From Ignavibacteriales bacterium (GTDB lineage Bacteria; Bacteroidota; Ignavibacteria; UBA10030), in NCBI GenBank assembly GCA_026390595.1, contig JAPLFQ010000023.1, forward strand, positions 186,001 through 250,000: a stretch of 64,000 nucleotides of DNA, given 5' to 3'. Below are positions 1-64,000 of this stretch, piece after piece. Each line of letters opens with the position of its first letter. Position 1 is the first letter of the stretch. The translations under genes and the position numbers were made by a program. Under the pieces are notes generated by a model, which was not told the origin of the DNA, ran no database searches, and saw only the letters and a list, made by a program, of their open reading frames with translations.

Positions 1-2180
1 CGACCATCCCAAAACGCTCTTCCGCCCCCCTGCGCCTTGAACTGCGACATAAGCTCGCCGTTTGTCGACAGGATCTTGATAGATGTTTCCGCCGAAAGAC
101 CTTTGATGGTCAGCCTCGATGTGGAAGGAACAACATACGGATTTGGACCGACTTCGAGCGTGGATATCGTTCTCTGCGCCTGCACCGAGGCAATTTCAAG
201 ACTCGAAAGCCCCTTGACGGTCCCGAAATACATGATGCCCCGCTTCTGGTCGTACGCGATAGATCGGATGTCATCATCCACGAGCTTGCCGTTCGTCGAC
301 AGGAGTGTGTATTGTCCGAGAACAGCCGTCGCGTCTGAATTCACGACAATAACACCCTCTTTGGTCCCAACCCATTTGTTGTTCACCGCATCAACCGCAA
401 TGGCCTGAATAGACTGACCGCGGAGCGGGATACGCTGGAGAATGCTTCCCCGGGGGTTGAGGGGATCGGCGACAATCACCATGCCCAGGTCTGTTCCGAC
501 ACAGACATCACCGTTGAGATCCAACGCGAGGGAGAGCACAATACTGCTCGGCAGACCATCCGAACTGGTCACCCATCCCCAGCCGCCCAACGCCCGTGTG
601 CCGGTTACCGATGAGTCTTCGTTGAAATAGTACAGTCCGTTCGCCGGTTTGTCGCTCGGTTCTGAGTTTGCAAACCACTTCGTATTGTTTCGGTCGATGA
701 GAATGTTTGTGAACTTTCCATCCGAAGGAGACGTTCGATAGAGGGCCGAGTTGTTTCCCTTTAGTTGGACGAGATGGTTACCGTTGACCGCAGTCCGATC
801 GACGAGCCAGGTGTCTCCCTGTGAATCGACCCCCACGCCTCCGATCACAACATAGGTCGGAGCAGCCGGCACAGATCCAGCAAGCGGGGGTGTGGAAGAA
901 TTATCGAGATGCCGCCGGATGGTGTCATTCGCAACCTCCACAAGTCCCCATCCCCACGAACTGACCCAGACTGAACTGTTGGCGCCGGGTGAGACTTTGT
1001 AGTAGTCATCGCTCTTCATCACGGGATCGGTTGCCATGGTGTAGTTCTTCCAGCGTGCGTTGTCCGGAAGGTACGGATCGTATCGATAGAAACCCTGGCC
1101 CCGCCCGCTGATGCCCGATGCCGCCCAGAGAACGCCTCGGTCATCGACGATCACGCTGCTGAACAGGTTGGAACGCGGAGCGTTCGGAACTTTGTATTCC
1201 CAGGCACCCGTCCATTTTGCCAGGCCACTGAGCGACGTTCCTACCCAAACAACTGATGTCAACGGCTGTGCAGCAAAAGCGTTTGCCTGCATACCGGTAT
1301 TTGTCGCGATCGTCACGGCTGGCGCAGAAAAGCCCGCATACGAAATGAGCACAAATCTGGAGGCTTCATTGGCGAGCACAACGACATCATTCGTACGAAC
1401 CAGAAGACCGGAAATGGCTTTTCCATTGAACGCGGGGACGGCGAGAAAACCGCTCCCGGTGAAAACAGCCAGGCCGTTGGATGTTCCGGCCACGATTGTA
1501 TCGTGTATGCTCGTCACTGCGCTGCAGGAGCTGGACGGCAGGCCGTTGGCCGTACCATACGGCGTCCAGGATGTGGGAGATGAAAGGTTGGGGGCGCCAA
1601 GCGGTGCCGAGGAAATCCCAAGGTCTGTCGCAGCCCAGATACGGTTCTTGATGATTTTCACATCGTTGACACCCGATTGCGTTGCGAATCCGAGGTTCGC
1701 GTAGGTGTCCTTGAATTCTTTCCGCGACAATTGCAGAACAGTGATGCCAAAATCCGTCGCTATGAACAATGAGTCGCCACGCGCAAGGAGCGAACGGATT
1801 GCCTTTTGAACGCGATCGGACTCCTTGATCGCCGTGATCACTGTCCACTGGCCCGTCGCGGGGGTATACGCGTTGAGATACCCGTCCGATGAGCCAACCC
1901 AGACACGTCCGGTTCCATCCACTGTCACGGCAGTGAGATCATTGGAGCTCAGTCCTTCGGAGTTTGTGAACTTGGCAAAGAGGTTTGAGGAGGGGTTGAA
2001 AAGGAAGAGACCGCCTGATGTCGCAGCCCAGAGAGAATCTGTCGTGGAGGCGACAGCGCGGACTGTTTTCATATCGGTGAAATTCCGCCAGCGGCCCAGG
2101 TCAAGCGGAGCCTGTTGTCCTCTGAGCACCGCTGGGGCCGTCATCAACACAAAACACGCCAACACACCGTACCTATTCAT
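1..2180 (-). CDS. PorZ-like beta-propeller protein, C-terminal part cut by window edge
   Basis: The frame is open from the ATG at 2180 down to the left edge (at least 726 codons), so the C-terminus is missing. It begins with a short signal-peptide-like segment ending in a run of small residues before 'QQAPLDLGRWRNF'. Propeller blades follow, with motifs such as 'SLWAATSGGLFLFNP', 'SEGLSSNDLTAV' and 'RVWVGSSDGYLNAY', typical of two-component-regulator propellers. The N-terminal layout resembles PorZ, the T9SS surface protein that binds A-LPS. Other T9SS cargo also carries such propellers, so the PorZ call is an inference. A C-terminal sorting domain would be expected beyond the edge. The next gene upstream on the same strand ends 78 bases away. 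Confidence 0.7.
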   Translation of the reverse strand, partial: MNRYGVLACFVLMTAPAVLRGQQAPLDLGRWRNFTDMKTVRAVASTTDSLWAATSGGLFLFNPSSNLFAKFTNSEGLSSNDLTAVTVDGTGRVWVGSSDGYLNAYTPATGQWTVITAIKESDRVQKAIRSLLARGDSLFIATDFGITVLQLSRKEFKDTYANLGFATQSGVNDVKIIKNRIWAATDLGISSAPLGAPNLSSPTSWTPYGTANGLPSSSCSAVTSIHDTIVAGTSNGLAVFTGSGFLAVPAFNGKAISGLLVRTNDVVVLANEASRFVLISYAGFSAPAVTIATNTGMQANAFAAQPLTSVVWVGTSLSGLAKWTGAWEYKVPNAPRSNLFSSVIVDDRGVLWAASGISGRGQGFYRYDPYLPDNARWKNYTMATDPVMKSDDYYKVSPGANSSVWVSSWGWGLVEVANDTIRRHLDNSSTPPLAGSVPAAPTYVVIGGVGVDSQGDTWLVDRTAVNGNHLVQLKGNNSALYRTSPSDGKFTNILIDRNNTKWFANSEPSDKPANGLYYFNEDSSVTGTRALGGWGWVTSSDGLPSSIVLSLALDLNGDVCVGTDLGMVIVADPLNPRGSILQRIPLRGQSIQAIAVDAVNNKWVGTKEGVIVVNSDATAVLGQYTLLSTNGKLVDDDIRSIAYDQKRGIMYFGTVKGLSSLEIASVQAQRTISTLEVGPNPYVVPSTSRLTIKGLSAETSIKILSTNGELMSQFKAQGGGRAFWDG

Positions 2181-2258
2181 GGATCGATTGTTCTCAGTCT
2201 GCGCTCGATCGGCCGACCGCGCTGCCTGTGGTCGACCCCCGCTTCGTCCGCCTGGTGG

Positions 2259-3140
2259 TCACGAGAAAAGCCTGCTCCGCATCGTTTCAACAACGTGCAT
2301 CGGGACTGAATACACACCCAACGTATGATCATCATTCTTCTTGCCACCATGGAAATCGGATCCGCCGCTCTCCAGCAAAAAGTAATGATTGACCAGTCCC
2401 CTGTAGTATTCCCGCAGTTTTTCGTCATGGGCGGGATGGATAACCTCTATCCCATCGAGCCCATTCTTGATCAACTGCGCTAGATCCAATTCACTGGTGT
2501 GTTTGCCCGGATGCGCAAGAAAGGACAATCCGCCCGCCTTGTTGATCAGCTTGAACGCATCGGCGGGACTGAGTTGGTATTTCTTCTCGAAGGCGGGCCC
2601 ACTGTTGCCGATGTATTTCTCAAAGGCTTCGTGGTACGCTCCGACAAATCCTCCATCAAGGAGGGCATTCGCGACATGAGGTCGGCCCACTGACCCGATT
2701 CCGGCTTGCTCCAACACAGCTTCCAGCTTCAACGGTACGTTGATCTTGTTCAGCTTCTGAACCATCCGCTCAGCGCGCTTCAATCGCTCACGTCGGAAGA
2801 AGATCAGATAATCCAGAAGATCCTGATTCCGGTGATCAATGAAATACGCGAGAACATGCACATCTTTCTCACCAAGAGAAACACTCAACTCAAGGCCGGA
2901 GATCACTTCCATGCCCAGGCTCTTTCCCCATTCGATACCTTCATCGAGAGCACCGATGTTGTCGTGATCGGTGATGGAGAGAACTTCGAGTCCTGCGCTA
3001 TGGGCCCGTTGTATCAAATCAAAGGGTACGAGAGCGCCGTCCGAGTGTATTGTATGTGTGTGCAGATCTGCGCGGCCTGCTGAGGAAAAGGATGACGAAG
3101 GAACGTCTCCCTGGTTCCCAGACTCCACCTGCTGCGACAT
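2259..3140 (-). CDS. PHP-domain phosphoesterase (RNase AM / TrpH-like)
   Basis: A 293-residue cytoplasmic protein. The PHP metal site is clear: 'DLHTHTIHSDG' around residues 25-35 gives Asp25, His27 and His29, 'TDHDN' follows at 57-61, and later metal ligands lie in 'FLAHPGKH' and 'SGGSDFHG'. The length and order fit the YciV/TrpH group, in which the characterised member (RNase AM) is a 5'-3' exonuclease acting on short RNA and 5' ends of rRNA; some relatives act on other phosphoesters. The first ~20 residues before the PHP core are a low-complexity Ser/Gln tail. It lies between the Crp-like regulator and the PorZ-like gene on the same strand, with gaps of about 110 and 80 bases. The family is certain; the substrate is not shown. 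Confidence 0.85.
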   Translation of the reverse strand: MSQQVESGNQGDVPSSSFSSAGRADLHTHTIHSDGALVPFDLIQRAHSAGLEVLSITDHDNIGALDEGIEWGKSLGMEVISGLELSVSLGEKDVHVLAYFIDHRNQDLLDYLIFFRRERLKRAERMVQKLNKINVPLKLEAVLEQAGIGSVGRPHVANALLDGGFVGAYHEAFEKYIGNSGPAFEKKYQLSPADAFKLINKAGGLSFLAHPGKHTSELDLAQLIKNGLDGIEVIHPAHDEKLREYYRGLVNHYFLLESGGSDFHGGKKNDDHTLGVYSVPMHVVETMRSRLFS

Positions 3141-3250
3141 GAATTCTTACTTTGTAGGTTCAACATATGAGATTTCCAGCGGAAGCGCCCGAACACCTGC
3201 CAACCCGGAGCGGAGGGGTCCTCTGCGAAAAACCCAGAGTGACGGTGCTG

Positions 3251-3928
3251 TCAGAGATACTGCTTGCGAAACTCGTCGTAATCGTTGATCGTCAATTTAT
3301 TCCCCTCCAGCTGCAAATGCCCCTCCCGAACAAATTGATGGAGCATACGAGAGACTGTCTCGCGTGAGGTCCCGGCCATATTTGCCATGTCCTGCTGAAG
3401 CGGCAACTCGTCGATCTCGACTTTTCCTTTGCGGAAAACGCCGATGTCATCCGCGAGCATGAGGATGACGTTTGCGACACGGCCGGAGGCATCTTTGAGT
3501 GAGAGGCTCTTGATCTGCGTATCCGCCTTGCGGAGGCGCGTCGTGAGCTCACCAAGGAGAGAGATAGCTACCTGAGGATGTTCATGTAACAACTTCAAGA
3601 AATCGCGGCGGTGAATCATGAACAACTCGGCCTTCGCCAGCGCAACCACACTCGCCGATCGCGCAAGGCCGTCGAGAAGTGACATTTCCCCGAAAAACTC
3701 GCCAGGGCCGAAAATGGAAAGGATAACCTCCCGACCATCTTCGTCTGTACGGACGATTTTGACTTTTCCCGATACTATGACAAAAAGTGCTGCCCCCATT
3801 TCCTTTTCGAGGACAACAATATTGCCCTTCTTGTATTTCTTCCGAAGGCCGAGCTTCTCAATCTTCTTCAGCTCGGGGTCTTCGAGATCAGCAAAAATGG
3901 GGACGTTTTGTAGGAAACTCAATGCCAT
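3251..3928 (-). CDS. Crp/Fnr family transcriptional regulator
   Basis: The product of 225 residues from the ATG at 3928 has an N-terminal cyclic-nucleotide-binding beta-barrel ('GNIVVLEKEMGAALFVIVSG', then 'FGPGEFFGEMSLLDGLARSA') and a C-terminal winged helix ('MANMAGTSRETVSRMLHQF' is the recognition helix). No Cys cluster of the Fnr iron-sulfur type is seen. 'GEMSLLDGLARSASV' keeps the phosphate-binding-cassette shape of cAMP/c-di-GMP binders, but the ligand cannot be told. An alternative GTG start at 3997 would add 23 residues that do not look like family sequence, though it sits closer to the promoter found at 4018-4046. Neither start has an ideal ribosome-binding site. Probably a global regulator; targets are unknown. 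Confidence 0.88.
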   Translation of the reverse strand: MALSFLQNVPIFADLEDPELKKIEKLGLRKKYKKGNIVVLEKEMGAALFVIVSGKVKIVRTDEDGREVILSIFGPGEFFGEMSLLDGLARSASVVALAKAELFMIHRRDFLKLLHEHPQVAISLLGELTTRLRKADTQIKSLSLKDASGRVANVILMLADDIGVFRKGKVEIDELPLQQDMANMAGTSRETVSRMLHQFVREGHLQLEGNKLTINDYDEFRKQYL

Positions 3929-4017
3929 AACCGGTTTTCGGGAGTTCGTTGTGTGCCGGGCTGCAGATGGCTGATTTAGGATGATGCGCTTCGCCACTCA
4001 CCTCACCGCACGGCGCT

Positions 4018-4046
4018 AATATATCCGCATCTGTGCTGAAAGTCAA
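4018..4046 (-). promoter_or_regulatory. Sigma-70-type promoter of the Crp/Fnr gene
   Basis: On the minus strand TTGACT (4041-4046) and TATATT (4018-4023) are separated by exactly 17 bases, which predicts a start near 4011. This would give a leader of about 80 bases to the ATG at 3928, or about 14 bases to the GTG at 3997. The same -10 hexamer with 17-base spacing recurs before other genes in this window. Confidence 0.55.
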
Positions 4047-4337
4047 GGTTAAATCCTTAGCCCAGAATAGCTTAAGCAGGATAGGCGTCATACGACACTG
4101 TTTCATATATGGATTGCCATTGCCTGAAAGCCGATTCATGAAGTCATCAAACCGAGGAATGACAACATCGCTCCGGTCGTTCAATTCAGCACCCCATCTG
4201 TTTTGGGTTGTGTGACTGGACGTACAATCTTGACTCGTCTCTCTCCGCATCTTGAACAAAGACAGGGGTGAAACGAACCACTGTTTCTTATCGTCCCAGA
4301 GCTTCCAAGCACAGATTCAATGATTTGAGAGATTTCT
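4047..4337. other. Gene-free stretch between divergent genes
   Basis: No convincing gene, RNA or repeat is seen here. It holds the upstream region of the Crp-like gene on one side and of a small plus-strand gene on the other. Several TTG-rich hexamers are present, but no good -10 partner was found for the plus strand. Confidence 0.5.
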
Positions 4338-4493
4338 ATGAAAGGACTCGCACTGTTTACCGGTTTCCTGCTGCTGACCACCGCCGTCGCAGTTCCTCTC
4401 ATCTGGAGGAACAAAACAGGATCTGCCCGCAAGGAGTTTGAAGATAATACCCGGTACGACATTGATGATTATGTGGCCGCAGAATGGCTGTAA
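4338..4493 (+). CDS. Small single-span membrane protein, 51 residues, unknown
   Basis: The frame starts MKGLALFTGFLLLTT, continues as a hydrophobic segment of about 20 residues, and ends in a charged acidic tail ('RKEFEDNTRYDIDDY...EWL'). This predicts one transmembrane helix near the N-terminus with a short polar tail. A GAGAG ribosome-binding site lies about 7 bases before the ATG. It stands alone between a divergent regulator and a convergent small gene whose stop is 3 bases away. I recognise no family. The hydrophobic start, clean stop and binding site argue that it is real, but it is short enough to occur by chance. Confidence 0.5.
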   Translation: MKGLALFTGFLLLTTAVAVPLIWRNKTGSARKEFEDNTRYDIDDYVAAEWL

Positions 4494-4496
4494 CTG

Positions 4497-4826
4497 TCAG
4501 GCAAGTTTCCCGACAACAAATCTGATGACGATGTTTGCATCATCGATTGGATTCAGGGATGGGGATTCAAATTGGGGCGACAGCCGGGTGTGCAGTCTCT
4601 CGGCCGCCAACCGGGCTTCTTCAGGGACAGAGAGATCAGCGGCAAAGCTCCTCAGTTGACCGATAAAATCCTGGCCATACTTCTTTTCGGGTATCCTTCG
4701 CTGAAGTTCGGCGAGAGCTATTCCCACCGCCCTGCGCGCTGACGTCCGCAGCCTTCCGGCATTACCGCTCCGTTTCGCAGCATCCGCACGCTGCAACTCC
4801 ACATGGACTTGGTCAAGCCAGTTCAT
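4497..4826 (-). CDS. Conserved-looking helical protein, unknown, last gene of a three-gene operon
   Basis: The 109 residues from the ATG at 4826 are almost entirely helical ('NWLDQVHVELQRADAAKRSG', then 'LRTSARRAVGIALAEL', then 'RLAAERLHTRLSP'). I do not recognise the family. The four-helix look and the Arg-rich second helix recall HEPN-like or nucleotidyltransferase-partner proteins, but no RX4-6H motif is present. The start overlaps the 3' end of the alpha/beta hydrolase gene by 14 bases, with GGAGAG just upstream, so translation is likely coupled. An ATG at 4919 is also in frame but would overlap the hydrolase deeply and adds unlikely sequence. Confidence 0.6.
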   Translation of the reverse strand: MNWLDQVHVELQRADAAKRSGNAGRLRTSARRAVGIALAELQRRIPEKKYGQDFIGQLRSFAADLSVPEEARLAAERLHTRLSPQFESPSLNPIDDANIVIRFVVGKLA

Positions 4827-5664
4827 CGCTCTGCTCTCCCAGCATCGTTTCAAGAACGGAGACAAACTCCACCGGCCTCTCGAGCTGCGGAACATGCCCA
4901 CAGCGGCCGATGAACTCAACCCGTGCGTGAGGGACGAATTTCGTGAGTACCTTGACGCTTTCCGGAGAGATCACGGTGTCCTGCCGTCCCCAGATGATGC
5001 TCACCGGCATCGTAAGCCGGGCAAGTTCTTCCACGAGAAAACCAGTGGTGTCAATCGAGTCAACAAGCTCGTTCATTCCGCGACGCCGCAGCTCACGGTA
5101 GATCGATCCGGCGAAGGGTTTGAAGTACCACGGATACCGGTACCAAAGGTTGTTCAGAAGATGCCGGGTGTCGCTGACTGAATTCAACGTGAACAGATCC
5201 CTTAGTCTTTCAACTCCGCGGTAGTACACTCCCGCAGTATCCACAAGCACAAGGTGACGCACACGTTCAGGATGGCGTGAGGCATACAGCGCGCTGACCC
5301 AGCCACCGAACGAATGCCCGACCAGGATGAACGGTGTTTCTTCGACGGCATCAAGTACATCCGTCAATGCTCCCACGTGCTCCTCCAGCGTGCAAAAACC
5401 ACCGGCGCTCCTCACAGTCGAGAATCCAAAGCCTGGCAGATCCAGCGCCATGATGCGATAATCCCTCTTGAGAAGCGGCAGCGTCTTCAGCCACGTGCTC
5501 GAGGAGGTCCCCATTCCGTGAACCAAAATCAGGCTTGTCTCCGGGCCGGCGTGATCCCGAAGAAGATAATGAAGACGCCCGACGCGCGATTCGAGCGTGC
5601 AGCTCCGGAACCCGAGCGCACGGAACCTTCGACGAACGGCTGTATGGAGAAGATCGAGCAGCAT
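4813..5664 (-). CDS. Alpha/beta-fold hydrolase
   Basis: This 283-residue protein has the full serine-hydrolase set: oxyanion-hole 'LVHGMGTSSSTW' near residues 48-58, nucleophile elbow 'VGHSFGGW' with Ser118, acid 'WGRQDTVI' near residue 230, and the catalytic His in 'GRCGHVPQLERP' near 260. The layout is that of epoxide-hydrolase/haloperoxidase-type esterases with a small cap. There is no signal peptide, so it is cytoplasmic. The substrate cannot be inferred. It is the middle gene of an operon: the glycosylase upstream ends one base before its ATG, and the small helical gene overlaps its end. Confidence 0.88.
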   Translation of the reverse strand: MLLDLLHTAVRRRFRALGFRSCTLESRVGRLHYLLRDHAGPETSLILVHGMGTSSSTWLKTLPLLKRDYRIMALDLPGFGFSTVRSAGGFCTLEEHVGALTDVLDAVEETPFILVGHSFGGWVSALYASRHPERVRHLVLVDTAGVYYRGVERLRDLFTLNSVSDTRHLLNNLWYRYPWYFKPFAGSIYRELRRRGMNELVDSIDTTGFLVEELARLTMPVSIIWGRQDTVISPESVKVLTKFVPHARVEFIGRCGHVPQLERPVEFVSVLETMLGEQSDELA

Positions 5665-5665
5665 T

Positions 5666-6574
5666 TCAGAATGGGAATTTGTGGTCGTACCAATACCGCG
5701 TCATCTCAAGCCAGAAGAAGAGTCCTCTCCATTTTCCGAGTGATGCGTACCGCTTTTCGATCGTCGCGTCCTTCACCTTCCGGCCGTTGGAATGAAGCTC
5801 GTAGTATTTGCCGCGTACCCAGGAATCCAGCCCGAGATAGTCATATCGTCCCAGAAGCTTCAGAATGTTTCCGGCGGCGTAATCCCCCATCCCTTTGACC
5901 GTCTTCACCTGTTCGAAAAGCTCGCTGGTTGTCAGTGTCGACGAGCGCCAGGATTCGACATCCATCGACCCGTCTGCAACTGCAGTCGCGAACTCAAGAA
6001 GGTACGGCGAGCGGTATCCTGAGCGGACCTCCTTGCGCAAGAACGCTTCCGAGACTCCTGCGACCGCTTGCGGGGTCGGGAATGCCGACATGCCATCGCC
6101 GGCGTTCTTTCCGAGCAAGGCCGTGAGATTTCCTACCATGACCTCGGTCAGCGACCAGCTGCAATTGGTCGTACAGATCATCTTCACGACATCTTCAAAG
6201 ACTGTCGGAGAGCGAAGCATCCGCCCTGCACCGGCTTTCGGGATCCAGCGACAGCCCGGCTGGCGGGCTGCGATTCTGTAAAACTCGCTGAGATCTTCAT
6301 TGAGGCGAAGACACGCGGCAAGCTGGATTCGAATTTCAGCTCTCTGCAATGCAGACAACGCCTTCTGGCTCCTGAGGACAACGCGGACTTCCCCGGCCCC
6401 CTCCCTAAGAACGCAGAGGACCGCAGTTCCGTCCTTCAGCTCAACCAGACGCGCCAGGGTGTTGTCTTCCTTGTTCACGTGAAATGGCGGAAGTGAACAC
6501 CAGCCGTGGCTATAGACTGTGCGCCAGAAACTGAACAACGGAGGCACGGTGATCTGCATCCGACCTGTGATCAT
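5666..6574 (-). CDS. HhH-GPD DNA glycosylase (AlkA/OGG-like, probably monofunctional)
   Basis: The 302-residue product from the ATG at 6574 has a beta-rich N-terminal part as in AlkA/OGG proteins. The HhH-GPD core follows: 'VKGMGDYAAGNILKLLG' is the helix-hairpin-helix and 'DYLGLDSWVRG' supplies the catalytic Asp. The position that holds the lyase Lys in OGG1/Nth is Tyr here (GMGDY), so a monofunctional glycosylase is predicted. It would excise alkylated or oxidised bases. The start is fixed by an AAGGGG site 6 bases upstream and by the promoter at 6612-6640; longer in-frame starts lie upstream of that promoter. It is the first gene of the operon with the hydrolase and the small helical protein. 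Confidence 0.82.
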   Translation of the reverse strand: MITGRMQITVPPLFSFWRTVYSHGWCSLPPFHVNKEDNTLARLVELKDGTAVLCVLREGAGEVRVVLRSQKALSALQRAEIRIQLAACLRLNEDLSEFYRIAARQPGCRWIPKAGAGRMLRSPTVFEDVVKMICTTNCSWSLTEVMVGNLTALLGKNAGDGMSAFPTPQAVAGVSEAFLRKEVRSGYRSPYLLEFATAVADGSMDVESWRSSTLTTSELFEQVKTVKGMGDYAAGNILKLLGRYDYLGLDSWVRGKYYELHSNGRKVKDATIEKRYASLGKWRGLFFWLEMTRYWYDHKFPF

Positions 6575-6611
6575 GGTGACCCCTTCATCGAAGAATTGCT
6601 GTTTTGAAATC

Positions 6612-6640
6612 AATATAAAGACACGAGCAGGGAAAAGCAA
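6612..6640 (-). promoter_or_regulatory. Sigma-70-type promoter of the glycosylase operon
   Basis: TTGCTT (6635-6640) and TATATT (6612-6617) on the minus strand are spaced by 17 bases. The predicted transcript begins near 6605, about 30 bases before the chosen ATG at 6574. Confidence 0.5.
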
Positions 6641-6720
6641 AAAACCCGCTTTTTCCCGGGATGCAACTAACGCGAAATGTTGGTAGATTCGTCGCATCTC
6701 TCTACGAACTGGGGAACGCC

Positions 6721-7659
6721 ATGAGCAGCCTCGGACTCATTTATCATCCCGACTACCTGAAACACGTCACCGGCAGCGGCCACCCGGAACGATCCCAGCG
6801 GCTGGAAGTCCTCGTGCAGCATCTGCTGTCCACGCCGTTCTGGGGATCGATGACTCATCTCCGGCCCTCTCCCGCCCCCGCTGAATTCATCCACCTGGTT
6901 CATCCCGAACGACACACATCAATGGTCAAGATTCGGTGCCAGATGGGTGAGCATATCCTCGATGATGGCGACACTCATGTGTGCAAAGACTCGTATGATA
7001 TCTCGGTCCTTGCGGCAGGCGGTGTCGTTCAGGCGATTGATGAAGTGGTTGCGGGCACGATGACGCGCGCTTTCTGTGCTGTGAGGCCTCCGGGTCATCA
7101 CGCTGAGTCCTCGAAAGTCATGGGCTTTTGTTTGTTCAACAACGTCGCGATCGGCGCGCGCTACGCACAGAAGAAGTACGGCGTCGAACGAATCGCCATC
7201 GTCGATTGGGACGTCCATCATGGAAACGGAACTCAACAGATTTTTTACGACGACGACTCCGTTCTGTTCATCAGTCTTCATCAATTTCCATTCTATCCCG
7301 GTACGGGGGCAGCGAGCGAACGCGGCTCCGGCCGCGGTGAAGGCTTCACGCTGAACTGCCCGATGGGGGCGGGAAGCGTGGAAAAAGATTACCTCGACGC
7401 CTTCCAGGCACAAGTCCTCCCGGCGTTGCACCGATTCCAACCGCAGCTTCTTATGATCTCTGCCGGTTTCGACGCCCACACGGAGGACCCCATTGCGGGG
7501 ATCAACCTGAAAGACGAATCCTATCGTCGGATGACGGAACTCCTGCTTGATATCAGCGGGAAGTATTGCGGGGGGAAAGTCGTTTCGGTGCTGGAAGGGG
7601 GCTACAACGTGGAGGCGCTCGCACGGAGCGTCGAGTGTCACCTCAAGGCAATGTTGTAG
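6721..7659 (+). CDS. Histone deacetylase superfamily protein (class II / AcuC-like)
   Basis: The 312-residue protein contains the complete arginase-deacetylase metal site: tandem His in 'RPPGHHAES' near residue 121, zinc ligands in 'DWDVHHGNGTQ' near 162 and Asp in 'SAGFDAHTEDP' near 247, plus the catalytic Tyr region 'LEGGYN'. Members remove acyl groups from lysines or from polyamines and acetoin-related amides. A GGGGAACG site precedes the ATG at 6721; an in-frame ATG 20 codons earlier lacks one. It converges on a macrodomain gene 40 bases downstream. The pairing recalls deacetylase and ADP-ribose-binding partners, but this enzyme is zinc-dependent and makes no O-acetyl-ADP-ribose, so the link is only positional. 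Confidence 0.92.
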   Translation: MSSLGLIYHPDYLKHVTGSGHPERSQRLEVLVQHLLSTPFWGSMTHLRPSPAPAEFIHLVHPERHTSMVKIRCQMGEHILDDGDTHVCKDSYDISVLAAGGVVQAIDEVVAGTMTRAFCAVRPPGHHAESSKVMGFCLFNNVAIGARYAQKKYGVERIAIVDWDVHHGNGTQQIFYDDDSVLFISLHQFPFYPGTGAASERGSGRGEGFTLNCPMGAGSVEKDYLDAFQAQVLPALHRFQPQLLMISAGFDAHTEDPIAGINLKDESYRRMTELLLDISGKYCGGKVVSVLEGGYNVEALARSVECHLKAML

Positions 7660-7699
7660 GACACACTGATACGGTGAGGTCTCGGGGATGGTGACCGCA

Positions 7700-8242
7700 C
7701 TACGAATGACGGTGTAGAGTAAACCGGTTCTTCAGTTCCTTCTCAAAAATCTCAAAGGCTTCTGCGTCAAACAGCACAAAGCGGACTTCGCGAACAACGG
7801 CGGTGCGGATCATGAAGTCAAGTGCCTCACCGATCATCAGGCTCGCGCAACGGTAGAGAGAAAAGCCGCCAACACCTGTGCCAAGTGCAGGAAGTGAGAC
7901 TGAGGTCAATCCCTCTTGTTCGGCGACTACAAAACTGCTGCGGGTGGCATTCCGGATAAGGTCAATATCCGTGTGAAGGTCCTGACCCATCACGGCAGCG
8001 TGAATGACCCGCTTTGCCTTCAATGTCCCTGCTGAGGTCGAGACGGCCGAACCAATCTCGACAGGCCCACGCGCCATCGCTTCCTGTTCAATGACCACGC
8101 CCCCCTTCCGCTTGATAGCTCCTGCCACACCGGCACCCATCCAGAGGTGATTGTTCGCCGCATTGACGATTGCGTCAGTGTCCTGATCAGCGATGTCGCC
8201 GCGGAGTACCGTAATCTCGCCCTTGCCGACGTGGATTTTCAT
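7700..8242 (-). CDS. Macrodomain protein (ADP-ribose / O-acetyl-ADP-ribose hydrolase-like)
   Basis: The whole 180-residue protein is one macrodomain. 'GDIADQDTDAIVNAANNHLWMGAGVAGAIKRKGG' (residues ~15-48) carries the adenine-binding Asp and the catalytic-loop Asn pair, and 'SLPALGTGVGGFSLYRCA' is the distal phosphate loop. MacroD-type members hydrolyse O-acetyl-ADP-ribose or remove mono-ADP-ribose from proteins; others only bind. There is no signal peptide or extra domain. It is convergent with the HDAC-like gene and separate from the kinase gene upstream by 80 bases. Confidence 0.88.
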   Translation of the reverse strand: MKIHVGKGEITVLRGDIADQDTDAIVNAANNHLWMGAGVAGAIKRKGGVVIEQEAMARGPVEIGSAVSTSAGTLKAKRVIHAAVMGQDLHTDIDLIRNATRSSFVVAEQEGLTSVSLPALGTGVGGFSLYRCASLMIGEALDFMIRTAVVREVRFVLFDAEAFEIFEKELKNRFTLHRHS

Positions 8243-8322
8243 GGTGGAGAAAAGGAAATGCGCCTGGGGATGTGGCGTGCGCCACGGTCACTCACACACG
8301 GATGCAAACAACTGAAGGGGAA

Positions 8323-9951
8323 TCAGACAGGAAGGAGAATCCGGATTGTAGTGCCTTTGCCCATTTCGCTATCGATCTCGATTTTGCCCTGATGATCATC
8401 GATGACCTTTTTGACGATCGACATGCCGAGACCGGTGCCATGTTTCTTGCCATAGGTCATGAAGGGCTCGAAGATTCGCTTCCTGACTTCTTCCGGCATG
8501 CCGGTGCCTGAGTCTTTGAATTCGATCTTCACATAGCCGTTGCTTGGTGCCGTCGAGACGGTGAGCGCTCCACCCTGCGGCATCGCATCGCGCGCGTTGC
8601 TCGCCAGGTTGTAGAACACCCTGACCATCTTGTCCTGATCCATTTTGATTTGACCCTGGAATTGCGTATCGCGCACGAGCTGCACGTTGTTCTTGCTGAG
8701 GTCCTTCTCGATAAAATCGAGCACAGCCCCCATCGTCTCCCCGAAATCCAGTTCCTGGATGTTCGTCGAACTGACGCCGCGTGTGAAATCCAGGATTTCC
8801 TGCGTCATGTTTACGAACCGGTCGACCTGATGGATCATCTCGTCTGCGAGCTTCGCTGCTTCATCGTTCCCCGACTTCTTTTTCATCACCTGAGCATAGA
8901 CGCGCAGGGTTCCCATCGGGTTCTTGATGTCATGGATAATGGTGCTGGCCATACGTCCGACAGCCGACAACCGTTCGTTGGCGACCATTTCCTGCGCGAG
9001 GCGGGCATTCTCGATGGCGACCGACGCGTGCGCCGAGAATGCATCGATGAAGTGCTCATCGTCAGGTGTGAACGGACCATCATCCTTGTTCAGCAGCTGG
9101 AACACACCGATGATGGTGCCATCCTTGTTCTTCATCGGCATGCAGAGAATATTGCGGGTGTGGTACCCCGAGCGTTTGTCAACGTCCGCGTTGAAGCGTG
9201 GATCGCTGTACGCATCGGGAATATTGATCGTCTCTCCGAGCTGCGCCACTGCCCCGGCGATTCCCTTGCCGATCGGCAGACGGATCTCGATCATATTTTC
9301 TCCGCCGAAGACCTTGGACCACAACTCCTGCTTGATGGAATCGACGAGATAGACGGTTCCTCGGTCTGCATCAGTGCTTTTGACCGCGGCATCGAGAATC
9401 AGACCGAGCAGCTTGTCGAGATCGAGCGTAGAGTTCACACTCTTGCTGGCCTCGATCAGCTTGGAGAGCTTCTCCAGCTGCAGAACCGTATGGGAGCGTT
9501 CGGTCTCGAGCTGGCGGACGATGTTGTCGTTCGCCTGACGCAGACGAATCGTAAACTCCTTCAGGACATTGCGTGCAATGATCGGATTGTGCGAAAGCAG
9601 ATCATCGAATTGAAGAGCGGTGAGAACGTAGACAACGGTAGGTTCGAGGCAGGTCGCACGGGCCGACCGGCCGCGTTCATCAACCACACCAAACTCGCCG
9701 ACGATGTTGCCTTGACCGAGAATATTGAGCGTGGTCTCTTCGCCGTATGAGGTGAAGCGGGAAATCTTGATCCTCCCCTTGCCCACAACGCAGACATGGT
9801 CGACTGTAGAATCAATATCGATCAAGACCGACCCGGTCTCGTAGCTCTCGACTTTCAAGAGAGAGGCTATTGATTGCAGATCGACTTCGCTGAGTCCTTT
9901 AAAAATAGCAGATGCGTGCAGTGCATCCATCTGCGGACTTGGGGTGGGCAT
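8323..9951 (-). CDS. Sensor histidine kinase: cNMP-binding, GAF, HisKA, HATPase
   Basis: A soluble 542-residue kinase with no transmembrane segment. Residues ~13-145 are a Crp-type cyclic-nucleotide-binding fold ('TLNILGQGNIVGEFGVVDERGRSARAT'). A coiled coil follows, then a GAF domain at ~190-330 ('DADRGTVYLVD', 'GKGIAGAVAQLGETINIPDAYSDPRFN'). The H-box is 'IIHDIKNPMG' with His near 340, and the ATPase motifs are 'FYNLASNARDAMPQGG', 'DSGTGMPEE' and 'GTGLGMSIVKK'. The ATG at 9951 has GGAGAAT ahead of it and is preferred over an upstream start at 10014. No response regulator gene lies beside it; the receiver protein near 46 kb is far away. Likely senses a cytoplasmic ligand; the ligand is unknown. 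Confidence 0.88.
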   Translation of the reverse strand: MPTPSPQMDALHASAIFKGLSEVDLQSIASLLKVESYETGSVLIDIDSTVDHVCVVGKGRIKISRFTSYGEETTLNILGQGNIVGEFGVVDERGRSARATCLEPTVVYVLTALQFDDLLSHNPIIARNVLKEFTIRLRQANDNIVRQLETERSHTVLQLEKLSKLIEASKSVNSTLDLDKLLGLILDAAVKSTDADRGTVYLVDSIKQELWSKVFGGENMIEIRLPIGKGIAGAVAQLGETINIPDAYSDPRFNADVDKRSGYHTRNILCMPMKNKDGTIIGVFQLLNKDDGPFTPDDEHFIDAFSAHASVAIENARLAQEMVANERLSAVGRMASTIIHDIKNPMGTLRVYAQVMKKKSGNDEAAKLADEMIHQVDRFVNMTQEILDFTRGVSSTNIQELDFGETMGAVLDFIEKDLSKNNVQLVRDTQFQGQIKMDQDKMVRVFYNLASNARDAMPQGGALTVSTAPSNGYVKIEFKDSGTGMPEEVRKRIFEPFMTYGKKHGTGLGMSIVKKVIDDHQGKIEIDSEMGKGTTIRILLPV

Positions 9952-10300
9952 CCAGATTCTCCGACGATGACTCGTGCTGTGAATGCGAAAGTGAGTATAC
10001 CAAGATTCGCGCACTTAGTCAAGGAATCACCTTTTCTTGATTTTGCTACAAATTCTGTCTACAATGACACGTGCGGCGAAAGAGTATCAGAACAGGCGGC
10101 AACTCTCTTCCGCCATGCTCAATTTCGACAACGGATCATTGTTCAAGTGCGCGCACAGCTCCAGATGAGTGCCTAGTGTCCAGGAAGGCCTCTGAGCCAG
10201 TGCTCTCCTCCATGAGCGGAGGCACGTAACTGAATTTTCATCAGGAGCTGCAGGCAATTCACCAACCTTCTTCCCCGCTCGCCCAGCAGTCGGTAGATCT
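9952..10300. other. Gene-free divergent region between kinase and waaA
   Basis: About 350 bases hold no gene I can support. On the plus strand TTGATT (10037-10042) and TACAAT (10060-10065) with a 17-base spacer form a plausible promoter for waaA, leaving an untranslated leader of roughly 230 bases. No hairpin or small reading frame in the leader stands out. Confidence 0.4.
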
Positions 10301-11584
10301 ATGCAACGTGTCTGGTTTCTCGTCTATAACACCATCGTCGTTCCAGGCTTCTGGGTTCTCCTTCAGATTGGAGCTCTTCTGAATGGAAAGATCCGCAGAG
10401 GACTTCGCGGACGCAAGGACCTCTTCGAGCACCTCGAACAGGAGGTGAAACTCCTCAAGAAGAACCGCCGCTTCTGGTTTCATTCGTCCTCTATGGGCGA
10501 GTTCGAACAGGCCAAGCCCATCATCGCCGAACTGCGAAAACGATACGATGACATTGACATCATCGTCAGCTTCTTTTCTCCTTCCGGATACGAACACTCG
10601 AGAAACTACAAACTGGCAGATCTCATCACCTACCTTCCTTTTGACAGCGCTGGAAATGCCCGGCGCTTTCTGGACCTTGTGCGGCCATCGATTGCGATCA
10701 TGGTCCGGTATGACATTTGGCCAAACCACGTCTGGGAGCTGCGAAAACGCGGAGTGCCGATTGTCATTGCAAACGCAACGTTGCGGAAGAACTCATCACG
10801 GCACTATCCGATCCTCAAGAGTTTTCACCAAGATGTGTACAATCAGATCACATCCATCCTGACTGTTTCGCAGAGTGATGTCGACGCGTTTCAGAATTTC
10901 GGGCTCAAGCACCCTGAGGTGCACGCCATCGGCGAGACGCGGTACGACCAGGTCTGGCAGCGAAGTCTGGATGCCAAAACGAAACACCTGATTCCGGCCC
11001 CGATCCTGAGAAGAAAAAAAGTATTCGTCGTCGGGAGCAGCTGGGATGAGGACGAAGAGATCCTTCTCCCCGCATTTCGACGGATTGCCCAGCATGATTC
11101 GAATGCACTGATGATTCTTGTGCCACACGAGCCGACCCTTCCGACACTTGAACGTCTGGAGCTGTCGCTCAACTATACCTTGCGTGCCATCCGGTTTTCG
11201 GACCTGAATGACTATTCGAATGAGAATGTCATTTTGGTGGACAGCATCGGCATCCTGATGTCACTCTATCAATACGCTGATGTCGCCTACGTCGGCGGGA
11301 GCTTCCGTCAGGGCATCCACAATGTGCTTGAACCGGCGGTGTACGGAGTCCCCGTGCTCTACGGCCCCAAACATCAGAACTCGCAGGAGGCCGTGGAGCT
11401 CGCACGACGCGGCGGATCATTCGTCGTGACCACGGCCGAAGAATGCTACCTCGAGCTCCGAAGGCTCTTTAACGACAAGAAAGCGCGCGTGCGCGCCGGC
11501 GGCGAGTCACAGAAACTCGTGCAGGAGAATGTCGGGGCCACCCAACGGTTTATCGAATACATCGAAACCGCGCTGAAACACTAG
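10301..11584 (+). CDS. waaA: 3-deoxy-D-manno-octulosonic acid (Kdo) transferase
   Basis: This 427-residue GT-B transferase moves Kdo from CMP-Kdo onto lipid A precursor, the first core-LPS step, at the inner face of the cytoplasmic membrane. It has a hydrophobic N-terminal anchor (residues ~5-25). 'HSSSMGEFEQAKP' contains the catalytic-base Glu67 of WaaA, 'SFFSPSGYE' and 'YDIWPNHVWELRKRGVP' are family hallmarks, and the C-terminal half has 'YVGGSFRQGIHNVLEPAVYGVPV', the CMP-Kdo site. The length matches the family. With lptD later in the window it shows the organism makes LPS. larC follows after 41 bases on the same strand. Confidence 0.93.
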   Translation: MQRVWFLVYNTIVVPGFWVLLQIGALLNGKIRRGLRGRKDLFEHLEQEVKLLKKNRRFWFHSSSMGEFEQAKPIIAELRKRYDDIDIIVSFFSPSGYEHSRNYKLADLITYLPFDSAGNARRFLDLVRPSIAIMVRYDIWPNHVWELRKRGVPIVIANATLRKNSSRHYPILKSFHQDVYNQITSILTVSQSDVDAFQNFGLKHPEVHAIGETRYDQVWQRSLDAKTKHLIPAPILRRKKVFVVGSSWDEDEEILLPAFRRIAQHDSNALMILVPHEPTLPTLERLELSLNYTLRAIRFSDLNDYSNENVILVDSIGILMSLYQYADVAYVGGSFRQGIHNVLEPAVYGVPVLYGPKHQNSQEAVELARRGGSFVVTTAEECYLELRRLFNDKKARVRAGGESQKLVQENVGATQRFIEYIETALKH

Positions 11585-11625
11585 CGGCACGATCGCATCG
11601 TTCACCACAGCACACAACGAGCAGC

Positions 11626-12792
11626 ATGAGAATAGCATACTTCGACACCCTCGCTGGCATCAGCGGTGACATGACACTCGGTGCATTCCTGAGCGCAGGC
11701 GTGCCCCTCGATGTCTTGATCAATGAACTGAAGAAACTCAACGTCTCCGGCTACGAAGTATCTGCAGCGCACATCAAACGAAACGGGATCGGAGCGACAA
11801 AAGTCGACGTCGTGATCTCGGATGCTCCATCCTACCATCGCCATCTCTCCAACATCAACGCGATCATTGAGAACAGCAGCCTCAGCGCGACCGTACAGGG
11901 GTACGCCAAGAAAATATTCTATGAGGTCGCTGTCGCAGAAGCTGCCGTGCACAGTTCCACAGTCGAGAAAGTGCACTTTCATGAAGTGGGGGCAATTGAT
12001 TCCATCGTCGATATCGTCGGTACCGCGATCTGCCTCGAACAGCTGGGCATCGAACGGGTGTACTCTTCACCCGTCAAAGTCGGCAGCGGCGGTGTCGTAC
12101 ACACCCAGCATGGCACGATGCCCGTGCCAACACCTGCAACGATGGAGATTCTCAAGGGCTACCCAATTGTCCTGAGCGAAATTCCCTTCGAGCTTACGAC
12201 ACCCACGGGCGCCGCAATCATCAAGGCCCTCTCCGCCGGCACCATGCCTTTCGAGCAGATTCGTATTCGTTCCATTGGGTACGGTGCCGGAACGCGCGAG
12301 CTGCAGGCGATTCCGAACCTGCTCCGACTGATCATCGGCGATATCGCAGACGAACGTGAACGCGACGAGGTGCTCTCGATCGAGACCAACATTGACGACA
12401 TGAACCCGGAAATCCTCCCCTATGTCATCGAGAAACTGATGGGGGCAGGAGCGCTTGATGCTTTCCTGATTCCGATCGTCATGAAGAAAGGGCGATCAGC
12501 GCACCTGCTCTCTGTTCTTGCAGGCCGGGAGACGCTTGACGCGATGCTTGGAATTCTTTTCCAGGAGACATCGACGCTCGGCGTCCGCATTCAGCATGTC
12601 GAGAGAAGAAAGCTCCCTCGTTCGCAGCGACAGGTGCACACTTCGCTGGGTACGATGACCGTCAAGTCCGTCACCGTCGAAGGCCATGAGCGGCTGATAC
12701 CGGAATTCGAGGAATGCAGGCGGATCGCGATTGAAAAGAACATCCCGTTGACTGAAGTCTACAAGATCCTCGAATTCGAAATCAGGAAATAA
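11626..12792 (+). CDS. larC: Nickel pincer cofactor biosynthesis protein LarC
   Basis: LarC inserts nickel into the pyridinium dithiocarboxylate mononucleotide made by LarB and LarE, using CTP, giving the cofactor of lactate racemase and related 2-hydroxyacid epimerases. The start 'MRIAYFDTLAGISGDMTLGAFL' is the family signature. 'VHFHEVGAIDSIVDIVG' near residue 117 and 'ETNIDDMNPEILPYVIEKLM' near 253 mark the two LarC domains. In many species larC needs a programmed frameshift; here it is a single intact frame of 388 residues. LarA, LarB and LarE are not in this window. It lies between waaA and priA on the same strand. Confidence 0.93.
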   Translation: MRIAYFDTLAGISGDMTLGAFLSAGVPLDVLINELKKLNVSGYEVSAAHIKRNGIGATKVDVVISDAPSYHRHLSNINAIIENSSLSATVQGYAKKIFYEVAVAEAAVHSSTVEKVHFHEVGAIDSIVDIVGTAICLEQLGIERVYSSPVKVGSGGVVHTQHGTMPVPTPATMEILKGYPIVLSEIPFELTTPTGAAIIKALSAGTMPFEQIRIRSIGYGAGTRELQAIPNLLRLIIGDIADERERDEVLSIETNIDDMNPEILPYVIEKLMGAGALDAFLIPIVMKKGRSAHLLSVLAGRETLDAMLGILFQETSTLGVRIQHVERRKLPRSQRQVHTSLGTMTVKSVTVEGHERLIPEFEECRRIAIEKNIPLTEVYKILEFEIRK

Positions 12793-12817
12793 CAGCTACA
12801 CACGTCAATCATTCTCC

Positions 12818-12852
12818 GGGGGCGGCTCACACAGTCGCCCCCTGCGCTTTCT
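12818..12852 (+). terminator. GC-rich hairpin between larC and priA
   Basis: Perfect 7-base arms GGGGGCG (12818-12824) and CGCCCCC (12836-12842) enclose an 11-base loop and are followed by a modest T-rich stretch (GCTTTCTC). It could end the larC transcript. It also ends just before the priA ATG, where no clear ribosome-binding site is seen, so it may instead affect priA translation. Confidence 0.45.
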
Positions 12853-12853
12853 C

Positions 12854-15394
12854 ATGACCCAGAAACTCGTCGACATAGCGCTGCCGGTCCCTCTCGACCG
12901 GACTTTCACGTACATGATCCCGCCTGAACTTGCTCCATCGGTTCAACTCGGGAGACGCGTACTTGTGCCGTTCGGCAGGAAGAAACTCTCCGGCATTGTT
13001 GTGGGGTTCCCCGAAAAGTCGCCGCTTCAGACCATCAAGCCGTTGATTGACGTCCTCGATGCCTCTCCGACGTTTTCCGAGGAAATGCTCAAGCTGACCC
13101 GATGGATCTCAGAATACTATCTTGCGTCCTGGGGCGACGTCCTCAAGGCGGCCTCTCCCCAGGGAACCGCGTCGGGAAGCACGCAATCAGTTCGGCTCGC
13201 CATGGGAAACGTAGCCGAGTTGATCGAAAAGACAAAACGCTCTGCGCGCGTACAACACGCGATCCTCCGGGCCCTCGCGGAATCAGGAACGCTCTCTCCC
13301 TCGCAGCTCCAGAAACGAACACGCACGAAGAACATCCAGGGGGTCCTGCAGGAAATGCAGAGTCGCGGCTGGATCCTCGTTGAGCAGCGTCTGCGGTCGA
13401 CGGCAAAGCCAAAGATGGAAAGCGTTGCGCTCCTGTCAGAGGATGGGCACGCATTTCTTCAAGAGGCCGCACGTGGAGATCCTCCGCGCTTCAAGGTCAC
13501 TGCAAAGCAACTCGGCATTCTTGCTGAACTCAAACAGCACCCAGAGGCAGTCTCCCTGCCTGGCCTTGTGCGCATGACGAGAGGATCGCTTTCCACGGTC
13601 AAGACACTGGAAAAGCGCGGCCTTGTTCGGGTCGAGCAGCGTGAGGTCCTTCGCGGAACATATGATGAGCCTCCCGAAGTCCCGCCGCAGCTGACGCTGA
13701 ACGGTCACCAGGAACAGGCGTTGCGCACGATCGTCACCGCGCTCGGCATTGACGCACACCGGACTTTTCTCCTTTACGGGATCACCGGAAGCGGAAAGAC
13801 CCAGGTGTACATCGAGGCAATGCGGGAGACTCTGCGGCACGGCAAGAACGCGATTGTGCTCGTTCCTGAAATCTCGCTCACGCCGCAAACCGTGCGGCGT
13901 TTCAAGTCACACTTCGGTGCGGACGTGGCAGTGATGCACAGTCAGATGTCCGTCGGCGAGCGGTACGATGCGTGGCGCCTCGCACATGAAGGGAGAATCA
14001 GGGTCGTGATCGGTCCGCGTTCGGCGATCTTTGCGCCGCTCAAGAACATCGGGCTGATCGTTGTCGACGAAGAGCATGAAGCCTCCTACAAGCAGTACGA
14101 CTCAATGCCCCGGTATCATGCACGCGATGTCGCCATCGTCCGGGCGTCGATCAACAAGGCGGTTGTCGTGCTTGGCTCGGCAACGCCGTCTGCTGAAAGC
14201 TATCACAACGCGATCAGCGAAAAGTACGAACTCCTCTCACTTCCGGAACGGGTTGACAACGCTCAGCTACCGACGATCGAAATCGTCGATATGGCAAAAG
14301 AGCGTCAACGCAGGTACGAAGAATTCAAGAAGGAGCGGAAGGAAAAAGGAACGTGGACGACGAAACTGGGCCCTGCCCCATCCATTTCGCTCTTGTTGAA
14401 GGGCCAAATCGATGAACGCCTGAAGAAAGGCGAGGGAACAATTCTTCTGCAGAATCGCCGCGGGTTTTCCCATGTGGTGGAATGTTTTGAGTGCGGATTC
14501 GTGGAGCGATGCGACCATTGCGACGTAACGCTGACGTTTCACGCCACGAAGAAACATCTGCGCTGTCACTATTGCGGCTTTGTCAAAGCACCTCCCGCCG
14601 TCTGTCCAAAGTGCCATGGAACGGAAATCCGCCACCACGCGTTCGGAACTCAGCAGATTCACGAGGAGCTCGGCACGCTTTTCCCTGATGCGCGGGTGCT
14701 GCGGATGGATCTTGACACCACGGGCCGCAAAGGCGCTCACGATCGTTTGCTGACACAGTTCGGAAACGGCGAAGCCGACATTCTGCTCGGCACACAGATG
14801 GTCGCCAAGGGTCTGGATTTCCCTCGCGTGACACTTGTCGGCGTTATCTCGGCAGACACACAGATGCTCCTCCCGGACTTCCGATCCTCCGAACGAACGT
14901 TTCAGTTGCTCACCCAGGTCGCAGGACGCGCAGGACGAAGCAAATTGAGCGGCGAGGTCATCATTCAGACACTCCAGCCTTCCCACTACAGCCTGCGGTA
15001 CGCAGCTGTTCATGATTTTGCCGGATTTCTCCGCGAGGAGCTCGCGTACAGGAAGGAACTCGACTATCCGCCGTTTTCACGTCTCGTGCTGATCGAGTTC
15101 AAGGGAGAACAGGAAGGCGAAGTCGCCCAGCAGGTAAAAAAAATCGCGGGGCTGCTTCAGGGAAAAGCGGGAGCACACTACACGGTCCTCGGACCTGCCG
15201 ACGCGGCAATTCCAAAGATCAAAAACCAGTACCGCAAGCATATCGTCATCAAGAACTTCAAGTCGACTGATCCATCCGGATCATACCTTCGTGCCGTACT
15301 GCTTCACGCGCGCGAATTCCACAACACATCACCGCTCGGAAAGAACCGAAAGGTTCACATGACCATCGATGTGGATCCGCAGGGAATGATGTAA
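12854..15394 (+). CDS. priA: Primosomal replication-restart helicase PriA
   Basis: PriA reloads the replisome at collapsed forks. The 846-residue protein shows the N-terminal 3'-DNA-binding domain ('ALPVPLDRTFTYMIP', 'GRRVLVPFGRKKLSGIVVG'), a winged helix, then helicase motifs: Walker A 'GITGSGKTQVY' near residue 310, 'VVDEEHEASYKQ' near 400, 'LGSATPSAESY' and the 'QVAGRAGR' box. The zinc module uses eight Cys between ~545 and 590 ('CFECGFVERCDHC', 'CHYCG', 'CPKCHG'). Length and motif order are standard. It ends 12 bases from the convergent hsdR stop. Confidence 0.96.
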   Translation: MTQKLVDIALPVPLDRTFTYMIPPELAPSVQLGRRVLVPFGRKKLSGIVVGFPEKSPLQTIKPLIDVLDASPTFSEEMLKLTRWISEYYLASWGDVLKAASPQGTASGSTQSVRLAMGNVAELIEKTKRSARVQHAILRALAESGTLSPSQLQKRTRTKNIQGVLQEMQSRGWILVEQRLRSTAKPKMESVALLSEDGHAFLQEAARGDPPRFKVTAKQLGILAELKQHPEAVSLPGLVRMTRGSLSTVKTLEKRGLVRVEQREVLRGTYDEPPEVPPQLTLNGHQEQALRTIVTALGIDAHRTFLLYGITGSGKTQVYIEAMRETLRHGKNAIVLVPEISLTPQTVRRFKSHFGADVAVMHSQMSVGERYDAWRLAHEGRIRVVIGPRSAIFAPLKNIGLIVVDEEHEASYKQYDSMPRYHARDVAIVRASINKAVVVLGSATPSAESYHNAISEKYELLSLPERVDNAQLPTIEIVDMAKERQRRYEEFKKERKEKGTWTTKLGPAPSISLLLKGQIDERLKKGEGTILLQNRRGFSHVVECFECGFVERCDHCDVTLTFHATKKHLRCHYCGFVKAPPAVCPKCHGTEIRHHAFGTQQIHEELGTLFPDARVLRMDLDTTGRKGAHDRLLTQFGNGEADILLGTQMVAKGLDFPRVTLVGVISADTQMLLPDFRSSERTFQLLTQVAGRAGRSKLSGEVIIQTLQPSHYSLRYAAVHDFAGFLREELAYRKELDYPPFSRLVLIEFKGEQEGEVAQQVKKIAGLLQGKAGAHYTVLGPADAAIPKIKNQYRKHIVIKNFKSTDPSGSYLRAVLLHAREFHNTSPLGKNRKVHMTIDVDPQGMM

Positions 15395-15405
15395 CGCGGG
15401 GGAAT

Positions 15406-18400
15406 TCATTGTTGGTTATTGGTAGCTTCTGCCCACACATCAGCGAACAATTCTGCCTGGTCGAGAACCTTATTCACCGAAACTGTGTATTCACCTGTCG
15501 CCGGATCATCCGGCGGGTACTTGTATTTGCGAAGAATGCGCTTGACCAGAACACGTAACTTCGCCTGGACGCTTTGTTTCAAATGCCAGTCGATTGAAGT
15601 GTTGTTTCTAACATTCTCCACCAATTCATGCGCAACCTGTTTCAATATTATATCACCGAGTATTGCTTCAGCCGTCGGATTATCAGCAAGGGCATCGTAG
15701 AAGGCAAGCTCGTCAGGGCGAAGATTCATCTTATCACCGCGCTTGTCTGCTTCGCGCATCTCCTTCGCCAGTTGAATCAGCTCTTCAATCACTTTGGCCG
15801 AATCTATAAGTCCGTTTTGATACTGCTTAACGGCCCCGGCGAGCATTTCAGAAAATTTCTTTCCTTGCACCAAATTGAATTTGGATCGGATTTTTACTTC
15901 ATCATTAATCAATCGCTTGAGTAATTCCAATGCCAGGTTTTTACGAGGCATGCCCTGAATCTCGGCAAGGAATTCATCGGAGAGAATCGAAATGTCTGGT
16001 TTCTTGATCCCTGCGGCATCAAAGATATCGATCACCTCACCGGAAACGATCGCATCGTTGACGATTTGCCGAATTGCCGTTTCAATCTCTTCATTAGTAT
16101 GTGCTCTCGTTTGATCGTCAAACTTTGCAAAACGAGCTTTGATGGCTTGGAAAAATGCCAAGTCATTGCGAATTTCGATCGCTTTGGCATGCGGCACCGC
16201 AAGGCCAAATGCTTTTTGCAGCCGGACAACATTCTCTTTGAACCGTTCCTTGCCATTCCGAAGCCGTCTATCCTCTTTTTCTTCTGTTAATTCCGAGACA
16301 TAGTTTGCGGCATCAAGAATGAATTGTAATTTATTTTTCGATTCCAGCGTATAGTACCTCCGGTACTCGAAGCGATCGAACATATCCACAACCACCTCAT
16401 ACAACTCAAGCATCTTTGCAACTGCTTCCTCCTGGTCAAATGTGATATTTCCTTTCCCTTGGCTTGCGGCGTAGATCATCATCGCATTCTTCAAATCCTG
16501 TGCAATGCCGATGTAGTCCACTATCAATCCACCTTCCTTGTCACCGAACTTGCGATTAACGCGAGCTATCGCCTGCATAAGGTTGTGCCCGTTCATCGGT
16601 TTGTCAATGTACATTGTATGCAGGCAGGGCGCGTCAAAACCGGTGAGAAACATATCTCGTACGATAAGAAGTTTGAGGGAATCTTTGGGATCTTTCAACC
16701 TGTTAGCAATTGCTTTACGGCGATCCTTGTTCCGTATATGTTCCTGCCAATCCAACGGATCGCTTGCGGAACCGGTCATGACTATCTTAATCGTGCCTTT
16801 GTCGTCAGAGGAATTGTACCAGTGTGGGCGAAGCGCAATGATCTCTTTATGTAGTTCAACACAAATGCGCCGGCTCATACAAACAATCATGCCTTTGCCT
16901 TCTGCCGCAGTGAGGCGTTGCTCAAAGTGGTTTATAAGATCGGCGGCGACTTGTTTGAGGCGGCTTTTGCTGCCAACAACTGCTTCTTTTCTTGCCCATC
17001 TGGCAAAGCGTCTCTGACGGTCGGTCAGTTCATCGTCTTCGGTTACTTCCTCTACTCGCTCATCAAGTATCTTCTTGTCGGAATCGGCAAGCTCGATCTT
17101 TGCGAGACGGCTTTCATAGTAGATCTTCACCGTTGCGCCATCTTCTACTGCTTGCTGAATGTCATAAATGTCGATGTAATTGCCAAACACTGCCTGTGTG
17201 TTCTTATCTTCTTTCTCAATCGGCGTTCCTGAAAACCCGATAAACGATGCCTTCGGCAGAGCATCGCGCATATGCCTGGCAAAACCATCGACGAAATCGT
17301 ACTGGCTCCGGTGTGCTTCATCTGCAATCACAACGATGTTGCGCCGCTCACTCAAGACTGGATATGCTGCACCGGGTTCTTCAGGGAAGAATTTCTGAAT
17401 TGTGGTAAACACAATTCCGCCCGACGCTACCGACAACAGCTTTTTCAAATCCTCGCGGTTTGCAGCTTGCGCCGGTGTCTGCCGCAACAACTGCTGACAA
17501 TTCGAGAACGTCTCAAATAGTTGCTGGTCAAGATCGTTCCGGTCTGTGAGCACAACAATCGTGGGATTGTTCATCTCCTCTGCGAGGACGAGCTTTCCGG
17601 AGTAAAACACCATCGAAAGACTTTTGCCGCTTCCCTGTGTATGCCAGACAACACCGGCCCGCCTATCACCTTTGGATTGTTGTTCTGTGCTTGCGAGCCC
17701 ATATACAGCCGGATGTTCAGCAACGATGCCGCTGCTTTCTTCTGAGGTTGCGCGGATTGTGGAAGTAATTGCGCTGTTGACTGCGAAATACTGATGATAT
17801 GCCGCCAACTTTTTTACAGTATTCTCTTTTGTTTTTTCAAAGACGATGAAATGCCTTATCACATCCAACAAAGTTTTCTTGTTCAGCAATCCTTTTACGA
17901 GCGGTTCCAATTCAGACTCTGTCTTGGAATCGATCGCACGAACACCGTCGACAGATTTCCAATCCATAAATCGAGAATAATCACTCGAAATTGTCCCAGC
18001 TTTGGCAAACCAGCCATCGCTGATGATGAGGAACGCATTAAAGGCAAAGAGAGACGGGATGAGCTGTTGATACGTCTGCAATTGATGGAATGCCGCAGCA
18101 ACATCGGCGCTTTGATCAGCGGGATTCTTGAGCTCCACAACTACCAGAGGCAATCCGTTTATGAAGAGGACAATATCCGGGCGCTTATTGTTATTATTTT
18201 CTAAAACGGTGAACTGGTTGACCGCCAAAAATTCGTTATTCTCCGGTGCGTCGAAATCCACCAGCCAAACCTTGTCAGTCTTGGTTTTGCCCTCACCTAT
18301 GCCAAACTTGATATCGACTCCCTCGGTGAGCATGCGATGGAAATGCTCGTTGTTTTCGATGGCAGCAAGCGAAACTGTGCGAAGTGCTTTTTTCAAAGCG

Positions 18401-18600
18401 TCTTCACGTGCATTTTCCGGGATAGATGTATTGATACGATCGATAGCAGTGCGAAGCCGTGCTTCCAGGACAACGTCGGTATACTCGCGTTCCTTGGTTT
18501 CGCCCTCTGTGATGTTCGGCCCATAAAGAACGGTAAAACCATTTTCTTCGCGGAGAAGGTCGAGCGCAATTTGCTCTATTTCAGATTCGTACATGATCAT
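15406..18600 (-). CDS. hsdR: Type I restriction enzyme subunit R (motor and nuclease)
   Basis: HsdR translocates DNA and cuts it when the target is unmethylated. The 1064-residue chain has the N-terminal PD-(D/E)xK nuclease ('[19 protein letters not shown]', with Asp142, Glu156 and Lys158), then two RecA-like lobes: Walker A '[12 protein letters not shown]' near 316, '[13 protein letters not shown]' near 430, and '[21 protein letters not shown]'. '[22 protein letters not shown]' and 'QAIARVNR' are motifs V and VI. The C-terminal helical region is complete. Its ATG shares one base with the stop of the HEPN gene upstream, so it is the last gene of a tightly coupled operon. Confidence 0.95.
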
Positions 18601-19652
18601 TATGGTACCAACAACCTGATGATTTCATCTTTCTCGGCATCGAATCGCCCTTGAAGATGATCTATGGACTTCTCAGTTCGTATTTTAACTGGTTCATACC
18701 AGTATTTGCTTTCCTTCTTTCGCTTGTAGAAGCAAATATACGATTCGTGACCACTTGCATCCTTGTCATAATGAAGAAATGGAGAGAGACTAAAGCATTC
18801 TGTATCCCATCGAACAAAGAGTTGTTCATGCCCAAGATTCAAGACTAACGTTTTCTGAGCATCGACGAAGGGATACGAATCGTACTCCCGGTTGAGCGCG
18901 TGGCCATTAAATGATTCGCATCGACAGGTAGAAGAGTAGCTCTCAAAACGCAATATTTTGCAGTTCTCTAGAAATCTTGTTTTGGCTAGCATGCTTTCAA
19001 ACAAGGGAATGACTTGATTCAACTCGAAATCCGCTTGTTCTCGCGTTGGAGCAGCATGGTGGGAAATATCATTGCGGATGTCCTGTAATTGCAGCAGTTC
19101 ATCCAACAAAGACTCATCGATGCATTCACATTTAAAACCAAGGGAATTCCCTTTGCTGTGCTGGACGATAGCTTTGATGTTGTGAAGTTTTTGTTTGACC
19201 GCCTCAGACAGTACTCTATCGGTGTTGAAACTTGTATATGCAGGACTACCACTTGGACCAAGAGACACAAATATCTGAGACTCCTTCAAATCCACTTGTC
19301 TGTGCCGTACTTCACCCATAACCAGAGAATAGAGAACGTATACAATCGCTTCCCAACTGTCCTTCAAATGAAGTAGTTTCCGAACCGGATCAGTCCCTCC
19401 TTCACCTTTCTCCGATAAGCGGAAGTTATAGGCGATGCACGCAGGATAGGAGTCGAAAACAGATTGCTTAAGATCTTCAAGTTCCTGTTCAAGATATTCA
19501 CTGTATGCATCTTTATAAGATTCTTTCCCAAGTTCGAACAAAATACGGCTTCGTTGGAATGAGATATTCGCAATGTTTACGTCGCCTTCTTCGTCCAGCG
19601 ATTCATTGAACGATTGAAATTGAGGGTCTTCGTATTTTATATCTGTGCTCAT
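18600..19652 (-). CDS. HEPN-motif protein embedded in the type I RM operon, unknown
   Basis: This 350-residue protein belongs to no hsd subunit. A helical middle region (residues ~90-225) ends with '[20 protein letters not shown]', in which Arg193-Asn-x3-His198 matches the HEPN RNase motif (RX4-6H with a polar residue after Arg). The C-terminal third is beta-rich with Cys and aromatic residues ('[20 protein letters not shown]', '[19 protein letters not shown]') and could be a sensor or cyclic-signal fold; I cannot name it. Its ATG overlaps the hsdS stop by 4 bases and its stop overlaps the hsdR start, so it is made with the RM subunits. Base composition is AT-rich. By analogy with PrrC and RloC, HEPN anticodon nucleases found in hsd loci, a backup RNase is a reasonable guess, but no ATPase is present. 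Confidence 0.75.
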
Positions 19653-20869
19653 ACCTCAATCTCTCCGCACATCAATTTGGGAAGCAAATTGTCACGTATC
19701 TTGGTGAGAGAGCTAGACTGTTGTAGGTTTTCTTCAATAGTTGAAAACAAGGGTTCTATTATTGTATGATACTCTTTCATCGTCTGGCTATCGGGAATTG
19801 TCAACACAAGATTTTTCAGCAATTCCTGACTTATGTTTTGTTGTGCTGAACCAACAGCTCTCGAAATAAGGTCATCTCTGCTATTTTGTAGGAACTGAAA
19901 AACGAAAGTGAAAGGATTGCTGTCATTGGGTATAAAAGCGCAAATGGCTTGATTCGTTGTAGCTTCGTTGCTAACAATACCGATTTCTCCAACAGTAGCA
20001 CCGTACATTGCTACCAATACAGAGTGTTTTGGAATAAGCTTGGCTGCCGAATTCCTAAGCGCCTCATCAGTGATCTTTTCTTCTGTATCGATTACAAATG
20101 ATCCGTTTAATTCTTTCGATTTGACCCACTGGTTGATACCATTTTCGTAGTATTCATTTTGAGATCTAGAAGGAGTACCACCTGACGTGGTTTTGTACAT
20201 GTCTCCGAGCTTTCCCACTCTCCACCCCTTCGGTATCATCCCTAATTCACTTTCGATCATTTCGCCTGTGGCGCCCGGGAAGCGAAACTCCACGAACCAC
20301 TCCTTAAATATCTCCTGTGCAATTGCCTCAAGCGTCGCGTCGGTCTGGCGGTTGAGTTCGATCTTCTCGTCCAGCGAGCAGAGAATTGCGGCAACCCGAC
20401 GCTGGATGGGTAGATCAGGTACTACGAATTGAAGGTTCTCTAAATCTTTGCCACTGAAGTTGGCTTGAGCACTACCCAACCCAAGCTCAATTATTTGTGA
20501 ATTGTTTGCATTGTCGGTGATTAGATAATACAAGAAATCTTTGTCTGAGATACCCTCGACACTGTCTATCTTTGCGACACGTTGATTAACATACGCTACC
20601 ACATTTTCTTTGAATCTGCCGACCTTGCCAAGAGTTGCGCCCGTCATGGCAATCAAAATATCGTCTTGTGCGAGTTTGAAACGATCTAAACCAACGACTT
20701 TATCTGCGGAGATTCTCTGGCAATTAGTAAGATCAACTCTGGGCGGAGCTATTTCAGCGATTTTGACTACAGGAAATCCTTCAACCCCAAAATCATCACT
20801 CTTGAACGCGTATCCGGGTATTACTCTCGCAATATCTCCAAATCGTTTTTCTGTGAAGCTTACACTCAT
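19649..20869 (-). CDS. hsdS: Type I RM specificity subunit S
   Basis: HsdS recognises the bipartite DNA target and bridges M and R. The 406-residue product has two target-recognition domains: residues ~1-150 ('KRFGDIARVIPGYAFKSDDF', ending 'ENLQFVVPDLPIQRRVAAIL') and ~205-375 ('WRVGKLGDMYKTTSGGTPSR', ending 'LKNLVLTIPDSQTM'). Each is followed by a conserved coiled-coil spacer ('LDEKIELNRQTDATLEAIAQ', 'EENLQQSSSLTKIRDNLLP'). The ATG at 20869 overlaps the upstream PDDEXK gene stop as ATGA and has GAAGGGG upstream, so the in-frame codon 30 bases earlier is not used. Confidence 0.93.
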   Translation of the reverse strand: MSVSFTEKRFGDIARVIPGYAFKSDDFGVEGFPVVKIAEIAPPRVDLTNCQRISADKVVGLDRFKLAQDDILIAMTGATLGKVGRFKENVVAYVNQRVAKIDSVEGISDKDFLYYLITDNANNSQIIELGLGSAQANFSGKDLENLQFVVPDLPIQRRVAAILCSLDEKIELNRQTDATLEAIAQEIFKEWFVEFRFPGATGEMIESELGMIPKGWRVGKLGDMYKTTSGGTPSRSQNEYYENGINQWVKSKELNGSFVIDTEEKITDEALRNSAAKLIPKHSVLVAMYGATVGEIGIVSNEATTNQAICAFIPNDSNPFTFVFQFLQNSRDDLISRAVGSAQQNISQELLKNLVLTIPDSQTMKEYHTIIEPLFSTIEENLQQSSSLTKIRDNLLPKLMCGEIEV

Positions 20870-21978
20870 CGCTGATCCCCTTCCTTCTGTTCTGTCCAAT
20901 CCAGCAACTTTTGTTTCAATTCTTCTTTGGAAGGTAGGTAGAGCTGGTACTGTTTGGCAAAGATATTTGCTCCTTTCGGCAGTGTGATTTCCACAAGTGC
21001 GTCATGTTTCTTCTTGCAGAGAATAATTCCCACGGTCGGTTTTTCATCATCCGTCTTTATGTGGCGGTCGTAGTAATTTACATACATCTGCATTTGTCCG
21101 AGGTCCTGGTGTGTCAGCTTCCCGATTTTAAGATCTATCAGGACGTAACAACGCAGCAGCCGGTTGTAGAAGACCAGGTCGACAAAGAAATGATCTTCAT
21201 CAAACGTGAATCGTCTTTGGCGTGCTTCAAAGAGAAACCCTTTCCCCAGTTCGCGCAAGAATTTTCCAAGCTTATCAATAATGGCAGATTCAAGATCCGT
21301 CTCAGAATATGCAGCCCGTTCATCCAAACCGAGAAACTCAAGAATGTATGGTTCTTTGAGCACATCCTTCGGGTCTGCAATCTGCTGTCCGTGCCGCGCA
21401 AGTTTTCCGATTCCTGTTGTATTGCGGCTTGCAGCGAGGCGCTCAAATAAACCGGAATCGAACTGTCGTTTCAATTCCCGCAGAGACCAATTCTGGGACG
21501 CAGCTTCAATTTCATAGAAACGGCGTTCTTCTGTCCTTTTCACTCCGATCAGGAAAACATAATGAGACCACGAGAGTGGGAACGGAATGACCGGTGTCTT
21601 CGCGCTTACAGCAAGAGGAGATTTGTCGGATGGCGTCTCGGATTTCCGGCTTACCGACAATTTCCGAGACGGTGTCTCGGAAATGTTCGTTAGACTTCCG
21701 TAAATCAGATAGAACTTTCGCATGTTCGAGAGATTGTCTTCCGAGAAGCCACGTCCAAATTCCTTTGTCAGCGTAACCGAAAGTTGCTTCAGGACCGCTT
21801 TGCCATACTCCGCCCGCTTTTCCCCCTGCTGTTCGTGTTCGATAATTCTGTGCCCGATTTCAAAGCACGTGAGCACCTGAATGGTATCAACACTGCGGGC
21901 AACAGTTTGTCGGGCAGCGAGGATCAGCTCCCTGATCCGGCGCAACAGTATGGTGCTGTCGATTTTCTTAGATCTCAT
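20866..21978 (-). CDS. DUF1016 (YhcG-type) PD-(D/E)xK nuclease-domain protein in the RM operon
   Basis: The 370-residue protein starts with a helical DUF1016 N-terminal domain ('AEYGKAVLKQLSVTLTKEFG', 'FSEDNLSNMRKFYLIY') and ends with the PDDEXK-like core ('DEDHFFVDLVFYNRLLRCYV', 'LIDLKIGKLTHQDLGQMQMY'), near residues 255-300. YhcG homologues are often found with hsd genes or alone in defence islands; their role is not settled. Between the domains lies a Ser/Thr/Lys-rich insert ('SETPSRKLSVSRKSETPSDK') encoded by repeated DNA, including a perfect palindrome. The ATG at 21978 or a GTG five codons earlier may start it; neither has a good binding site. It is 4-base coupled to hsdS downstream. 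Confidence 0.88.
   Translation of the reverse strand: MRSKKIDSTILLRRIRELILAARQTVARSVDTIQVLTCFEIGHRIIEHEQQGEKRAEYGKAVLKQLSVTLTKEFGRGFSEDNLSNMRKFYLIYGSLTNISETPSRKLSVSRKSETPSDKSPLAVSAKTPVIPFPLSWSHYVFLIGVKRTEERRFYEIEAASQNWSLRELKRQFDSGLFERLAASRNTTGIGKLARHGQQIADPKDVLKEPYILEFLGLDERAAYSETDLESAIIDKLGKFLRELGKGFLFEARQRRFTFDEDHFFVDLVFYNRLLRCYVLIDLKIGKLTHQDLGQMQMYVNYYDRHIKTDDEKPTVGIILCKKKHDALVEITLPKGANIFAKQYQLYLPSKEELKQKLLDWTEQKEGDQR
21634..21698. repeat. Palindromic repeat inside the DUF1016 coding region
   Basis: Arms of 11 bases (21660-21670 and 21674-21684, ATTTCCGAGAC and its complement) around a 3-base centre make a perfect palindrome within the codons for 'SETPSRK'. A second, diverged copy of the TCCGAGAC word lies 39 bases away in frame and encodes 'SETPSDK'. 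A near copy of the palindrome occurs outside the gene at 22142-22166. Confidence 0.7.
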
Positions 21979-22037
21979 AGACTGCCCGACCACGTCAACA
22001 GCTTGTTGGCTTTTTTTTCTCCGAACGGCAATTGCGA

Positions 22038-22072
22038 AACAACCTGTTTCGTCAATTGGGCAACAGGTTGTT
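22038..22072. repeat. Inverted repeat between hsdM and the DUF1016 gene
   Basis: AACAACCTGTT (22038-22048) and its exact complement (22062-22072) enclose 13 bases. A smaller nested palindrome (CGAAAC / GTTTCG, 22035-22051) overlaps it. There is no T-run, so it is not a classical terminator. It could be an operator or a repeat element in the ~195-base gap that separates hsdM from the rest of the operon. Confidence 0.5.
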
Positions 22073-22141
22073 ACCTAATTGCATCGAATGCTTATCAAAG
22101 GTGAACACTTATTTTCTTGCAGGTTCTTTGTCCATACACTA

Positions 22142-22166
22142 ATTTCCCAGACAGCGTCTCGGAAAT
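22142..22166. repeat. Second copy of the TTTCCGAGAC-type palindrome, just downstream of hsdM
   Basis: Eleven-base arms with one mismatch (22142-22152, 22156-22166). The right arm and the next few bases are identical to the copy within the DUF1016 gene (GTCTCGGAAATGTTC). It lies 8 bases after the hsdM stop. Confidence 0.65.
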
Positions 22167-22173
22167 GTTCTTT

Positions 22174-23700
22174 TCAGAACTCATAACCGATGCTTTTGAG
22201 GTTGCTCCGAATGGTTGTTTCCAGTTCGCTGCTTTTTGTAAACTGTTCAGCCAGTTTTGTCGTCAGGGCGTTCATCTTCTCTTCAAACGGGATGCCATCA
22301 TCGACCTCTTCTTCTGTGCCGACATAACGTCCGGGCATCAAGACGTATCCGTTCTTCTCGCTTCTGATTTCTTCGATTGTAGCAGACTTGCAGAATCCGG
22401 CTTTGTCCTGGTACTTACCCTCTCTGTTCCGCCAGGCATGATATGTTTGAGCGATCAGAGCAATGTCGTCGTCGGTGAATTCTTTATTCCGCCTGTTGAT
22501 CATCGTGCCAAGCTTGCGGGCATCGATGAAGAGAATCTCGTTTGACCGGTTACGGAATTTATGATTGGTTTTGTTGCGCGCCAAAAACCAGAGACAGGCA
22601 GGGATCATCGTGTTGTAGAATAATTGCGCAGGGAGCGCTACCATACAGTCGATCAAGCCGGCTTCGATCATGTTCTTACGAATGTCACCTTCACCGCCGG
22701 AATTACTATTCATGCTTCCATTGGCGAGCACAATACCTGCCGTTCCGTTGGGGCTGAGCTTGTGCGCAAAATGCTGAAGCCAGGCGTAATTGGCATTTCC
22801 GACAGGCGGAATACCATATTTCCAGCGTTTATCATCACGCAGTTGTTCTCCATTCCAATCACTCACATTGAAAGGCGGGTTAGCGAGAACAAAGTCCATT
22901 TTCTGATCTGGGTGTTTGTCGACCAAGAATGTATCGCCCAATTCCAATTTTGCATCGATACCGCGGATGGCGAGATTCATCTTGGCAAGGCGCAGTGTCG
23001 TCGGGTTCGATTCTTGACCGAAGATTGAAAGGTCTTTGATGTTTCCCCGGTGATTGAGGACAAATTTTTCACTCTGCACAAACATTCCGCCGCTACCACA
23101 GCAACCGTCGTATACTCGACCGTTGAACGGTTCCAGCATTTCGACCAGTAATTTCACTATGCTTTGTGGTGTCCAGAACTGCCCACCTTTCTTCCCTTCA
23201 GCATCTGCGAACTGTCCGAGGAAGTATTCGTAGACCCGACCAAGCAAGTCCTGGGATTTGTGGGCGTCTTGTTTGAAGCCGATGGTGCCGATAAGATCGA
23301 TTAACTCTCCTAAGCGTTGCTTGTTCAGTTCGGGGTCAGCGTATATCTTTGGAAGTATGTTCTTCAAAGGCGGATTGATTTTCTCAATTGCCTCCATTGC
23401 GTTATCAATCAATTTCCCAATTTCGGGTTGCTTGGCCCGATCCTGCAAATACTGCCAACGTGCTTTTTCCGGCACGAAGAAAATATTGTGAGCAAGGTAT
23501 TCATCAGGATCTTCCGGGTCTGCTCCGGATTCTTCCGTCTCAAGCTGAAGCTCATGATGTAACTCTTCGAACGCATCAGAAATGTACTTGAGAAAGATCA
23601 AGCCCAAAACAATGTGCTTGTACTCCGCTGCATCCATATTCGAGCGCATTTTGTCCGCAGCAGCCCAAAGGGCTTTTTCGAGCTCGTTATTGTCAGCCAT
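22174..23700 (-). CDS. hsdM: Type I RM methyltransferase subunit M
   Basis: HsdM methylates adenine N6 within the target, with two copies per complex. The 508-residue protein has the helical N-terminal domain ('[33 protein letters not shown]'), the AdoMet motif I '[14 protein letters not shown]' near residue 195 and the catalytic motif IV 'NPPFN' near 275. The C-terminal helical tail that contacts HsdS is complete. A GGAG site lies 7 bases before the ATG. It is the first gene of the RM operon, and the island between priA and hpnE is visibly richer in A+T than both flanks, which suggests acquisition by transfer. Confidence 0.95.
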
Positions 23701-23828
23701 TCATTTCTCCAGATACTTGAATCAATATTGCTCAATAATATCACATTTTCAGAAAACTTGCCGCGCTCTGTAAGCTAACTTCTCGAACATCGTCACCACC
23801 ATAGAAATGGTGGCCGTCAATCCGACAG

Positions 23829-25175
23829 TCACCTTCTCAATATTTTCGCCACCTCTTCCGCAGCCTTCCTTCCGCTTAAGACCGCTCCCTCAATTGTCGC
23901 CGGATATCCGGTATTGGTCCAATCTCCCGCCAGAAAAAGATTCCGGAATTGTGTCGCACTTGAAGGACGGTGAGTCTCCGCGTCAGGCCGGGGCGAAAAT
24001 GTTGCACGCTTCTCTTTGATGACGAGCGAATGGACAAGCACCGCATCCCGGACGGCCGGGAGTGCAGCGGAAAGGTCCTTGAGCGCCGCCCTGACGAGCT
24101 CAGCGGAATCGAGGAGTATGAGCGATGCAGCTCCGCTGATGACGAGTGAAATATATTGGCGTGAGGCGGTGCTGGAGCCGTAAATCTTCGATTTGTTGAA
24201 CACCCAGTGGATACGCGAATCGAGGAGTGCCACGAAATCCTGCTCCATAACCATTCGGTCGAACCAGAGGTTGATCGTCACAATAGGGGATGATTGGAGA
24301 TGGCCGTTGACATTCCATCCCTGCCTTCCTGCGGCCCCCGAGAACAACGGCGATGCTGCATACCAGGGAATTGCGCTGACAAAGGCCTGCGCTTCACGAA
24401 TGCGTCCGTCCGAACTGCGGACTCCCCGCAACCGATCCCCGTCGAACAAGCTCTCATCGACTCCGCAATTCACGATCACCTCACCCCCCCGTGACCGGAT
24501 AAAATCGACACATGGATCGACAAAGAGCTGCGTCAATCCTGTCCGCGGCACGAGGAACGACGAGTTTTCCCTTCTGCCGAGGAATGCACTCCTCAGCACC
24601 CTGTAGAAAAGAAGGGCTGAGACATCTTTCGGATCATCATTCAGACTCCCGATCGCAAGTATGTCCCACAAGTACTTCTTGTTTTCGTCTGATTGCCCCA
24701 GTTGATCCAGCCATTGGTGCACAGTGAGCGAAGCGATCGTCGGTTCAATGCGCTGGGGATCCTTGCGGATCTCGAGGCCTACTCTCAGCAGCTTCAGGCG
24801 GTCAATCACAGAAAGATTGTTCAGCCGGAGCAGTCCCGCGAGCAAATGGAAGGGGGCGGGAAGTGGTGGACAATGCAGGGACGAGCGGCCGCGTACCGGG
24901 TGAAGAAAGTCGATATGCAGGTTCGCCTGGAGCGCAGCAAGGTGATCCGAACCAATCATCGAAAGGAGCCACCGCGTCGCGTGATAGCATCCCATCATGA
25001 GGTGCTGACCGTTGTCGACGACATCACCCGTTTTCTCGTCGACAAACGAATACGTTCGTCCGCCGAGGTGCGGTCGCTGCTCGAGCACAAGCACGGAGAT
25101 TCCACGCGACGAAAGATCCACCGCCGCACTGAGTCCGGCAAGGCCGCCGCCGATGATGAGGGTATCAACACCCAT
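23829..25175 (-). CDS. hpnE: Hydroxysqualene dehydroxylase (HpnE)
   Basis: HpnE reduces hydroxysqualene to squalene, the last step of the bacterial HpnCDE route. The 448-residue FAD enzyme opens with the Rossmann signature 'LIIGGGLAGLSAAVDLSSRG' (residues ~6-25) and 'EQRPHLGGRTYSF'. The C-terminal flavin motif 'NLFLAGDWTNTGYPATIEGAVLSGRKAAE' is typical of amine-oxidase-like desaturases. It follows hpnC and hpnD on the same strand, separated from hpnD by the broken four-helix-bundle element. No squalene-hopene cyclase lies in the window, so the end product (squalene or hopanoid) is open. Confidence 0.92.
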   Translation of the reverse strand: MGVDTLIIGGGLAGLSAAVDLSSRGISVLVLEQRPHLGGRTYSFVDEKTGDVVDNGQHLMMGCYHATRWLLSMIGSDHLAALQANLHIDFLHPVRGRSSLHCPPLPAPFHLLAGLLRLNNLSVIDRLKLLRVGLEIRKDPQRIEPTIASLTVHQWLDQLGQSDENKKYLWDILAIGSLNDDPKDVSALLFYRVLRSAFLGRRENSSFLVPRTGLTQLFVDPCVDFIRSRGGEVIVNCGVDESLFDGDRLRGVRSSDGRIREAQAFVSAIPWYAASPLFSGAAGRQGWNVNGHLQSSPIVTINLWFDRMVMEQDFVALLDSRIHWVFNKSKIYGSSTASRQYISLVISGAASLILLDSAELVRAALKDLSAALPAVRDAVLVHSLVIKEKRATFSPRPDAETHRPSSATQFRNLFLAGDWTNTGYPATIEGAVLSGRKAAEEVAKILRR

Positions 25176-25188
25176 GGAAAGTCACATG

Positions 25189-25226
25189 ATTTCGGAATGC
25201 GAAATGACAAATGCGAATTGGGAGGT
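25189..25226. repeat. Left heptamer-type repeat flanking the four-helix-bundle gene (hpn locus)
   Basis: Four successive 7-base units (GGAATGC, GAAATGA, CAAATGC, GAATTGG) run from 25194 to 25221. The 33-base stretch 25189-25221 matches 25600-25632 on the other side of the gene at 28 positions, in direct orientation. Confidence 0.65.
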
Positions 25227-25581
25227 TCACGTTTTCCTTTTGGCCGTCTTTCCAGAAGCAGTGAAAATTGCGGTCAGTTCTTTTGCCTCTTCGATCAGAC
25301 CCGTGATTTCACCTGCCCGTATCGGGATCTGTTCAAGGAGCAGCTCCAGCCAATACTGGGTTTCATCGGCTATCTTCTTCGACGATAGTAATCTTCGAAA
25401 CAAAATCAGCTCTTGATCGAGCCCGGCATGCGGCCCGGTAATTCGCTCCCACAGACGTCGCTGCTTTGGCAAGTTGTTTCGTCAAGATGTCTTCTGTTCT
25501 CCCTCTCTGCACCGAATTGACAAACCGAAGAATGCGGAGAGCAAACTCTTTCGTGCGCTTTTTCAGGTCTTCAGGATTCAA
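25227..25581 (-). pseudogene. Four-helix-bundle protein (23S rRNA IVS / S23 type), frameshifted
   Basis: Two overlapping frames together make one TIGR02436-type protein. The upstream frame gives 'MNPEDLKKRTKEFALRILRF', 'SVGANYRAACRARSRADF' and 'IVEED', then hits a stop. The downstream frame carries on with 'ADETQYWLELLLEQIPI' and 'GLIEEAKELTAIFTASGKT'. An extra base near 25370-25378, in the run GAAGAAGATAGCC, explains the break. Family members are compact four-helix bundles first found inside intervening sequences of 23S rRNA genes, and the DGR protein Avd is related. It sits inside the hpn operon between hpnD and hpnE and is bracketed by heptamer repeats. Either a true decayed copy or a sequencing error. 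Confidence 0.8.
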
Positions 25582-25599
25582 ATCACGATCTCACGTACA

Positions 25600-25675
25600 A
25601 TTTCGAATTGCGAAAGGAGAATTGCGAATTGGTTTGCACCGGAACTCCACAATCCGAAATCAACAGTGCGCAATG
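25600..25675. repeat. Right heptamer-type repeat flanking the four-helix-bundle gene (hpn locus)
   Basis: Units GAATTGC, GAAAGGA, GAATTGC, GAATTGG run in 7-base register from 25605 to 25632 and continue as weaker units (CGGAACT, CCACAAT, CCGAAAT) almost to the hpnD stop. The first 33 bases are a direct repeat of the left flank. Confidence 0.6.
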
Positions 25676-25678
25676 CTT

Positions 25679-26569
25679 TCAGGCTGGCAATTCTGTCCGG
25701 ATGAACCGGTGGAAGTTCTTCGGGAGTTTGTTCCGGAGGCGAAGCATCATCGCCACGAGGAACTTGACGGGCGAGCCGAGGCGGATACGTTTTGAGAACA
25801 CATCGTAATTCGCTCGTTCAATGCGGAGCAGCAACAGGTAGTAAATGTTTCCCATGGCCCGCGCTGCGGTAAACAACGGCTTGTCATCTTCTGCGAGACA
25901 GCTCTTTGCCGAGCGGTAGTACTCATGCGCCCGCTCGCATTCGAATCTCATCAATGCGCGGAACCGATCGTTGTACACAGAGTTCATCAGCTCTTCTTCC
26001 GAGTACCCGAACCGCTGGAGATCTTCTTTGGGAAGATAGATCCTACCCTTCTTCGCATCAGTCTTGATATCGCGCAAGATGTTCGTCAGCTGAAGCGCAA
26101 TACCGAGATTGACCGCGTACTGTTTCGTCTGCTCATGATGATACCCGAATACTTCGGCGCAGATGAGGCCGACCGTGGATGCCGCGCGGTAGCAATATTG
26201 CTCAAGCTCCCCGAACGTCTCGTAGCGGTTCTTCACAAGGTCCATCTCCATTCCCTTCAGAAGATCGAGGAAATGGTGAGTCGGGATGTGAAATTTCTGG
26301 ATGACGCTGACGAGCCTGTTCAGGATTGCGAAACGGGAAACGCCCTGGAGGGCAAGCTGCAATTCGTTCGTCCACACGAGAAGGCGGCGGTACTTTTCTT
26401 TGACATCTGCCTCTTCATCAACGATATCATCAGAGTACCGGCAGAAAGCATAGATCGTTTCGATCGCCTCTCGTTTCGGCGGGGGGAGAAAGAGGATCGG
26501 CAGCAGAAAGTTGCTTTTCCGCGTCGCTTCCAGATCGGGAAGAGCTATGTCGGCGGTGTGTGCTGCCAC
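25679..26569 (-). CDS. hpnD: Presqualene diphosphate synthase (HpnD)
   Basis: HpnD condenses two farnesyl diphosphates to presqualene diphosphate. The 296-residue trans-isoprenyl synthase has the first Asp-rich motif 'YSDDIVDEEAD' at residues 46-55 and the second in 'QLTNILRDIKTDAKKGRIYLP' near 160-180, plus 'NRYETFGELEQYCYRAASTVG'. Those features place it with HpnD rather than phytoene synthase, and the hpnC and hpnE neighbours support this. Its start is 6 bases after the hpnC stop, consistent with one operon. Confidence 0.9.
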   Translation of the reverse strand: MAAHTADIALPDLEATRKSNFLLPILFLPPPKREAIETIYAFCRYSDDIVDEEADVKEKYRRLLVWTNELQLALQGVSRFAILNRLVSVIQKFHIPTHHFLDLLKGMEMDLVKNRYETFGELEQYCYRAASTVGLICAEVFGYHHEQTKQYAVNLGIALQLTNILRDIKTDAKKGRIYLPKEDLQRFGYSEEELMNSVYNDRFRALMRFECERAHEYYRSAKSCLAEDDKPLFTAARAMGNIYYLLLLRIERANYDVFSKRIRLGSPVKFLVAMMLRLRNKLPKNFHRFIRTELPA

Positions 26570-26575
26570 AGAGAA

Positions 26576-27457
26576 TTATCCTGCGAATGATGAGATCAAC
26601 AACGTCGCTTTGTCGAACAACGACAACGTCGGGCGACGGGAAAGCACGTCGTACTCCAGGTTTTCGATTTTCTGCAGGATGCGCGATCCCCCGTTCCACG
26701 TAAGCCGGAGTTCCATGCGCAGGTCCCTGCCAACTTCGGTCAGCAGCGGTCTCCCCTCCCCGAACATGTGCCGGGTACGGTCAACCTGAAAGCACATCAG
26801 ATCCTCGAAGGCGGGAGTGAGTCTCCGTTGAAAGAGTTCCTCTTCAGAGTACCCGAACTCCCGGATGTCATCCAATGGAATGTACACCCGATCCTTCTGC
26901 AAGTCAACTGAAACATCCTGCCAGAAATTCGTCAATTGCAGTGCCGTACAAACAGAATCCGACAATTCCAGCGTCGATTCGCTGCGATAGTTGAAAAGGA
27001 GCAAAATCAGCCTGCCCACGGGATTGGCCGAATTCTCGCAATACGCCAGCACATCCTCGAAGCTCTCGTACCGATGTGTTGTCACGTCTGACCGAAACGC
27101 CCGCAGAAGGTTCTGAAAAAGCTCGGGCGGCATTTCGAATCGATCCACGGTTTCACGCAATGCAATGAAGACCGGGTGATGGGCGTGACCGCGATAGGCG
27201 TCGATCAGCTGCTCTTCCCATTCACCGAGACTGTCGATCCGCTCTGCCGTCGTCAAGCCCGGTTCGTCCGCGTAGTCATCGGCGATGCGGGCGAAGGAAT
27301 ATATCGAGTAGATATGCTGTCGCTTGTCCTTCGGCACCAACGCGGAGGCAACAGGAAAATTCTCGTAGTGATCGTGCGTCAGGCGTTCGCAGAACTGGAA
27401 GGCCTGCGGTACGGTCCATGAGCGGCGCGAAACTTTCTTGATGTCGTGAGTGATCAT
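26576..27457 (-). CDS. hpnC: Hydroxysqualene synthase (HpnC)
   Basis: HpnC converts presqualene diphosphate to hydroxysqualene. The 293-residue product has the paralogous squalene/phytoene synthase fold: 'YSFARIADDYADE' near residue 50 and 'QLTNFWQDVSVDLQKDRVYIP' near 180. An ATG at 27457 gives the normal family start ('MITHDIKK...WTVPQAFQFC'); the frame stays open another 90 codons upstream, but that part is Arg-rich and not family-like. No strong ribosome-binding site is seen. First gene of hpnC-hpnD-(four-helix bundle)-hpnE. Confidence 0.88.
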   Translation of the reverse strand: MITHDIKKVSRRSWTVPQAFQFCERLTHDHYENFPVASALVPKDKRQHIYSIYSFARIADDYADEPGLTTAERIDSLGEWEEQLIDAYRGHAHHPVFIALRETVDRFEMPPELFQNLLRAFRSDVTTHRYESFEDVLAYCENSANPVGRLILLLFNYRSESTLELSDSVCTALQLTNFWQDVSVDLQKDRVYIPLDDIREFGYSEEELFQRRLTPAFEDLMCFQVDRTRHMFGEGRPLLTEVGRDLRMELRLTWNGGSRILQKIENLEYDVLSRRPTLSLFDKATLLISSFAG

Positions 27458-27695
27458 ACGAAAGCGGAGAAAACAACGCTGGTGTCTCAGTACCATGCGG
27501 CGCGTCAGTCCCCTGGGGCAGAACACACGCCTTGAAATGCGAAAGAATATCAGCAAACAGGAACCGAAAAGCAAGCCGGGTGAAACGCGGAAATCCTCTG
27601 CAATCAGGCCATCGGGCAATCGACCGATGGAACAAGCGGCAGCATGACGATGGCTCGTTCTGAGACCGAGTGAGCCCGAATGCCCTTCTCGTTTC

Positions 27696-27724
27696 TTGCA
27701 TCTGGAAACCCCTTTTTCTATATT
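27696..27724 (+). promoter_or_regulatory. Sigma-70-type promoter of the TPR gene
   Basis: TTGCAT (27696-27701), a 17-base spacer and TATATT (27719-27724) predict a start near 27731. This lies downstream of the first in-frame ATG and so supports the GTG start at 27786. The 328-base gap to hpnC holds nothing else recognised. Confidence 0.55.
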
Positions 27725-27785
27725 CACGGCACTTACGGTATCGCTTTCTCACCGGCGTCTAAACATCTCGAGAGACAACCCCATC

Positions 27786-29702
27786 GTGAAAATCCTTCGG
27801 ATCCTTTGTATTTGTTTATTCTTTCTGGCCGGTTCGGATGTTCTGCGTGCGCAAGGCATCTCCGCACAGCTGAAAGTGCGGGAGTCGAAGCTCTTCGGTC
27901 TGAAAGGCGAGCGATTTGCGAAGTTTGAACTGTCCAACCGCGACCGCACGATTCCGCTCTCGAGCGATAGCGTCAACGCCGGACAGTTTTACACATTTCT
28001 CCTCCAACCCGCCGGCGATTGGTCCCTCGATGCGGACTTCTTGCAGGAAGAGCTTCCCAAACTCGTCCTTCTTCAGAACGGTCTCACGCTGCAGATTGGA
28101 TGGAAGAGTGATATTATCACTGACGCAGCGGGGACATCGATCCTCGTGGGCTATCCGAAGGATCTGAAACTGTACAAACCGTTCACAGTCCAGTTCGGGC
28201 TGGATGGAACGGCCAGCAAAGGCGAGCTCGTCATCCCTCAGGAATACTGGCCCGGGTATTCCACGCTTGCGCAGGCACTCCAGGCGGCCGAAAGAATTGT
28301 GAGCGAGAAAAGATATCGCGATGCGATAGCGATGTACGAGCGGCTCTTACGGGCCGATTCCCTCCAGATTTTTCCTCAGTCGAAGGAACTCAGTGATCGT
28401 CGAGCGCGCACCTTCGAAGCCGTTGTGAACGACATGTGGGCTGCGTTCCTCTCAACGACGCGGGCAACCACCACCCCCCTGAAGGATCGAATCGCCCAGA
28501 TCGATCAATTCACACCACAGGTCCAGTTTGTTCTCGATTCACTGCCGAGCGTACCGCTCAAAATCAGCGCGCGTGATACAACGGTGCGGCAGATCATCGA
28601 TCATGCAAACGATGTTCTCATGCGCGTCAAGGGGACGCGTGATTCTCTGCAGCGGGCGCAAGACGATGTGACGGTCCGGTGGATCAGTGATGGAGCCGCC
28701 ACTGGCAAGAACGGCCCGCAATTTGAGCGTATCATCGAGATTCTGGCTTACGCGTTTTCGTCGCTCGATTTTGCTGACACGACATCACGCCCCCTCGCTG
28801 TGAGCCTCACACCGGAGGCACTGGCGCTTCTTCAGAAGAACAACCTGCAGGAATCATACGACATCTTCATCCGTCAGGCGGGCGAACGGTTCCAGAAAAA
28901 ACTCCCCCCCTTGCCGCAGGGATTCCTGACAAACCTCCAGAAGGACACCGCCTCCTTCCCGCTTCCGTTCTATCAGATGCTGAAAGCGGTACAGGAGTAC
29001 TATAGCGGGGCATATCCCGCTGCACTCAATGCCATCCGCCTGGTCTTTCGCACGTGCTATGATGCGGAGCTTTCGCGTCGATTCGACAACATGCGGGCAC
29101 TGATCAACCTCCGTATGCGGGCAAATCGATCCGATCTTATGTCAATACTCGGAGAAGCGGCAGCCGCAGAGAAAGCCGGAGACAAAGACCTGGCGAGCGA
29201 TCGCTATACGGCGGCGCTCCGGGTGGGACCGGATTGCGCATATCCGGCGTATTTGTGTGGCAGATTGTATGCACGGACAGGCGATCCGATCCGGGCAAGA
29301 TCATTTTTCGAACGTGCCTACGAAATCGATTCGATGTACCTCAGCGCCTATCGCGAGGCGTGGACTCTTTATCAGGGAACTGGCAATTTCAAGGCGATGA
29401 TCGGAGTCCTTTCGCGCGCCCTCAGCACTGGAAACGATTTCTGGGAGACAAACATCAACCTGGGCATCGCGTATCTGGGCGACGGCAACCTACCGCAGGC
29501 GATCAAGCAATTCGAGCGCGCGCTCGAGCTCAGCCCGAGCAATTACCAGACCAACGTGCAGCTCGGACTCGCCTACCAGACTGCCAAAGACTACCAGAAA
29601 GCGCGGGACTATTACAACAAGGCAATATTCATTGACCCGCATCGCTTGGAGGCAGTGGAATCCCTTCAGAAGCTGGACGAACTGCAGAAAGCGGGGCGGT
29701 GA
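27786..29702 (+). CDS. Secreted TPR-repeat protein
   Basis: From the GTG at 27786 the 638-residue product starts with a signal peptide ('VKILRILCICLFFLAG' to 'LRAQG'), so it is exported to the periplasm or membrane. Residues ~30-150 form a beta-rich domain of unknown type. TPR units appear near ~185-215 ('AERIVSEKRYRDAIAMYERLL') and then in a block from ~480 to the end ('AARAEKAGDKDLASDRYTAA'-like units, 'YLCGRLYARTGDPIRARSFF', 'NLGIAYLGDGNLPQAIKQFE', 'QLGLAYQTAKDYQKARDYYN'). TPRs bind partner proteins. No partner gene is adjacent. A GAGAG site stands before the GTG, and the promoter position excludes the longer start. Confidence 0.75.
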   Translation: MKILRILCICLFFLAGSDVLRAQGISAQLKVRESKLFGLKGERFAKFELSNRDRTIPLSSDSVNAGQFYTFLLQPAGDWSLDADFLQEELPKLVLLQNGLTLQIGWKSDIITDAAGTSILVGYPKDLKLYKPFTVQFGLDGTASKGELVIPQEYWPGYSTLAQALQAAERIVSEKRYRDAIAMYERLLRADSLQIFPQSKELSDRRARTFEAVVNDMWAAFLSTTRATTTPLKDRIAQIDQFTPQVQFVLDSLPSVPLKISARDTTVRQIIDHANDVLMRVKGTRDSLQRAQDDVTVRWISDGAATGKNGPQFERIIEILAYAFSSLDFADTTSRPLAVSLTPEALALLQKNNLQESYDIFIRQAGERFQKKLPPLPQGFLTNLQKDTASFPLPFYQMLKAVQEYYSGAYPAALNAIRLVFRTCYDAELSRRFDNMRALINLRMRANRSDLMSILGEAAAAEKAGDKDLASDRYTAALRVGPDCAYPAYLCGRLYARTGDPIRARSFFERAYEIDSMYLSAYREAWTLYQGTGNFKAMIGVLSRALSTGNDFWETNINLGIAYLGDGNLPQAIKQFERALELSPSNYQTNVQLGLAYQTAKDYQKARDYYNKAIFIDPHRLEAVESLQKLDELQKAGR

Positions 29703-29753
29703 CCTGCCTTTTTTGTTTTCGTGATTCTTCGTATATTGTGCTCGTTCATGAAT

Positions 29754-29787
29754 CCTCAAAACGGTTGGACCTTTGAGGATTTTTTTT
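29754..29787 (+). terminator. Intrinsic terminator after the TPR gene, directly before tRNA-Leu
   Basis: CCTCAAA (29754-29760) and TTTGAGG (29772-29778) pair, with a further small GGT/ACC pairing in the loop, and eight T follow. It ends only 8 bases before the tRNA. That leaves almost no room for a tRNA promoter downstream of it. Confidence 0.7.
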
Positions 29788-29795
29788 CATTTCAA

Positions 29796-29877
29796 GGGCG
29801 GATGGCGAAATTGGCAGACGCGCTAGCCTTAGGAGCTAGTGGGGTAACCCGTGGGGGTTCAAATCCCCCTCTGCCCA
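29796..29877 (+). tRNA. tRNA-Leu(UAG)
   Basis: An 82-base class II tRNA. The acceptor stem pairs GGGCGGA (29796-29802) with TCTGCCC (29870-29876), and A29877 is the discriminator. The anticodon stem is CTAGC/GCTAG with loop CTTAGGA, giving anticodon TAG at 29830-29832, which reads CUN leucine codons. The variable arm is 'TGGGGTAACCCG'-like, and the T arm is GGGGG-TTCAAAT-CCCCC. The 3' CCA is not encoded. The short reading frame across it is only a shadow. Confidence 0.95.
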
Positions 29878-29895
29878 CTGGAGTCTTGCGAGATA

Positions 29896-29960
29896 GGGGT
29901 ACCTACGGGAGATTCTCAGCGGGAGGCTGATCCGCTTCAGTCGGAGAGTCCTTCCGTCCC
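29896..29960 (+). ncRNA. Possible structured leader between tRNA-Leu and tig
   Basis: The 230 bases before the tig start are dense in short complementary words: GGGG (29896) with CCCC near 29958, ACGG (29905) with CCGT near 29954, and the hairpin TCAGC-GGGAG-GCTGA (29916-29930), which competes with AGCGG/CCGCT (29918-29936). This suggests a folded 5' leader or a small RNA. I know no family that it matches, and it could be coincidence. Confidence 0.3.
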
Positions 29961-30104
29961 CACGCGTACTTGCTGGATGTTGTAACCCATTGGGGTTGCC
30001 TGTCCACAGAGCTTCACTGTAGATCTAGAGAAATCCATCGCGATGCCCGCCTTTGGTCGCGCACCGAGGCGGATGTGTACAAATCGTTAGAAAGGAGTGT
30101 TGTC

Positions 30105-31394
30105 TTGGAAGTCACCATTCATACGCTTACCGAGGTCTCACGAGAGGTTGAACTTGAAATCAGTGCCGATGAAGCGCAGCCCTATTTTGATAAAGCATAT
30201 CGTGAGTACGGTCCGAAAATCGACATCAAGGGATTCCGAAAAGGGAAAGCCCCGGTTGAACTCGTGAAGAAACTCTACGGAGAGATGATCGAGCATGAAT
30301 ACCTTGAAAAGCTCGCCGGCGAGCTCTACCGAAAAGTGGTGAAAGAAAAGGACCTGAAGCCGATCGGCGATCCGACGCTGACCGACATGAAGTACGACCG
30401 CGGACAGCGGTACTGGGTGAAAATCCAGTACGATATCCGGCCGACGATCACCCTGACTCAATACAAGGGTCTTTCCGTCGAGGCCGTGGTGCACACGGTA
30501 ACCGACGATGAACTGGAAGACGAACTCGTGCGAGTCAGGAAAGTCAACAGCTCACGTGAAGAAGTCGAAAAGGTGACCGACAGCGAACACGTCGTCACCG
30601 CCGAACTTCAGGAGTTCGACGATACCGGATTCCCCATCATCGGCAAGAAGACCGACAGCGCCAGGTTCTATCTTGCGGACCCTCAGCTGGAACAACCCTT
30701 CAAGGATGCCCTCCAGGCCACACAGAAGGGAAACGAGCATGAGATCAAATTCGAGCACAAGCACGAAGAGCACACCCACAAAGTGAACATGAAGGCGAAA
30801 GTGACGAAGGTCGAAAAGGTGGTGCTCCCCGAGCTGGACGACGCGTTCGTGAAAACCATCACAAAAGAGAAGGTCGCATCGCTGGAAGAATTCCGAAAAG
30901 GAATCCGGGAGGACCTGGAGAATTACTGGAAGGAAAAGAACCGGCGCAGCCTCGTAAACGCTGTCGTCAGCGAGATCATCCGGGTGCACGAGTTCCAGGT
31001 GCCGGAGTCGTTGATTCGCAGCGTGCTCGAAAACCTGCTCGAAGAGATCAAGGGACAGTATCCCAATAAACAGCTTCCGGCCGATTTCGACGTCGAAAAG
31101 TTCTTCCATGAGAACCGGGCGTATGCCATCTTCCAGGCCAAGTGGGCGCTGCTTCGGGAGGAAATCGTCAAGGCGGAGAACCTGACCATCGATGATGCGG
31201 CTCTTGTTGAGCTCGCCGAACGGGAGGCGCCGAAAATTGGGATTGATAAGGAACGATTAATCGCGTACTATAAATCGTCTGAGCAGATCAGGGATCGCCT
31301 TGTTGGCGACAAGCTCCTCGATCTGCTGATCAGCAGCACCAAGATCAAAGAAGTTGATGACAAGACGCTGCCAAGCCAACTTGTGAAAGGATAG
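30105..31394 (+). CDS. tig: Trigger factor (ribosome-associated chaperone, peptidyl-prolyl isomerase)
   Basis: Trigger factor binds nascent chains at the ribosomal exit. A TTG start 7 bases after AAAGGAG gives 429 residues starting '[19 protein letters not shown]'; upstream codons are not family-like. The ribosome-binding signature 'GFRKGKAP' lies near residues 43-50. A central PPIase-like region (~150-240) is shortened and replaced by charged sequence ('[16 protein letters not shown]'), and the C-terminal helical arms are complete. It heads the classic tig-clpP-clpX cluster, with clpP starting 8 bases after its stop. Confidence 0.93.
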
Positions 31395-31402
31395 AACGCT
31401 CC

Positions 31403-32035
31403 ATGAGTGCATCGAAATTTGAGGTCTACAACCAGCTCGTTCCAATTGTTGTAGAGACAACCGGTCGGGGAGAACGAGCGTACGACATCTATTCACGATT
31501 GCTGAAGGAGCGGATCGTGTTCATCGGCACGGCGATCGACGACACGATCGCGAGCCTGGTGATTGCACAATTGCTGTTCCTCGAATCCGAAGATCCGGAC
31601 AAAGACATTCACGTGTACATCAACAGCCCGGGCGGCAGTGTGACGTCCGGCCTTGCGATTTATGATACGATGCAGTACATTCGGCCTGAGGTTTCAACCA
31701 TTTGTATTGGCATGGCCGCAAGCATGGCGGCAATCCTGCTGACGGGCGGAGCGAAAGGAAAGCGGACCGCACTCCCGAACGCGCGTGTGATGATTCATCA
31801 GCCGTGGGGAGGCGTCCAGGGAACGGCGTCCGATATCAGTATTCAGGCCGAGGAAATCCTCAAGACCAAGAAGCGGATCAACGAAATTATCTCAGCACAT
31901 ACCGGCAAGCCGGTGGACGTTGTTGAGAAAGACACAGACCGCGACTACTACCTGTCAGCACAGGAAGCAGCTGACTACGGCTTGATCGACAACATCCTGA
32001 TCAAACGGACAGGGGACGCGAAAAAAGAGAAGTAG
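31403..32035 (+). CDS. clpP: ATP-dependent Clp protease proteolytic subunit
   Basis: ClpP forms the 14-mer peptidase chamber fed by ClpX. In the 210-residue protein the triad is Ser107 ('IGMAASMAA'), His132 ('VMIHQPWGG') and Asp181 ('DTDRDYYLS'); the spacing of 25 and 49 residues equals that of E. coli ClpP. '[18 protein letters not shown]' forms the oxyanion-side strand. A short N-terminal stretch may be processed. It lies between tig and clpX. Confidence 0.97.
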
Positions 32036-32093
32036 CCGTCCAACGGCAACAGAACTTTTGAACATTATCGGGTATTAGAATGTCGGTTGCGCT

Positions 32094-33353
32094 ATGAGCC
32101 AGAAGCCAAAACAGGGGGAAAAGATCACTTGTTCGTTCTGCGGACGTTCGTCTGACGAAGTCAACAGCATCATCGCCGGACCGGACGTCTATATATGTGA
32201 TCTGTGCGTTTCGAGTTCCGTCGATATCATACGGAACAACATGGCTGCCATCAGCGCGAAGAAGCAGACCGGCCGTGGCACGCTGACTCCCGTCGAAATC
32301 AAAAAAGCTCTTGACGAGTTCGTGATTGGCCAGGAACACGCCAAACGGACTCTGGCCGTGGCAGTGTATAACCACTACAAGCGCATCGACTCAAACGATA
32401 ATCTTCATAATCTGGATGAAGTGGAGATTGACAAGAGCAATATTTTGCTCATCGGTCCCACCGGTACAGGAAAAACGCTTCTCGCCCAGACGCTTGCCCG
32501 CATTCTGGATGTACCGTTCGCCATCGCAGATGCGACGACGCTGACCGAGGCTGGCTACGTCGGCGATGACGTTGAGACGATTCTTGTGTATCTGCTACAG
32601 AATGCCGAATACAACATCGAGAAAGCTGAACGCGGGATTGTCTACATCGATGAGATCGACAAGATCAGCCGCAAGAGCGACAGCGCATCCATCACACGCG
32701 ACGTGTCGGGGGAAGGCGTGCAACAGGCGCTGCTCAAGATTCTGGAAGGAACCGTCGCCGGCGTGCCTCCGAAAGGCGGGCGAAAACATCCGGAACAAAG
32801 CCTGATCAACCTTAACACGAAGAATATTCTCTTCGTGTGCGGCGGCGCATTTGAAGGGCTGGACAAGATTATCGAACGACGCGTCAGTCAGAACCCCGTG
32901 GGCTTCGGCGCAGATCTCCACGGAAAGAAGACCCGCTCGGCCGACACGTATCTTTCACAAGTTGAGCCGGATGACCTGTTGAAATACGGTCTCATACCTG
33001 AATTCGTCGGGCGTCTGCCGGTCGTAGCAACGCTTCATTCGCTGAACGAGACCGCGCTGCTGAACATCATGACGGAACCACGGAACGCACTGGTCAAGCA
33101 ATTCAAGAAGCTTTTTACGATGGAAGGCGTAGATCTGGAATTCGAGGACGCTGCCTTGACTTCGGTCGTCACAAAGGCGGTCGAACGCGGAGGCGGTGCC
33201 CGTGCGCTGCGGGCGATTGTCGAGGACGTGATGCTCGATATTATGTATCAGCTCCCGTCGCGCCAGAACGTGTCAAAGTGCATCATCACGAAAGACACGA
33301 TCGTCAAGTCGAAAGAGCCGATCTATCTCTACGAAGAAAGAAAATCAGCGTAA
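32094..33353 (+). CDS. clpX: ATP-dependent Clp protease ATPase subunit ClpX
   Basis: ClpX unfolds substrates and passes them to ClpP. The 419-residue protein has the N-terminal zinc domain ('[11 protein letters not shown]' and 'YICDLC'), Walker A '[14 protein letters not shown]', pore loop 'AGYVGDDVE', Walker B '[10 protein letters not shown]', the ClpP-contact loop 'VGFGAD' (IGF equivalent) and the sensor-2 region '[12 protein letters not shown]'. Length and order are standard. It starts 58 bases after the clpP stop on the same strand. Confidence 0.97.
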
Positions 33354-33356
33354 AGA

Positions 33357-33403
33357 GTTAATTGGGGGCAAAACATTTAACCAATTAACCACTCACTTTT
33401 TTT
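33357..33403 (+). terminator. Probable terminator after clpX
   Basis: Nine-base arms GTTAATTGG (33357-33365) and CCAATTAAC (33381-33389) with a 15-base loop are followed, after seven bases, by seven T. It lies between convergent clpX and lptD. The delay before the T-run makes it weaker than a canonical terminator. Confidence 0.5.
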
Positions 33404-33407
33404 GCTA

Positions 33408-36023
33408 CTAATACGTCCCTCTCGCACTCCCCTGCTTCGTCACCTTCAAATCTTGCAGCTGCGGCGCTTTGATGCGAAGCTCCAGCCTGTAACCCCGATA
33501 GAATCCCATCGGAAACCACGAAAAGTTCATTTCCCAGCAGTGGAGATCTCTGTACACCGTCACGCTCGGCGCGGCGAACTCTTTCCGCACGAAGTCATAG
33601 GTCCCGCTTGCTGTGAACTTCCATTTTTCCGTGAGATTGAACGAGAGGTTTGCGTTCATTGATGAACTGCGCGATTTCACAGATGGGTCACTCTGCGTTT
33701 GTGAGAATGAATAGCTGAGCGTCAGGTTCCAGGGAATGCTAAAATCGGGCGATTCGGTGTCGTACAAGCCGGCGAACGTGCGGGGCTGGACTGGTTGGGC
33801 GATTTGTCCCGAGGCCCGTTCTTGTTCCTGTGTGACTTTTGGAGGAGCGCCAGAACTGGATGAAGACTGGTTCTTCTCCCCGCTTAATGACGTCGATGCG
33901 GAAAACGATACGCTCGTCAAATCGGGCCAGTACTTCCCCGATGACGCGAGGAATTTGTTGACGCGTGTCTTGGCGACCGGATCGAAGGCGTAGAACTCGT
34001 GGGTGGTGCTGGCGCTCAAGCTCAGGAGACTGCCGATATCGGTCCGGTACGAGAGACTCAACTGGGACAACCGCAGGCTGTCTCCCGCGAAATTGTAGGA
34101 GATGCCGGCGCCGATATTCATCAGCTGTATCTTCTGTTCCTGCTGTGAGGTATCCGTCGACCTGACTTTCATCTCGAAGAGGTTTCCAACACTCAGGCTG
34201 AGGGCTTCCATGCGTCCGGCCTGCGCTCCTCCATAAAGTTCTTTTTGAAACTTGTCATATCGAATCGTCCGGCCGCTTGTATCGACATAGGATCCGTAGT
34301 ACCCGAACTGAGGATCGGAGAAATCGGGCGTATAGTTGAACGTCAGGCTCGGCGTGACTGTGTGACGGATAGCCGTGACACCGAAAACCTGGGGTTGCAC
34401 GATGCCGAAAAAGCGCGTGGAAGCCGAGAGCCCCGCCGAAAACGTCCTCACTGCTTTGAACCCGCTGAGATCACGCTCAATCAGCGTGTCGCGCCCATCT
34501 ACCTTCTCAAATCGCTGTTCATAACTCTTGTTGTACCACCGTTCGTCATAGTTGATGAAGGGCGCTATCGAGAAACGACCGACCTTCGGAGACGCGTTGA
34601 TCGCAAATGTATGCCGAACGCCTGCCCGGGTATCGTTCTGTTCAACAGTATCGGTGCCCACCTGGACAAAGAGCTTCGAGCGCCTCAGTTCTCCCTGCGC
34701 ATTGTAGTTCACTCCGATCATTTGATACCAGGTGTAATCGGCCCCCTGATCGCCGAACGTCGCCCCCGGCTTGGAAGAAGGCCTGAACGGGTAGAACTGC
34801 GCCTGGCTGAAAGAAACGGTGGGAAATCGCTCCTGGATGTTGCCGCTCGAGAGATTCTGGTCGCGGTAGAGGCTCACTGAAAGGCTGCGACTTCCCTCCT
34901 CCCACGATTTGGCGAGCGTCGCGGTCGAGACGATATTTTGCTGCAGGATTTCATTGAGATTCGAACTGGTTGTCCTGAAAAAACTCCCGGACGAAAAAGA
35001 AAAATTCACATCGAACCGCGCTGTGGGATCGATCTGCTGATTGTGATTGATCTGAACGTTGTATTCCTTCTGCTCCGTCCGGCCCGGATCACCTGCTTCT
35101 CCGGTGTGGAGGTTTGTATAACTTGCAGAGACCGAGCCGGTAAAATCATACCTGAGCGCATACCGGAACATCGAACGGTTCAGCCACCCGCCGCGGGTGA
35201 ACCAGTCGAACGTTGATGCCGCATCCAGGTAATCATTGATTGCCCAGTAGTAACCAAAGTGGCTCAGGAATTTACCCCTCCGCGTGTCGTCGCCGTACGC
35301 AGGGGCGATGATGCCTGAACGCCTGCCGGATTCGTTCGGGAACACTCCAAACGGCAGCGCAAAAACCGGCACGTCTGCGATGTAGAGATACACCGGTTCC
35401 GCGACCACCTTGTCGTGCAGGGTGACTTTCATTTTCTCGCAGTAGAAATAGTAGTGCGGGTGCTCGGCATCGCAGGTCGTGTAGCGCCCTCCCTCCACAA
35501 AAAGGACGTTCCGATCGACTTTCTTGATCGCCTCGCCGTGATAGTACCCCTGCTCGATTTCAGTAGAGCCGAGACCGATTTTTCCTTTTTGTGTCTTGAA
35601 GTTATAGTTGATGCGCGACCCATGATACGTTTCTCCCCCATCGATCATCACGGGTGAGCCGATCATTTTCTTCACTGCTTTCGCTGATGTGTCCGGGATC
35701 CCCTGAGCGCTCAGCGTGGCATTGTCCCAGTTGACGTCCACCCTCTCGGATTTGAGTCCAATGGTGCGATATCTCAGCTCGCTCTTTCCGTACAAGTTCA
35801 TCACACGCGTGCTCATCGAATAGACAATCGAGTCTTTCGCAAGATAGGTTACGACGGTATCAACACCGGACGTTGTGCCAGCGACCGAATCGCGGGCTGG
35901 AACGGATTGCCTGGTTGTGTCAGTCCTGGATGGAAGCGCGGATTGCGCCTGCAGCACACCGGAGCAGGCAATGCTGACGAAGAGGAAGAACAGGAAGTGT
36001 GTTTTTTCAGTGGGGAGTTTCAT
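33408..36023 (-). CDS. lptD: LPS-assembly outer membrane protein LptD (Bacteroidota type)
   Basis: LptD inserts LPS into the outer leaflet. The 871-residue protein has a signal peptide ('FLFFLFVSIACSGVLQAQ'), then an OstA/LptA-like jelly roll (residues ~65-215, 'YGKSELRYRTIGLKSERVDV', 'TYHGSRINYNFKTQKGKI', 'RYTTCDAEHPHYYFYCEKMK'), then a long beta-barrel of repeated amphipathic strands starting at 'VFPNESGRRSGIIAPAYGDD'. The TCD...YFYC pair may form the disulfide seen in LptD. The ROK kinase gene upstream ends 15 bases away, so the two are probably cotranscribed. Confidence 0.88.
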   Translation of the reverse strand: MKLPTEKTHFLFFLFVSIACSGVLQAQSALPSRTDTTRQSVPARDSVAGTTSGVDTVVTYLAKDSIVYSMSTRVMNLYGKSELRYRTIGLKSERVDVNWDNATLSAQGIPDTSAKAVKKMIGSPVMIDGGETYHGSRINYNFKTQKGKIGLGSTEIEQGYYHGEAIKKVDRNVLFVEGGRYTTCDAEHPHYYFYCEKMKVTLHDKVVAEPVYLYIADVPVFALPFGVFPNESGRRSGIIAPAYGDDTRRGKFLSHFGYYWAINDYLDAASTFDWFTRGGWLNRSMFRYALRYDFTGSVSASYTNLHTGEAGDPGRTEQKEYNVQINHNQQIDPTARFDVNFSFSSGSFFRTTSSNLNEILQQNIVSTATLAKSWEEGSRSLSVSLYRDQNLSSGNIQERFPTVSFSQAQFYPFRPSSKPGATFGDQGADYTWYQMIGVNYNAQGELRRSKLFVQVGTDTVEQNDTRAGVRHTFAINASPKVGRFSIAPFINYDERWYNKSYEQRFEKVDGRDTLIERDLSGFKAVRTFSAGLSASTRFFGIVQPQVFGVTAIRHTVTPSLTFNYTPDFSDPQFGYYGSYVDTSGRTIRYDKFQKELYGGAQAGRMEALSLSVGNLFEMKVRSTDTSQQEQKIQLMNIGAGISYNFAGDSLRLSQLSLSYRTDIGSLLSLSASTTHEFYAFDPVAKTRVNKFLASSGKYWPDLTSVSFSASTSLSGEKNQSSSSSGAPPKVTQEQERASGQIAQPVQPRTFAGLYDTESPDFSIPWNLTLSYSFSQTQSDPSVKSRSSSMNANLSFNLTEKWKFTASGTYDFVRKEFAAPSVTVYRDLHCWEMNFSWFPMGFYRGYRLELRIKAPQLQDLKVTKQGSARGTY

Positions 36024-36038
36024 CCCGGGAGCCCCGAC

Positions 36039-36998
36039 TCACATCACCAGACCGGCGGCGCCGAGGAGCCCGGCTTCGTTGCCGAGCCGGGCGGGAAGAA
36101 CACGAATGTCTTTTCGCAGCGGCTTGAGCACGTGTTGAGCCACGGAGTCCTGCACGGCGCTCATGACGAAGTCACCAGCCGCCGAGATTCCTCCCCCGAT
36201 GATGCTTATTCTGAGGTCCATAATATTCATGACGCCGGCGAGAGCGACACCGAGCAGCTGCCCGGCTTCGATGAGGACTTCCCGGGCGAACTGATCCCCT
36301 TCGTGCGCGGCTTGTGAGATATAGACGGGTTCAATCTTCGATATGTCACCACCGACAAGCTGCAGAATCTTTGAGTCGGGATGAGCCTGCAAACGTTGAG
36401 CGGTTCGCTGGGAAAGATAACGCTGGCCGACATACGCTTCGACGCAGCCGACATTTCCACAGTTGCACTGTGGACCGTTGTAGGCGATCGACACGTGGCC
36501 GATTTCACCTGCGCCGCCTGTAGGACCGCGGAATATCTTGTGATCCAGGATGATCCCGCCGCCGACGCCGGTGCCCCAGATGACGAAAAGGAAATTCGGA
36601 TACTGGATTCCTGCGCCGAATTTCGATTCGGCGATGGCCGCCGCGTTCGCGTCGTTTTCGATTCCGATCGTGAAGCCCGGAAAGAGGTTCACAAGTTCGC
36701 TCTTGAGCGGCACCTCATCCCAATCCACAAAATTGGGGGGCGCTTTCACAACACCATCATCGTCAACCACTCCGGGCGAGCCGATCCCGATGCCTTCGAT
36801 ATGCGCTCCATCTGCGTGTTGAAGGGCATCCTCAACCGCTGCGCGGATTTGCTGGATAACCTTTGCCGGACCTTCGCCCGCACATGTCGGAAACTTGTTG
36901 GTGTAGCGGATCATCCCATCGGGCAGGACCACTCCTGCCTTGATGGTCGTACCGCCCATATCGACGCCGATGACAGTTTTCGAATTCTCTTTGCCCAT
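36039..36998 (-). CDS. ROK-family sugar kinase (glucokinase-like)
   Basis: A 319-residue kinase for glucose or an N-acetyl-hexosamine. 'VIGVDMGGTTIKAGVV' (residues ~9-24) is the phosphate-binding loop, 'IGIENDANAAAIAESKFG' holds the catalytic-site Asp, and 'GEIGHVSI...CNCGNVGCVEAYV' is the ROK zinc motif, with Cys-x-Cys and the downstream Cys present. No DNA-binding domain is fused, so it is an enzyme and not a repressor. First gene of a pair with lptD. Confidence 0.9.
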   Translation of the reverse strand: MGKENSKTVIGVDMGGTTIKAGVVLPDGMIRYTNKFPTCAGEGPAKVIQQIRAAVEDALQHADGAHIEGIGIGSPGVVDDDGVVKAPPNFVDWDEVPLKSELVNLFPGFTIGIENDANAAAIAESKFGAGIQYPNFLFVIWGTGVGGGIILDHKIFRGPTGGAGEIGHVSIAYNGPQCNCGNVGCVEAYVGQRYLSQRTAQRLQAHPDSKILQLVGGDISKIEPVYISQAAHEGDQFAREVLIEAGQLLGVALAGVMNIMDLRISIIGGGISAAGDFVMSAVQDSVAQHVLKPLRKDIRVLPARLGNEAGLLGAAGLVM

Positions 36999-37050
36999 AC
37001 GTAACGCAAGCTAAGGAAAAATCGCCTTGAAATAAACCCCGAAATGTCTC

Positions 37051-37092
37051 TAAAAACGGAAAAGAGCATTCATCCTTTCGGACAAATGCTCT
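37051..37092 (-). terminator. Intrinsic terminator of the YCF48-like T9SS gene
   Basis: Read on the minus strand: AGAGCATT (37085-37092), an inner TCC-GAAA-GGA hairpin, then the matching AATGCTCT (37063-37070), followed by TTTCCGTTTTT. The GNRA-type tetraloop and T-rich tail make it a strong terminator 26 bases after the stop. Confidence 0.8.
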
Positions 37093-37118
37093 CTCCTTTG
37101 CTTCCGATTTTGTCGATA

Positions 37119-38456
37119 CTATCTTAGGAGGACCATCTTCCTCGTCATCACAGAAGTCCCGGCCCTCAGCTCGTAGAGATACACCCCGGACGAAAGCGAC
37201 TCTCCGCGATCACTCTTTCCATCCCACCTTGCTGTGTACACTCCCGGTGTTCCCATCTCATTGACGACTGTCGCAATTTCGCGACCGAGCAAGTCATATA
37301 TCTTGAGTGTCACGAAGCTATTCGCAGGTAGCTCATAGCTAATAACTGTAGTCGGGTTAAACGGGTTCGGATAATTCTGACTAAGACTGAATGCCTGAGG
37401 CACATCGTTATCCCGATCAGTTATTCCGGACACCTGGATACTGCCGCCACCATTGGTTGTCTTAAGAATTTTTCCACTGTCCCCTACTACCCACCCTTCA
37501 TCAGCGCTGTACATATGAATCGACCAGAAGACCAGACGCGTGTTGGAAGCAAGGGGATGGGTCTGCCTCCCCCACGTGACTCCGCCATCAGTTGTCCGCA
37601 GGATCACAGGCCCGCTCACGACTCCGCCTACAGCCCATCCATTCTTGGTATCTGTGAAACAGAGTCCTTGCAGACTTGAACCACCCGGAGTCTGGTTCGA
37701 AATCTGCCAGGTAACCCCACCATCTGTTGTTCGAATTTTGGTTTCGACGCCGCTGATACCGCCAACCGCCCAGCCGTTGTTCTTGTCGGCAAAGACCACC
37801 CGTCTCAGTGGCTCCGTCATACTGCTTGTACCGTTTGCTGAGTACGAAGCTCGATAAACCTCGCGCCACGTTATCCCGCCATCGGTGGATTTCACGACTC
37901 CTCCATACTGACCAACGGCGAAACCTGTAAGCGTATCCGTAAAGTAAATGTCATTTGGTCTGGCAATGTTCGGTAAATCGACGGGTACCCAGGTAGCGCC
38001 TCCGTTCACCGTCCTGTAGATTCGCCCAGCGGTATCGGGAGAAGATGCCGAGCTCGCTACCCAACCGTGTTGCGGATCAACAAAGAATACGCTTTGTGGG
38101 TACACGTTCTGAAAGCTGCTGTCCTGGACTGCCCACGAAGCTCCTCCGTCAACCGTCTTCAGGATCACACCTCTCTTGCCGGCTGTGGAGCCGATCCCCC
38201 ATCCGACACTTGTGCTGATGAATCTCAGCTTCGAGATGCTGAGCCCGCTGCTGAAGTTTTGCATCGACCATTGACCGCCGCCATTGGTGGTTCTTAGCAG
38301 TTGCCCTCCCCCGACTACGACATACCCCGTCTGGGGTCCGACGAATTGAACGTCATTGAGGTATGACACTGTAGGTGAAGTCTGCGTTGACCATTGAGAG
38401 AACAGCGAAGGAGATATTAGCAGAAGGAATAGCGCGGTGGTGCGTAGAGTATTCAT
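37119..38456 (-). CDS. Secreted YCF48-type beta-propeller protein with T9SS sorting domain
   Basis: A 445-residue surface or secreted protein. The signal peptide is 'TTALFLLLISPSLFS'. Repeats of ~45 residues carrying 'LLRTTNGGGQW', 'ILKTVDGGASWAVQ', 'VVKSTDGGITW' and 'ILRTTDGGVTW' with 'GWAVG' form a BNR/YCF48 propeller up to about residue 350. The C-terminal ~85 residues ('SLSQNYPNPFNPTTVISYEL', 'GREIATVVNE', 'SSGVYLYELRAG', 'RKMVLLR') are the type A T9SS sorting signal. The ATG at 38456 has AAGGGAG 6 bases upstream; the in-frame GTG two codons earlier is too close to that site. It sits behind a promoter with a poly-G spacer. Confidence 0.9.
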   Translation of the reverse strand: MNTLRTTALFLLLISPSLFSQWSTQTSPTVSYLNDVQFVGPQTGYVVVGGGQLLRTTNGGGQWSMQNFSSGLSISKLRFISTSVGWGIGSTAGKRGVILKTVDGGASWAVQDSSFQNVYPQSVFFVDPQHGWVASSASSPDTAGRIYRTVNGGATWVPVDLPNIARPNDIYFTDTLTGFAVGQYGGVVKSTDGGITWREVYRASYSANGTSSMTEPLRRVVFADKNNGWAVGGISGVETKIRTTDGGVTWQISNQTPGGSSLQGLCFTDTKNGWAVGGVVSGPVILRTTDGGVTWGRQTHPLASNTRLVFWSIHMYSADEGWVVGDSGKILKTTNGGGSIQVSGITDRDNDVPQAFSLSQNYPNPFNPTTVISYELPANSFVTLKIYDLLGREIATVVNEMGTPGVYTARWDGKSDRGESLSSGVYLYELRAGTSVMTRKMVLLR

Positions 38457-38506
38457 GATCACTCCCTTTTCTCATTACATCGAAGATGTCACTTGACTCT
38501 ATAGTA

Positions 38507-38536
38507 AATATACCCCCCCCCCCCCGAGATTGTCAA
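38507..38536 (-). promoter_or_regulatory. Promoter with poly-G spacer, candidate phase-variable switch
   Basis: On the minus strand TTGACA (38531-38536) and TATATT (38507-38512) are separated by 18 bases: ATCTC plus a run of 13 G (38513-38525). The ATG follows 50 bases after the -10. Loss of one G would give the 17-base spacing seen in the other promoters here. Slipped-strand change of such tracts switches promoters on and off in other bacteria. Confidence 0.65.
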
Positions 38537-38640
38537 TGCTTATCTGATTACATCACCTCCTAAACGCGAATACTCGGAGTTCCTCCTGAGATAGAGTCAA
38601 TTCTCGATCCCGCAGCTTGTACGCGCCCTCCCTCTCGAAC

Positions 38641-38674
38641 AAAAAGGGGTGTTCACTGGTTTCAGCGAACACCC
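38641..38674 (-). terminator. Intrinsic terminator of the 796-residue T9SS protein gene
   Basis: On the minus strand GGGTGTTC (38667-38674) pairs with GAACACCC (38647-38654) and the loop is 12 bases; CTTTTT follows. It lies ~100 bases after the stop codon of the gene to its right. Confidence 0.75.
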
Positions 38675-38772
38675 TTTGAAGAAAAACATCACTCTAGTTG
38701 GATCGTGAATCTGCGCGATCGGCTTTAGACCTTCGCTCTATTGCAGCACACGATCGCGACCGTGAAGCGCAA

Positions 38773-41163
38773 CTACTTCAGCAACACCATTCTCCTCGAA
38801 GCGACGAAGCTGGCGGTCTTCAACGTGTAGAAATACACACCGGAAGAAAGCTGGAAGCCGTGCGCATCACGTCCGTTCCACGTCACCGCATGAGTTCCTT
38901 GCTCGAGCAATCCTTCAACCAGTGTCGCTACTTTCTGGCCCAACAGATTGTAGACAACCAGAGATATGCGCTCAGACTTGGGCATGCTGAACAGTATTTG
39001 TGTTGACGGGTTAAACGGGTTCGGGTAGTTCTGCTCAAGCACATAGCTCTCAGGAATTACACCCGGCTCCTGCGCAACATCTGTGACAACAGCGTCGATG
39101 TTCAGCGAGACAGTCGATGCGTCAGCCGCGCCTGTCACCGCATCGTACGTCGGCGTGGCCGTTGCTGATGTCGCAGAGTATTCGACCTTGTCAACGGTCA
39201 CGGAGTATGAGCCCGGTGCAAGCTCGGCGATCGTGAATGACCCGTCGGTATTCGTAACGCCGTATCCCGCCACCTGACCGCTTGCGTTGTCTACCGCATA
39301 GACCATCGACCCTTCGATCCCGGCCGCCGCGCTCAGTTTTCCCATCGAGCCGAACGATGTCGGCGTCGACGAAGTAACGTTCCCTCTGATCGACGCATAA
39401 CCAGTGGAGGTTCTGAGCATCGGCACGACATAGATCGTGATACCTGCAACGCTGTTCCCGTCGACACTGATCCTAGTCGCGTCCTTCCAACGGTTCGTTG
39501 ATCCGAGAACGCTATAGAACGACGGTACGTAGTGGCCAAGCGGAACTGCCAGCACAATATAGTCTCCAGGCGGGAGGTTCGCGAGAGAGTATGCGCCGAG
39601 CGAATCCGTGTCCGCCATGTATGCCTTCGGAGCTATGATCGTATCCCTGCCGACAGGACGCAACCGGTACGCAAGAACACGGGAGATCACTCCTCCGCGG
39701 CTTGTAGAATCAACCACGGAGCCGCTGATCTTGCCGAGTGCCAATGGATGAACCGGCTTCAGGGCAAAATTAATATTTGGTGCATCCGCCAGGACCTTGA
39801 TGATGTCAGCAGACAGGAAATCGCTCCGATTGTTGTAGAACAGGCGATAGTAACCGGACGCGTAAGCCTGAACGATGTAGGAACCCTGCGGCAGTTTGAG
39901 GGAGTACTTGCCGAGTGAATCGACCCTGGTCGTATAGACATAGATGGAATTGCCATCAAGCCGGAAATCAAATGACTCAGTCGGATCCATTCCAAGTATT
40001 GGAGTACCGACACCGGGCATCGCACCGACAACGCCGAGACCGAATGATCGCATCTGTCCCTGATCGAACAAATCACGATTGTCGTCGTCTCCGGACCAAT
40101 CATTGTCGCCCGGTCGTGACGAATTGAATCCGAAAGAAGACACTGCAAATGATACCCAGGCCCCCTTGACGGGCTTCTTCGCCGAGTCAAGAACGGCCCC
40201 GCTCACAGTGAAAATCGGGATCGTGGCTTTCGATCTGAGTTTGAAATTGACCGGCACGACGAGCGTGTCTTTCACTTCTATTGGTTTCGCTTTGTCGGCC
40301 GTGGTAGCTCCATCATACCACTGCTCAAGATAATTGCCCTTCAACGGCACTGCCCGGGCGCTGTACGTTCCGAAATCGATCTTTGAGATCGAGTACTTAC
40401 CCTGGTTATCCGTCACAGCACTATATTCGAAATGGTTATCGCGATCGCGGCCATAGAGCCGAACGGTTACTTTCGCTATCGGCTTGCCAGACGTATCGCT
40501 GACAGTTCCGGCAACGACCCCGCTCGGTCCCGTCACAGAGATGTAAAACAGCTGACTTGCTTTTCCGCCTTTGGAAGAATATACGGTGACCTGGACCGTA
40601 GAGGTACCCTTCCGGTCAGGCGTCCATTTGATGAGGCCCGTCGTATCGACTGTCATGCCGGTCGGACGATAGGACAAATCGTACTTGAGTTTGGCGGTCG
40701 AATCGGAAGAGACCGCCTTCACGCGATATGTGTATAGAACTCCCACCTTTCCCGTTTTGACCGGCTCCGAGAGTATGCGAACAACGTCGACGCGCGGAAT
40801 GCTGAGCATGACCGTTACAAGATTGCTCTTCATCGCGAAGCCGCTGTTCATTCTTGCTTCAACGTAGTACACATACATGGGCGGCACAACGTTGGTCGCC
40901 GGCGGCGAATCGATGTATTCGTTTCGCGTCGTCGAATCGATCCGGGTGAAACCGAGAATCGTCGTCAACGATGTCCGGTAGACAAGATAGTACCGAACCG
41001 AATCCCCTGCCGGCTTGGACCAGTTCAGTTGGACTTTTCCATCAGAACGCACAGAGGCGTTCAGCGAAAAGCCGGAGATTGTCGGCTGAGCAACGGCAAA
41101 CGAACTTGCCCCCAGTCCGCAGACGACCAACAGCACCAGTAATACTGCTCCCCTTCGTATCAT
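38773..41163 (-). CDS. Secreted multidomain protein with carboxypeptidase-regulatory-like repeats and T9SS sorting domain
   Basis: The 796-residue product starts at the ATG at 41163 with signal peptide 'GAVLLVLLVVCGLGASSFAVAQ'; AAAGGGG lies upstream. A fibronectin-III-like domain ('VQLNWSKPAGDSVRYYLVYR') is followed by an Ig-like putative domain ('KYDLSYRPTGMTVDTTGLI'). At least four carboxypeptidase-regulatory-like/CnaB-type modules come next ('VAGTVSDTSGKPIAKVTVRL', 'VSGAVLDSAKKPVKGAWVSF', 'ISGSVVDSTSRGGVISRVLA', 'IRGNVTSSTPTSFG'). It ends with the T9SS signal ('LEQNYPNPFNPSTQILFSMP', 'GVYFYTLKTASFVASRRMVL'). Probably a cell-surface adhesin or binding protein; the ligand is unknown. Confidence 0.88.
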   Translation of the reverse strand: MIRRGAVLLVLLVVCGLGASSFAVAQPTISGFSLNASVRSDGKVQLNWSKPAGDSVRYYLVYRTSLTTILGFTRIDSTTRNEYIDSPPATNVVPPMYVYYVEARMNSGFAMKSNLVTVMLSIPRVDVVRILSEPVKTGKVGVLYTYRVKAVSSDSTAKLKYDLSYRPTGMTVDTTGLIKWTPDRKGTSTVQVTVYSSKGGKASQLFYISVTGPSGVVAGTVSDTSGKPIAKVTVRLYGRDRDNHFEYSAVTDNQGKYSISKIDFGTYSARAVPLKGNYLEQWYDGATTADKAKPIEVKDTLVVPVNFKLRSKATIPIFTVSGAVLDSAKKPVKGAWVSFAVSSFGFNSSRPGDNDWSGDDDNRDLFDQGQMRSFGLGVVGAMPGVGTPILGMDPTESFDFRLDGNSIYVYTTRVDSLGKYSLKLPQGSYIVQAYASGYYRLFYNNRSDFLSADIIKVLADAPNINFALKPVHPLALGKISGSVVDSTSRGGVISRVLAYRLRPVGRDTIIAPKAYMADTDSLGAYSLANLPPGDYIVLAVPLGHYVPSFYSVLGSTNRWKDATRISVDGNSVAGITIYVVPMLRTSTGYASIRGNVTSSTPTSFGSMGKLSAAAGIEGSMVYAVDNASGQVAGYGVTNTDGSFTIAELAPGSYSVTVDKVEYSATSATATPTYDAVTGAADASTVSLNIDAVVTDVAQEPGVIPESYVLEQNYPNPFNPSTQILFSMPKSERISLVVYNLLGQKVATLVEGLLEQGTHAVTWNGRDAHGFQLSSGVYFYTLKTASFVASRRMVLLK

Positions 41164-41454
41164 TGTTCGTGCGCCCCTTTCAATGATGTTTGTTGTAGAC
41201 TGTCGACTACCGAATCCATTCATGCCGAACAACAAGAATCTCTGTCTGGTTCTTTCACTCAAGTAAGCTCTTCTCACGCCAAGATTTGTTGATTGCGGTC
41301 ACACACCGACAGCCGCCTAACGACCGCGAAACTCCTACGAATTCAGACAAATCCGCTTCAAAAAAGTTTAGTGGGAAATCACAAGCATTTTGGCGAAAAC
41401 CGGGCCTTCGGAGCATTTCTATTGAGTGCCCCTGTATCCGTTGCCGATCACGGC

Positions 41455-41491
41455 GAGGCGTGAGCCGCCAGCAACACGCAGCTCACGCCTC
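41455..41491 (-). terminator. Strong hairpin downstream of the GH38 gene
   Basis: Eleven-base perfect arms (41455-41465 and 41481-41491, GAGGCGTGAGC and its complement) enclose 15 bases. No T-run follows on either strand, so it may be an mRNA 3'-end stabiliser or a repeat and not a true intrinsic terminator. The rest of the ~365-base gap (41164-41528) shows nothing else. Confidence 0.4.
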
Positions 41492-41528
41492 AGAGATACC
41501 CGCCAATTCACAAAGGTTGTTTGAACTT

Positions 41529-44500
41529 CTAGAAATACACTTTCAACGTGACGATCGACGACTTCTTTGTCGGGACTTGTACTGCGTTTTTCTCGAGCGG
41601 AATCTCTTCCTTGTCTGCCTCGAGAAAGTTCGAGAGTGTGACTCTTTTCGGCGGCCGGGGGAATGTAGCGGTTGCCGTCGATGCCTCACCTTTCGCGTCG
41701 TACCATTGGACAATCCAGGCGTCCCCCTCTTCCGCTTTCTTCAATCCCGTAAGAACCAGGTTTGCCGGAGTGAGTTGAACAAAGGACTGCTGCAACGGCA
41801 ACTCCCCCTTGTGAATGTCTGACAAGATACCGATGAGAGGATAGTTGAACTCATACCCCCGCTGAACCGTATTCGCTTCACGCCAGGTTCCTTTGTGAGG
41901 ATACAGAGAGTATTCGATGACGTGCTTTCCCCGGTCCGCTGTCGGATCGGGCCACTTCGGGGAACGGAGCAGCGACAGACGAAGAGTGTTTCCTTTGATG
42001 TCGTATCCGTACTTGGAATTGTTCAGGAGGCTGACGCCGTACGAGCCATCAGAGAGATCGGCCCAGCATCGTGCAGGAACCTCTACTTTGGCTTTCTCCC
42101 AGCTGTCCCGGAGCTGCGTCGATCTCTGGATCGTGCCGTACGGGATCTCGTATGTCGCAACCGTATCGCTCACGGAAACCGGGAATGCGACTTTCAGGAA
42201 GGTCTTGTCTTCCCACCAATCGATATCGTTCCTGAAGTCGATTCTGTCAATCCCGCTGTACAAGATAATGTCCTGTGTGAAGAACGAATTCGGAAAATCT
42301 TCGGTCGGAAAGTCCTTTTTTGTTCCCGGCTTGAGGTAGTCCCGGTACAGCCGCACGACCACCCTCACCGGTCCCTTTTCGATGACTTCGACTTTTCTCA
42401 ATGTCGACGGATACTGGACGCCTGTCAAGCCCACGTTCCAGGCATCCCAGGCACTCGGGTAATCTGCAAGGAGCTGAAGTTCGTTTCCTTTGCCGCTCAA
42501 TACTTCTTTGCCGTTCCGTTTGTCTATCACGCTCCTGAGCCATCCTGTTTTCTCATCAAGGGCCACCGCGAAGTACTGGTTCTCCAGTTTCTCACTCGAA
42601 ACCATCAGACCGCTCGCAGCGGTGGAGGGCTTCTGTTTCTTCAACTGATACGTCTTGTAGCCCATCGACGGGATGTTCTGCGCAATGAAGAGCACCTCCC
42701 GCTCGTACCGTCCGGTCCGTACACTCTGCGAAGGAACCTCTTTGCCTGCCTCGTCAAAGACGGCATAGATGGTTTCATCTGCCTTGGGAAGCTTCATGGC
42801 AACGATATCCGTGCGAGTCCACGACAGCGGATTAAACACTACCACAGGGAGCGCATCGCGCATGGCCCCGGTATTGATGTGACGGGCAATATGCTGCAGA
42901 GATCCCTGCAGTTCATACTTTCCGATTTCCTGTGCCTCCTGGAGTGTTTCGGCCGCATCGATGTAGACCTCTCGAATGCTCGAACCAGGGAGGATATCGT
43001 GGAATTGATTGAAGAGGATCTTCTTCCATGCGTCTTCAAGAGCGTTCGCATTGTATGGCCTTCCCGAGAGACTGGCAAGGCTCGAGAATTTCTCAGCTTC
43101 GGTCAGGAGTACTTCATTTGAGCGGTTGTACAATTTCATCTTCGCCTGCGTTGTGAACGTCCCCTGATGATACTCCAGATAGAGTTCATCCTTCCACACC
43201 GGAAGCTCGCCCACCTTGTGTTTCTTGACCCAGTCCAGATAGTCGGCTGCATTTCCAAACTCGATCTTCGGAAAAATGTCGAGCTTCTTGAACTGATCGA
43301 TCCGCTCCAACATGTCGAGCGAGGGACCGCCCCCGTGGTCTCCGACACCAAACAGCACCATCATCTTCCTCATGCCGGTGTTCGCCTCGAACTGGCGAAG
43401 CCAGTCAACGAGCTGATAGCCGTTTTTGACCTCGTTAACGTAATCAAACGGGAAGTAACTGAGGACGCGGGAGCCGTCAGGCCCCTCCCACCAGAACACG
43501 CGGTACGGAAATACGTTTGTATCGTTCCAGCCAATCTTCTGGGTGATAAACGCGTCAATACCTGCCTCACGATAGAACTGGGGCATGTTCCAATTGTAGC
43601 CGAACGAATCTGGATTCCAGCCGATCTTCACATCGACGCCGAGCTTCTGACGGAAGTAACGCTTCGCGTACAGAAGCTGGCGGGCCCACGATTCGCCGCT
43701 CGGGATGTTGCAGTCCGGTTCGATCCACATGCCGCCCATGATTTCCCACCGACCTTCTTTGATGCGCTGCTCCATGCGCTTGAAAAGATCAGGATAGAGC
43801 CGTTCCATCCAGTCATAGTACGCCGCTGAACTCTGAGAGTACGTCATGTCCGGGCGCGCATCCATGATGTTGAGTACGGAGGCGAAGGTGTTCTTGCACA
43901 CTTCAATCGTTTCGCGTGATCGCCAGAGCCACGCGGCATCGATGTGCGCATTGGCGTCAAAGTAGATCGTGAATTGCTTGGCATACGCGTCGACTGGCAG
44001 GAGCAGCGACCTCGCCTCCTTCAGGCTGAATTCGAATTTCTCGAGCGGACCGTCGGACAACGACGAGAGGTCAATTCTCGCTGCCGTCGATTGCAGAAGG
44101 TCGTTGAGGCGCTTCTTCTCCGCTTTGTCCATCGTTGATTTATCCGTTCCCGGATCGACACGCTGGTTGGAACTTGTCTGGTACGTGTCGAAACTCAGCA
44201 GTTTCTGCCCGACCCGCAGACTGAGCGATAGGTTCTCAATCATCGACCGAATGGACTTCAGCGCGTCCGATGCGATCTGCGCGCGCAGAAGCCGGAGCGG
44301 GCCCCCGGTGTTGATCGCCTTGATGACGATAAGAAAACGGTCTCCCGGTTTGGCGTTGTTCGTCAGTTCAAATTCTCCGTCCCATGGGAAATGGCCCTTG
44401 CTCACGCCGTTCACCCAGAAGTGGCCGTAATCGTCCACCGACACCAGGAACTTCATCGGTCCTGTGATCGGCTTACCGAGGATCTTCGCCGGGAGAACTA

Positions 44501-44756
44501 TTTCTTTCCGCATCCAGCAGGAGTCGGGGTAGATGTTTTGATTCAGCTTCAATACCTGCCAACCGGAATCATCGAAACCCGGCTTCGTGGGATCGCCAAT
44601 GGGGTTGAAGGTCTTCAGGTCGGGACTTACCTTCCATTCATTGTAAGATGCGAGCGAGAGGGAATCGAGCGCTTTGACGAGCTTGTCAACGTTGGTCTGT
44701 GCCAGCACAGCCGCTGGTATGAGAGAACAGAAAGCAATTGTGCGGAGAAGTTTCAT
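41529..44756 (-). CDS. Secreted GH38 alpha-mannosidase
   Basis: A 1075-residue retaining alpha-mannosidase with a signal peptide ('TIAFCSLIPAAVLAQ'). Residues ~50-165 form a jelly-roll carbohydrate-binding-like domain. The GH38 catalytic domain begins near 265 with the zinc-binding 'FDANAHIDAAWLW' and has the nucleophile Asp in 'GWNPDSFGYNWNMPQ' near 382. The C-terminal half is the usual beta-sandwich set ('RIDFRNDIDWWEDKTFLKVAFP'). It would cleave mannose from glycans in the periplasm or outside. AAGGAACC precedes the ATG. It stands alone; no mannan-uptake genes flank it. Confidence 0.92.
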   Translation of the reverse strand: MKLLRTIAFCSLIPAAVLAQTNVDKLVKALDSLSLASYNEWKVSPDLKTFNPIGDPTKPGFDDSGWQVLKLNQNIYPDSCWMRKEIVLPAKILGKPITGPMKFLVSVDDYGHFWVNGVSKGHFPWDGEFELTNNAKPGDRFLIVIKAINTGGPLRLLRAQIASDALKSIRSMIENLSLSLRVGQKLLSFDTYQTSSNQRVDPGTDKSTMDKAEKKRLNDLLQSTAARIDLSSLSDGPLEKFEFSLKEARSLLLPVDAYAKQFTIYFDANAHIDAAWLWRSRETIEVCKNTFASVLNIMDARPDMTYSQSSAAYYDWMERLYPDLFKRMEQRIKEGRWEIMGGMWIEPDCNIPSGESWARQLLYAKRYFRQKLGVDVKIGWNPDSFGYNWNMPQFYREAGIDAFITQKIGWNDTNVFPYRVFWWEGPDGSRVLSYFPFDYVNEVKNGYQLVDWLRQFEANTGMRKMMVLFGVGDHGGGPSLDMLERIDQFKKLDIFPKIEFGNAADYLDWVKKHKVGELPVWKDELYLEYHQGTFTTQAKMKLYNRSNEVLLTEAEKFSSLASLSGRPYNANALEDAWKKILFNQFHDILPGSSIREVYIDAAETLQEAQEIGKYELQGSLQHIARHINTGAMRDALPVVVFNPLSWTRTDIVAMKLPKADETIYAVFDEAGKEVPSQSVRTGRYEREVLFIAQNIPSMGYKTYQLKKQKPSTAASGLMVSSEKLENQYFAVALDEKTGWLRSVIDKRNGKEVLSGKGNELQLLADYPSAWDAWNVGLTGVQYPSTLRKVEVIEKGPVRVVVRLYRDYLKPGTKKDFPTEDFPNSFFTQDIILYSGIDRIDFRNDIDWWEDKTFLKVAFPVSVSDTVATYEIPYGTIQRSTQLRDSWEKAKVEVPARCWADLSDGSYGVSLLNNSKYGYDIKGNTLRLSLLRSPKWPDPTADRGKHVIEYSLYPHKGTWREANTVQRGYEFNYPLIGILSDIHKGELPLQQSFVQLTPANLVLTGLKKAEEGDAWIVQWYDAKGEASTATATFPRPPKRVTLSNFLEADKEEIPLEKNAVQVPTKKSSIVTLKVYF

Positions 44757-44866
44757 AACGGGTTCCTTGAAGTTCTATCTTGGTTTGAGACCGGGATCAT
44801 ACCGCTTCTTTGCGAGGGGGTGGAACGATCAGCCTTGAGCGTGGAATACGGTGCGCGAGCGTCTCC

Positions 44867-45682
44867 TCATGATCGCGAGTAGAGGAGCGGATTGAGTTCG
44901 CTTGCTGCCACTTCGCCGGGTTTCTGCCCCGGGTGAAACACTTCCATGTCGACTTTCCGGTGCTGGTTGTCGGGCTCCAGAATGCGCGTTCCATCGGCAT
45001 AGTAAATAATCGTCATGACTTCTCTCCGAACGGAGCTTGAGTTCGCATGAGCGGAATGGAGCGAGCGGCCCGAATGGAACGTCGCATCCCCCGCTTTCAA
45101 CGCATAACTGCACACCTGGCTGTTCTGCTCACGAATGACCTGCTCGAAGTACGCCTGAGATGTTTCCGAGATCGGCAGTTGTTTGAATGCGCTGTTGAGG
45201 TGCGAACCGAGCGCGAAACTCATCGAGCCCATCTCACGCGGGACGTCGACGAGGGGCATCCACATTGTGATCGTATGCTCAGTGTCCAACGGCCAGTAAT
45301 AGAAATCCTGATGCCATGGCGTCGGCTTCCCGCCGGGTTCTTTGACCAATGCCTGATCATGGTACAGCCGGACGCCGCTTACACCCATCAACTCGGCGGC
45401 AATGCGGGCGAAGCGCTTCGCAACAACGAATCGCTTGACAGCTTCACTCTTGCGCCAGACGTTGGTCACCTGCGTAAACATCTTGCCATAATCGGCAATG
45501 CGCCCCTGGGGATCCCGCTCCCTGGCAACTTCATCCACAATTTCCAGAATGAGCGGACGATATTCATCGAGGTCGCTTCGGGACGCGACATTCGGCAGGA
45601 AGATATGCCCGCCGCGCTGATACTCCTCGACCTGCTCTCTGCTGACCGGGTACAACGATGAAAGAGCAGAAGACTGAGTCAT
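44867..45682 (-). CDS. Phytanoyl-CoA dioxygenase (PhyH) family oxygenase
   Basis: A 271-residue Fe(II)/2-oxoglutarate-dependent oxygenase. The iron triad is His124 and Asp126 in 'TPWHQDFYYW' and a distal His209 in 'SLHSAHANSSS', with Arg219 positioned to bind 2-oxoglutarate. The substrate is unknown; relatives hydroxylate lipids, ectoine precursors or small natural products. The ATG at 45682 has AAGGAAACGAC ahead of it and lies ~50 bases below a promoter (45737-45765), so the in-frame start at 45754 is rejected. Confidence 0.87.
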   Translation of the reverse strand: MTQSSALSSLYPVSREQVEEYQRGGHIFLPNVASRSDLDEYRPLILEIVDEVARERDPQGRIADYGKMFTQVTNVWRKSEAVKRFVVAKRFARIAAELMGVSGVRLYHDQALVKEPGGKPTPWHQDFYYWPLDTEHTITMWMPLVDVPREMGSMSFALGSHLNSAFKQLPISETSQAYFEQVIREQNSQVCSYALKAGDATFHSGRSLHSAHANSSSVRREVMTIIYYADGTRILEPDNQHRKVDMEVFHPGQKPGEVAASELNPLLYSRS

Positions 45683-45736
45683 GTCGTTTCCTTGTGGAGC
45701 TGTGTGCGTCCGAGAGCCGCCCGTTGACTGACGGTC

Positions 45737-45765
45737 AATATGGACAACCCACAAAAGAAAAGCAA
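45737..45765 (-). promoter_or_regulatory. Sigma-70-type promoter of the PhyH-like gene
   Basis: TTGCTT (45760-45765), 17-base spacer, CATATT (45737-45742) on the minus strand. On the plus strand TTGCAT (45843-45848) with TACTTT 17 bases later may serve the response-regulator gene; that one is weaker. Confidence 0.42.
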
Positions 45766-45914
45766 GGTGAAGTTTCCCACACCCCTCTGCTGTGTGTTGC
45801 GCAGAGCATGATGTATGCGAGAGCGGTTCTCCGCCATCTTTCTTGCATTTGCCTCAACTCTTGTTTACTTTTTCCGTGGTTCAATGAGTACACCCCATCA
45901 ACACCGGCCTGAGC

Positions 45915-47123
45915 ATGAGCGAACTAACCCCCCGGGATGACATCAAGAAATCGGTGAGTGAGATTCTCAAGCGCGTGGATCGTTTGATCCGGGCGGGCGA
46001 GGTCGATCAGGCGATGCGGGAGATTATCCAGGCGAAGGACATCGATCCGAAGAACGTGTACATCTTCGCCTACGAGGAACGCATTACATACCTGAAAGAG
46101 GAGCACGAGAAGCACAAGCAGCAGGAGCAAACCAGGCATGCGGCCGAGGAAGCCGCCAGGAGACGGGACGGCGAGGCCAAGAAGAGAGCGGAAGAAGCGA
46201 TCCGTCAGATCGACGAAGCCCGGAGAGCAGAAGCCGCCAGACAAGCGCGGGCATACTCACCCGGGGTGAGCCCATCCCCGCCCGTGAGACAAGAAGCGCG
46301 CCCTTCAATTGAGAAACTTGAACAGGAGCTGCGTGATCTCGAGGCGGATATTCAGAAAAAGGAGACCGAGGCACGCAGGCTGCAGCAAAGCGCTACCCCT
46401 TCACCGGAGCAGCTGGAGCAGTACCAGAAAGAGCTCGCCCGGGCTTGGGAGGACGGTGCCCTTACGCCCCTCGAGGAAGAACAGCTCAAAGAGCTTCGCA
46501 TGCATTTGGGAATTGGCATCCAAGACCATAGCCACCTGACAAAAAGAGTTCAATTGGATGCCTACAGAACTGCGTTTCGTGGAGCTTGGTCCACGGGCGC
46601 CATCACTCCGGAACGGTTTTCCGACCTTGCCGACATGCGCAAGCGGTTCCACATCTCAACGGAAGAGTCCGATCGGCTTGAAGCTGAAATTCTCTGGGAA
46701 GCGCGGTCGGCAAGCCAATCTGCCACCTTGCTAATCGTTGATGATGATGTGAAACTGCTCAACCTCGTCAGCGACATTCTCCGGGAGGCGAACTACGTCG
46801 TGCGTGCATTTACCACTTCGGACGAAGCGTTCAAGTTTCTGAAAGAAAGCACTCCCGACATGATCATCTCTGACATCAACCTGGAAACCTCCACCATGGG
46901 GGGCTTCACATTCTACGAAAAAGTGCGCGAGATGGATCACCTGCAGAATGTGCCGTTCATTTTTCTCAGCGGGCTGACGGATGAAGTATTGATTCGGACG
47001 GGGAAAGAACTCGGCGTCGACGACTATCTCACCAAGCCGTTTTCCGACGAAACGCTGCTTGCAACAATTAAAGGAAAGCTGAAGAGGTTCAAGAAGCTTT
47101 CGCAGACATCGAAAAAGAAGTAG
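45915..47123 (+). CDS. Response regulator with long N-terminal coiled coil and C-terminal receiver
   Basis: The 402-residue protein reverses the usual order. Residues 1-60 are a helical repeat-like segment ('RLIRAGEVDQAMREIIQAKD'), 60-165 a charged Glu/Arg/Ala coiled coil with a Pro-rich break near 115-125. Then come two similar helical hairpins at ~171-203 ('ELARAWEDGALTPLEEEQLK') and ~216-250 ('AFRGAWSTGAITPERFSDLA'). The receiver spans ~271-390, with acidic pair Asp276/Asp277, phosphoacceptor Asp320 ('ISDINLE') and Lys374 ('LTKPF'). There is no DNA-binding or enzymatic output domain. The partner kinase is unknown. Confidence 0.88.
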   Translation: MSELTPRDDIKKSVSEILKRVDRLIRAGEVDQAMREIIQAKDIDPKNVYIFAYEERITYLKEEHEKHKQQEQTRHAAEEAARRRDGEAKKRAEEAIRQIDEARRAEAARQARAYSPGVSPSPPVRQEARPSIEKLEQELRDLEADIQKKETEARRLQQSATPSPEQLEQYQKELARAWEDGALTPLEEEQLKELRMHLGIGIQDHSHLTKRVQLDAYRTAFRGAWSTGAITPERFSDLADMRKRFHISTEESDRLEAEILWEARSASQSATLLIVDDDVKLLNLVSDILREANYVVRAFTTSDEAFKFLKESTPDMIISDINLETSTMGGFTFYEKVREMDHLQNVPFIFLSGLTDEVLIRTGKELGVDDYLTKPFSDETLLATIKGKLKRFKKLSQTSKKK

Positions 47124-47206
47124 CAACCCCGCCTTGCAGGGAATTCCCCTCTTCCCTTGCCTTCGCATCCTACCCTCACGGTGAAGCACTCATGGACAAC
47201 TGGTAG

Positions 47207-48307
47207 CTATCGCCCGAACACCCGCAGAGCCTCTTTGTCGAGCTTCGGAAGATCGTTATCTCTCCTGCACAACTCGCTGTACTTCTCAAAGAAATCTCCT
47301 GCCCCCTTGCGCACAGTCTCCGTCAACGCCGGTCGCCCCAATCTCTTTTCGATTTCATACGCGATCCGCAATCCCGCTGTAGCTCCATAGTTTCCCTCGA
47401 ACGACCCGGAGAGATTCGAGTTCATGATCAGGTCCCGTGTCCTCCCAGGTGTTACCCCGGGTGATTGGAGTTCGAGCATTGCGCCATTGAGCTTTTCCAC
47501 AGCGCGGGCGGTCACATCGAACCACTGCGGCGGAGGATCCTCCCCTCCGTCCCGGATCTCCATCGAAAGAAAGTACGCAATTCCCTCATTGTGGACGAGG
47601 TTCGCGAGTGCCGCCACAGGACTGTTCGCATCAAGATCACCGGATCGATATGCGCCATACACTGCGTGGAAACATTCATGAGCGAGAATGCTCAAGACCT
47701 GGATGAACTCCTGTTCGACGCCGGTTCCACGCATCAAACACCGACTCAGGTTCAGCACGATGACCTGTTCTCCCTGATCGCCGCCAACGAAGACAGGGAC
47801 GTTCTCTTTCCACACTACGCGCCGGACAAACGCCGCGGCTTTTTCGTTCCCCATGGCGACCACGAAAACCGGGATCGAGACAGAGACATTCGCATCAGCC
47901 GGGAACAGCGAAGAAATCGTCGCAACTACGCGTCGGTCGAGACGCCTTCTTTTTGTCTCCGCCAGCAGTTTCTTCAACTCGCTCAGGCGAGTCACCGCTG
48001 TCTTCAGACCGTAGACATCATCCGGGCTGTTGTACGTGTCGCGCGCCAGTTCGAGCGCTCGCTCAAAATCATCGACCGGACGCACCGTCCGCGCGAGCAG
48101 ACGGCTGGTGGCCGCAGCGATCTGGTTTCCCTTCTGCGCTGCCACCCTCCCTGCATTGCCGCTTCTCCTCTCGAAGAAATCGAGCATTTCATCCGTTGAA
48201 GAGTAGTCAACCCGGAGGGTGACATCAAAACGGGGATTGGTCTGCCCGCGGGAAAGAGACGGGAGAAAGAGGAAAAGCAAGAGGACCGCATGAATTATCG
48301 ATCGCAT
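47207..48307 (-). CDS. Secreted zinc metalloprotease-like protein (HExxH, DUF5700/DUF2268-like)
   Basis: From the ATG at 48307 the 366-residue product has a signal peptide ('IIHAVLLLFLFLPSLSRGQ'). 'LAHECFHAVYGAYRSGD' near residues 207-223 is an HExxH zinc site, and 'VHNEGIAYFLSMEI' about 35 residues later supplies the third ligand Glu, a gluzincin arrangement. Substrates are unknown. The longer open frame upstream runs through a repeat element and is not family-like. It may be the last gene of the operon that begins with the HisC-like gene, but a ~130-base gap holding a repeat separates it from the phosphoesterase gene. Confidence 0.72.
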   Translation of the reverse strand: MRSIIHAVLLLFLFLPSLSRGQTNPRFDVTLRVDYSSTDEMLDFFERRSGNAGRVAAQKGNQIAAATSRLLARTVRPVDDFERALELARDTYNSPDDVYGLKTAVTRLSELKKLLAETKRRRLDRRVVATISSLFPADANVSVSIPVFVVAMGNEKAAAFVRRVVWKENVPVFVGGDQGEQVIVLNLSRCLMRGTGVEQEFIQVLSILAHECFHAVYGAYRSGDLDANSPVAALANLVHNEGIAYFLSMEIRDGGEDPPPQWFDVTARAVEKLNGAMLELQSPGVTPGRTRDLIMNSNLSGSFEGNYGATAGLRIAYEIEKRLGRPALTETVRKGAGDFFEKYSELCRRDNDLPKLDKEALRVFGR

Positions 48308-48348
48308 CGAGTTTCTTAGAGACTGCATCCCGAGGAAACCGGAAAAGA

Positions 48349-48425
48349 GCTCACGCAAAGACGCAAAGCCGCCAAGAGAATAAACTGGAGGTCTTTTCTT
48401 TGCGCCCTTCGCGACTTTGCGTGAA
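48349..48425. repeat. Imperfect inverted repeat built on ACGCAAAG words
   Basis: The left arm (48349-48380) contains ACGCAAAG twice in tandem, and the right arm (48389-48425) is its approximate complement, ending in CTTTGCGTGAAA. It lies between two same-strand genes and looks like a dispersed intergenic element able to fold in RNA. Confidence 0.6.
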
Positions 48426-48440
48426 ATACCTTGCCGCGCC

Positions 48441-50789
48441 TCAGTCATCATCCTCCACGATTGACGCCCGGGAGAAAATGGAATACCGCGGAGCGGGCAT
48501 CTGCGTTCCTTTGATGGAGCGCCACACGATCTCGTTGAATTCACGATCCGGGACCGCATCTTCGCGACGGAGATTGAACTTCTCCATCCGGGATTGCCCG
48601 TAGCTTTTGTCTTTGTTCTTCTCGCTCAGGTCATGCCGGGGTTGTTCAACGACGTACGGGGTCAGGTCGGGTTTCACGGAGAATGCGCCGAACATCGGAG
48701 TCGCCCCTGCGTCATACTGGCTCATCGGCGGGAGACCGAGAATCAACTCGATGCTCCGCAGCATCGATGCTGTGCTGTACAATGTATGATCCACGCCGCG
48801 TCCCTTCGTGTACGGGCTTATGACGAGCCCTACAGAGCGGTGGGCATCGACGTGATCGGAACCGTTTTGAGCGTCGTCTTCCACGACAAAGATCGCTGTC
48901 TCTTTCCAGTATGGACTTTTCGACAACCGCTCAACGATGAGGCCCAGAGCGTAGTCATTCTGCGCAACATACGCTTTGGGCGTCAACGCGCCTTTGCGCG
49001 TGCCGGCAGTATGATCATTCGGAAGGTGCATAATGCAGAGACTCGGGAGCTTTCCGTTCTTCTCGAATTCCGTCAGTTCTTTTTCCCACGCTTTGTAGCG
49101 ATCGACGTCGGAGTATTCAAGGTCCCAGCCGCGATAGGAAGGCGAGAAATTCTTGCCGATCGCGGGATCGCGCGGCTTCGCCGGTTTCCCCCCCGGAGTC
49201 GCAGCATCGATGAACTCACCGAAGACGCGGAAACTCACGCCTTTCCGCGCCGCAGCGGTCCAAAGAAATCCTGCTTTCGGCCGGCCTGTTGGCTCCGTCC
49301 CTTCAAAGTCATACTCACCTCCCCGGCCGCCGTATTGAGTGGGCCACGTTTTCTCGACGTAGTCCGTGGCGTACCCCGCCATCGACCAATTGTGACCGTC
49401 TGCACTCACCTCTGAGTTCACGTAGAAATTATCCATCAGCACAAAGTCTCTGACCAGCTTGTGATGGTTGGGTGTTATGGACTCGTTGAACAGGCAGAGC
49501 GACGAATCGCCATTCCCTTCCGGCATGTCGCCAAAGACCTGGTCGTATGTTCGGTTCTCTTTAATGATGTAGAGGACGTGTTTGATGGGTGATGGCTGCC
49601 CAACCTCTTTCGGAATCGAACTCTCCCCTTCAAACGATGACTTCAGGAGAGAGGCTTGTTTGTACGGCGTATTTTGGAACACCTGTTGGCTGTATGCGTC
49701 CAGCTCTTTGGCTTCGGGATACTGGAAGATGGAGAGCGACCCTTCCATGAGGCCCCCGATGTACTCCCCCTTTGGATTCGCCATCGATCTGCTCCCTTTG
49801 CCGTTCATCACCAGGACAGTATTGTCCTTCAACAGCATTACTTTTGTCGGATACCAGCCTGCGGGGATGAACCCGAGCGGTCTCGGCTGCAGCGGGTTTC
49901 GTACGTCGACGACTGTCAGGGAGTTGTTGTCGGCATTTGCTGCAAGGATCGTTTTCCCGTCGCCGGAAAGACACACAGAGTTTGTCGTCGATCCCTCGGG
50001 AGCGTCCGGATGAATCGCTGTCCCCACCGAAGCGACGGCTTTCTTCTTCTGCAGGTCGAGAACCGAGACGGTATTATCGTTGGCGCATGCAACGTACGCG
50101 TATCGGTTGTCTTGCGAGACTGTCACTTCATTCGGGTGATCGCCTGTGAGGCACTCATAGACCTTCTTGTCCTTGTCGAACACCTCGACCTTCTTCGAGC
50201 TCCAGATTGAGACCAGAAGAAGTCCGTTCGCATCGAAGGTGCATGCATAGGGCATGCCGTCCAACCGGACGATCGTCTGCTTTTTCGTATTGAGATCATA
50301 ATAGCGAAGTGTACTGTCTGCGCGGAAAACGATTGCAAGCGTGTTCCCATGCACGTCCAATCCGGCGGCGGCTCCCGCCTTTTTCAACTTCGGATCGATC
50401 AGCTGGATTGAGTCTTTCCCCGTCAACGTACCCTGCTCGAGGCGGAAGGTGTAGACGCAGTTCTGGTACCCTCCCGAAACAAAAAGCGTGTTCCCCTGAA
50501 ACGCGATTCCCTGCCACGCATCCTTCAGTCGAATCGATTGCGTTACTTTCCTTTTCTTGATGTCCACGAGCATCACCTGCGCCTTGGATTGACCGCTGTG
50601 GAGTATGGCGAGAAGCGATCCGTCCTCCGAGAGCGCCGCATTCGCCGGGAAGTCACCAAGCGGGATCTGTTCTCCGGCGGGTGACAGCCACCAGCCATTC
50701 GGGAGGAGCATGCGGTTTCCTTGTTGACTAGGGACCTGCGCATTCAAACTGAACACGAAGACGAAGAGAAGAAGAGAGAGCGTTCGCAT
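48441..50789 (-). CDS. Bifunctional YncE-type propeller / phosphoesterase (alkaline phosphatase superfamily)
   Basis: A 782-residue exported protein (signal 'LSLLLFVFVFSLNAQ'). Residues ~30-350 are a seven-bladed YncE-like propeller ('YVACANDNTVSVLDLQKKKA', 'ILAANADNNSLTVVDVRNPL'). Residues ~390-745 are a PF04185-type phosphoesterase: 'HVLYIIKENRTYDQVFGDMP' holds the Asn/Thr nucleophile region, 'NHHKLVRDFVLMDNFYVNSE' follows, and 'VVEDDAQNGSDHVDAHRSVG' holds metal ligands. This family includes phospholipase C and acid phosphatases. Its ATG is 2 bases after the stop of the CDP-alcohol transferase gene, so a role in releasing or recycling a phospho-headgroup is an attractive inference. Confidence 0.85.
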   Translation of the reverse strand: MRTLSLLLFVFVFSLNAQVPSQQGNRMLLPNGWWLSPAGEQIPLGDFPANAALSEDGSLLAILHSGQSKAQVMLVDIKKRKVTQSIRLKDAWQGIAFQGNTLFVSGGYQNCVYTFRLEQGTLTGKDSIQLIDPKLKKAGAAAGLDVHGNTLAIVFRADSTLRYYDLNTKKQTIVRLDGMPYACTFDANGLLLVSIWSSKKVEVFDKDKKVYECLTGDHPNEVTVSQDNRYAYVACANDNTVSVLDLQKKKAVASVGTAIHPDAPEGSTTNSVCLSGDGKTILAANADNNSLTVVDVRNPLQPRPLGFIPAGWYPTKVMLLKDNTVLVMNGKGSRSMANPKGEYIGGLMEGSLSIFQYPEAKELDAYSQQVFQNTPYKQASLLKSSFEGESSIPKEVGQPSPIKHVLYIIKENRTYDQVFGDMPEGNGDSSLCLFNESITPNHHKLVRDFVLMDNFYVNSEVSADGHNWSMAGYATDYVEKTWPTQYGGRGGEYDFEGTEPTGRPKAGFLWTAAARKGVSFRVFGEFIDAATPGGKPAKPRDPAIGKNFSPSYRGWDLEYSDVDRYKAWEKELTEFEKNGKLPSLCIMHLPNDHTAGTRKGALTPKAYVAQNDYALGLIVERLSKSPYWKETAIFVVEDDAQNGSDHVDAHRSVGLVISPYTKGRGVDHTLYSTASMLRSIELILGLPPMSQYDAGATPMFGAFSVKPDLTPYVVEQPRHDLSEKNKDKSYGQSRMEKFNLRREDAVPDREFNEIVWRSIKGTQMPAPRYSIFSRASIVEDDD

Positions 50790-50791
50790 GG

Positions 50792-51646
50792 CTATCCTTT
50801 CAAAAGAATGGTTGGCCTTAGATACAATCGACGATAGAAGATAGAAACAAACATAATGGAATTCATAAGAAAAACGTTGAGAAGGAGATAGAGTTGAAGA
50901 GCGTTGAACACTGAGCAGAGCATCAGCAGGAACAGCTCTGTCCCGATGCCGATCAAGCCGGAGAGCCTCAACGCGGGCACATCAGAATACCAGCGGACCG
51001 CAAAATCCGGGCCTTGGTCTCCGCCGCTGCACCACCTGTCGATCCGAAGCATCAGTCGATCCTGCCAGCCGTAAATCACCTGAAATATCCGCTGGAGAGT
51101 CACCGTAAGGGCGTCCGCTGTTCTGTCTTCGCTGGTGATTTCTTCCGTAATCCTGTTGACCTGATATTTGTCTTCAAGGTGGAGGTACGACGACAGATAA
51201 TAGACATGGTACGAGACGCGCAGCGTGATACCTGCGAGCCCGAGGACCGCGAGGATGATCATCCACACATTTCCGGTCGAGGTGAAGAGGACCCATCCGA
51301 TGGTCCCGAACACCGCCAGGTTGACGACAAAATCTCCTATCGAATCGAGGAACCTGCCGATGCGCGAGTATTGCTGTTTCGCACGCGCCAGCTGACCGTC
51401 AGCCGAATCGAATACGTCCTTCAGCGTCACGAGCAGACCGGCGATCGCAGTGGAACCAGCTTCGTTGTGAACGTAAAGCCAGGCAGCGACCAAACCGACG
51501 ATCGTCGACGCAATGGTTACCTGATTCGGCGTCACCGATGTGGGGTACAGAATCCAGACGATGAAGCCGGCGATCGGGCGAAGGAGATAGGTGTTGATGA
51601 GCTCGTCCGAGAGGTTGGATTTCAGGGTTTGCTTATAATCGTACAT
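50792..51646 (-). CDS. CDP-alcohol phosphatidyltransferase family membrane enzyme
   Basis: A 284-residue integral membrane protein with about six helices. The catalytic motif is complete: Asp80-x2-Asp83-Gly84-x2-Ala87-Arg88-x8-Gly97-x3-Asp101-x3-Asp105. It joins a CDP-activated alcohol to a second hydroxyl, as in phospholipid or archaetidylinositol-type synthesis. 'SVTPNQVTIASTIVGL' is the preceding helix. It is the third gene of the operon after the PLP enzyme and a cytidylyltransferase-like gene, which suggests those two make its CDP-activated substrate. A GGAG site stands 4 bases before the ATG. Confidence 0.88.
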   Translation of the reverse strand: MYDYKQTLKSNLSDELINTYLLRPIAGFIVWILYPTSVTPNQVTIASTIVGLVAAWLYVHNEAGSTAIAGLLVTLKDVFDSADGQLARAKQQYSRIGRFLDSIGDFVVNLAVFGTIGWVLFTSTGNVWMIILAVLGLAGITLRVSYHVYYLSSYLHLEDKYQVNRITEEITSEDRTADALTVTLQRIFQVIYGWQDRLMLRIDRWCSGGDQGPDFAVRWYSDVPALRLSGLIGIGTELFLLMLCSVFNALQLYLLLNVFLMNSIMFVSIFYRRLYLRPTILLKG

Positions 51647-51664
51647 TCTTCTCCGGATTGGAAA

Positions 51665-52444
51665 TCAACTGCTCGGGGGTGCAGGAGAGAATCCGGGACC
51701 GGCGGCCATCGCTTCAGCGGCCCGGAGATCATCAGGAGTGTCTATCTCCATGGAAGGGAATCTGCTCACATCGACGGCGTGCAGTTCAGCCCCTTCATCG
51801 ATGAGCGCCTGAAACGAGGACTCGTAGAATTCTGTCCTCCCCGCTCCGGCACGCACCCGTTGCTCGATGACCTCAAACAGCCGTCGTGCGATGGATGATG
51901 AAAATACCTCGATGCCAATCGATTCGCCGAGAGTTTCGGCCAGCGGTACCGTCTTTCCAATCGAGAGGATGGTTCCCTCGTCACGGACCCTTACTCGTAC
52001 TTCCTCTTCATCGTGCGTACCTTCGACCCTGACGGCGACCTTGTTTGACGCCTCCCGGCTCAGGAGATGAGGAAGAAGATCGGGCGAGAAGAGAATATCG
52101 GCATCGAGCAGCAGCAAGTCCTGAAGCGGCACAGCGGAGTTTGCCTTGTTCAGAAAGAACTCGCGCGCCATGAGCAGCGAGAACGCATTGTTCGTCGATT
52201 CGTATTTCGGATTGACGACGAATCGTATCCGGAGAAACGGAAACTGCTTCTTCACAAACGACCGTATGGCCTCGGCTTTGTACCCTATGACGAGCCCGAT
52301 CTGGCTGATTCCCGCGGCTGCGACGTTTTCGATCACCCGTTGCAGGATTGGCTTCCCGCCGACAGCAAGGAGACATTTGGGATGACTATCGGAGAGCGGA
52401 CGCATACGAGTGGCGCTTCCCGCTGCCAGGATAACCGCTTTCAT
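51665..52444 (-). CDS. Sugar/alcohol-phosphate nucleotidyltransferase (LicC/IPCT-like)
   Basis: A 259-residue NTP-transferase: 'MKAVILAAGSATRMRPLSDS' with 'PKCLLAVGGKPIL' is the nucleotide-binding signature, 'LLLDADILFS' the metal Asp, and 'FYESSFQALIDEGAELHAVD' with 'EIDTPDDLRAAE' the C-terminal part. The KCLL form and size resemble phosphocholine, inositol-phosphate or aminoalkylphosphonate cytidylyltransferases and not hexose-phosphate thymidylyltransferases. Its ATG overlaps the stop of the PLP-enzyme gene (ATGA) behind GGGAGGTG, and the CDP-alcohol transferase starts 18 bases after it. Confidence 0.87.
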   Translation of the reverse strand: MKAVILAAGSATRMRPLSDSHPKCLLAVGGKPILQRVIENVAAAGISQIGLVIGYKAEAIRSFVKKQFPFLRIRFVVNPKYESTNNAFSLLMAREFFLNKANSAVPLQDLLLLDADILFSPDLLPHLLSREASNKVAVRVEGTHDEEEVRVRVRDEGTILSIGKTVPLAETLGESIGIEVFSSSIARRLFEVIEQRVRAGAGRTEFYESSFQALIDEGAELHAVDVSRFPSMEIDTPDDLRAAEAMAAGPGFSPAPPSS

Positions 52445-53508
52445 CGCGCACCTCCCGGTGCACGATTGCCGTCAAGAAATTCCCCGAGTGCGGCAAGCAA
52501 TAGCCTGTTCTGTTCCAATGTTCCCACTGTAATTCTGATACAGGAGATGAATTCGGGCTCGGTGAAGAACTTCACGGCGAGGTGACGTTCCAGGAGAAAC
52601 CGACGAAGCGGTTCTTTCAGGTCAAGAGGGATTTTCACGAGCACGAAATTCGCGTCGGATTTGAAGAGTTGAAATCCTGCCTGCCGGCCAAAGAAATCCC
52701 CGTATGCCTTCCGGTCCAGTCGCATGGCGCTGCTGATGGTGCTGTAATATTCCGGCGAATCAAGAGCGGCCAGTGCCAGCGCCTCCGATATCCTGTTGTA
52801 GCCAAGATAGCGTGAGGCGAACCTGGTGAGCCGGGTCAGGCTTGTGCCGACTGCTGCGAAGGCTATGCGCGCACCGGCAAGTGCATAGAACTTCGAAAAC
52901 GTCCTCAGCACAACGAGATTCCGGTACCGTTGGATGAGATCCGCGATGTGCTCGTTGGACGTATCGGCAAACCCCCAGTACGCTTCATCGAGAACGACGA
53001 TGCTCTCCCGAAATGCTTCGGAGAGCTTCTTGAGATCGGCATCGGGAAATGAATTGCCCGTCGGATTATTCGGTGACGCGATGAGGACCACCCGGGGTGA
53101 TTCCTTCCGGTACAGCTCCACGATCTCATCGACATCATAGTAGAATGAATCAGAGCCCTCCTTCAACGCGTAGGTAACTGTTTCGCCCCCGACCTCGGCT
53201 GCGACCTTCTGATAGTACCACCATGATTGGGCCGGGGAGAGTATCTTCTCCCCTGGACCGAGATAGCAGTGGACAATCTGCTTCAGCATATCCTCACTCC
53301 CCTCGCTGAGCAGAATTTGAGGCTCAGGGATTCGGAGTTCCGAGGCGAGTCGCTCCGAAAGCCGGCTCTTCACTCCCCGGGTGAAATCGCGCGAGTAGAT
53401 GCTGAGCTCTTCGATACCGAGCTTCCGAAGGGCTTCGAAGCACTTCGGTGAGGGTCCGTAGAGATTTTCGTTGCGGTCGAGATAGATGATGTCAGGCATA
53501 TCGGTCAT
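52441..53508 (-). CDS. HisC/CobD-like PLP aminotransferase-fold enzyme
   Basis: A 355-residue fold-type I PLP enzyme. 'YLDRNENLYGPSPK' at the N-terminus, 'SPNNPTGNSFP' (Asn147/148), 'VVLDEAYWGF' (Asp174, Tyr177) and the PLP-binding Lys206 in 'RTFSKFYALAGARI' match histidinol-phosphate aminotransferases and the related threonine-phosphate decarboxylase CobD. No histidine or cobalamin genes are nearby. Being coupled to a nucleotidyltransferase and a CDP-alcohol transferase, it may make an amino-alcohol phosphate or aminophosphonate. Whether it transaminates or decarboxylates cannot be told by eye. Confidence 0.86.
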   Translation of the reverse strand: MTDMPDIIYLDRNENLYGPSPKCFEALRKLGIEELSIYSRDFTRGVKSRLSERLASELRIPEPQILLSEGSEDMLKQIVHCYLGPGEKILSPAQSWWYYQKVAAEVGGETVTYALKEGSDSFYYDVDEIVELYRKESPRVVLIASPNNPTGNSFPDADLKKLSEAFRESIVVLDEAYWGFADTSNEHIADLIQRYRNLVVLRTFSKFYALAGARIAFAAVGTSLTRLTRFASRYLGYNRISEALALAALDSPEYYSTISSAMRLDRKAYGDFFGRQAGFQLFKSDANFVLVKIPLDLKEPLRRFLLERHLAVKFFTEPEFISCIRITVGTLEQNRLLLAALGEFLDGNRAPGGAR

Positions 53509-53514
53509 TAAGTG

Positions 53515-53612
<98 letters not shown>

Positions 53613-53615
53613 CCG

Positions 53616-54638
53616 CTACTCCACCACCCAGGGTTCCAGCAGGTTCTCACCCACGCCTTGAATGAAGCGTGAGGGCTTTGTCAGGATTAATCCGCTCTCA
53701 CGGTCATACACATTCATAGGGTACGTAATGAAGAGGTTGTCCTTGGCCCGCGTACAGGCGACGTACATAAGCCGTCGTTCCTCTTCAAGATCGTCATCGC
53801 TGGCGACCGAGCGCATGGTGGGAAACCGCCCCTCGAGTGCATAGATGATGAACACGGAGTTCCACTCCAGGCCTTTCGCGCTGTGAATTGTGGAGAGTGT
53901 CAGGAACTCCTCCTCGGGGCCGGGAGATTCAACATCAACAATACTCTCATTTGGAGGTTCCAGGGCGAGATCGGTCAGCAGTGTTTCAACTTCCTTGTAG
54001 CGCTCCGTGATGTTCTGGAACATTTCGAGGTCTTTTTTCCGCTTCTGGTGGTCGTCATAGCGGCCGCGCAGAATCGGTTCGTAGTATTGAAGAACCTGAA
54101 ATGTCTTTTCTGCCGGTGGAAGATTCGGCGGGGCGGCGCGTTTGAGGAGTTCAAAAAGGTTCTGGATGTTCTCCGAATAGTCATTGAACTGCATCCAGAA
54201 TTTCGTCGTCGGGAGCGTTTCGGCCCCGTCACGCGCGGGCAGCACACGGTGTTTGAGGATATCGTCGATCACCTTCTCTGCCGTTCGGGGTCCGACGCCG
54301 TCGACAAGGAGAAGGATTCGATTCCAGGAGACGACGTCACGCGGGTTCTCCAGCACCCTCAGGTAAGCGACCACGTCTTTGATGTGCGAGGTCTCAACAA
54401 ATTTGAAGCCGCCGAACTTCACAAACGGGATGTTCGCTTTCGTAAGCTCGATTTCAAGATCAAACGAGAGAAACGACGAGCGAAACAAAACGGCCATGTC
54501 CTCAAGCGGCACCCCCTGTTCGCGCAGCTCGAGGATCTTCTGCACAACAAACCGCGACTGCATGTTCTCATTCTCGGTGGAGACGAGTTGCGGGAGACTG
54601 CCGCCGGGACGGCGAGTGTAGAGTTCTTTGTAATACAT
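53616..54638 (-). CDS. UvrD/Rep-type helicase, C-terminal part (separated by insertion)
   Basis: 340 residues covering the second half of a superfamily 1A helicase. It opens with 'MYYKELYTRRPGGSLPQLVS', the sequence that should follow motif IV, and contains motif V ('LSTIHSAKGLEWNSVF') and motif VI ('RRLMYVACTRAKDNLFI'). It lacks the Walker A lobe, which lies 470 bases upstream in the other part. The nominal ATG has no ribosome-binding site and is probably an internal Met of the original protein. Unless the intervening sequence is removed from RNA or both parts are made and associate, the helicase is inactivated. Confidence 0.85.
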   Translation of the reverse strand: MYYKELYTRRPGGSLPQLVSTENENMQSRFVVQKILELREQGVPLEDMAVLFRSSFLSFDLEIELTKANIPFVKFGGFKFVETSHIKDVVAYLRVLENPRDVVSWNRILLLVDGVGPRTAEKVIDDILKHRVLPARDGAETLPTTKFWMQFNDYSENIQNLFELLKRAAPPNLPPAEKTFQVLQYYEPILRGRYDDHQKRKKDLEMFQNITERYKEVETLLTDLALEPPNESIVDVESPGPEEEFLTLSTIHSAKGLEWNSVFIIYALEGRFPTMRSVASDDDLEEERRLMYVACTRAKDNLFITYPMNVYDRESGLILTKPSRFIQGVGENLLEPWVVE

Positions 54639-54647
54639 AGAAGAATA

Positions 54648-55109
<462 letters not shown>

Positions 55110-55115
<6 letters not shown>

Positions 55116-56102
55116 GACGATCGCCCCTCTTTTCAAGATCTCATTCGCGAGGTTCAGAATCGGTTGTGTGCTGCGGAAGTTCTCCTCAAGCTTGACCACC
55201 TTGCAGCCGGGGAATTCTTCCGGAAAGCTCATGATGTTGCGGATTGTGGAACCACGGAACGAGTAAATGCTCTGAGCGTCATCTCCTACAACCATGATGT
55301 TCTTGTGCTTGAGCGCGAGAAGCTTGACGAGTTCCGCCTGCACCCTGTTCGTGTCCTGGTATTCATCAACCATGATGTACTTGTACTTGTCAGAGAGCAC
55401 CGACCGGATTCCCTCCTCCTGCTTCAGGAGCAGCGCGAAATTCACCAGCAGGTCATCGTAGTCCATCAGGTTGTGCTGACGCTTGTACTGCACGTAGCTC
55501 TTGTGCACGGTCTGGATATCATCTTCGATTTCAAGGTACTGCGGGTAATCGAGCGCGAGAATCTCCTTGACCGGTGTCATAGTGTTGACCGCCCTGCTGT
55601 ACAGGTCGTACAACGCCTCTTTTCTTGGGAAGCGCTTTTCTCTCGTGTCAAACTTCAGCCTCGTTCGGATGAGATTGACAACATCCTCCGCATCCCCCTG
55701 ATCGAGGATGGTAAAGTTCATCTCGTACCCGAGTTTCGCCGCATATCGGCGGAGCACGCTGTTCGCGAAGGAATGAAACGTACCGCCGGAGATTTGTTCG
55801 CAGCGGCTATCGAGCAGGATCGATGCGCGGCGGAGCATGTCCTGTGCTGCCTTGCGGGTGAATGTCAGAAGCAGGATATGATCCGGCTTCACGCCAAGCT
55901 CCACAAGGTACGCGACGCGGTACACCACCGTTCGAGTTTTCCCCGTTCCTGCGCCTGCAATAATGAGATGAGGACCGTCGACAGAAGTCACGGCCTCATA
56001 CTGAGCAGTGTTCAGTTCTTTCTCATAATCAATTCTGAAACGCTGCGGGTGAACAAGATGCAGGGTATCAGTGGGAAGTTGCTTGAGTGTGAATTTCTTC
56101 AT
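55110..56102 (-). CDS. UvrD/Rep-type helicase, N-terminal part (interrupted)
   Basis: 330 residues with the first RecA lobe: Walker A 'IIAGAGTGKTRTVVYR' (50-56), 'LLTFTRKAAQDMLRRA' (Ia), 'GGTFHSFANSVLRR' (Ib), 'IMVDEYQDTNRVQ' (II), 'VVGDDAQSIYSFRG' (III) and 'KLEENFRSTQPILNLANEIL' (IV). After 'EILKRG' the sequence stops resembling the family and reaches TGA within the heptamer array. The partner C-terminal part resumes on the far side with essentially no missing residues; 330 plus 340 residues equals a normal helicase of ~670. The break is therefore an insertion and not a deletion. Confidence 0.87.
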
Positions 56103-56295
56103 TCCGAAACGGTTGTGTTATTGTTGAGAAGATACACCAAAAATTGTCAAAAGTGAAATTGGCCGGCTTGAGTTTACCGCAATAAAGATGTAGCTTCGTA
56201 CTGCAATGTTTTTCTGAACGCGTCACGCACCGAATCCTCCAACTTTAAAGACAACCTAACGCGGTCATCGGCTTGCCGATCCGCCCCCGACTCCT

Positions 56296-57543
56296 ATGAA
56301 TATCCTCGTCCTTAATTGCGGAAGCTCGTCACTCAAATTCCAGATCATCGAAACCGATCTCGAAATCATCGAGAAGAACGCTGACATCCAGAAGGCCAAA
56401 GGCCTCATTGAGCGCATCGGCGGCCAATCGTTGATCAATTTTCAGGCGTCCGGCCGGCCGGCCATGAAACAGGCTGTTGCGCTGCGCGATCACCGCGCGG
56501 CACTCGACTATGTTATCCGGTGGATTATTTCTTCCGAATCGCAGGTTCCCGGCATTCACTCGCTCGCCGACATTCATGCCGTCGGTCACCGCGTGGTCCA
56601 TGGCGCCGAGAAATTCACCAAGTCGGTCATCATCGACGAGGCGGTCACCAGAGGCATCGAGGACTGTATCGAGCTGGCGCCGCTTCACAATCCGGCCAAC
56701 TTGAAGGGTATCGCTGCTGCCCGCGACGTCATGGGCCCCGGAGTTCCACAGGTCGCCGTGTTCGACACCGGATTCCACTCAACGATGCCCGAGACGTCGT
56801 ACCTCTACGCGATTCCTTATCAATTGTATCGCCGGCACAAGGTACGCCGCTACGGATTTCACGGTACGTCCCACAGATATGTCGCATACCGATACCGCCA
56901 GCTCACCGGCAAAGACCTTGAGAACACGAACATCATCACGATCCATCTGGGCAACGGATGCTCGGCGTGCGCGATCAAAGCGGGCTCATCCATCAACACC
57001 TCGATGGGGCTCACACCGCTGGAAGGACTCGTGATGGGAACCCGCGGCGGCGACCTCGACCCGTCGGTGATCGAGTTTCTTGCACACAAAGAGGCGATGT
57101 CGTTGAACGAAATCGATGCGATGTTGAACAAGCAGTCCGGACTTCTGGGGCTTTCTGGGCTGACGAACGACATGCGTGATCTTCTTGCCGAGGAGCAGGA
57201 GCATCAGGATCGACGCGCGAAACTTGCTATCGACATTTTCTGTTTACGCGTGAAGAAGTATATCGGCGCCTACCTTGCCGAAATGGGGGGAGCCGACGCC
57301 ATCGTCTTTACGGGCGGTATCGGTGAAAACTCAGTCCCCGTCCGTCAGCGCATCTGCGCCGGCCTCGAATGGCTTGGCATCGAACTCGATGAATCAATCA
57401 ACGGCACATTGTATGGCGGCAAAGAAGGCGAAACAGGAACGAAGACCAGCAAGGTCAAGATCTTTGTTATTCCGACCAACGAGGAGCTGCTCATCGCGCG
57501 TGACACGGTACGCAGCGTCAAGAACGCACCACGACGCTGGTAG
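56296..57543 (+). CDS. ackA: Acetate kinase
   Basis: AckA interconverts acetyl phosphate plus ADP and acetate plus ATP. The 415-residue protein starts '[16 protein letters not shown]' with the phosphate-binding Asn, then '[21 protein letters not shown]' and '[16 protein letters not shown]' (catalytic His and Arg region), '[40 protein letters not shown]' and '[10 protein letters not shown]'. All are canonical. The usual partner pta is not in the window. A strong terminator follows. Confidence 0.96.
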
Positions 57544-57580
57544 CACTCACCGCAGAGATATCTGACACTAGCCACGAGAG

Positions 57581-57614
57581 CACGGAACAGATCATTTACT
57601 CTGTTCCGTGTTTT
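57581..57614 (+). terminator. Intrinsic terminator of ackA
   Basis: Perfect 10-base arms CACGGAACAG (57581-57590) and CTGTTCCGTG (57601-57610) with a 10-base loop, followed by TTTTCATTT. It ends ackA transcription 40 bases after the stop and just before the copper-regulator gene. Confidence 0.85.
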
Positions 57615-57649
57615 CATTTCAAAGACGCTCCGTAACACAGCGAGACACT

Positions 57650-58264
57650 ATGCCCGCGCAACCCAGGAAGAAGCACGAAAAACTGACAACAACGCTCTAC
57701 GTGAAGAACATGGTGTGCGACCGGTGCACCCGCGTCGTGCGCGAGGAACTGACCAAGATTAAACTCGACGTTCGAAGCGTTTCGCTGGGAGAGGTCGTCG
57801 TCGCCGGCGCCGCGCAGGAGCTTCCGATGGAGGACATCAAATCAGTTCTCGGCAAGAACGGGTTTGAACTCATCGAGAACCGGAAAGCGAAGACGATCGA
57901 ACAGATGAAGCTTGCGATCATCACCTTTGTTCGTGAAGATCGTGACACGTTGGGCAGGAAGCTCAGGTTCCCGGAGTACCTGAGCAAGAAGCTGGGCCTC
58001 GAGTATCATCATTTGAGCACTCTGTTTTCCTCCGTCGAGAACGTGACGATCGAGCAGTTTGTCATTCTTCAGCGAATTGAGCGAGTGAAAGAGCTTCTCA
58101 AGTACGGCGAGTTGACCCTCAGCGAAATTGCGTATAAACTTGGATACAGCAGCGTGCAGCACCTGTCGAATCAATTCAAGTCCGTCACAGGATTCACCCC
58201 CACCAAATTCAGGTCACTCACCGGACAGCAACGAAAGCCGATTGACCGGGTAAGCCGCTCGTGA
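57650..58264 (+). CDS. AraC-family regulator with N-terminal HMA-like metal-binding domain
   Basis: A 204-residue fusion. Residues ~14-75 are a heavy-metal-associated-like ferredoxin fold ('LYVKNMVCDRCTRVVREEL'; Cys23 and Cys26 replace the MxCxxC ligand pair). Residues ~105-190 are an AraC-type double helix-turn-helix ('YHHLSTLFSSVENVTIEQFV', 'LTLSEIAYKLGYSSVQHLSN', 'FKSVTGFTPTKFR'). It lies upstream of a CopZ-like chaperone and CopA on the same strand, so it probably senses copper or a similar soft metal and controls them. The ATG at 57650 is chosen; an in-frame start 14 codons earlier lies in the ackA terminator. Confidence 0.86.
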   Translation: MPAQPRKKHEKLTTTLYVKNMVCDRCTRVVREELTKIKLDVRSVSLGEVVVAGAAQELPMEDIKSVLGKNGFELIENRKAKTIEQMKLAIITFVREDRDTLGRKLRFPEYLSKKLGLEYHHLSTLFSSVENVTIEQFVILQRIERVKELLKYGELTLSEIAYKLGYSSVQHLSNQFKSVTGFTPTKFRSLTGQQRKPIDRVSRS

Positions 58265-58315
58265 CATCCTTCGACTTCGCGCCGACTGTGAATCGTCGGC
58301 GCTGCGCTCAGGATG
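58265..58315. repeat. CATCCTTCGACT hairpin repeat, copy 1
   Basis: It starts at the base after the regulator stop. The outer arms CATCCTTCGACT and CGCTCAGGATG and an inner stem GCGCCGAC/GTCGGCGC form a nested hairpin. The same outer arms recur at 58431-58481 and 58761-58810, while the inner stems differ in sequence but keep pairing. Confidence 0.7.
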
Positions 58316-58346
58316 CAATGAACTCGTTAACCTGCCTGCATAAAAA

Positions 58347-58399
58347 ACGTCAGTCTGAGCGCAGTGAGCGCTCTTCGCGAACGTAGTCGAAGACTGTAC
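58347..58399. repeat. 53-base exact repeat, copy 1
   Basis: Identical over all 53 bases to 58516-58568. It begins ACGTCAGTCTGAGCG and ends GTCGAAGACTGTAC, with self-complementary ends (GTCAGTC / GACTGTAC). Confidence 0.75.
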
Positions 58400-58430
58400 C
58401 AAGCCTTCGATAAGTGTGCCAGCCCCCGTG

Positions 58431-58481
58431 CGTCCTTCGACTCCGTCCCACTCAAAAATGAGCGGGACTACGCTCGGGATG
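58431..58481. repeat. CATCCTTCGACT hairpin repeat, copy 2
   Basis: Diverged outer arms (CGTCCTTCGACT, CGCTCGGGATG) with an inner stem of roughly GTCCCACTC against GAGCGGGAC. It lies between the two copies of the 53-base repeat. Confidence 0.65.
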
Positions 58482-58515
58482 GCGATGGCTTTTTGGGCTG
58501 CTCGGAAGAAGAGCG

Positions 58516-58568
58516 ACGTCAGTCTGAGCGCAGTGAGCGCTCTTCGCGAACGTAGTCGAAGACTGTAC
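58516..58568. repeat. 53-base exact repeat, copy 2
   Basis: Exact match to 58347-58399 at a distance of 169 bases. The 190 bases after it, up to 58760, hold no gene or hairpin that I recognise. Confidence 0.75.
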
Positions 58569-58760
58569 TCGGCCTTCGAATGTAATTCAAATCCGTTCCG
58601 TTTCTGTTTCGTTCCCGTGATATCCGTGGTTTCTTCTACCCTGTACCCACCTTGAAACCCTGTAACAAAGACTCATAAAAATGTAACGTCTCTCCCCGGA
58701 AGAATTCGCATATTTGTGAAGCGAAGGAGCATTCCCAATGAATGTCTAAGGTGCCTGTAA

Positions 58761-58810
58761 CATCCTTCGACTCCGTCCCGACAAAACATGTCGGGACTCC
58801 GCTCAGGATG
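58761..58810. repeat. CATCCTTCGACT hairpin repeat, copy 3
   Basis: Outer arms CATCCTTCGACT/CGCTCAGGATG, inner stem GTCCCGACA/TGTCGGGAC around a 5-base loop. It ends 24 bases before the copZ-like ATG, so it lies in that gene's leader. Confidence 0.75.
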
Positions 58811-58834
58811 AAGAATAATCAATTGAGGAGGGCA

Positions 58835-59047
58835 ATGAAAATTCAAGATCTTACAATTGAAGGAATGTCGTGCGGGCACTGCGTCATGCACGTCAAGAAA
58901 GAACTCGGCAAAGTTAACGGGCTTACAATCGAAAATGTGGAGATTGGCAAGGCCCGCGTTCAGTACGACGAAACGAACGTGACACCTGATCAGGTCTCGA
59001 AAGCGATCGAGGAAGCCGGATACAGGCTTGTCTCTTCATCCAAGTAA
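58835..59047 (+). CDS. CopZ-like HMA metallochaperone
   Basis: A single heavy-metal-associated domain of 70 residues, with 'IEGMSCGHCVMHVKKEL' providing the Cys13/Cys16 Cu(I) site. It would carry Cu(I) to the HMA domain of CopA, encoded next. GGAGG stands 5 bases before this ATG; an in-frame ATG 31 codons upstream would translate through the hairpin repeat and is rejected. Confidence 0.9.
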   Translation: MKIQDLTIEGMSCGHCVMHVKKELGKVNGLTIENVEIGKARVQYDETNVTPDQVSKAIEEAGYRLVSSSK

Positions 59048-59231
59048 GATCACTCGTCATGTGAAGTTGATTGTTTTCAAGGCAGAGACGCCGAGCCCGC
59101 AGAGCACCGCGGAGAATCGCGCGTTGGACACTCTGCGATACCCAGCGGCCACGGCGACTCAACGTTGAGAACCGGAATCACGAAGCGGTCTCTCGCAACG
59201 AGAACTGCACAACCCAATCGAGACAATACAG

Positions 59232-61478
59232 ATGGATCATTTTCGAACATTGACACTCCCCGTCGAGGGGATGACCTGCGCAAGCTGCGTCGCTCGCGTG
59301 GAAAAGGCGCTGAAGAAAGTCGAGGGCGTCGAGAGCACTGCGGTCAACCTGGCGACCGAGAAAGTGACGCTTTCGTTCGATCCTGCGAAAGCGAACCTCA
59401 CGGAGCTTGCCTCGATGGTAGATGAAGCCGGATACAAGCTCCTTCTCCCCACTCTTGTCACAACGCAATCCGCGTCAGGCAGTGGCGAAAGCACGCCCAC
59501 CCAAACACACCAGGAGCAAACCTACCGGAAACTTAAGTCGGATTTTCTGTTCAGCGCTGCCCTGACGATTCCAATCATGTTCATCAGCATGGTGAGCATG
59601 GCCGAGTGGTTCATGCGTTGGTCTCCCCTCTCCATGGACGAGGTCAACAAGCTTCTTTTCCTGGCGACAACGCTGATTGTTTTTGTTCCCGGGAGGCGAT
59701 TTTTTCAGGCCGCGTGGAATCTGGCCAAACACTTCTCAGCCGACATGAACACCCTTGTGGCAGTCGGCACCGGTACCGCTTACATCTTCAGCGCTTTGGT
59801 TGTCCTGTTCCCGGAATGGCTTCCCACGGCCGCCGCGGAGAATGTGGTGTACTTCGATACCGCGGCGACGATTACAACTCTCATTCTGATGGGCAGACTT
59901 CTTGAAGCGAAAGCCAAACAACGAACGACAGACGCCATCAAGAAGCTTCTCGGCCTTCAGCCCAAGACTGCTCGCGTCTATCGGAATGGCGGTGAACTCG
60001 ACGTTCTGATCGGCGAGTTGATTGTCGATGACTTGATTATCGTCCGGCCGGGAGAGAAAATTCCTGTGGATGGGATCATCACGAGCGGCTCGACATCGAT
60101 CGACGAATCACTCGTTACCGGCGAGAGTTTGCCGGTCGACAAAACGACGGGTCAGAAGGTCATTGGCGGGACAATCAACAGTAACGGGAGCATTGAATTC
60201 CAAGCAACTGCCGTCGGCAAAGACACCGTCATCGCCAATATTGTCCGGCTGGTGGAAGAAGCACAGGGATCAAAAGCGCCTATTCAGGCGCTGGCTGACA
60301 CGATCGCTGCGGTCTTCGTTCCCATCGTCATCTCAATCGCGGTTGTGACGTTTCTCCTCTGGTATTTTGTTGGCGGACTTCCATTCACAGCAGCGATGAT
60401 CAATTTTATCGCCGTGATGATTATCGCGTGCCCATGCGCACTCGGATTGGCGACGCCCACGGCAATCATGGTTGGAACCGGCCTCGGCGCATCGCATGGA
60501 ATTCTGATCAAGAATGCGGAGAGCCTTGAGAGGGCTGAGAAAATTCAGACGATTGTCCTCGACAAAACAGGCACAATCACGGAAGGCAAACCGTCAGTGA
60601 CGGATTTTGAGGTGTTGAGTGGTTTTGAAGAACAGCGCGTGCTTCAGCGTGTCGCTTCGCTTGAGAACAAATCGGAACATCCGCTTGGGAGGGCGGTCGC
60701 AGACTATGCCAGGAAGCATGGAGTATCACTGGTAAGCGTAGATTCATTTGAAAACATGCCGGGATTCGGGTTGCGTGGAAACATCGGGTCTGACGCGATT
60801 GTGGTTGGGAACAATGGGATGATGGAGAAGTGGTCCGTCCAGATCTCGGTTGCTCAGGAAATCTCAGCCCGATTATCGCGGGACGGCAAGACTCCGGTTC
60901 TGGTTGCTTTGAACGGAGTGCTCTGCGCTGTCATCGGGATTGCCGACACAATCAAGCCGGGATCAAAAGAATCCATCGCCGAATTGCGGCAGATGGGTTT
61001 TGACATTATGATGATCACGGGTGACAACGAGCAGACAGCGCAAGCGATCGCGCAGCAGGCTGGCGTTACTTCCGTCATTGCCGGAGTCCTACCCCAGGGA
61101 AAGTCGGAGCATGTCAAGCGTCTGCAGCGAGAGGGAAAGAGAGTCGCAATGGTGGGCGATGGAATCAACGATGCGCCGGCCCTCGCCCAGGCCGACGTGA
61201 GCATTGCGATGGGAAGTGGCACGGATGTCGCGATGGAAACTGCAGATATTACACTGATGCACAGCGATCTTCAGGGGGTCGTTGCTGCGATCCGGCTTTC
61301 AAAGCGGACCATCCTGAGCATCAAACAGAATCTCTTCTGGGCCTTCATCTATAATATCATCGGCATACCTGTCGCCGCACTGGGCCTGCTCAACCCGATG
61401 GTCGCTGCCGCCGCCATGGCAATGAGCTCGGTGAGCGTCGTTTCGAATTCTCTGAGGCTGAGGCGGTTTCGGATGTGA
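59232..61478 (+). CDS. copA: Cu(I)-exporting P1B-type ATPase CopA
   Basis: A 748-residue copper exporter of the inner membrane. One N-terminal HMA domain ('[14 protein letters not shown]', Cys16/Cys19) precedes eight predicted helices. The actuator loop '[10 protein letters not shown]' is near 295, the membrane copper site is '[11 protein letters not shown]' near 398, the phosphorylated Asp lies in '[12 protein letters not shown]' near 442, 'SEHPLGRAV' is the nucleotide site and '[20 protein letters not shown]' the hinge. The distal '[37 protein letters not shown]' carries the Tyr-Asn and Met-x-x-Ser-Ser ligands typical of Cu(I). Forms a copper-resistance unit with the two preceding genes. 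Confidence 0.96.
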
Positions 61479-61578
61479 GAGAAAGCAGCACTCAACAATC
61501 GGCGGTCAGCACCCGATCTTTCACTTCTTCCGTCTTACCAACCCGAACTGAAAACGCCCTCACGTTTCACCCCTTCGT

Positions 61579-62544
61579 TCAATTGGGAATGTCATAGTAC
61601 ACTGAGTCTGTCACCATCGCGCCGAAGAGCCCCAAACCGCCGTTGATGTTCGTCCAATCCGGCAAGTCCGTTCTGATTGAGATCGCGTCCTGGTAACCGT
61701 TGGTGATGTTGTAGTACGTATAGAGATTTTTCTCAACCTGTGTGAGAACGAAAAGCGCACGACGAATCCAGAGTCCATTCCCATATTGCCTCTGAAGCTC
61801 GTTGACCTTCGCCTTGTAGGCTGTGACAAAAAACATGCTTCCTTCTAACTGCAAGCTGCCGGGCGGACCGGGAGCCGAGCCCCTCCGAACAAGCTTCGGG
61901 AAACCGTAGTATTGTGTTGTATCCACTATGAACACAAACTTCGGAACTTCCGTCCTCATCCGAACCCACGTTGAATCTTGCAAAACGTCATACTCAAGGA
62001 AGAACCTGATCAAACAGCCGTACGTCAAAGGGCTGATGAATGCCTGCACGCCGAGATCCTCCGCGGTCCCGTCTCTGACACGACTCAGACTTAGCATCAT
62101 AGGATTAGACAGTTTCAGGTATCCTGTATCGGGGACGATGACGCTTGTCTGAACGCTTCCGTCCAATGGTGTCAAAACGTCTAGTGTATGGGTCTTGCCT
62201 GTCCGGACGCGATACGGAAACGCCATATACGCGACGACGTTGTCGTCGAACCTGCTTGCGTCGCTTCGGGGGACTGTGGTCTCACGGTATTGAACAACCA
62301 ATCCCCCCTGGGATACCGTCACAGCAGCGCCTCGCACGGCCTGGTCCTGCAAGACATCGTACGGATTGAACCCGGGCGGATCGTACGTTTTCAGAACTCT
62401 GACGTACTGCGTGTCCGATCCGTTCGAGAGGATGGCGAAAACAGCCAGCTTCTGTTCATACTGCCCCTTGGGCGAGAACGGTTTCTCGCAGCCGATGAAC
62501 AGGAGCATCACGACAAGGAGAATATGTTTCGATAGTGACTTCAT
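61579..62544 (-). CDS. DUF4249 outer-membrane-associated lipoprotein
   Basis: A 321-residue lipoprotein: the signal 'ILLVVMLLFIGC' ends at lipobox Cys19. The body ('QKLAVFAILSNGSDTQYVRV', 'GKTHTLDVLTPLDG', 'YTYYNITNGYQDAISI', 'GLFGAMVTDSVYYDIP') matches DUF4249, a beta-rich family found only in Bacteroidota-type genomes and almost always encoded beside a TonB-dependent receptor, as here. A role in ligand capture for the receptor is likely but unproven. Confidence 0.86.
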   Translation of the reverse strand: MKSLSKHILLVVMLLFIGCEKPFSPKGQYEQKLAVFAILSNGSDTQYVRVLKTYDPPGFNPYDVLQDQAVRGAAVTVSQGGLVVQYRETTVPRSDASRFDDNVVAYMAFPYRVRTGKTHTLDVLTPLDGSVQTSVIVPDTGYLKLSNPMMLSLSRVRDGTAEDLGVQAFISPLTYGCLIRFFLEYDVLQDSTWVRMRTEVPKFVFIVDTTQYYGFPKLVRRGSAPGPPGSLQLEGSMFFVTAYKAKVNELQRQYGNGLWIRRALFVLTQVEKNLYTYYNITNGYQDAISIRTDLPDWTNINGGLGLFGAMVTDSVYYDIPN

Positions 62545-62651
62545 CTTTCAGAGGATGTCAAAAAACGGACCGCCGAGGACTCGAAACACCGTCCCACGGT
62601 CATCGTGGCAGTGCATGAGATTCTCCCGTCATACCGCGCCGCCCCAGATGC

Positions 62652-62676
62652 TCTTCGACAGTTGAACTGTCGAAGA
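62652..62676. repeat. Palindrome around AGTTGAACT, first of a pair
   Basis: TCTTCGACAG and its complement (62652-62661, 62667-62676) flank the core TTGAA. It lies in the ~316-base gap between the TonB receptor and DUF4249 genes, nine bases from a second palindrome with a similar core. Confidence 0.7.
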
Positions 62677-62684
62677 TGGGCCAA

Positions 62685-62709
62685 TGTCCGAGAGTTCAAC
62701 TCTCGGACA
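62685..62709. repeat. Palindrome around AGTTCAACT, second of a pair
   Basis: Perfect 12-base arms TGTCCGAGAGTT (62685-62696) and its complement (62698-62709) around one central base. No T-run follows on the minus strand. Apart from this pair the gap holds no feature I can support. Confidence 0.7.
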
Positions 62710-62860
62710 ACAAGGGTCATGTGTTTTTTTATATCGGTTCTTGACGCAGACTTTGTTGACAATGTTCCTCTGCGATTCTCCCCGCCAGACCGCGTGGCGG
62801 GCTGGTGCGGACTCAGCGTCTCCGCGATGAAGACTACAATATGATTTGTTTGAACTGGCA

Positions 62861-64000
62861 CTAGAACTCCAGACTCAGTGTCGCAGTCGGGAACACCGGC
62901 AACATATCGACTTGCTGGCCGGTTTTTCTGTCGAAGTAGAACAAGTTCTTGTGATTGTAGGCATTGATGATGCTCACTCCGATGGATCCGGAGAACGGAC
63001 GGGCAGTGAATCGATACGTCGCATTGACATCGAGCCGATGGTATGTCGGGAGCCGCGCCGCATTCTTGTCTCCAAGCCGGATGTACGGTCCGGGTGTTTC
63101 CGAAACCCAAGGCCCGCGAAAAATGTTCGTCAGCGCCAGGCGATCGTAGTACCCAATCGTTTGCGTATACGGAAGCCCGCTTCCGAATTGCCACCTCGCC
63201 CCCACCTCGAGTCCTTCAATGGGTCGATAGGTCACCAGGAGATTCAGCGTATGTCTCCGATCGTACCGGGGGTTGTAGGTGAAACCCCTTGTCGTAACCG
63301 AGGTCCAGGCCAGGCTGTAGGCCCCATAGAGATCGATCGCATTCGTACCATACCGCAACAGCGTTTCGAATCCGTACGCCGCTCCAGTCCCGTTGATGTA
63401 GTCCGGATCCTGCGAATCGATCTTATCCCGGTTATAGAGTACGAGCGACCTGTAGTCTTTGTAGTATCCCTGGAAACTCGCTGAGAAGTTTCGCAGGGGA
63501 TTGCCCTCCAAGCCGACAACATAGTGGTCGGCCAGTTCGGGCTTCAACTGACCGGCAAGCTGGACCCATGTATCGAAGATCGAGATGATGTCGTCTTCGT
63601 TGTTGAGCGTGATCAGACTTTGAGTGAAGCGTCCGTACGACACTTTCCCCACCCAAGTCTGCCACAGCGGGTAACTGAGATTCAGCCGCGGCTGGACGAC
63701 CTCGAAACCGGCGTCACGGCTCATGAGGCTTCCCAGATCAAGATTGACACCGAGATCAGCTTTCAGAAGCCCTGCCGTAAACTGGTACTGGGTCCAGACC
63801 GAGGCTTCCGCGAGATCGCTGTAGTAGTGTAGATGAACTCCCGCGTTGTTTACGAGCCAGTCTTCGAGCATTGGGAAATTGAACTCGAAACCGAAGAGAA
63901 ACAGATCGTGATTGTCTGTATAGAGCGTCCCATTGACGCGGACGCCAGCTTCCCGGACACTTGCTGTGGATGACGAGATGTCGGGCGACGATTTCGCGTC
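62861..64000 (-). CDS. TonB-dependent receptor, C-terminal beta-barrel part, cut by window edge
   Basis: The frame is open from the right edge to the stop at 62861 (380 residues in window). The sequence is a typical outer-membrane barrel: alternating aromatic strands ('VHLHYYSDLAEASVWTQYQF', 'ETLLRYGTNAIDLYGAYSLAW', 'RHTLNLLVTYRPIEGLEVGARWQFG', 'RLDVNATYRF'), 'NAYNHKNLFYFD' near the end, and a terminal Phe that serves as the BAM insertion signal. Plug and TonB box lie beyond the edge. It is followed by the DUF4249 lipoprotein gene on the same strand, so the two probably form an uptake pair; the ligand is unknown. Confidence 0.88.
   Translation of the reverse strand, partial: DAKSSPDISSSTASVREAGVRVNGTLYTDNHDLFLFGFEFNFPMLEDWLVNNAGVHLHYYSDLAEASVWTQYQFTAGLLKADLGVNLDLGSLMSRDAGFEVVQPRLNLSYPLWQTWVGKVSYGRFTQSLITLNNEDDIISIFDTWVQLAGQLKPELADHYVVGLEGNPLRNFSASFQGYYKDYRSLVLYNRDKIDSQDPDYINGTGAAYGFETLLRYGTNAIDLYGAYSLAWTSVTTRGFTYNPRYDRRHTLNLLVTYRPIEGLEVGARWQFGSGLPYTQTIGYYDRLALTNIFRGPWVSETPGPYIRLGDKNAARLPTYHRLDVNATYRFTARPFSGSIGVSIINAYNHKNLFYFDRKTGQQVDMLPVFPTATLSLEF

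Follow-up and report, generated by a model that had tools for sequence, protein, structure and literature searches.

A HEPN-like protein encoded between hsdS and hsdR shares a small module with Abi_C-type proteins and with phage proteins, and may guard type I restriction

The window, that is, the whole stretch of 64,000 nucleotides analysed here, contains a type I restriction–modification (RM) operon in which a gene for a HEPN-like protein, hereafter X, lies between hsdS and hsdR. The genes and features are as follows:

15406..18600, minus strand: hsdR, 1064 aa, intact (Pfam HSDR_N, SWI2_SNF2 and T1RH-like_C)
18600..19652, minus strand: X, an open reading frame for a 350-aa HEPN-like protein, between hsdS and hsdR
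18603..18959, minus strand: C-terminal beta domain of X, residues 232-350, weakly OB-fold/SH3-like (model of residues 226-350, pLDDT 84; VIA Z at most 5.5)
18960..19454, minus strand: HEPN-like helical domain of X, residues 67-231 (model pLDDT 86; HEPN toxins as top second-look structural matches, Z 7.1-5.7)
19059..19076, minus strand: X motif R193-N-D-I-S-H198 (Rx4H with a polar residue after R; R, N and H identical in 17/17)
19299..19313, minus strand: X residues E114-V-R-H-R118, second HEPN signature Ex3[KR] (E114 and R116 in 17/17, Ex3[KR] in 16/17)
19482..19631, minus strand: N-terminal module of X, residues ~8-57 (FNxxLDE..G.V.I....F..SRIL.E....Y..A..EY), common to the C-termini of Abi_C-type HEPN proteins and to phage proteins
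19649..20899, minus strand: hsdS, 416 aa (Methylase_S, two stretches)
20866..21993, minus strand: YhcG/DUF1016 PDDEXK-family gene in the hsdM/hsdS interval (YhcG_C E 1.5e-52, DUF1016_N E 5.7e-40)
22174..23700, minus strand: hsdM, 508 aa (N6_Mtase, HsdM_N)

As the initial annotation had described it, X is a 350-codon gene with an RNx3H motif that shares 4 nt with hsdS and 1 nt with hsdR. The frame is intact with an ATG start, and the two overlaps read ATGA and TAATG. The five genes follow one another on one strand in the order hsdM, YhcG-type gene, hsdS, X and hsdR. Their G+C content is 42-48%, against 54-55% in the flanks, and this contrast suggests that the hsd cluster was probably acquired as a unit. 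Positions 15406-23700 are island-like, flanked by priA and a carotenoid/hopanoid-type oxidoreductase gene (names assigned by eye). At E<=0.001, X is the sole match to itself in the genome of the window.

Relatives of X were found in sixteen other species (loci L007-L022) by a pattern-based scan of a genome collection with a three-row alignment, in which 71 pattern matches led to 16 loci in a survey that is not exhaustive; L017 appears to be the same locus as L002, and L010 the same as L004. According to the record titles, their hosts belong to Bacteroidota, delta-, beta- and gammaproteobacteria, Lentisphaerae and Riflebacteria, and many are metagenome bins. R193, N194 and H198 are identical in all 17 sequences (window plus 16), some of which share 25% identity; the initial annotation had made its reading depend on the conservation of R193 and H198. 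Likewise invariant are E114, R116, R235, E246, F248, G250 and P291, and Ex3[KR] starting at E114 is kept in 16/17. Both motifs, Rx4-6H and Ex3[KR], are described as HEPN signatures (PMC3710099, in part), and the second occurs in many HEPN families. Rx4-6H arose in 82% and RNx3H in 2.0% of 20,000 shuffles of X; the bare motif is not rare by chance, and the HEPN argument is therefore carried by its conservation. X relatives are under purifying selection in three close pairs: these closest pairs, near 88% identity, give dN/dS values of 0.047-0.068, and dN/dS was not computable for four more distant ones.

The AlphaFold model of X, built from 16 sequences, has a pLDDT of 86.2 and a pTM of 0.85. 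Foldseek retrieved nothing from the PDB at E<=0.001 with the whole model. A second look (VIA), which realigns Foldseek's own candidates, placed X residues about 67-232 on 8xdj_C with a Z of 7.1 (rmsd 3.6, 118 residues), a value within the range reachable by chance for helical bundles, and the same region on 8xeh (6.8), 6m6w (6.7), 5yep (6.7) and 6m6u (5.7). These five of the top seven VIA rows are identified as HEPN toxins by their titles or in PMC4621449; the top group also holds 7bxo (6.7, titled toxin-antitoxin) and 1wwp (6.8, its title naming no fold), and the designed protein 8ka6 (Z 5.7) ties the weakest HEPN row. The initial annotation had staked its reading on a predicted HEPN fold, and HEPN toxins are the best VIA matches of the model, from which the helical domain of X likely has this fold. 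In the model, R193-H198 closes the helix 180-196. R97-N-x3-H102 of SO_3166 (5yep) also lies at a helix end, and a change of R or H abolishes toxicity (PMC4621449, in part). Counted back without a residue alignment from the aligned ends 231 and 133, the motifs lie 38 (X) and 36 (SO_3166) residues away.

X had been described as two halves, and three parts were found; the N-terminal module, which had gone unrecognised, proved the most informative of them. The C-terminal domain modelled alone has a pLDDT of 84.0; Foldseek again returned nothing at E<=0.001 for it, and its best VIA row reaches Z 5.5 with a title that is not OB, followed by EF-P/eIF5A rows at 4-5. We do not assign an OB or SH3 identity, the resemblance being too weak to name a fold. 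The description of this domain as Cys-rich holds for C245 (16/17) and C307 (13/17) and fails for C231 and C243 (8/17 each) and C286 (4/17). Such uneven conservation does not suggest a metal site, and a zinc-binding domain was rejected.

Library searches covered 16 X members, L008 being left out. Their best E-values were 0.016 in Pfam, 0.039 in NCBIfam and 0.001 in PADLOC, the last from PDC-M36B, an unlabelled candidate model matched by 2/16 members. The Pfam HEPN models were barely reached: RiboL-PSP at E 0.043 and Apea at E 0.14, each by 1/16 members, and an ApeA-type HEPN was set aside on the latter value. Neither Pfam Abi_C nor PADLOC AbiJ was among the matches of the 16 members at E<=1, a profile comparison of the HEPN part of X with one Abi_C HEPN protein gave nothing, and a sequence search of the PDB gave nothing credible. 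The reported lack of an ATPase part agrees with these searches, in which no P-loop family was among the matches of the 16 members at E<=1 (PDC-M36B being unlabelled); a Walker A pattern occurs, unconserved, in 1/17 X sequences. Judged by sequence, none of the libraries searched contains a named family that X and its relatives match, and no description of it or of its module was found in the literature covered, mostly without subscription papers and without preprints. At least 16 HEPN clades occur in RM neighbourhoods, among which AbiJ solos, AbiU2 and ApeA carry no ATPase fusion (Anantharaman et al. 2013, PMC3710099, in part). Of the earlier proposal of a new, ATPase-free nuclease, the novelty stands for the sequence family, which matched no named family searched, and not for the class, since ATPase-free RM-linked HEPN proteins were already known (same source, in part).

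The survey for homologues in the hsdS–hsdR gap that the initial annotation had suggested places X there in 17/17 loci, window included, always after hsdS and before hsdR in the direction of transcription, with all three genes on one strand. In 15/17 loci hsdM can be seen as well, the remaining two contigs (L008, L019) being short. The hsdS–X gap is -74 to +4 nt in 15/17 loci, where the two largest overlaps assume the most upstream start codon, and the X–hsdR gap is -20 to +34 nt in 12/17, extra genes intervening in the rest; the end of X in L008 was taken from a tblastn match. X is rare: it was found in 2/395 genomes of the phylum (one being the window's own), in 1/294 genomes of the class (the own genome) and, at full length, in 2/390 genomes from the order of G186, G186 included. 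No match was found in plasmids or phages with X as query, in viral contigs with the query A2, in plasmids with the Buttiauxella relative, or in E. coli genomes searched by DNA.

In the L010/L022 pair, HsdR is 89% and HsdM 83% identical and X only 24%; HsdR identity of at least 70% coincides with X identity below 35% in 15/105 pairs, although X and HsdR identities are still correlated over all pairs (Spearman 0.43). X subfamilies are swapped on similar hsd backbones, as exchangeable cargo would be. An hsdR relative at E<=1e-150 is present in 57/296 phylum genomes, and the 30 best-scoring loci were fetched. Immediately before hsdR, two of these have X (the window is one of them), two have hsdS itself, and two, L059 and L061 from the genomes of L038 and L039, encode an Abi_C-module protein. 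The remaining loci hold assorted genes (by eye RhuM, Fic, HigBA-like, REP transposase) or were unreadable. The hsdS–hsdR site has already been termed a potential hotspot, with DarTG2 in it (PMC12255303, in part).

Several neighbours of X were recorded alongside. At L013:8826-10488, DarT-like and DarG/macro-domain genes (by eye) occupy the X–hsdR interval, so that a toxin pair shares the slot with X, and RhuM-like genes (by eye) nearly fill the X–hsdR gap at L007:9050-10093, L014:9036-10061 and L016:6110-7111. A YhcG/DUF1016 PDDEXK-type gene between hsdM and hsdS occurs also at L007:5666-6787 and L012:5735-6835.

The N-terminal module links X to a second group of proteins. A two-row profile matched the end of a different protein of 212 aa (L005), which matches Abi_C at E 1.9e-6 and aligns through its last 50 residues with residues 1-57 of X. 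The module profile A5, composed of 12 X rows, 2 Abi_C-type rows and 2 phage rows, gave 6 matches in 296 phylum genomes: the window itself, a further X, three proteins of the Abi_C type and a spurious match (L041, dropped for its in-frame stops). In 274 gammaproteobacterial genomes it gave 2 matches, the X of the centre genome and one Abi_C-type protein. Abi_C-type copies were found by tblastn in 12 Acinetobacter plasmid records, two of which were read; plasmids searched with one Abi_C-type module and viral contigs searched with an Abi_C-type relative gave no match. In 7/7 loci read (L005, L023, L034, L035, L038, L039, L040), the Abi_C-type gene lies between an hsdS frame and hsdR, where the upstream frame of L005 looks like an hsdM-hsdS fusion and hsdS of L035 was called by eye. 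All five scanned of these seven match Pfam Abi_C, one of them below the cut-off. Like X, these Abi_C/AbiJ-solo-like proteins combine the hsdS–hsdR slot, the module of ~50 aa and a HEPN-type motif; unlike X, they carry the module at the C-terminus, belong to another HEPN family with an R-x7-H motif (by eye) and have no beta C-domain. Thus two different HEPN families in one slot carry the same module at opposite protein ends.

Phages encode the module as a separate small protein. The window module as query reached 145 phage records at E<=10, the best among the matches listed being 0.002, and a Vequintavirus copy of the module reached 199 of 50,697 records at E<=1e-3, including phages of Escherichia, Pseudomonas, Vibrio, Proteus, Providencia and Pelagibacter. 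The plasmid record H119 was discarded as a probably mislabelled phage on account of its size, that of Vequintavirus phages, and its near-identity to them. Run against 403 ORFs, an HMM of 12 X rows recovered the module protein in 7/10 phage loci, with E from 1.8e-11 to 6.4e-3; the test is not fully independent because the loci were picked by tblastn and the X rows had been aligned with two phage rows. Reversed proteins gave 0.19 at best, and ten shuffles gave none up to E 1. With two Abi_C-type rows added, the HMM again recovered 7/10 phage loci (reversed best 0.041, shuffled 0.35). The loci counted as misses are L077 and L078, with no HMM match, and L075, with only E 0.45 in the X-only model. 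PHROGs 9294, 9396 and 37123 link phage and bacterial copies of the module, and all three are listed as of unknown function; the matches were L035 to 9396 (E 5.7e-4), L018 to 9294 (7.4e-4), L010 to 9294 (2.6e-3) and the window to 9396 (7.9e-3). The remaining 4/8 bacterial proteins scanned (L002, L013, L023, L038) matched none of these three PHROGs.

Nine phage module proteins are strongly acidic, with a net charge of -11 to -34 in 71-132 residues, or -1.5 to -2.6 per ten residues; 61 neighbouring annotated genes, not all from the same loci, have a mean of +0.1 (sd 0.85), with 3/61 below -1.5. The start of the module gene is 2.1-3.4 kb inside the left end in the records of the six distinct Proteus phages listed and of Providencia phage PS3, all of 41-43 kb. 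PSTRCR_114 has the gene on the opposite strand, 2.9 kb from the right end, and the deposited records of MTT, PSTCR2 and Pseudomonas PA28 have it farther inside. In Pelagibacter phage HTVC109P it starts at 589, ahead of the RNA polymerase gene. T7 Ocr is likewise small, acidic and encoded near the early end, though acidic phage proteins are common.

The guard model has been argued for RM-linked HEPN genes in general (PMC3710099, PMC3506569, both in part), and PrrC, a well-studied nuclease guarding a restriction enzyme, is linked to type I hsd genes, kept silent by the RM enzyme and set free by inhibition of restriction (PMC3710099, PMC12707154, both in part). PARIS (AriA-AriB) is called an 'RM guardian' alongside PrrC, since it senses inhibition of RM (PMC12707154, in part). 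X resembles PrrC in lying within a type I hsd locus (17/17). Whereas PrrC and RloC have a fused ABC ATPase and a C-terminal HEPN domain, X has a central HEPN-like domain, an N-terminal module and a beta C-domain; by analogy, X may be likened to PrrC in logic and is not a PrrC, lacking the ATPase. HepT/SO_3166 HEPN-MNT toxins share with X the RNx3H motif at identical spacing (RNIAVH in SO_3166) and are its best second-look structural matches, but their partner is a nucleotidyltransferase antitoxin, while X in the window neighbours hsdS and hsdR, both overlapping it. DarTG2 of the RRDM island has in common with X the hsdS–hsdR slot. DarTG2 is an ADP-ribosylating DNA toxin with an antitoxin and not a HEPN protein, and the PARIS proteins differ again, being an ATPase sensor and a Toprim nuclease.

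We lean towards the reading, moderately probable in our judgement, that X is a HEPN RNase guard silenced by the type I enzyme and released when restriction fails. X would be made in step with HsdS and HsdR, and the assembled restriction enzyme would silence it, with the acidic N-terminal module as a putative dock that holds the HEPN domain on the assembled Hsd subunits. The dock contact would break if the enzyme were lost or met a phage inhibitor; the freed HEPN domain (R193, N194 and H198, helped by E114) would then cut host RNA, and growth would halt before the phage matures. We infer the RNase activity of X, its docking, its silencing by Hsd, the trigger and the RNA target; the role of the module as dock or sensor is suggested by the two HEPN types that bear it in a single slot. 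In favour of the guard reading are the slot common to 17/17 loci from varied taxa, the invariant R, N and H at the spacing of SO_3166, the HEPN toxins at the head of the VIA list, the exchange of X on constant backbones and the module in the same slot in 7/7 Abi_C-type loci. Against the guard reading stand the slot's other genes, which are not obviously RM-responsive, together with the null Foldseek result, the chance-range VIA Z, the tie with the designed protein 8ka6, the barely reached Pfam HEPN models and the empty profile comparison with one Abi_C HEPN.

X might instead be a self-contained abortive-infection toxin that sits in a hotspot, senses a phage product itself and uses Hsd only for co-expression. 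The independent exchange of X from its backbone would suit such a toxin, as would the naming of the slot as a potential hotspot (PMC12255303, in part) and the many different genes in the 30 hsdR loci, but X was found only in hsd operons (17/17), searches of the sensitivity used gave none in plasmids, phages or viral contigs, and we regard this reading as unlikely. Cargo such as RhuM or HigBA occurs outside hsd operons too. Distinctly unlikely, in our view, is that X, without catalytic activity, acts as an accessory subunit modulating the restriction enzyme (assembly, DNA/RNA binding or restriction alleviation), with RNxxxH binding nucleic acid. The linkage in every locus, the frequent short overlaps and the weakly OB-fold-like C-domain are compatible with it, and some HEPN domains are non-catalytic RNA binders, typically without the motif (PMC3710099, in part); X, however, keeps the catalytic signature (R/N/H 17/17, Ex3[KR] 16/17), and its presence in only 2 of the 30 best-scoring phylum hsdR loci, one of them the window, argues that X is dispensable for the enzyme. 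Least of all do we expect X and the YhcG-type nuclease gene to form one composite defence unit with RM in which X is not specifically a guard: the window, L007 and L012 have that gene in the hsdM/hsdS interval, but the other 14/17 loci gave no blastp YhcG match, L008 and L019 being too short there.

Within the guard reading, the phage copies of the module make testable a further speculation, a displacement tripwire, to which we give a low probability: the module of X and the acidic phage module proteins might share one binding surface on the type I enzyme. A phage module protein that blocked restriction would then evict X and arm its RNase. If true, the sensor would have been built from the saboteur's own fold, twice (in X and in the Abi_C-type proteins), and the phage module proteins would be an unrecognised anti-restriction family. 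What recurs is one small module with two HEPN families at the same type I operon position, present also as a separate protein in many lytic phages. It makes the way in which an RM enzyme holds a toxin testable with a piece of 50 residues and draws attention to phage families that PHROGs lists as of unknown function.

Further observations were made at individual loci. A 132-aa protein with a GxxxxGKT P-loop adjoins X in three Bacteroidota loci (L009:4807-5205, L011:7601-7999, L013:8200-8598), in the hsdS/X interval in two and directly after X in one; the two copies scanned have weak P-loop family matches only. It could be an NTPase acting in trans, that of PrrC being fused. The hsdM/hsdS interval of an X-bearing locus, L015:5943-6356, encodes a nucleotidyltransferase substrate-binding protein (PF08780, E 4.4e-32). 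hsdS is split into two overlapping frames at L008:276-1492 and L019:3-1371, the former possibly by sequencing error, the contig being of low coverage. A protein of 254-279 aa recurs before hsdR in L048, L051 and L054; its RDFRNFIHP stretch in L048 is HEPN-like by eye, and it is possibly a third HEPN family in the slot.
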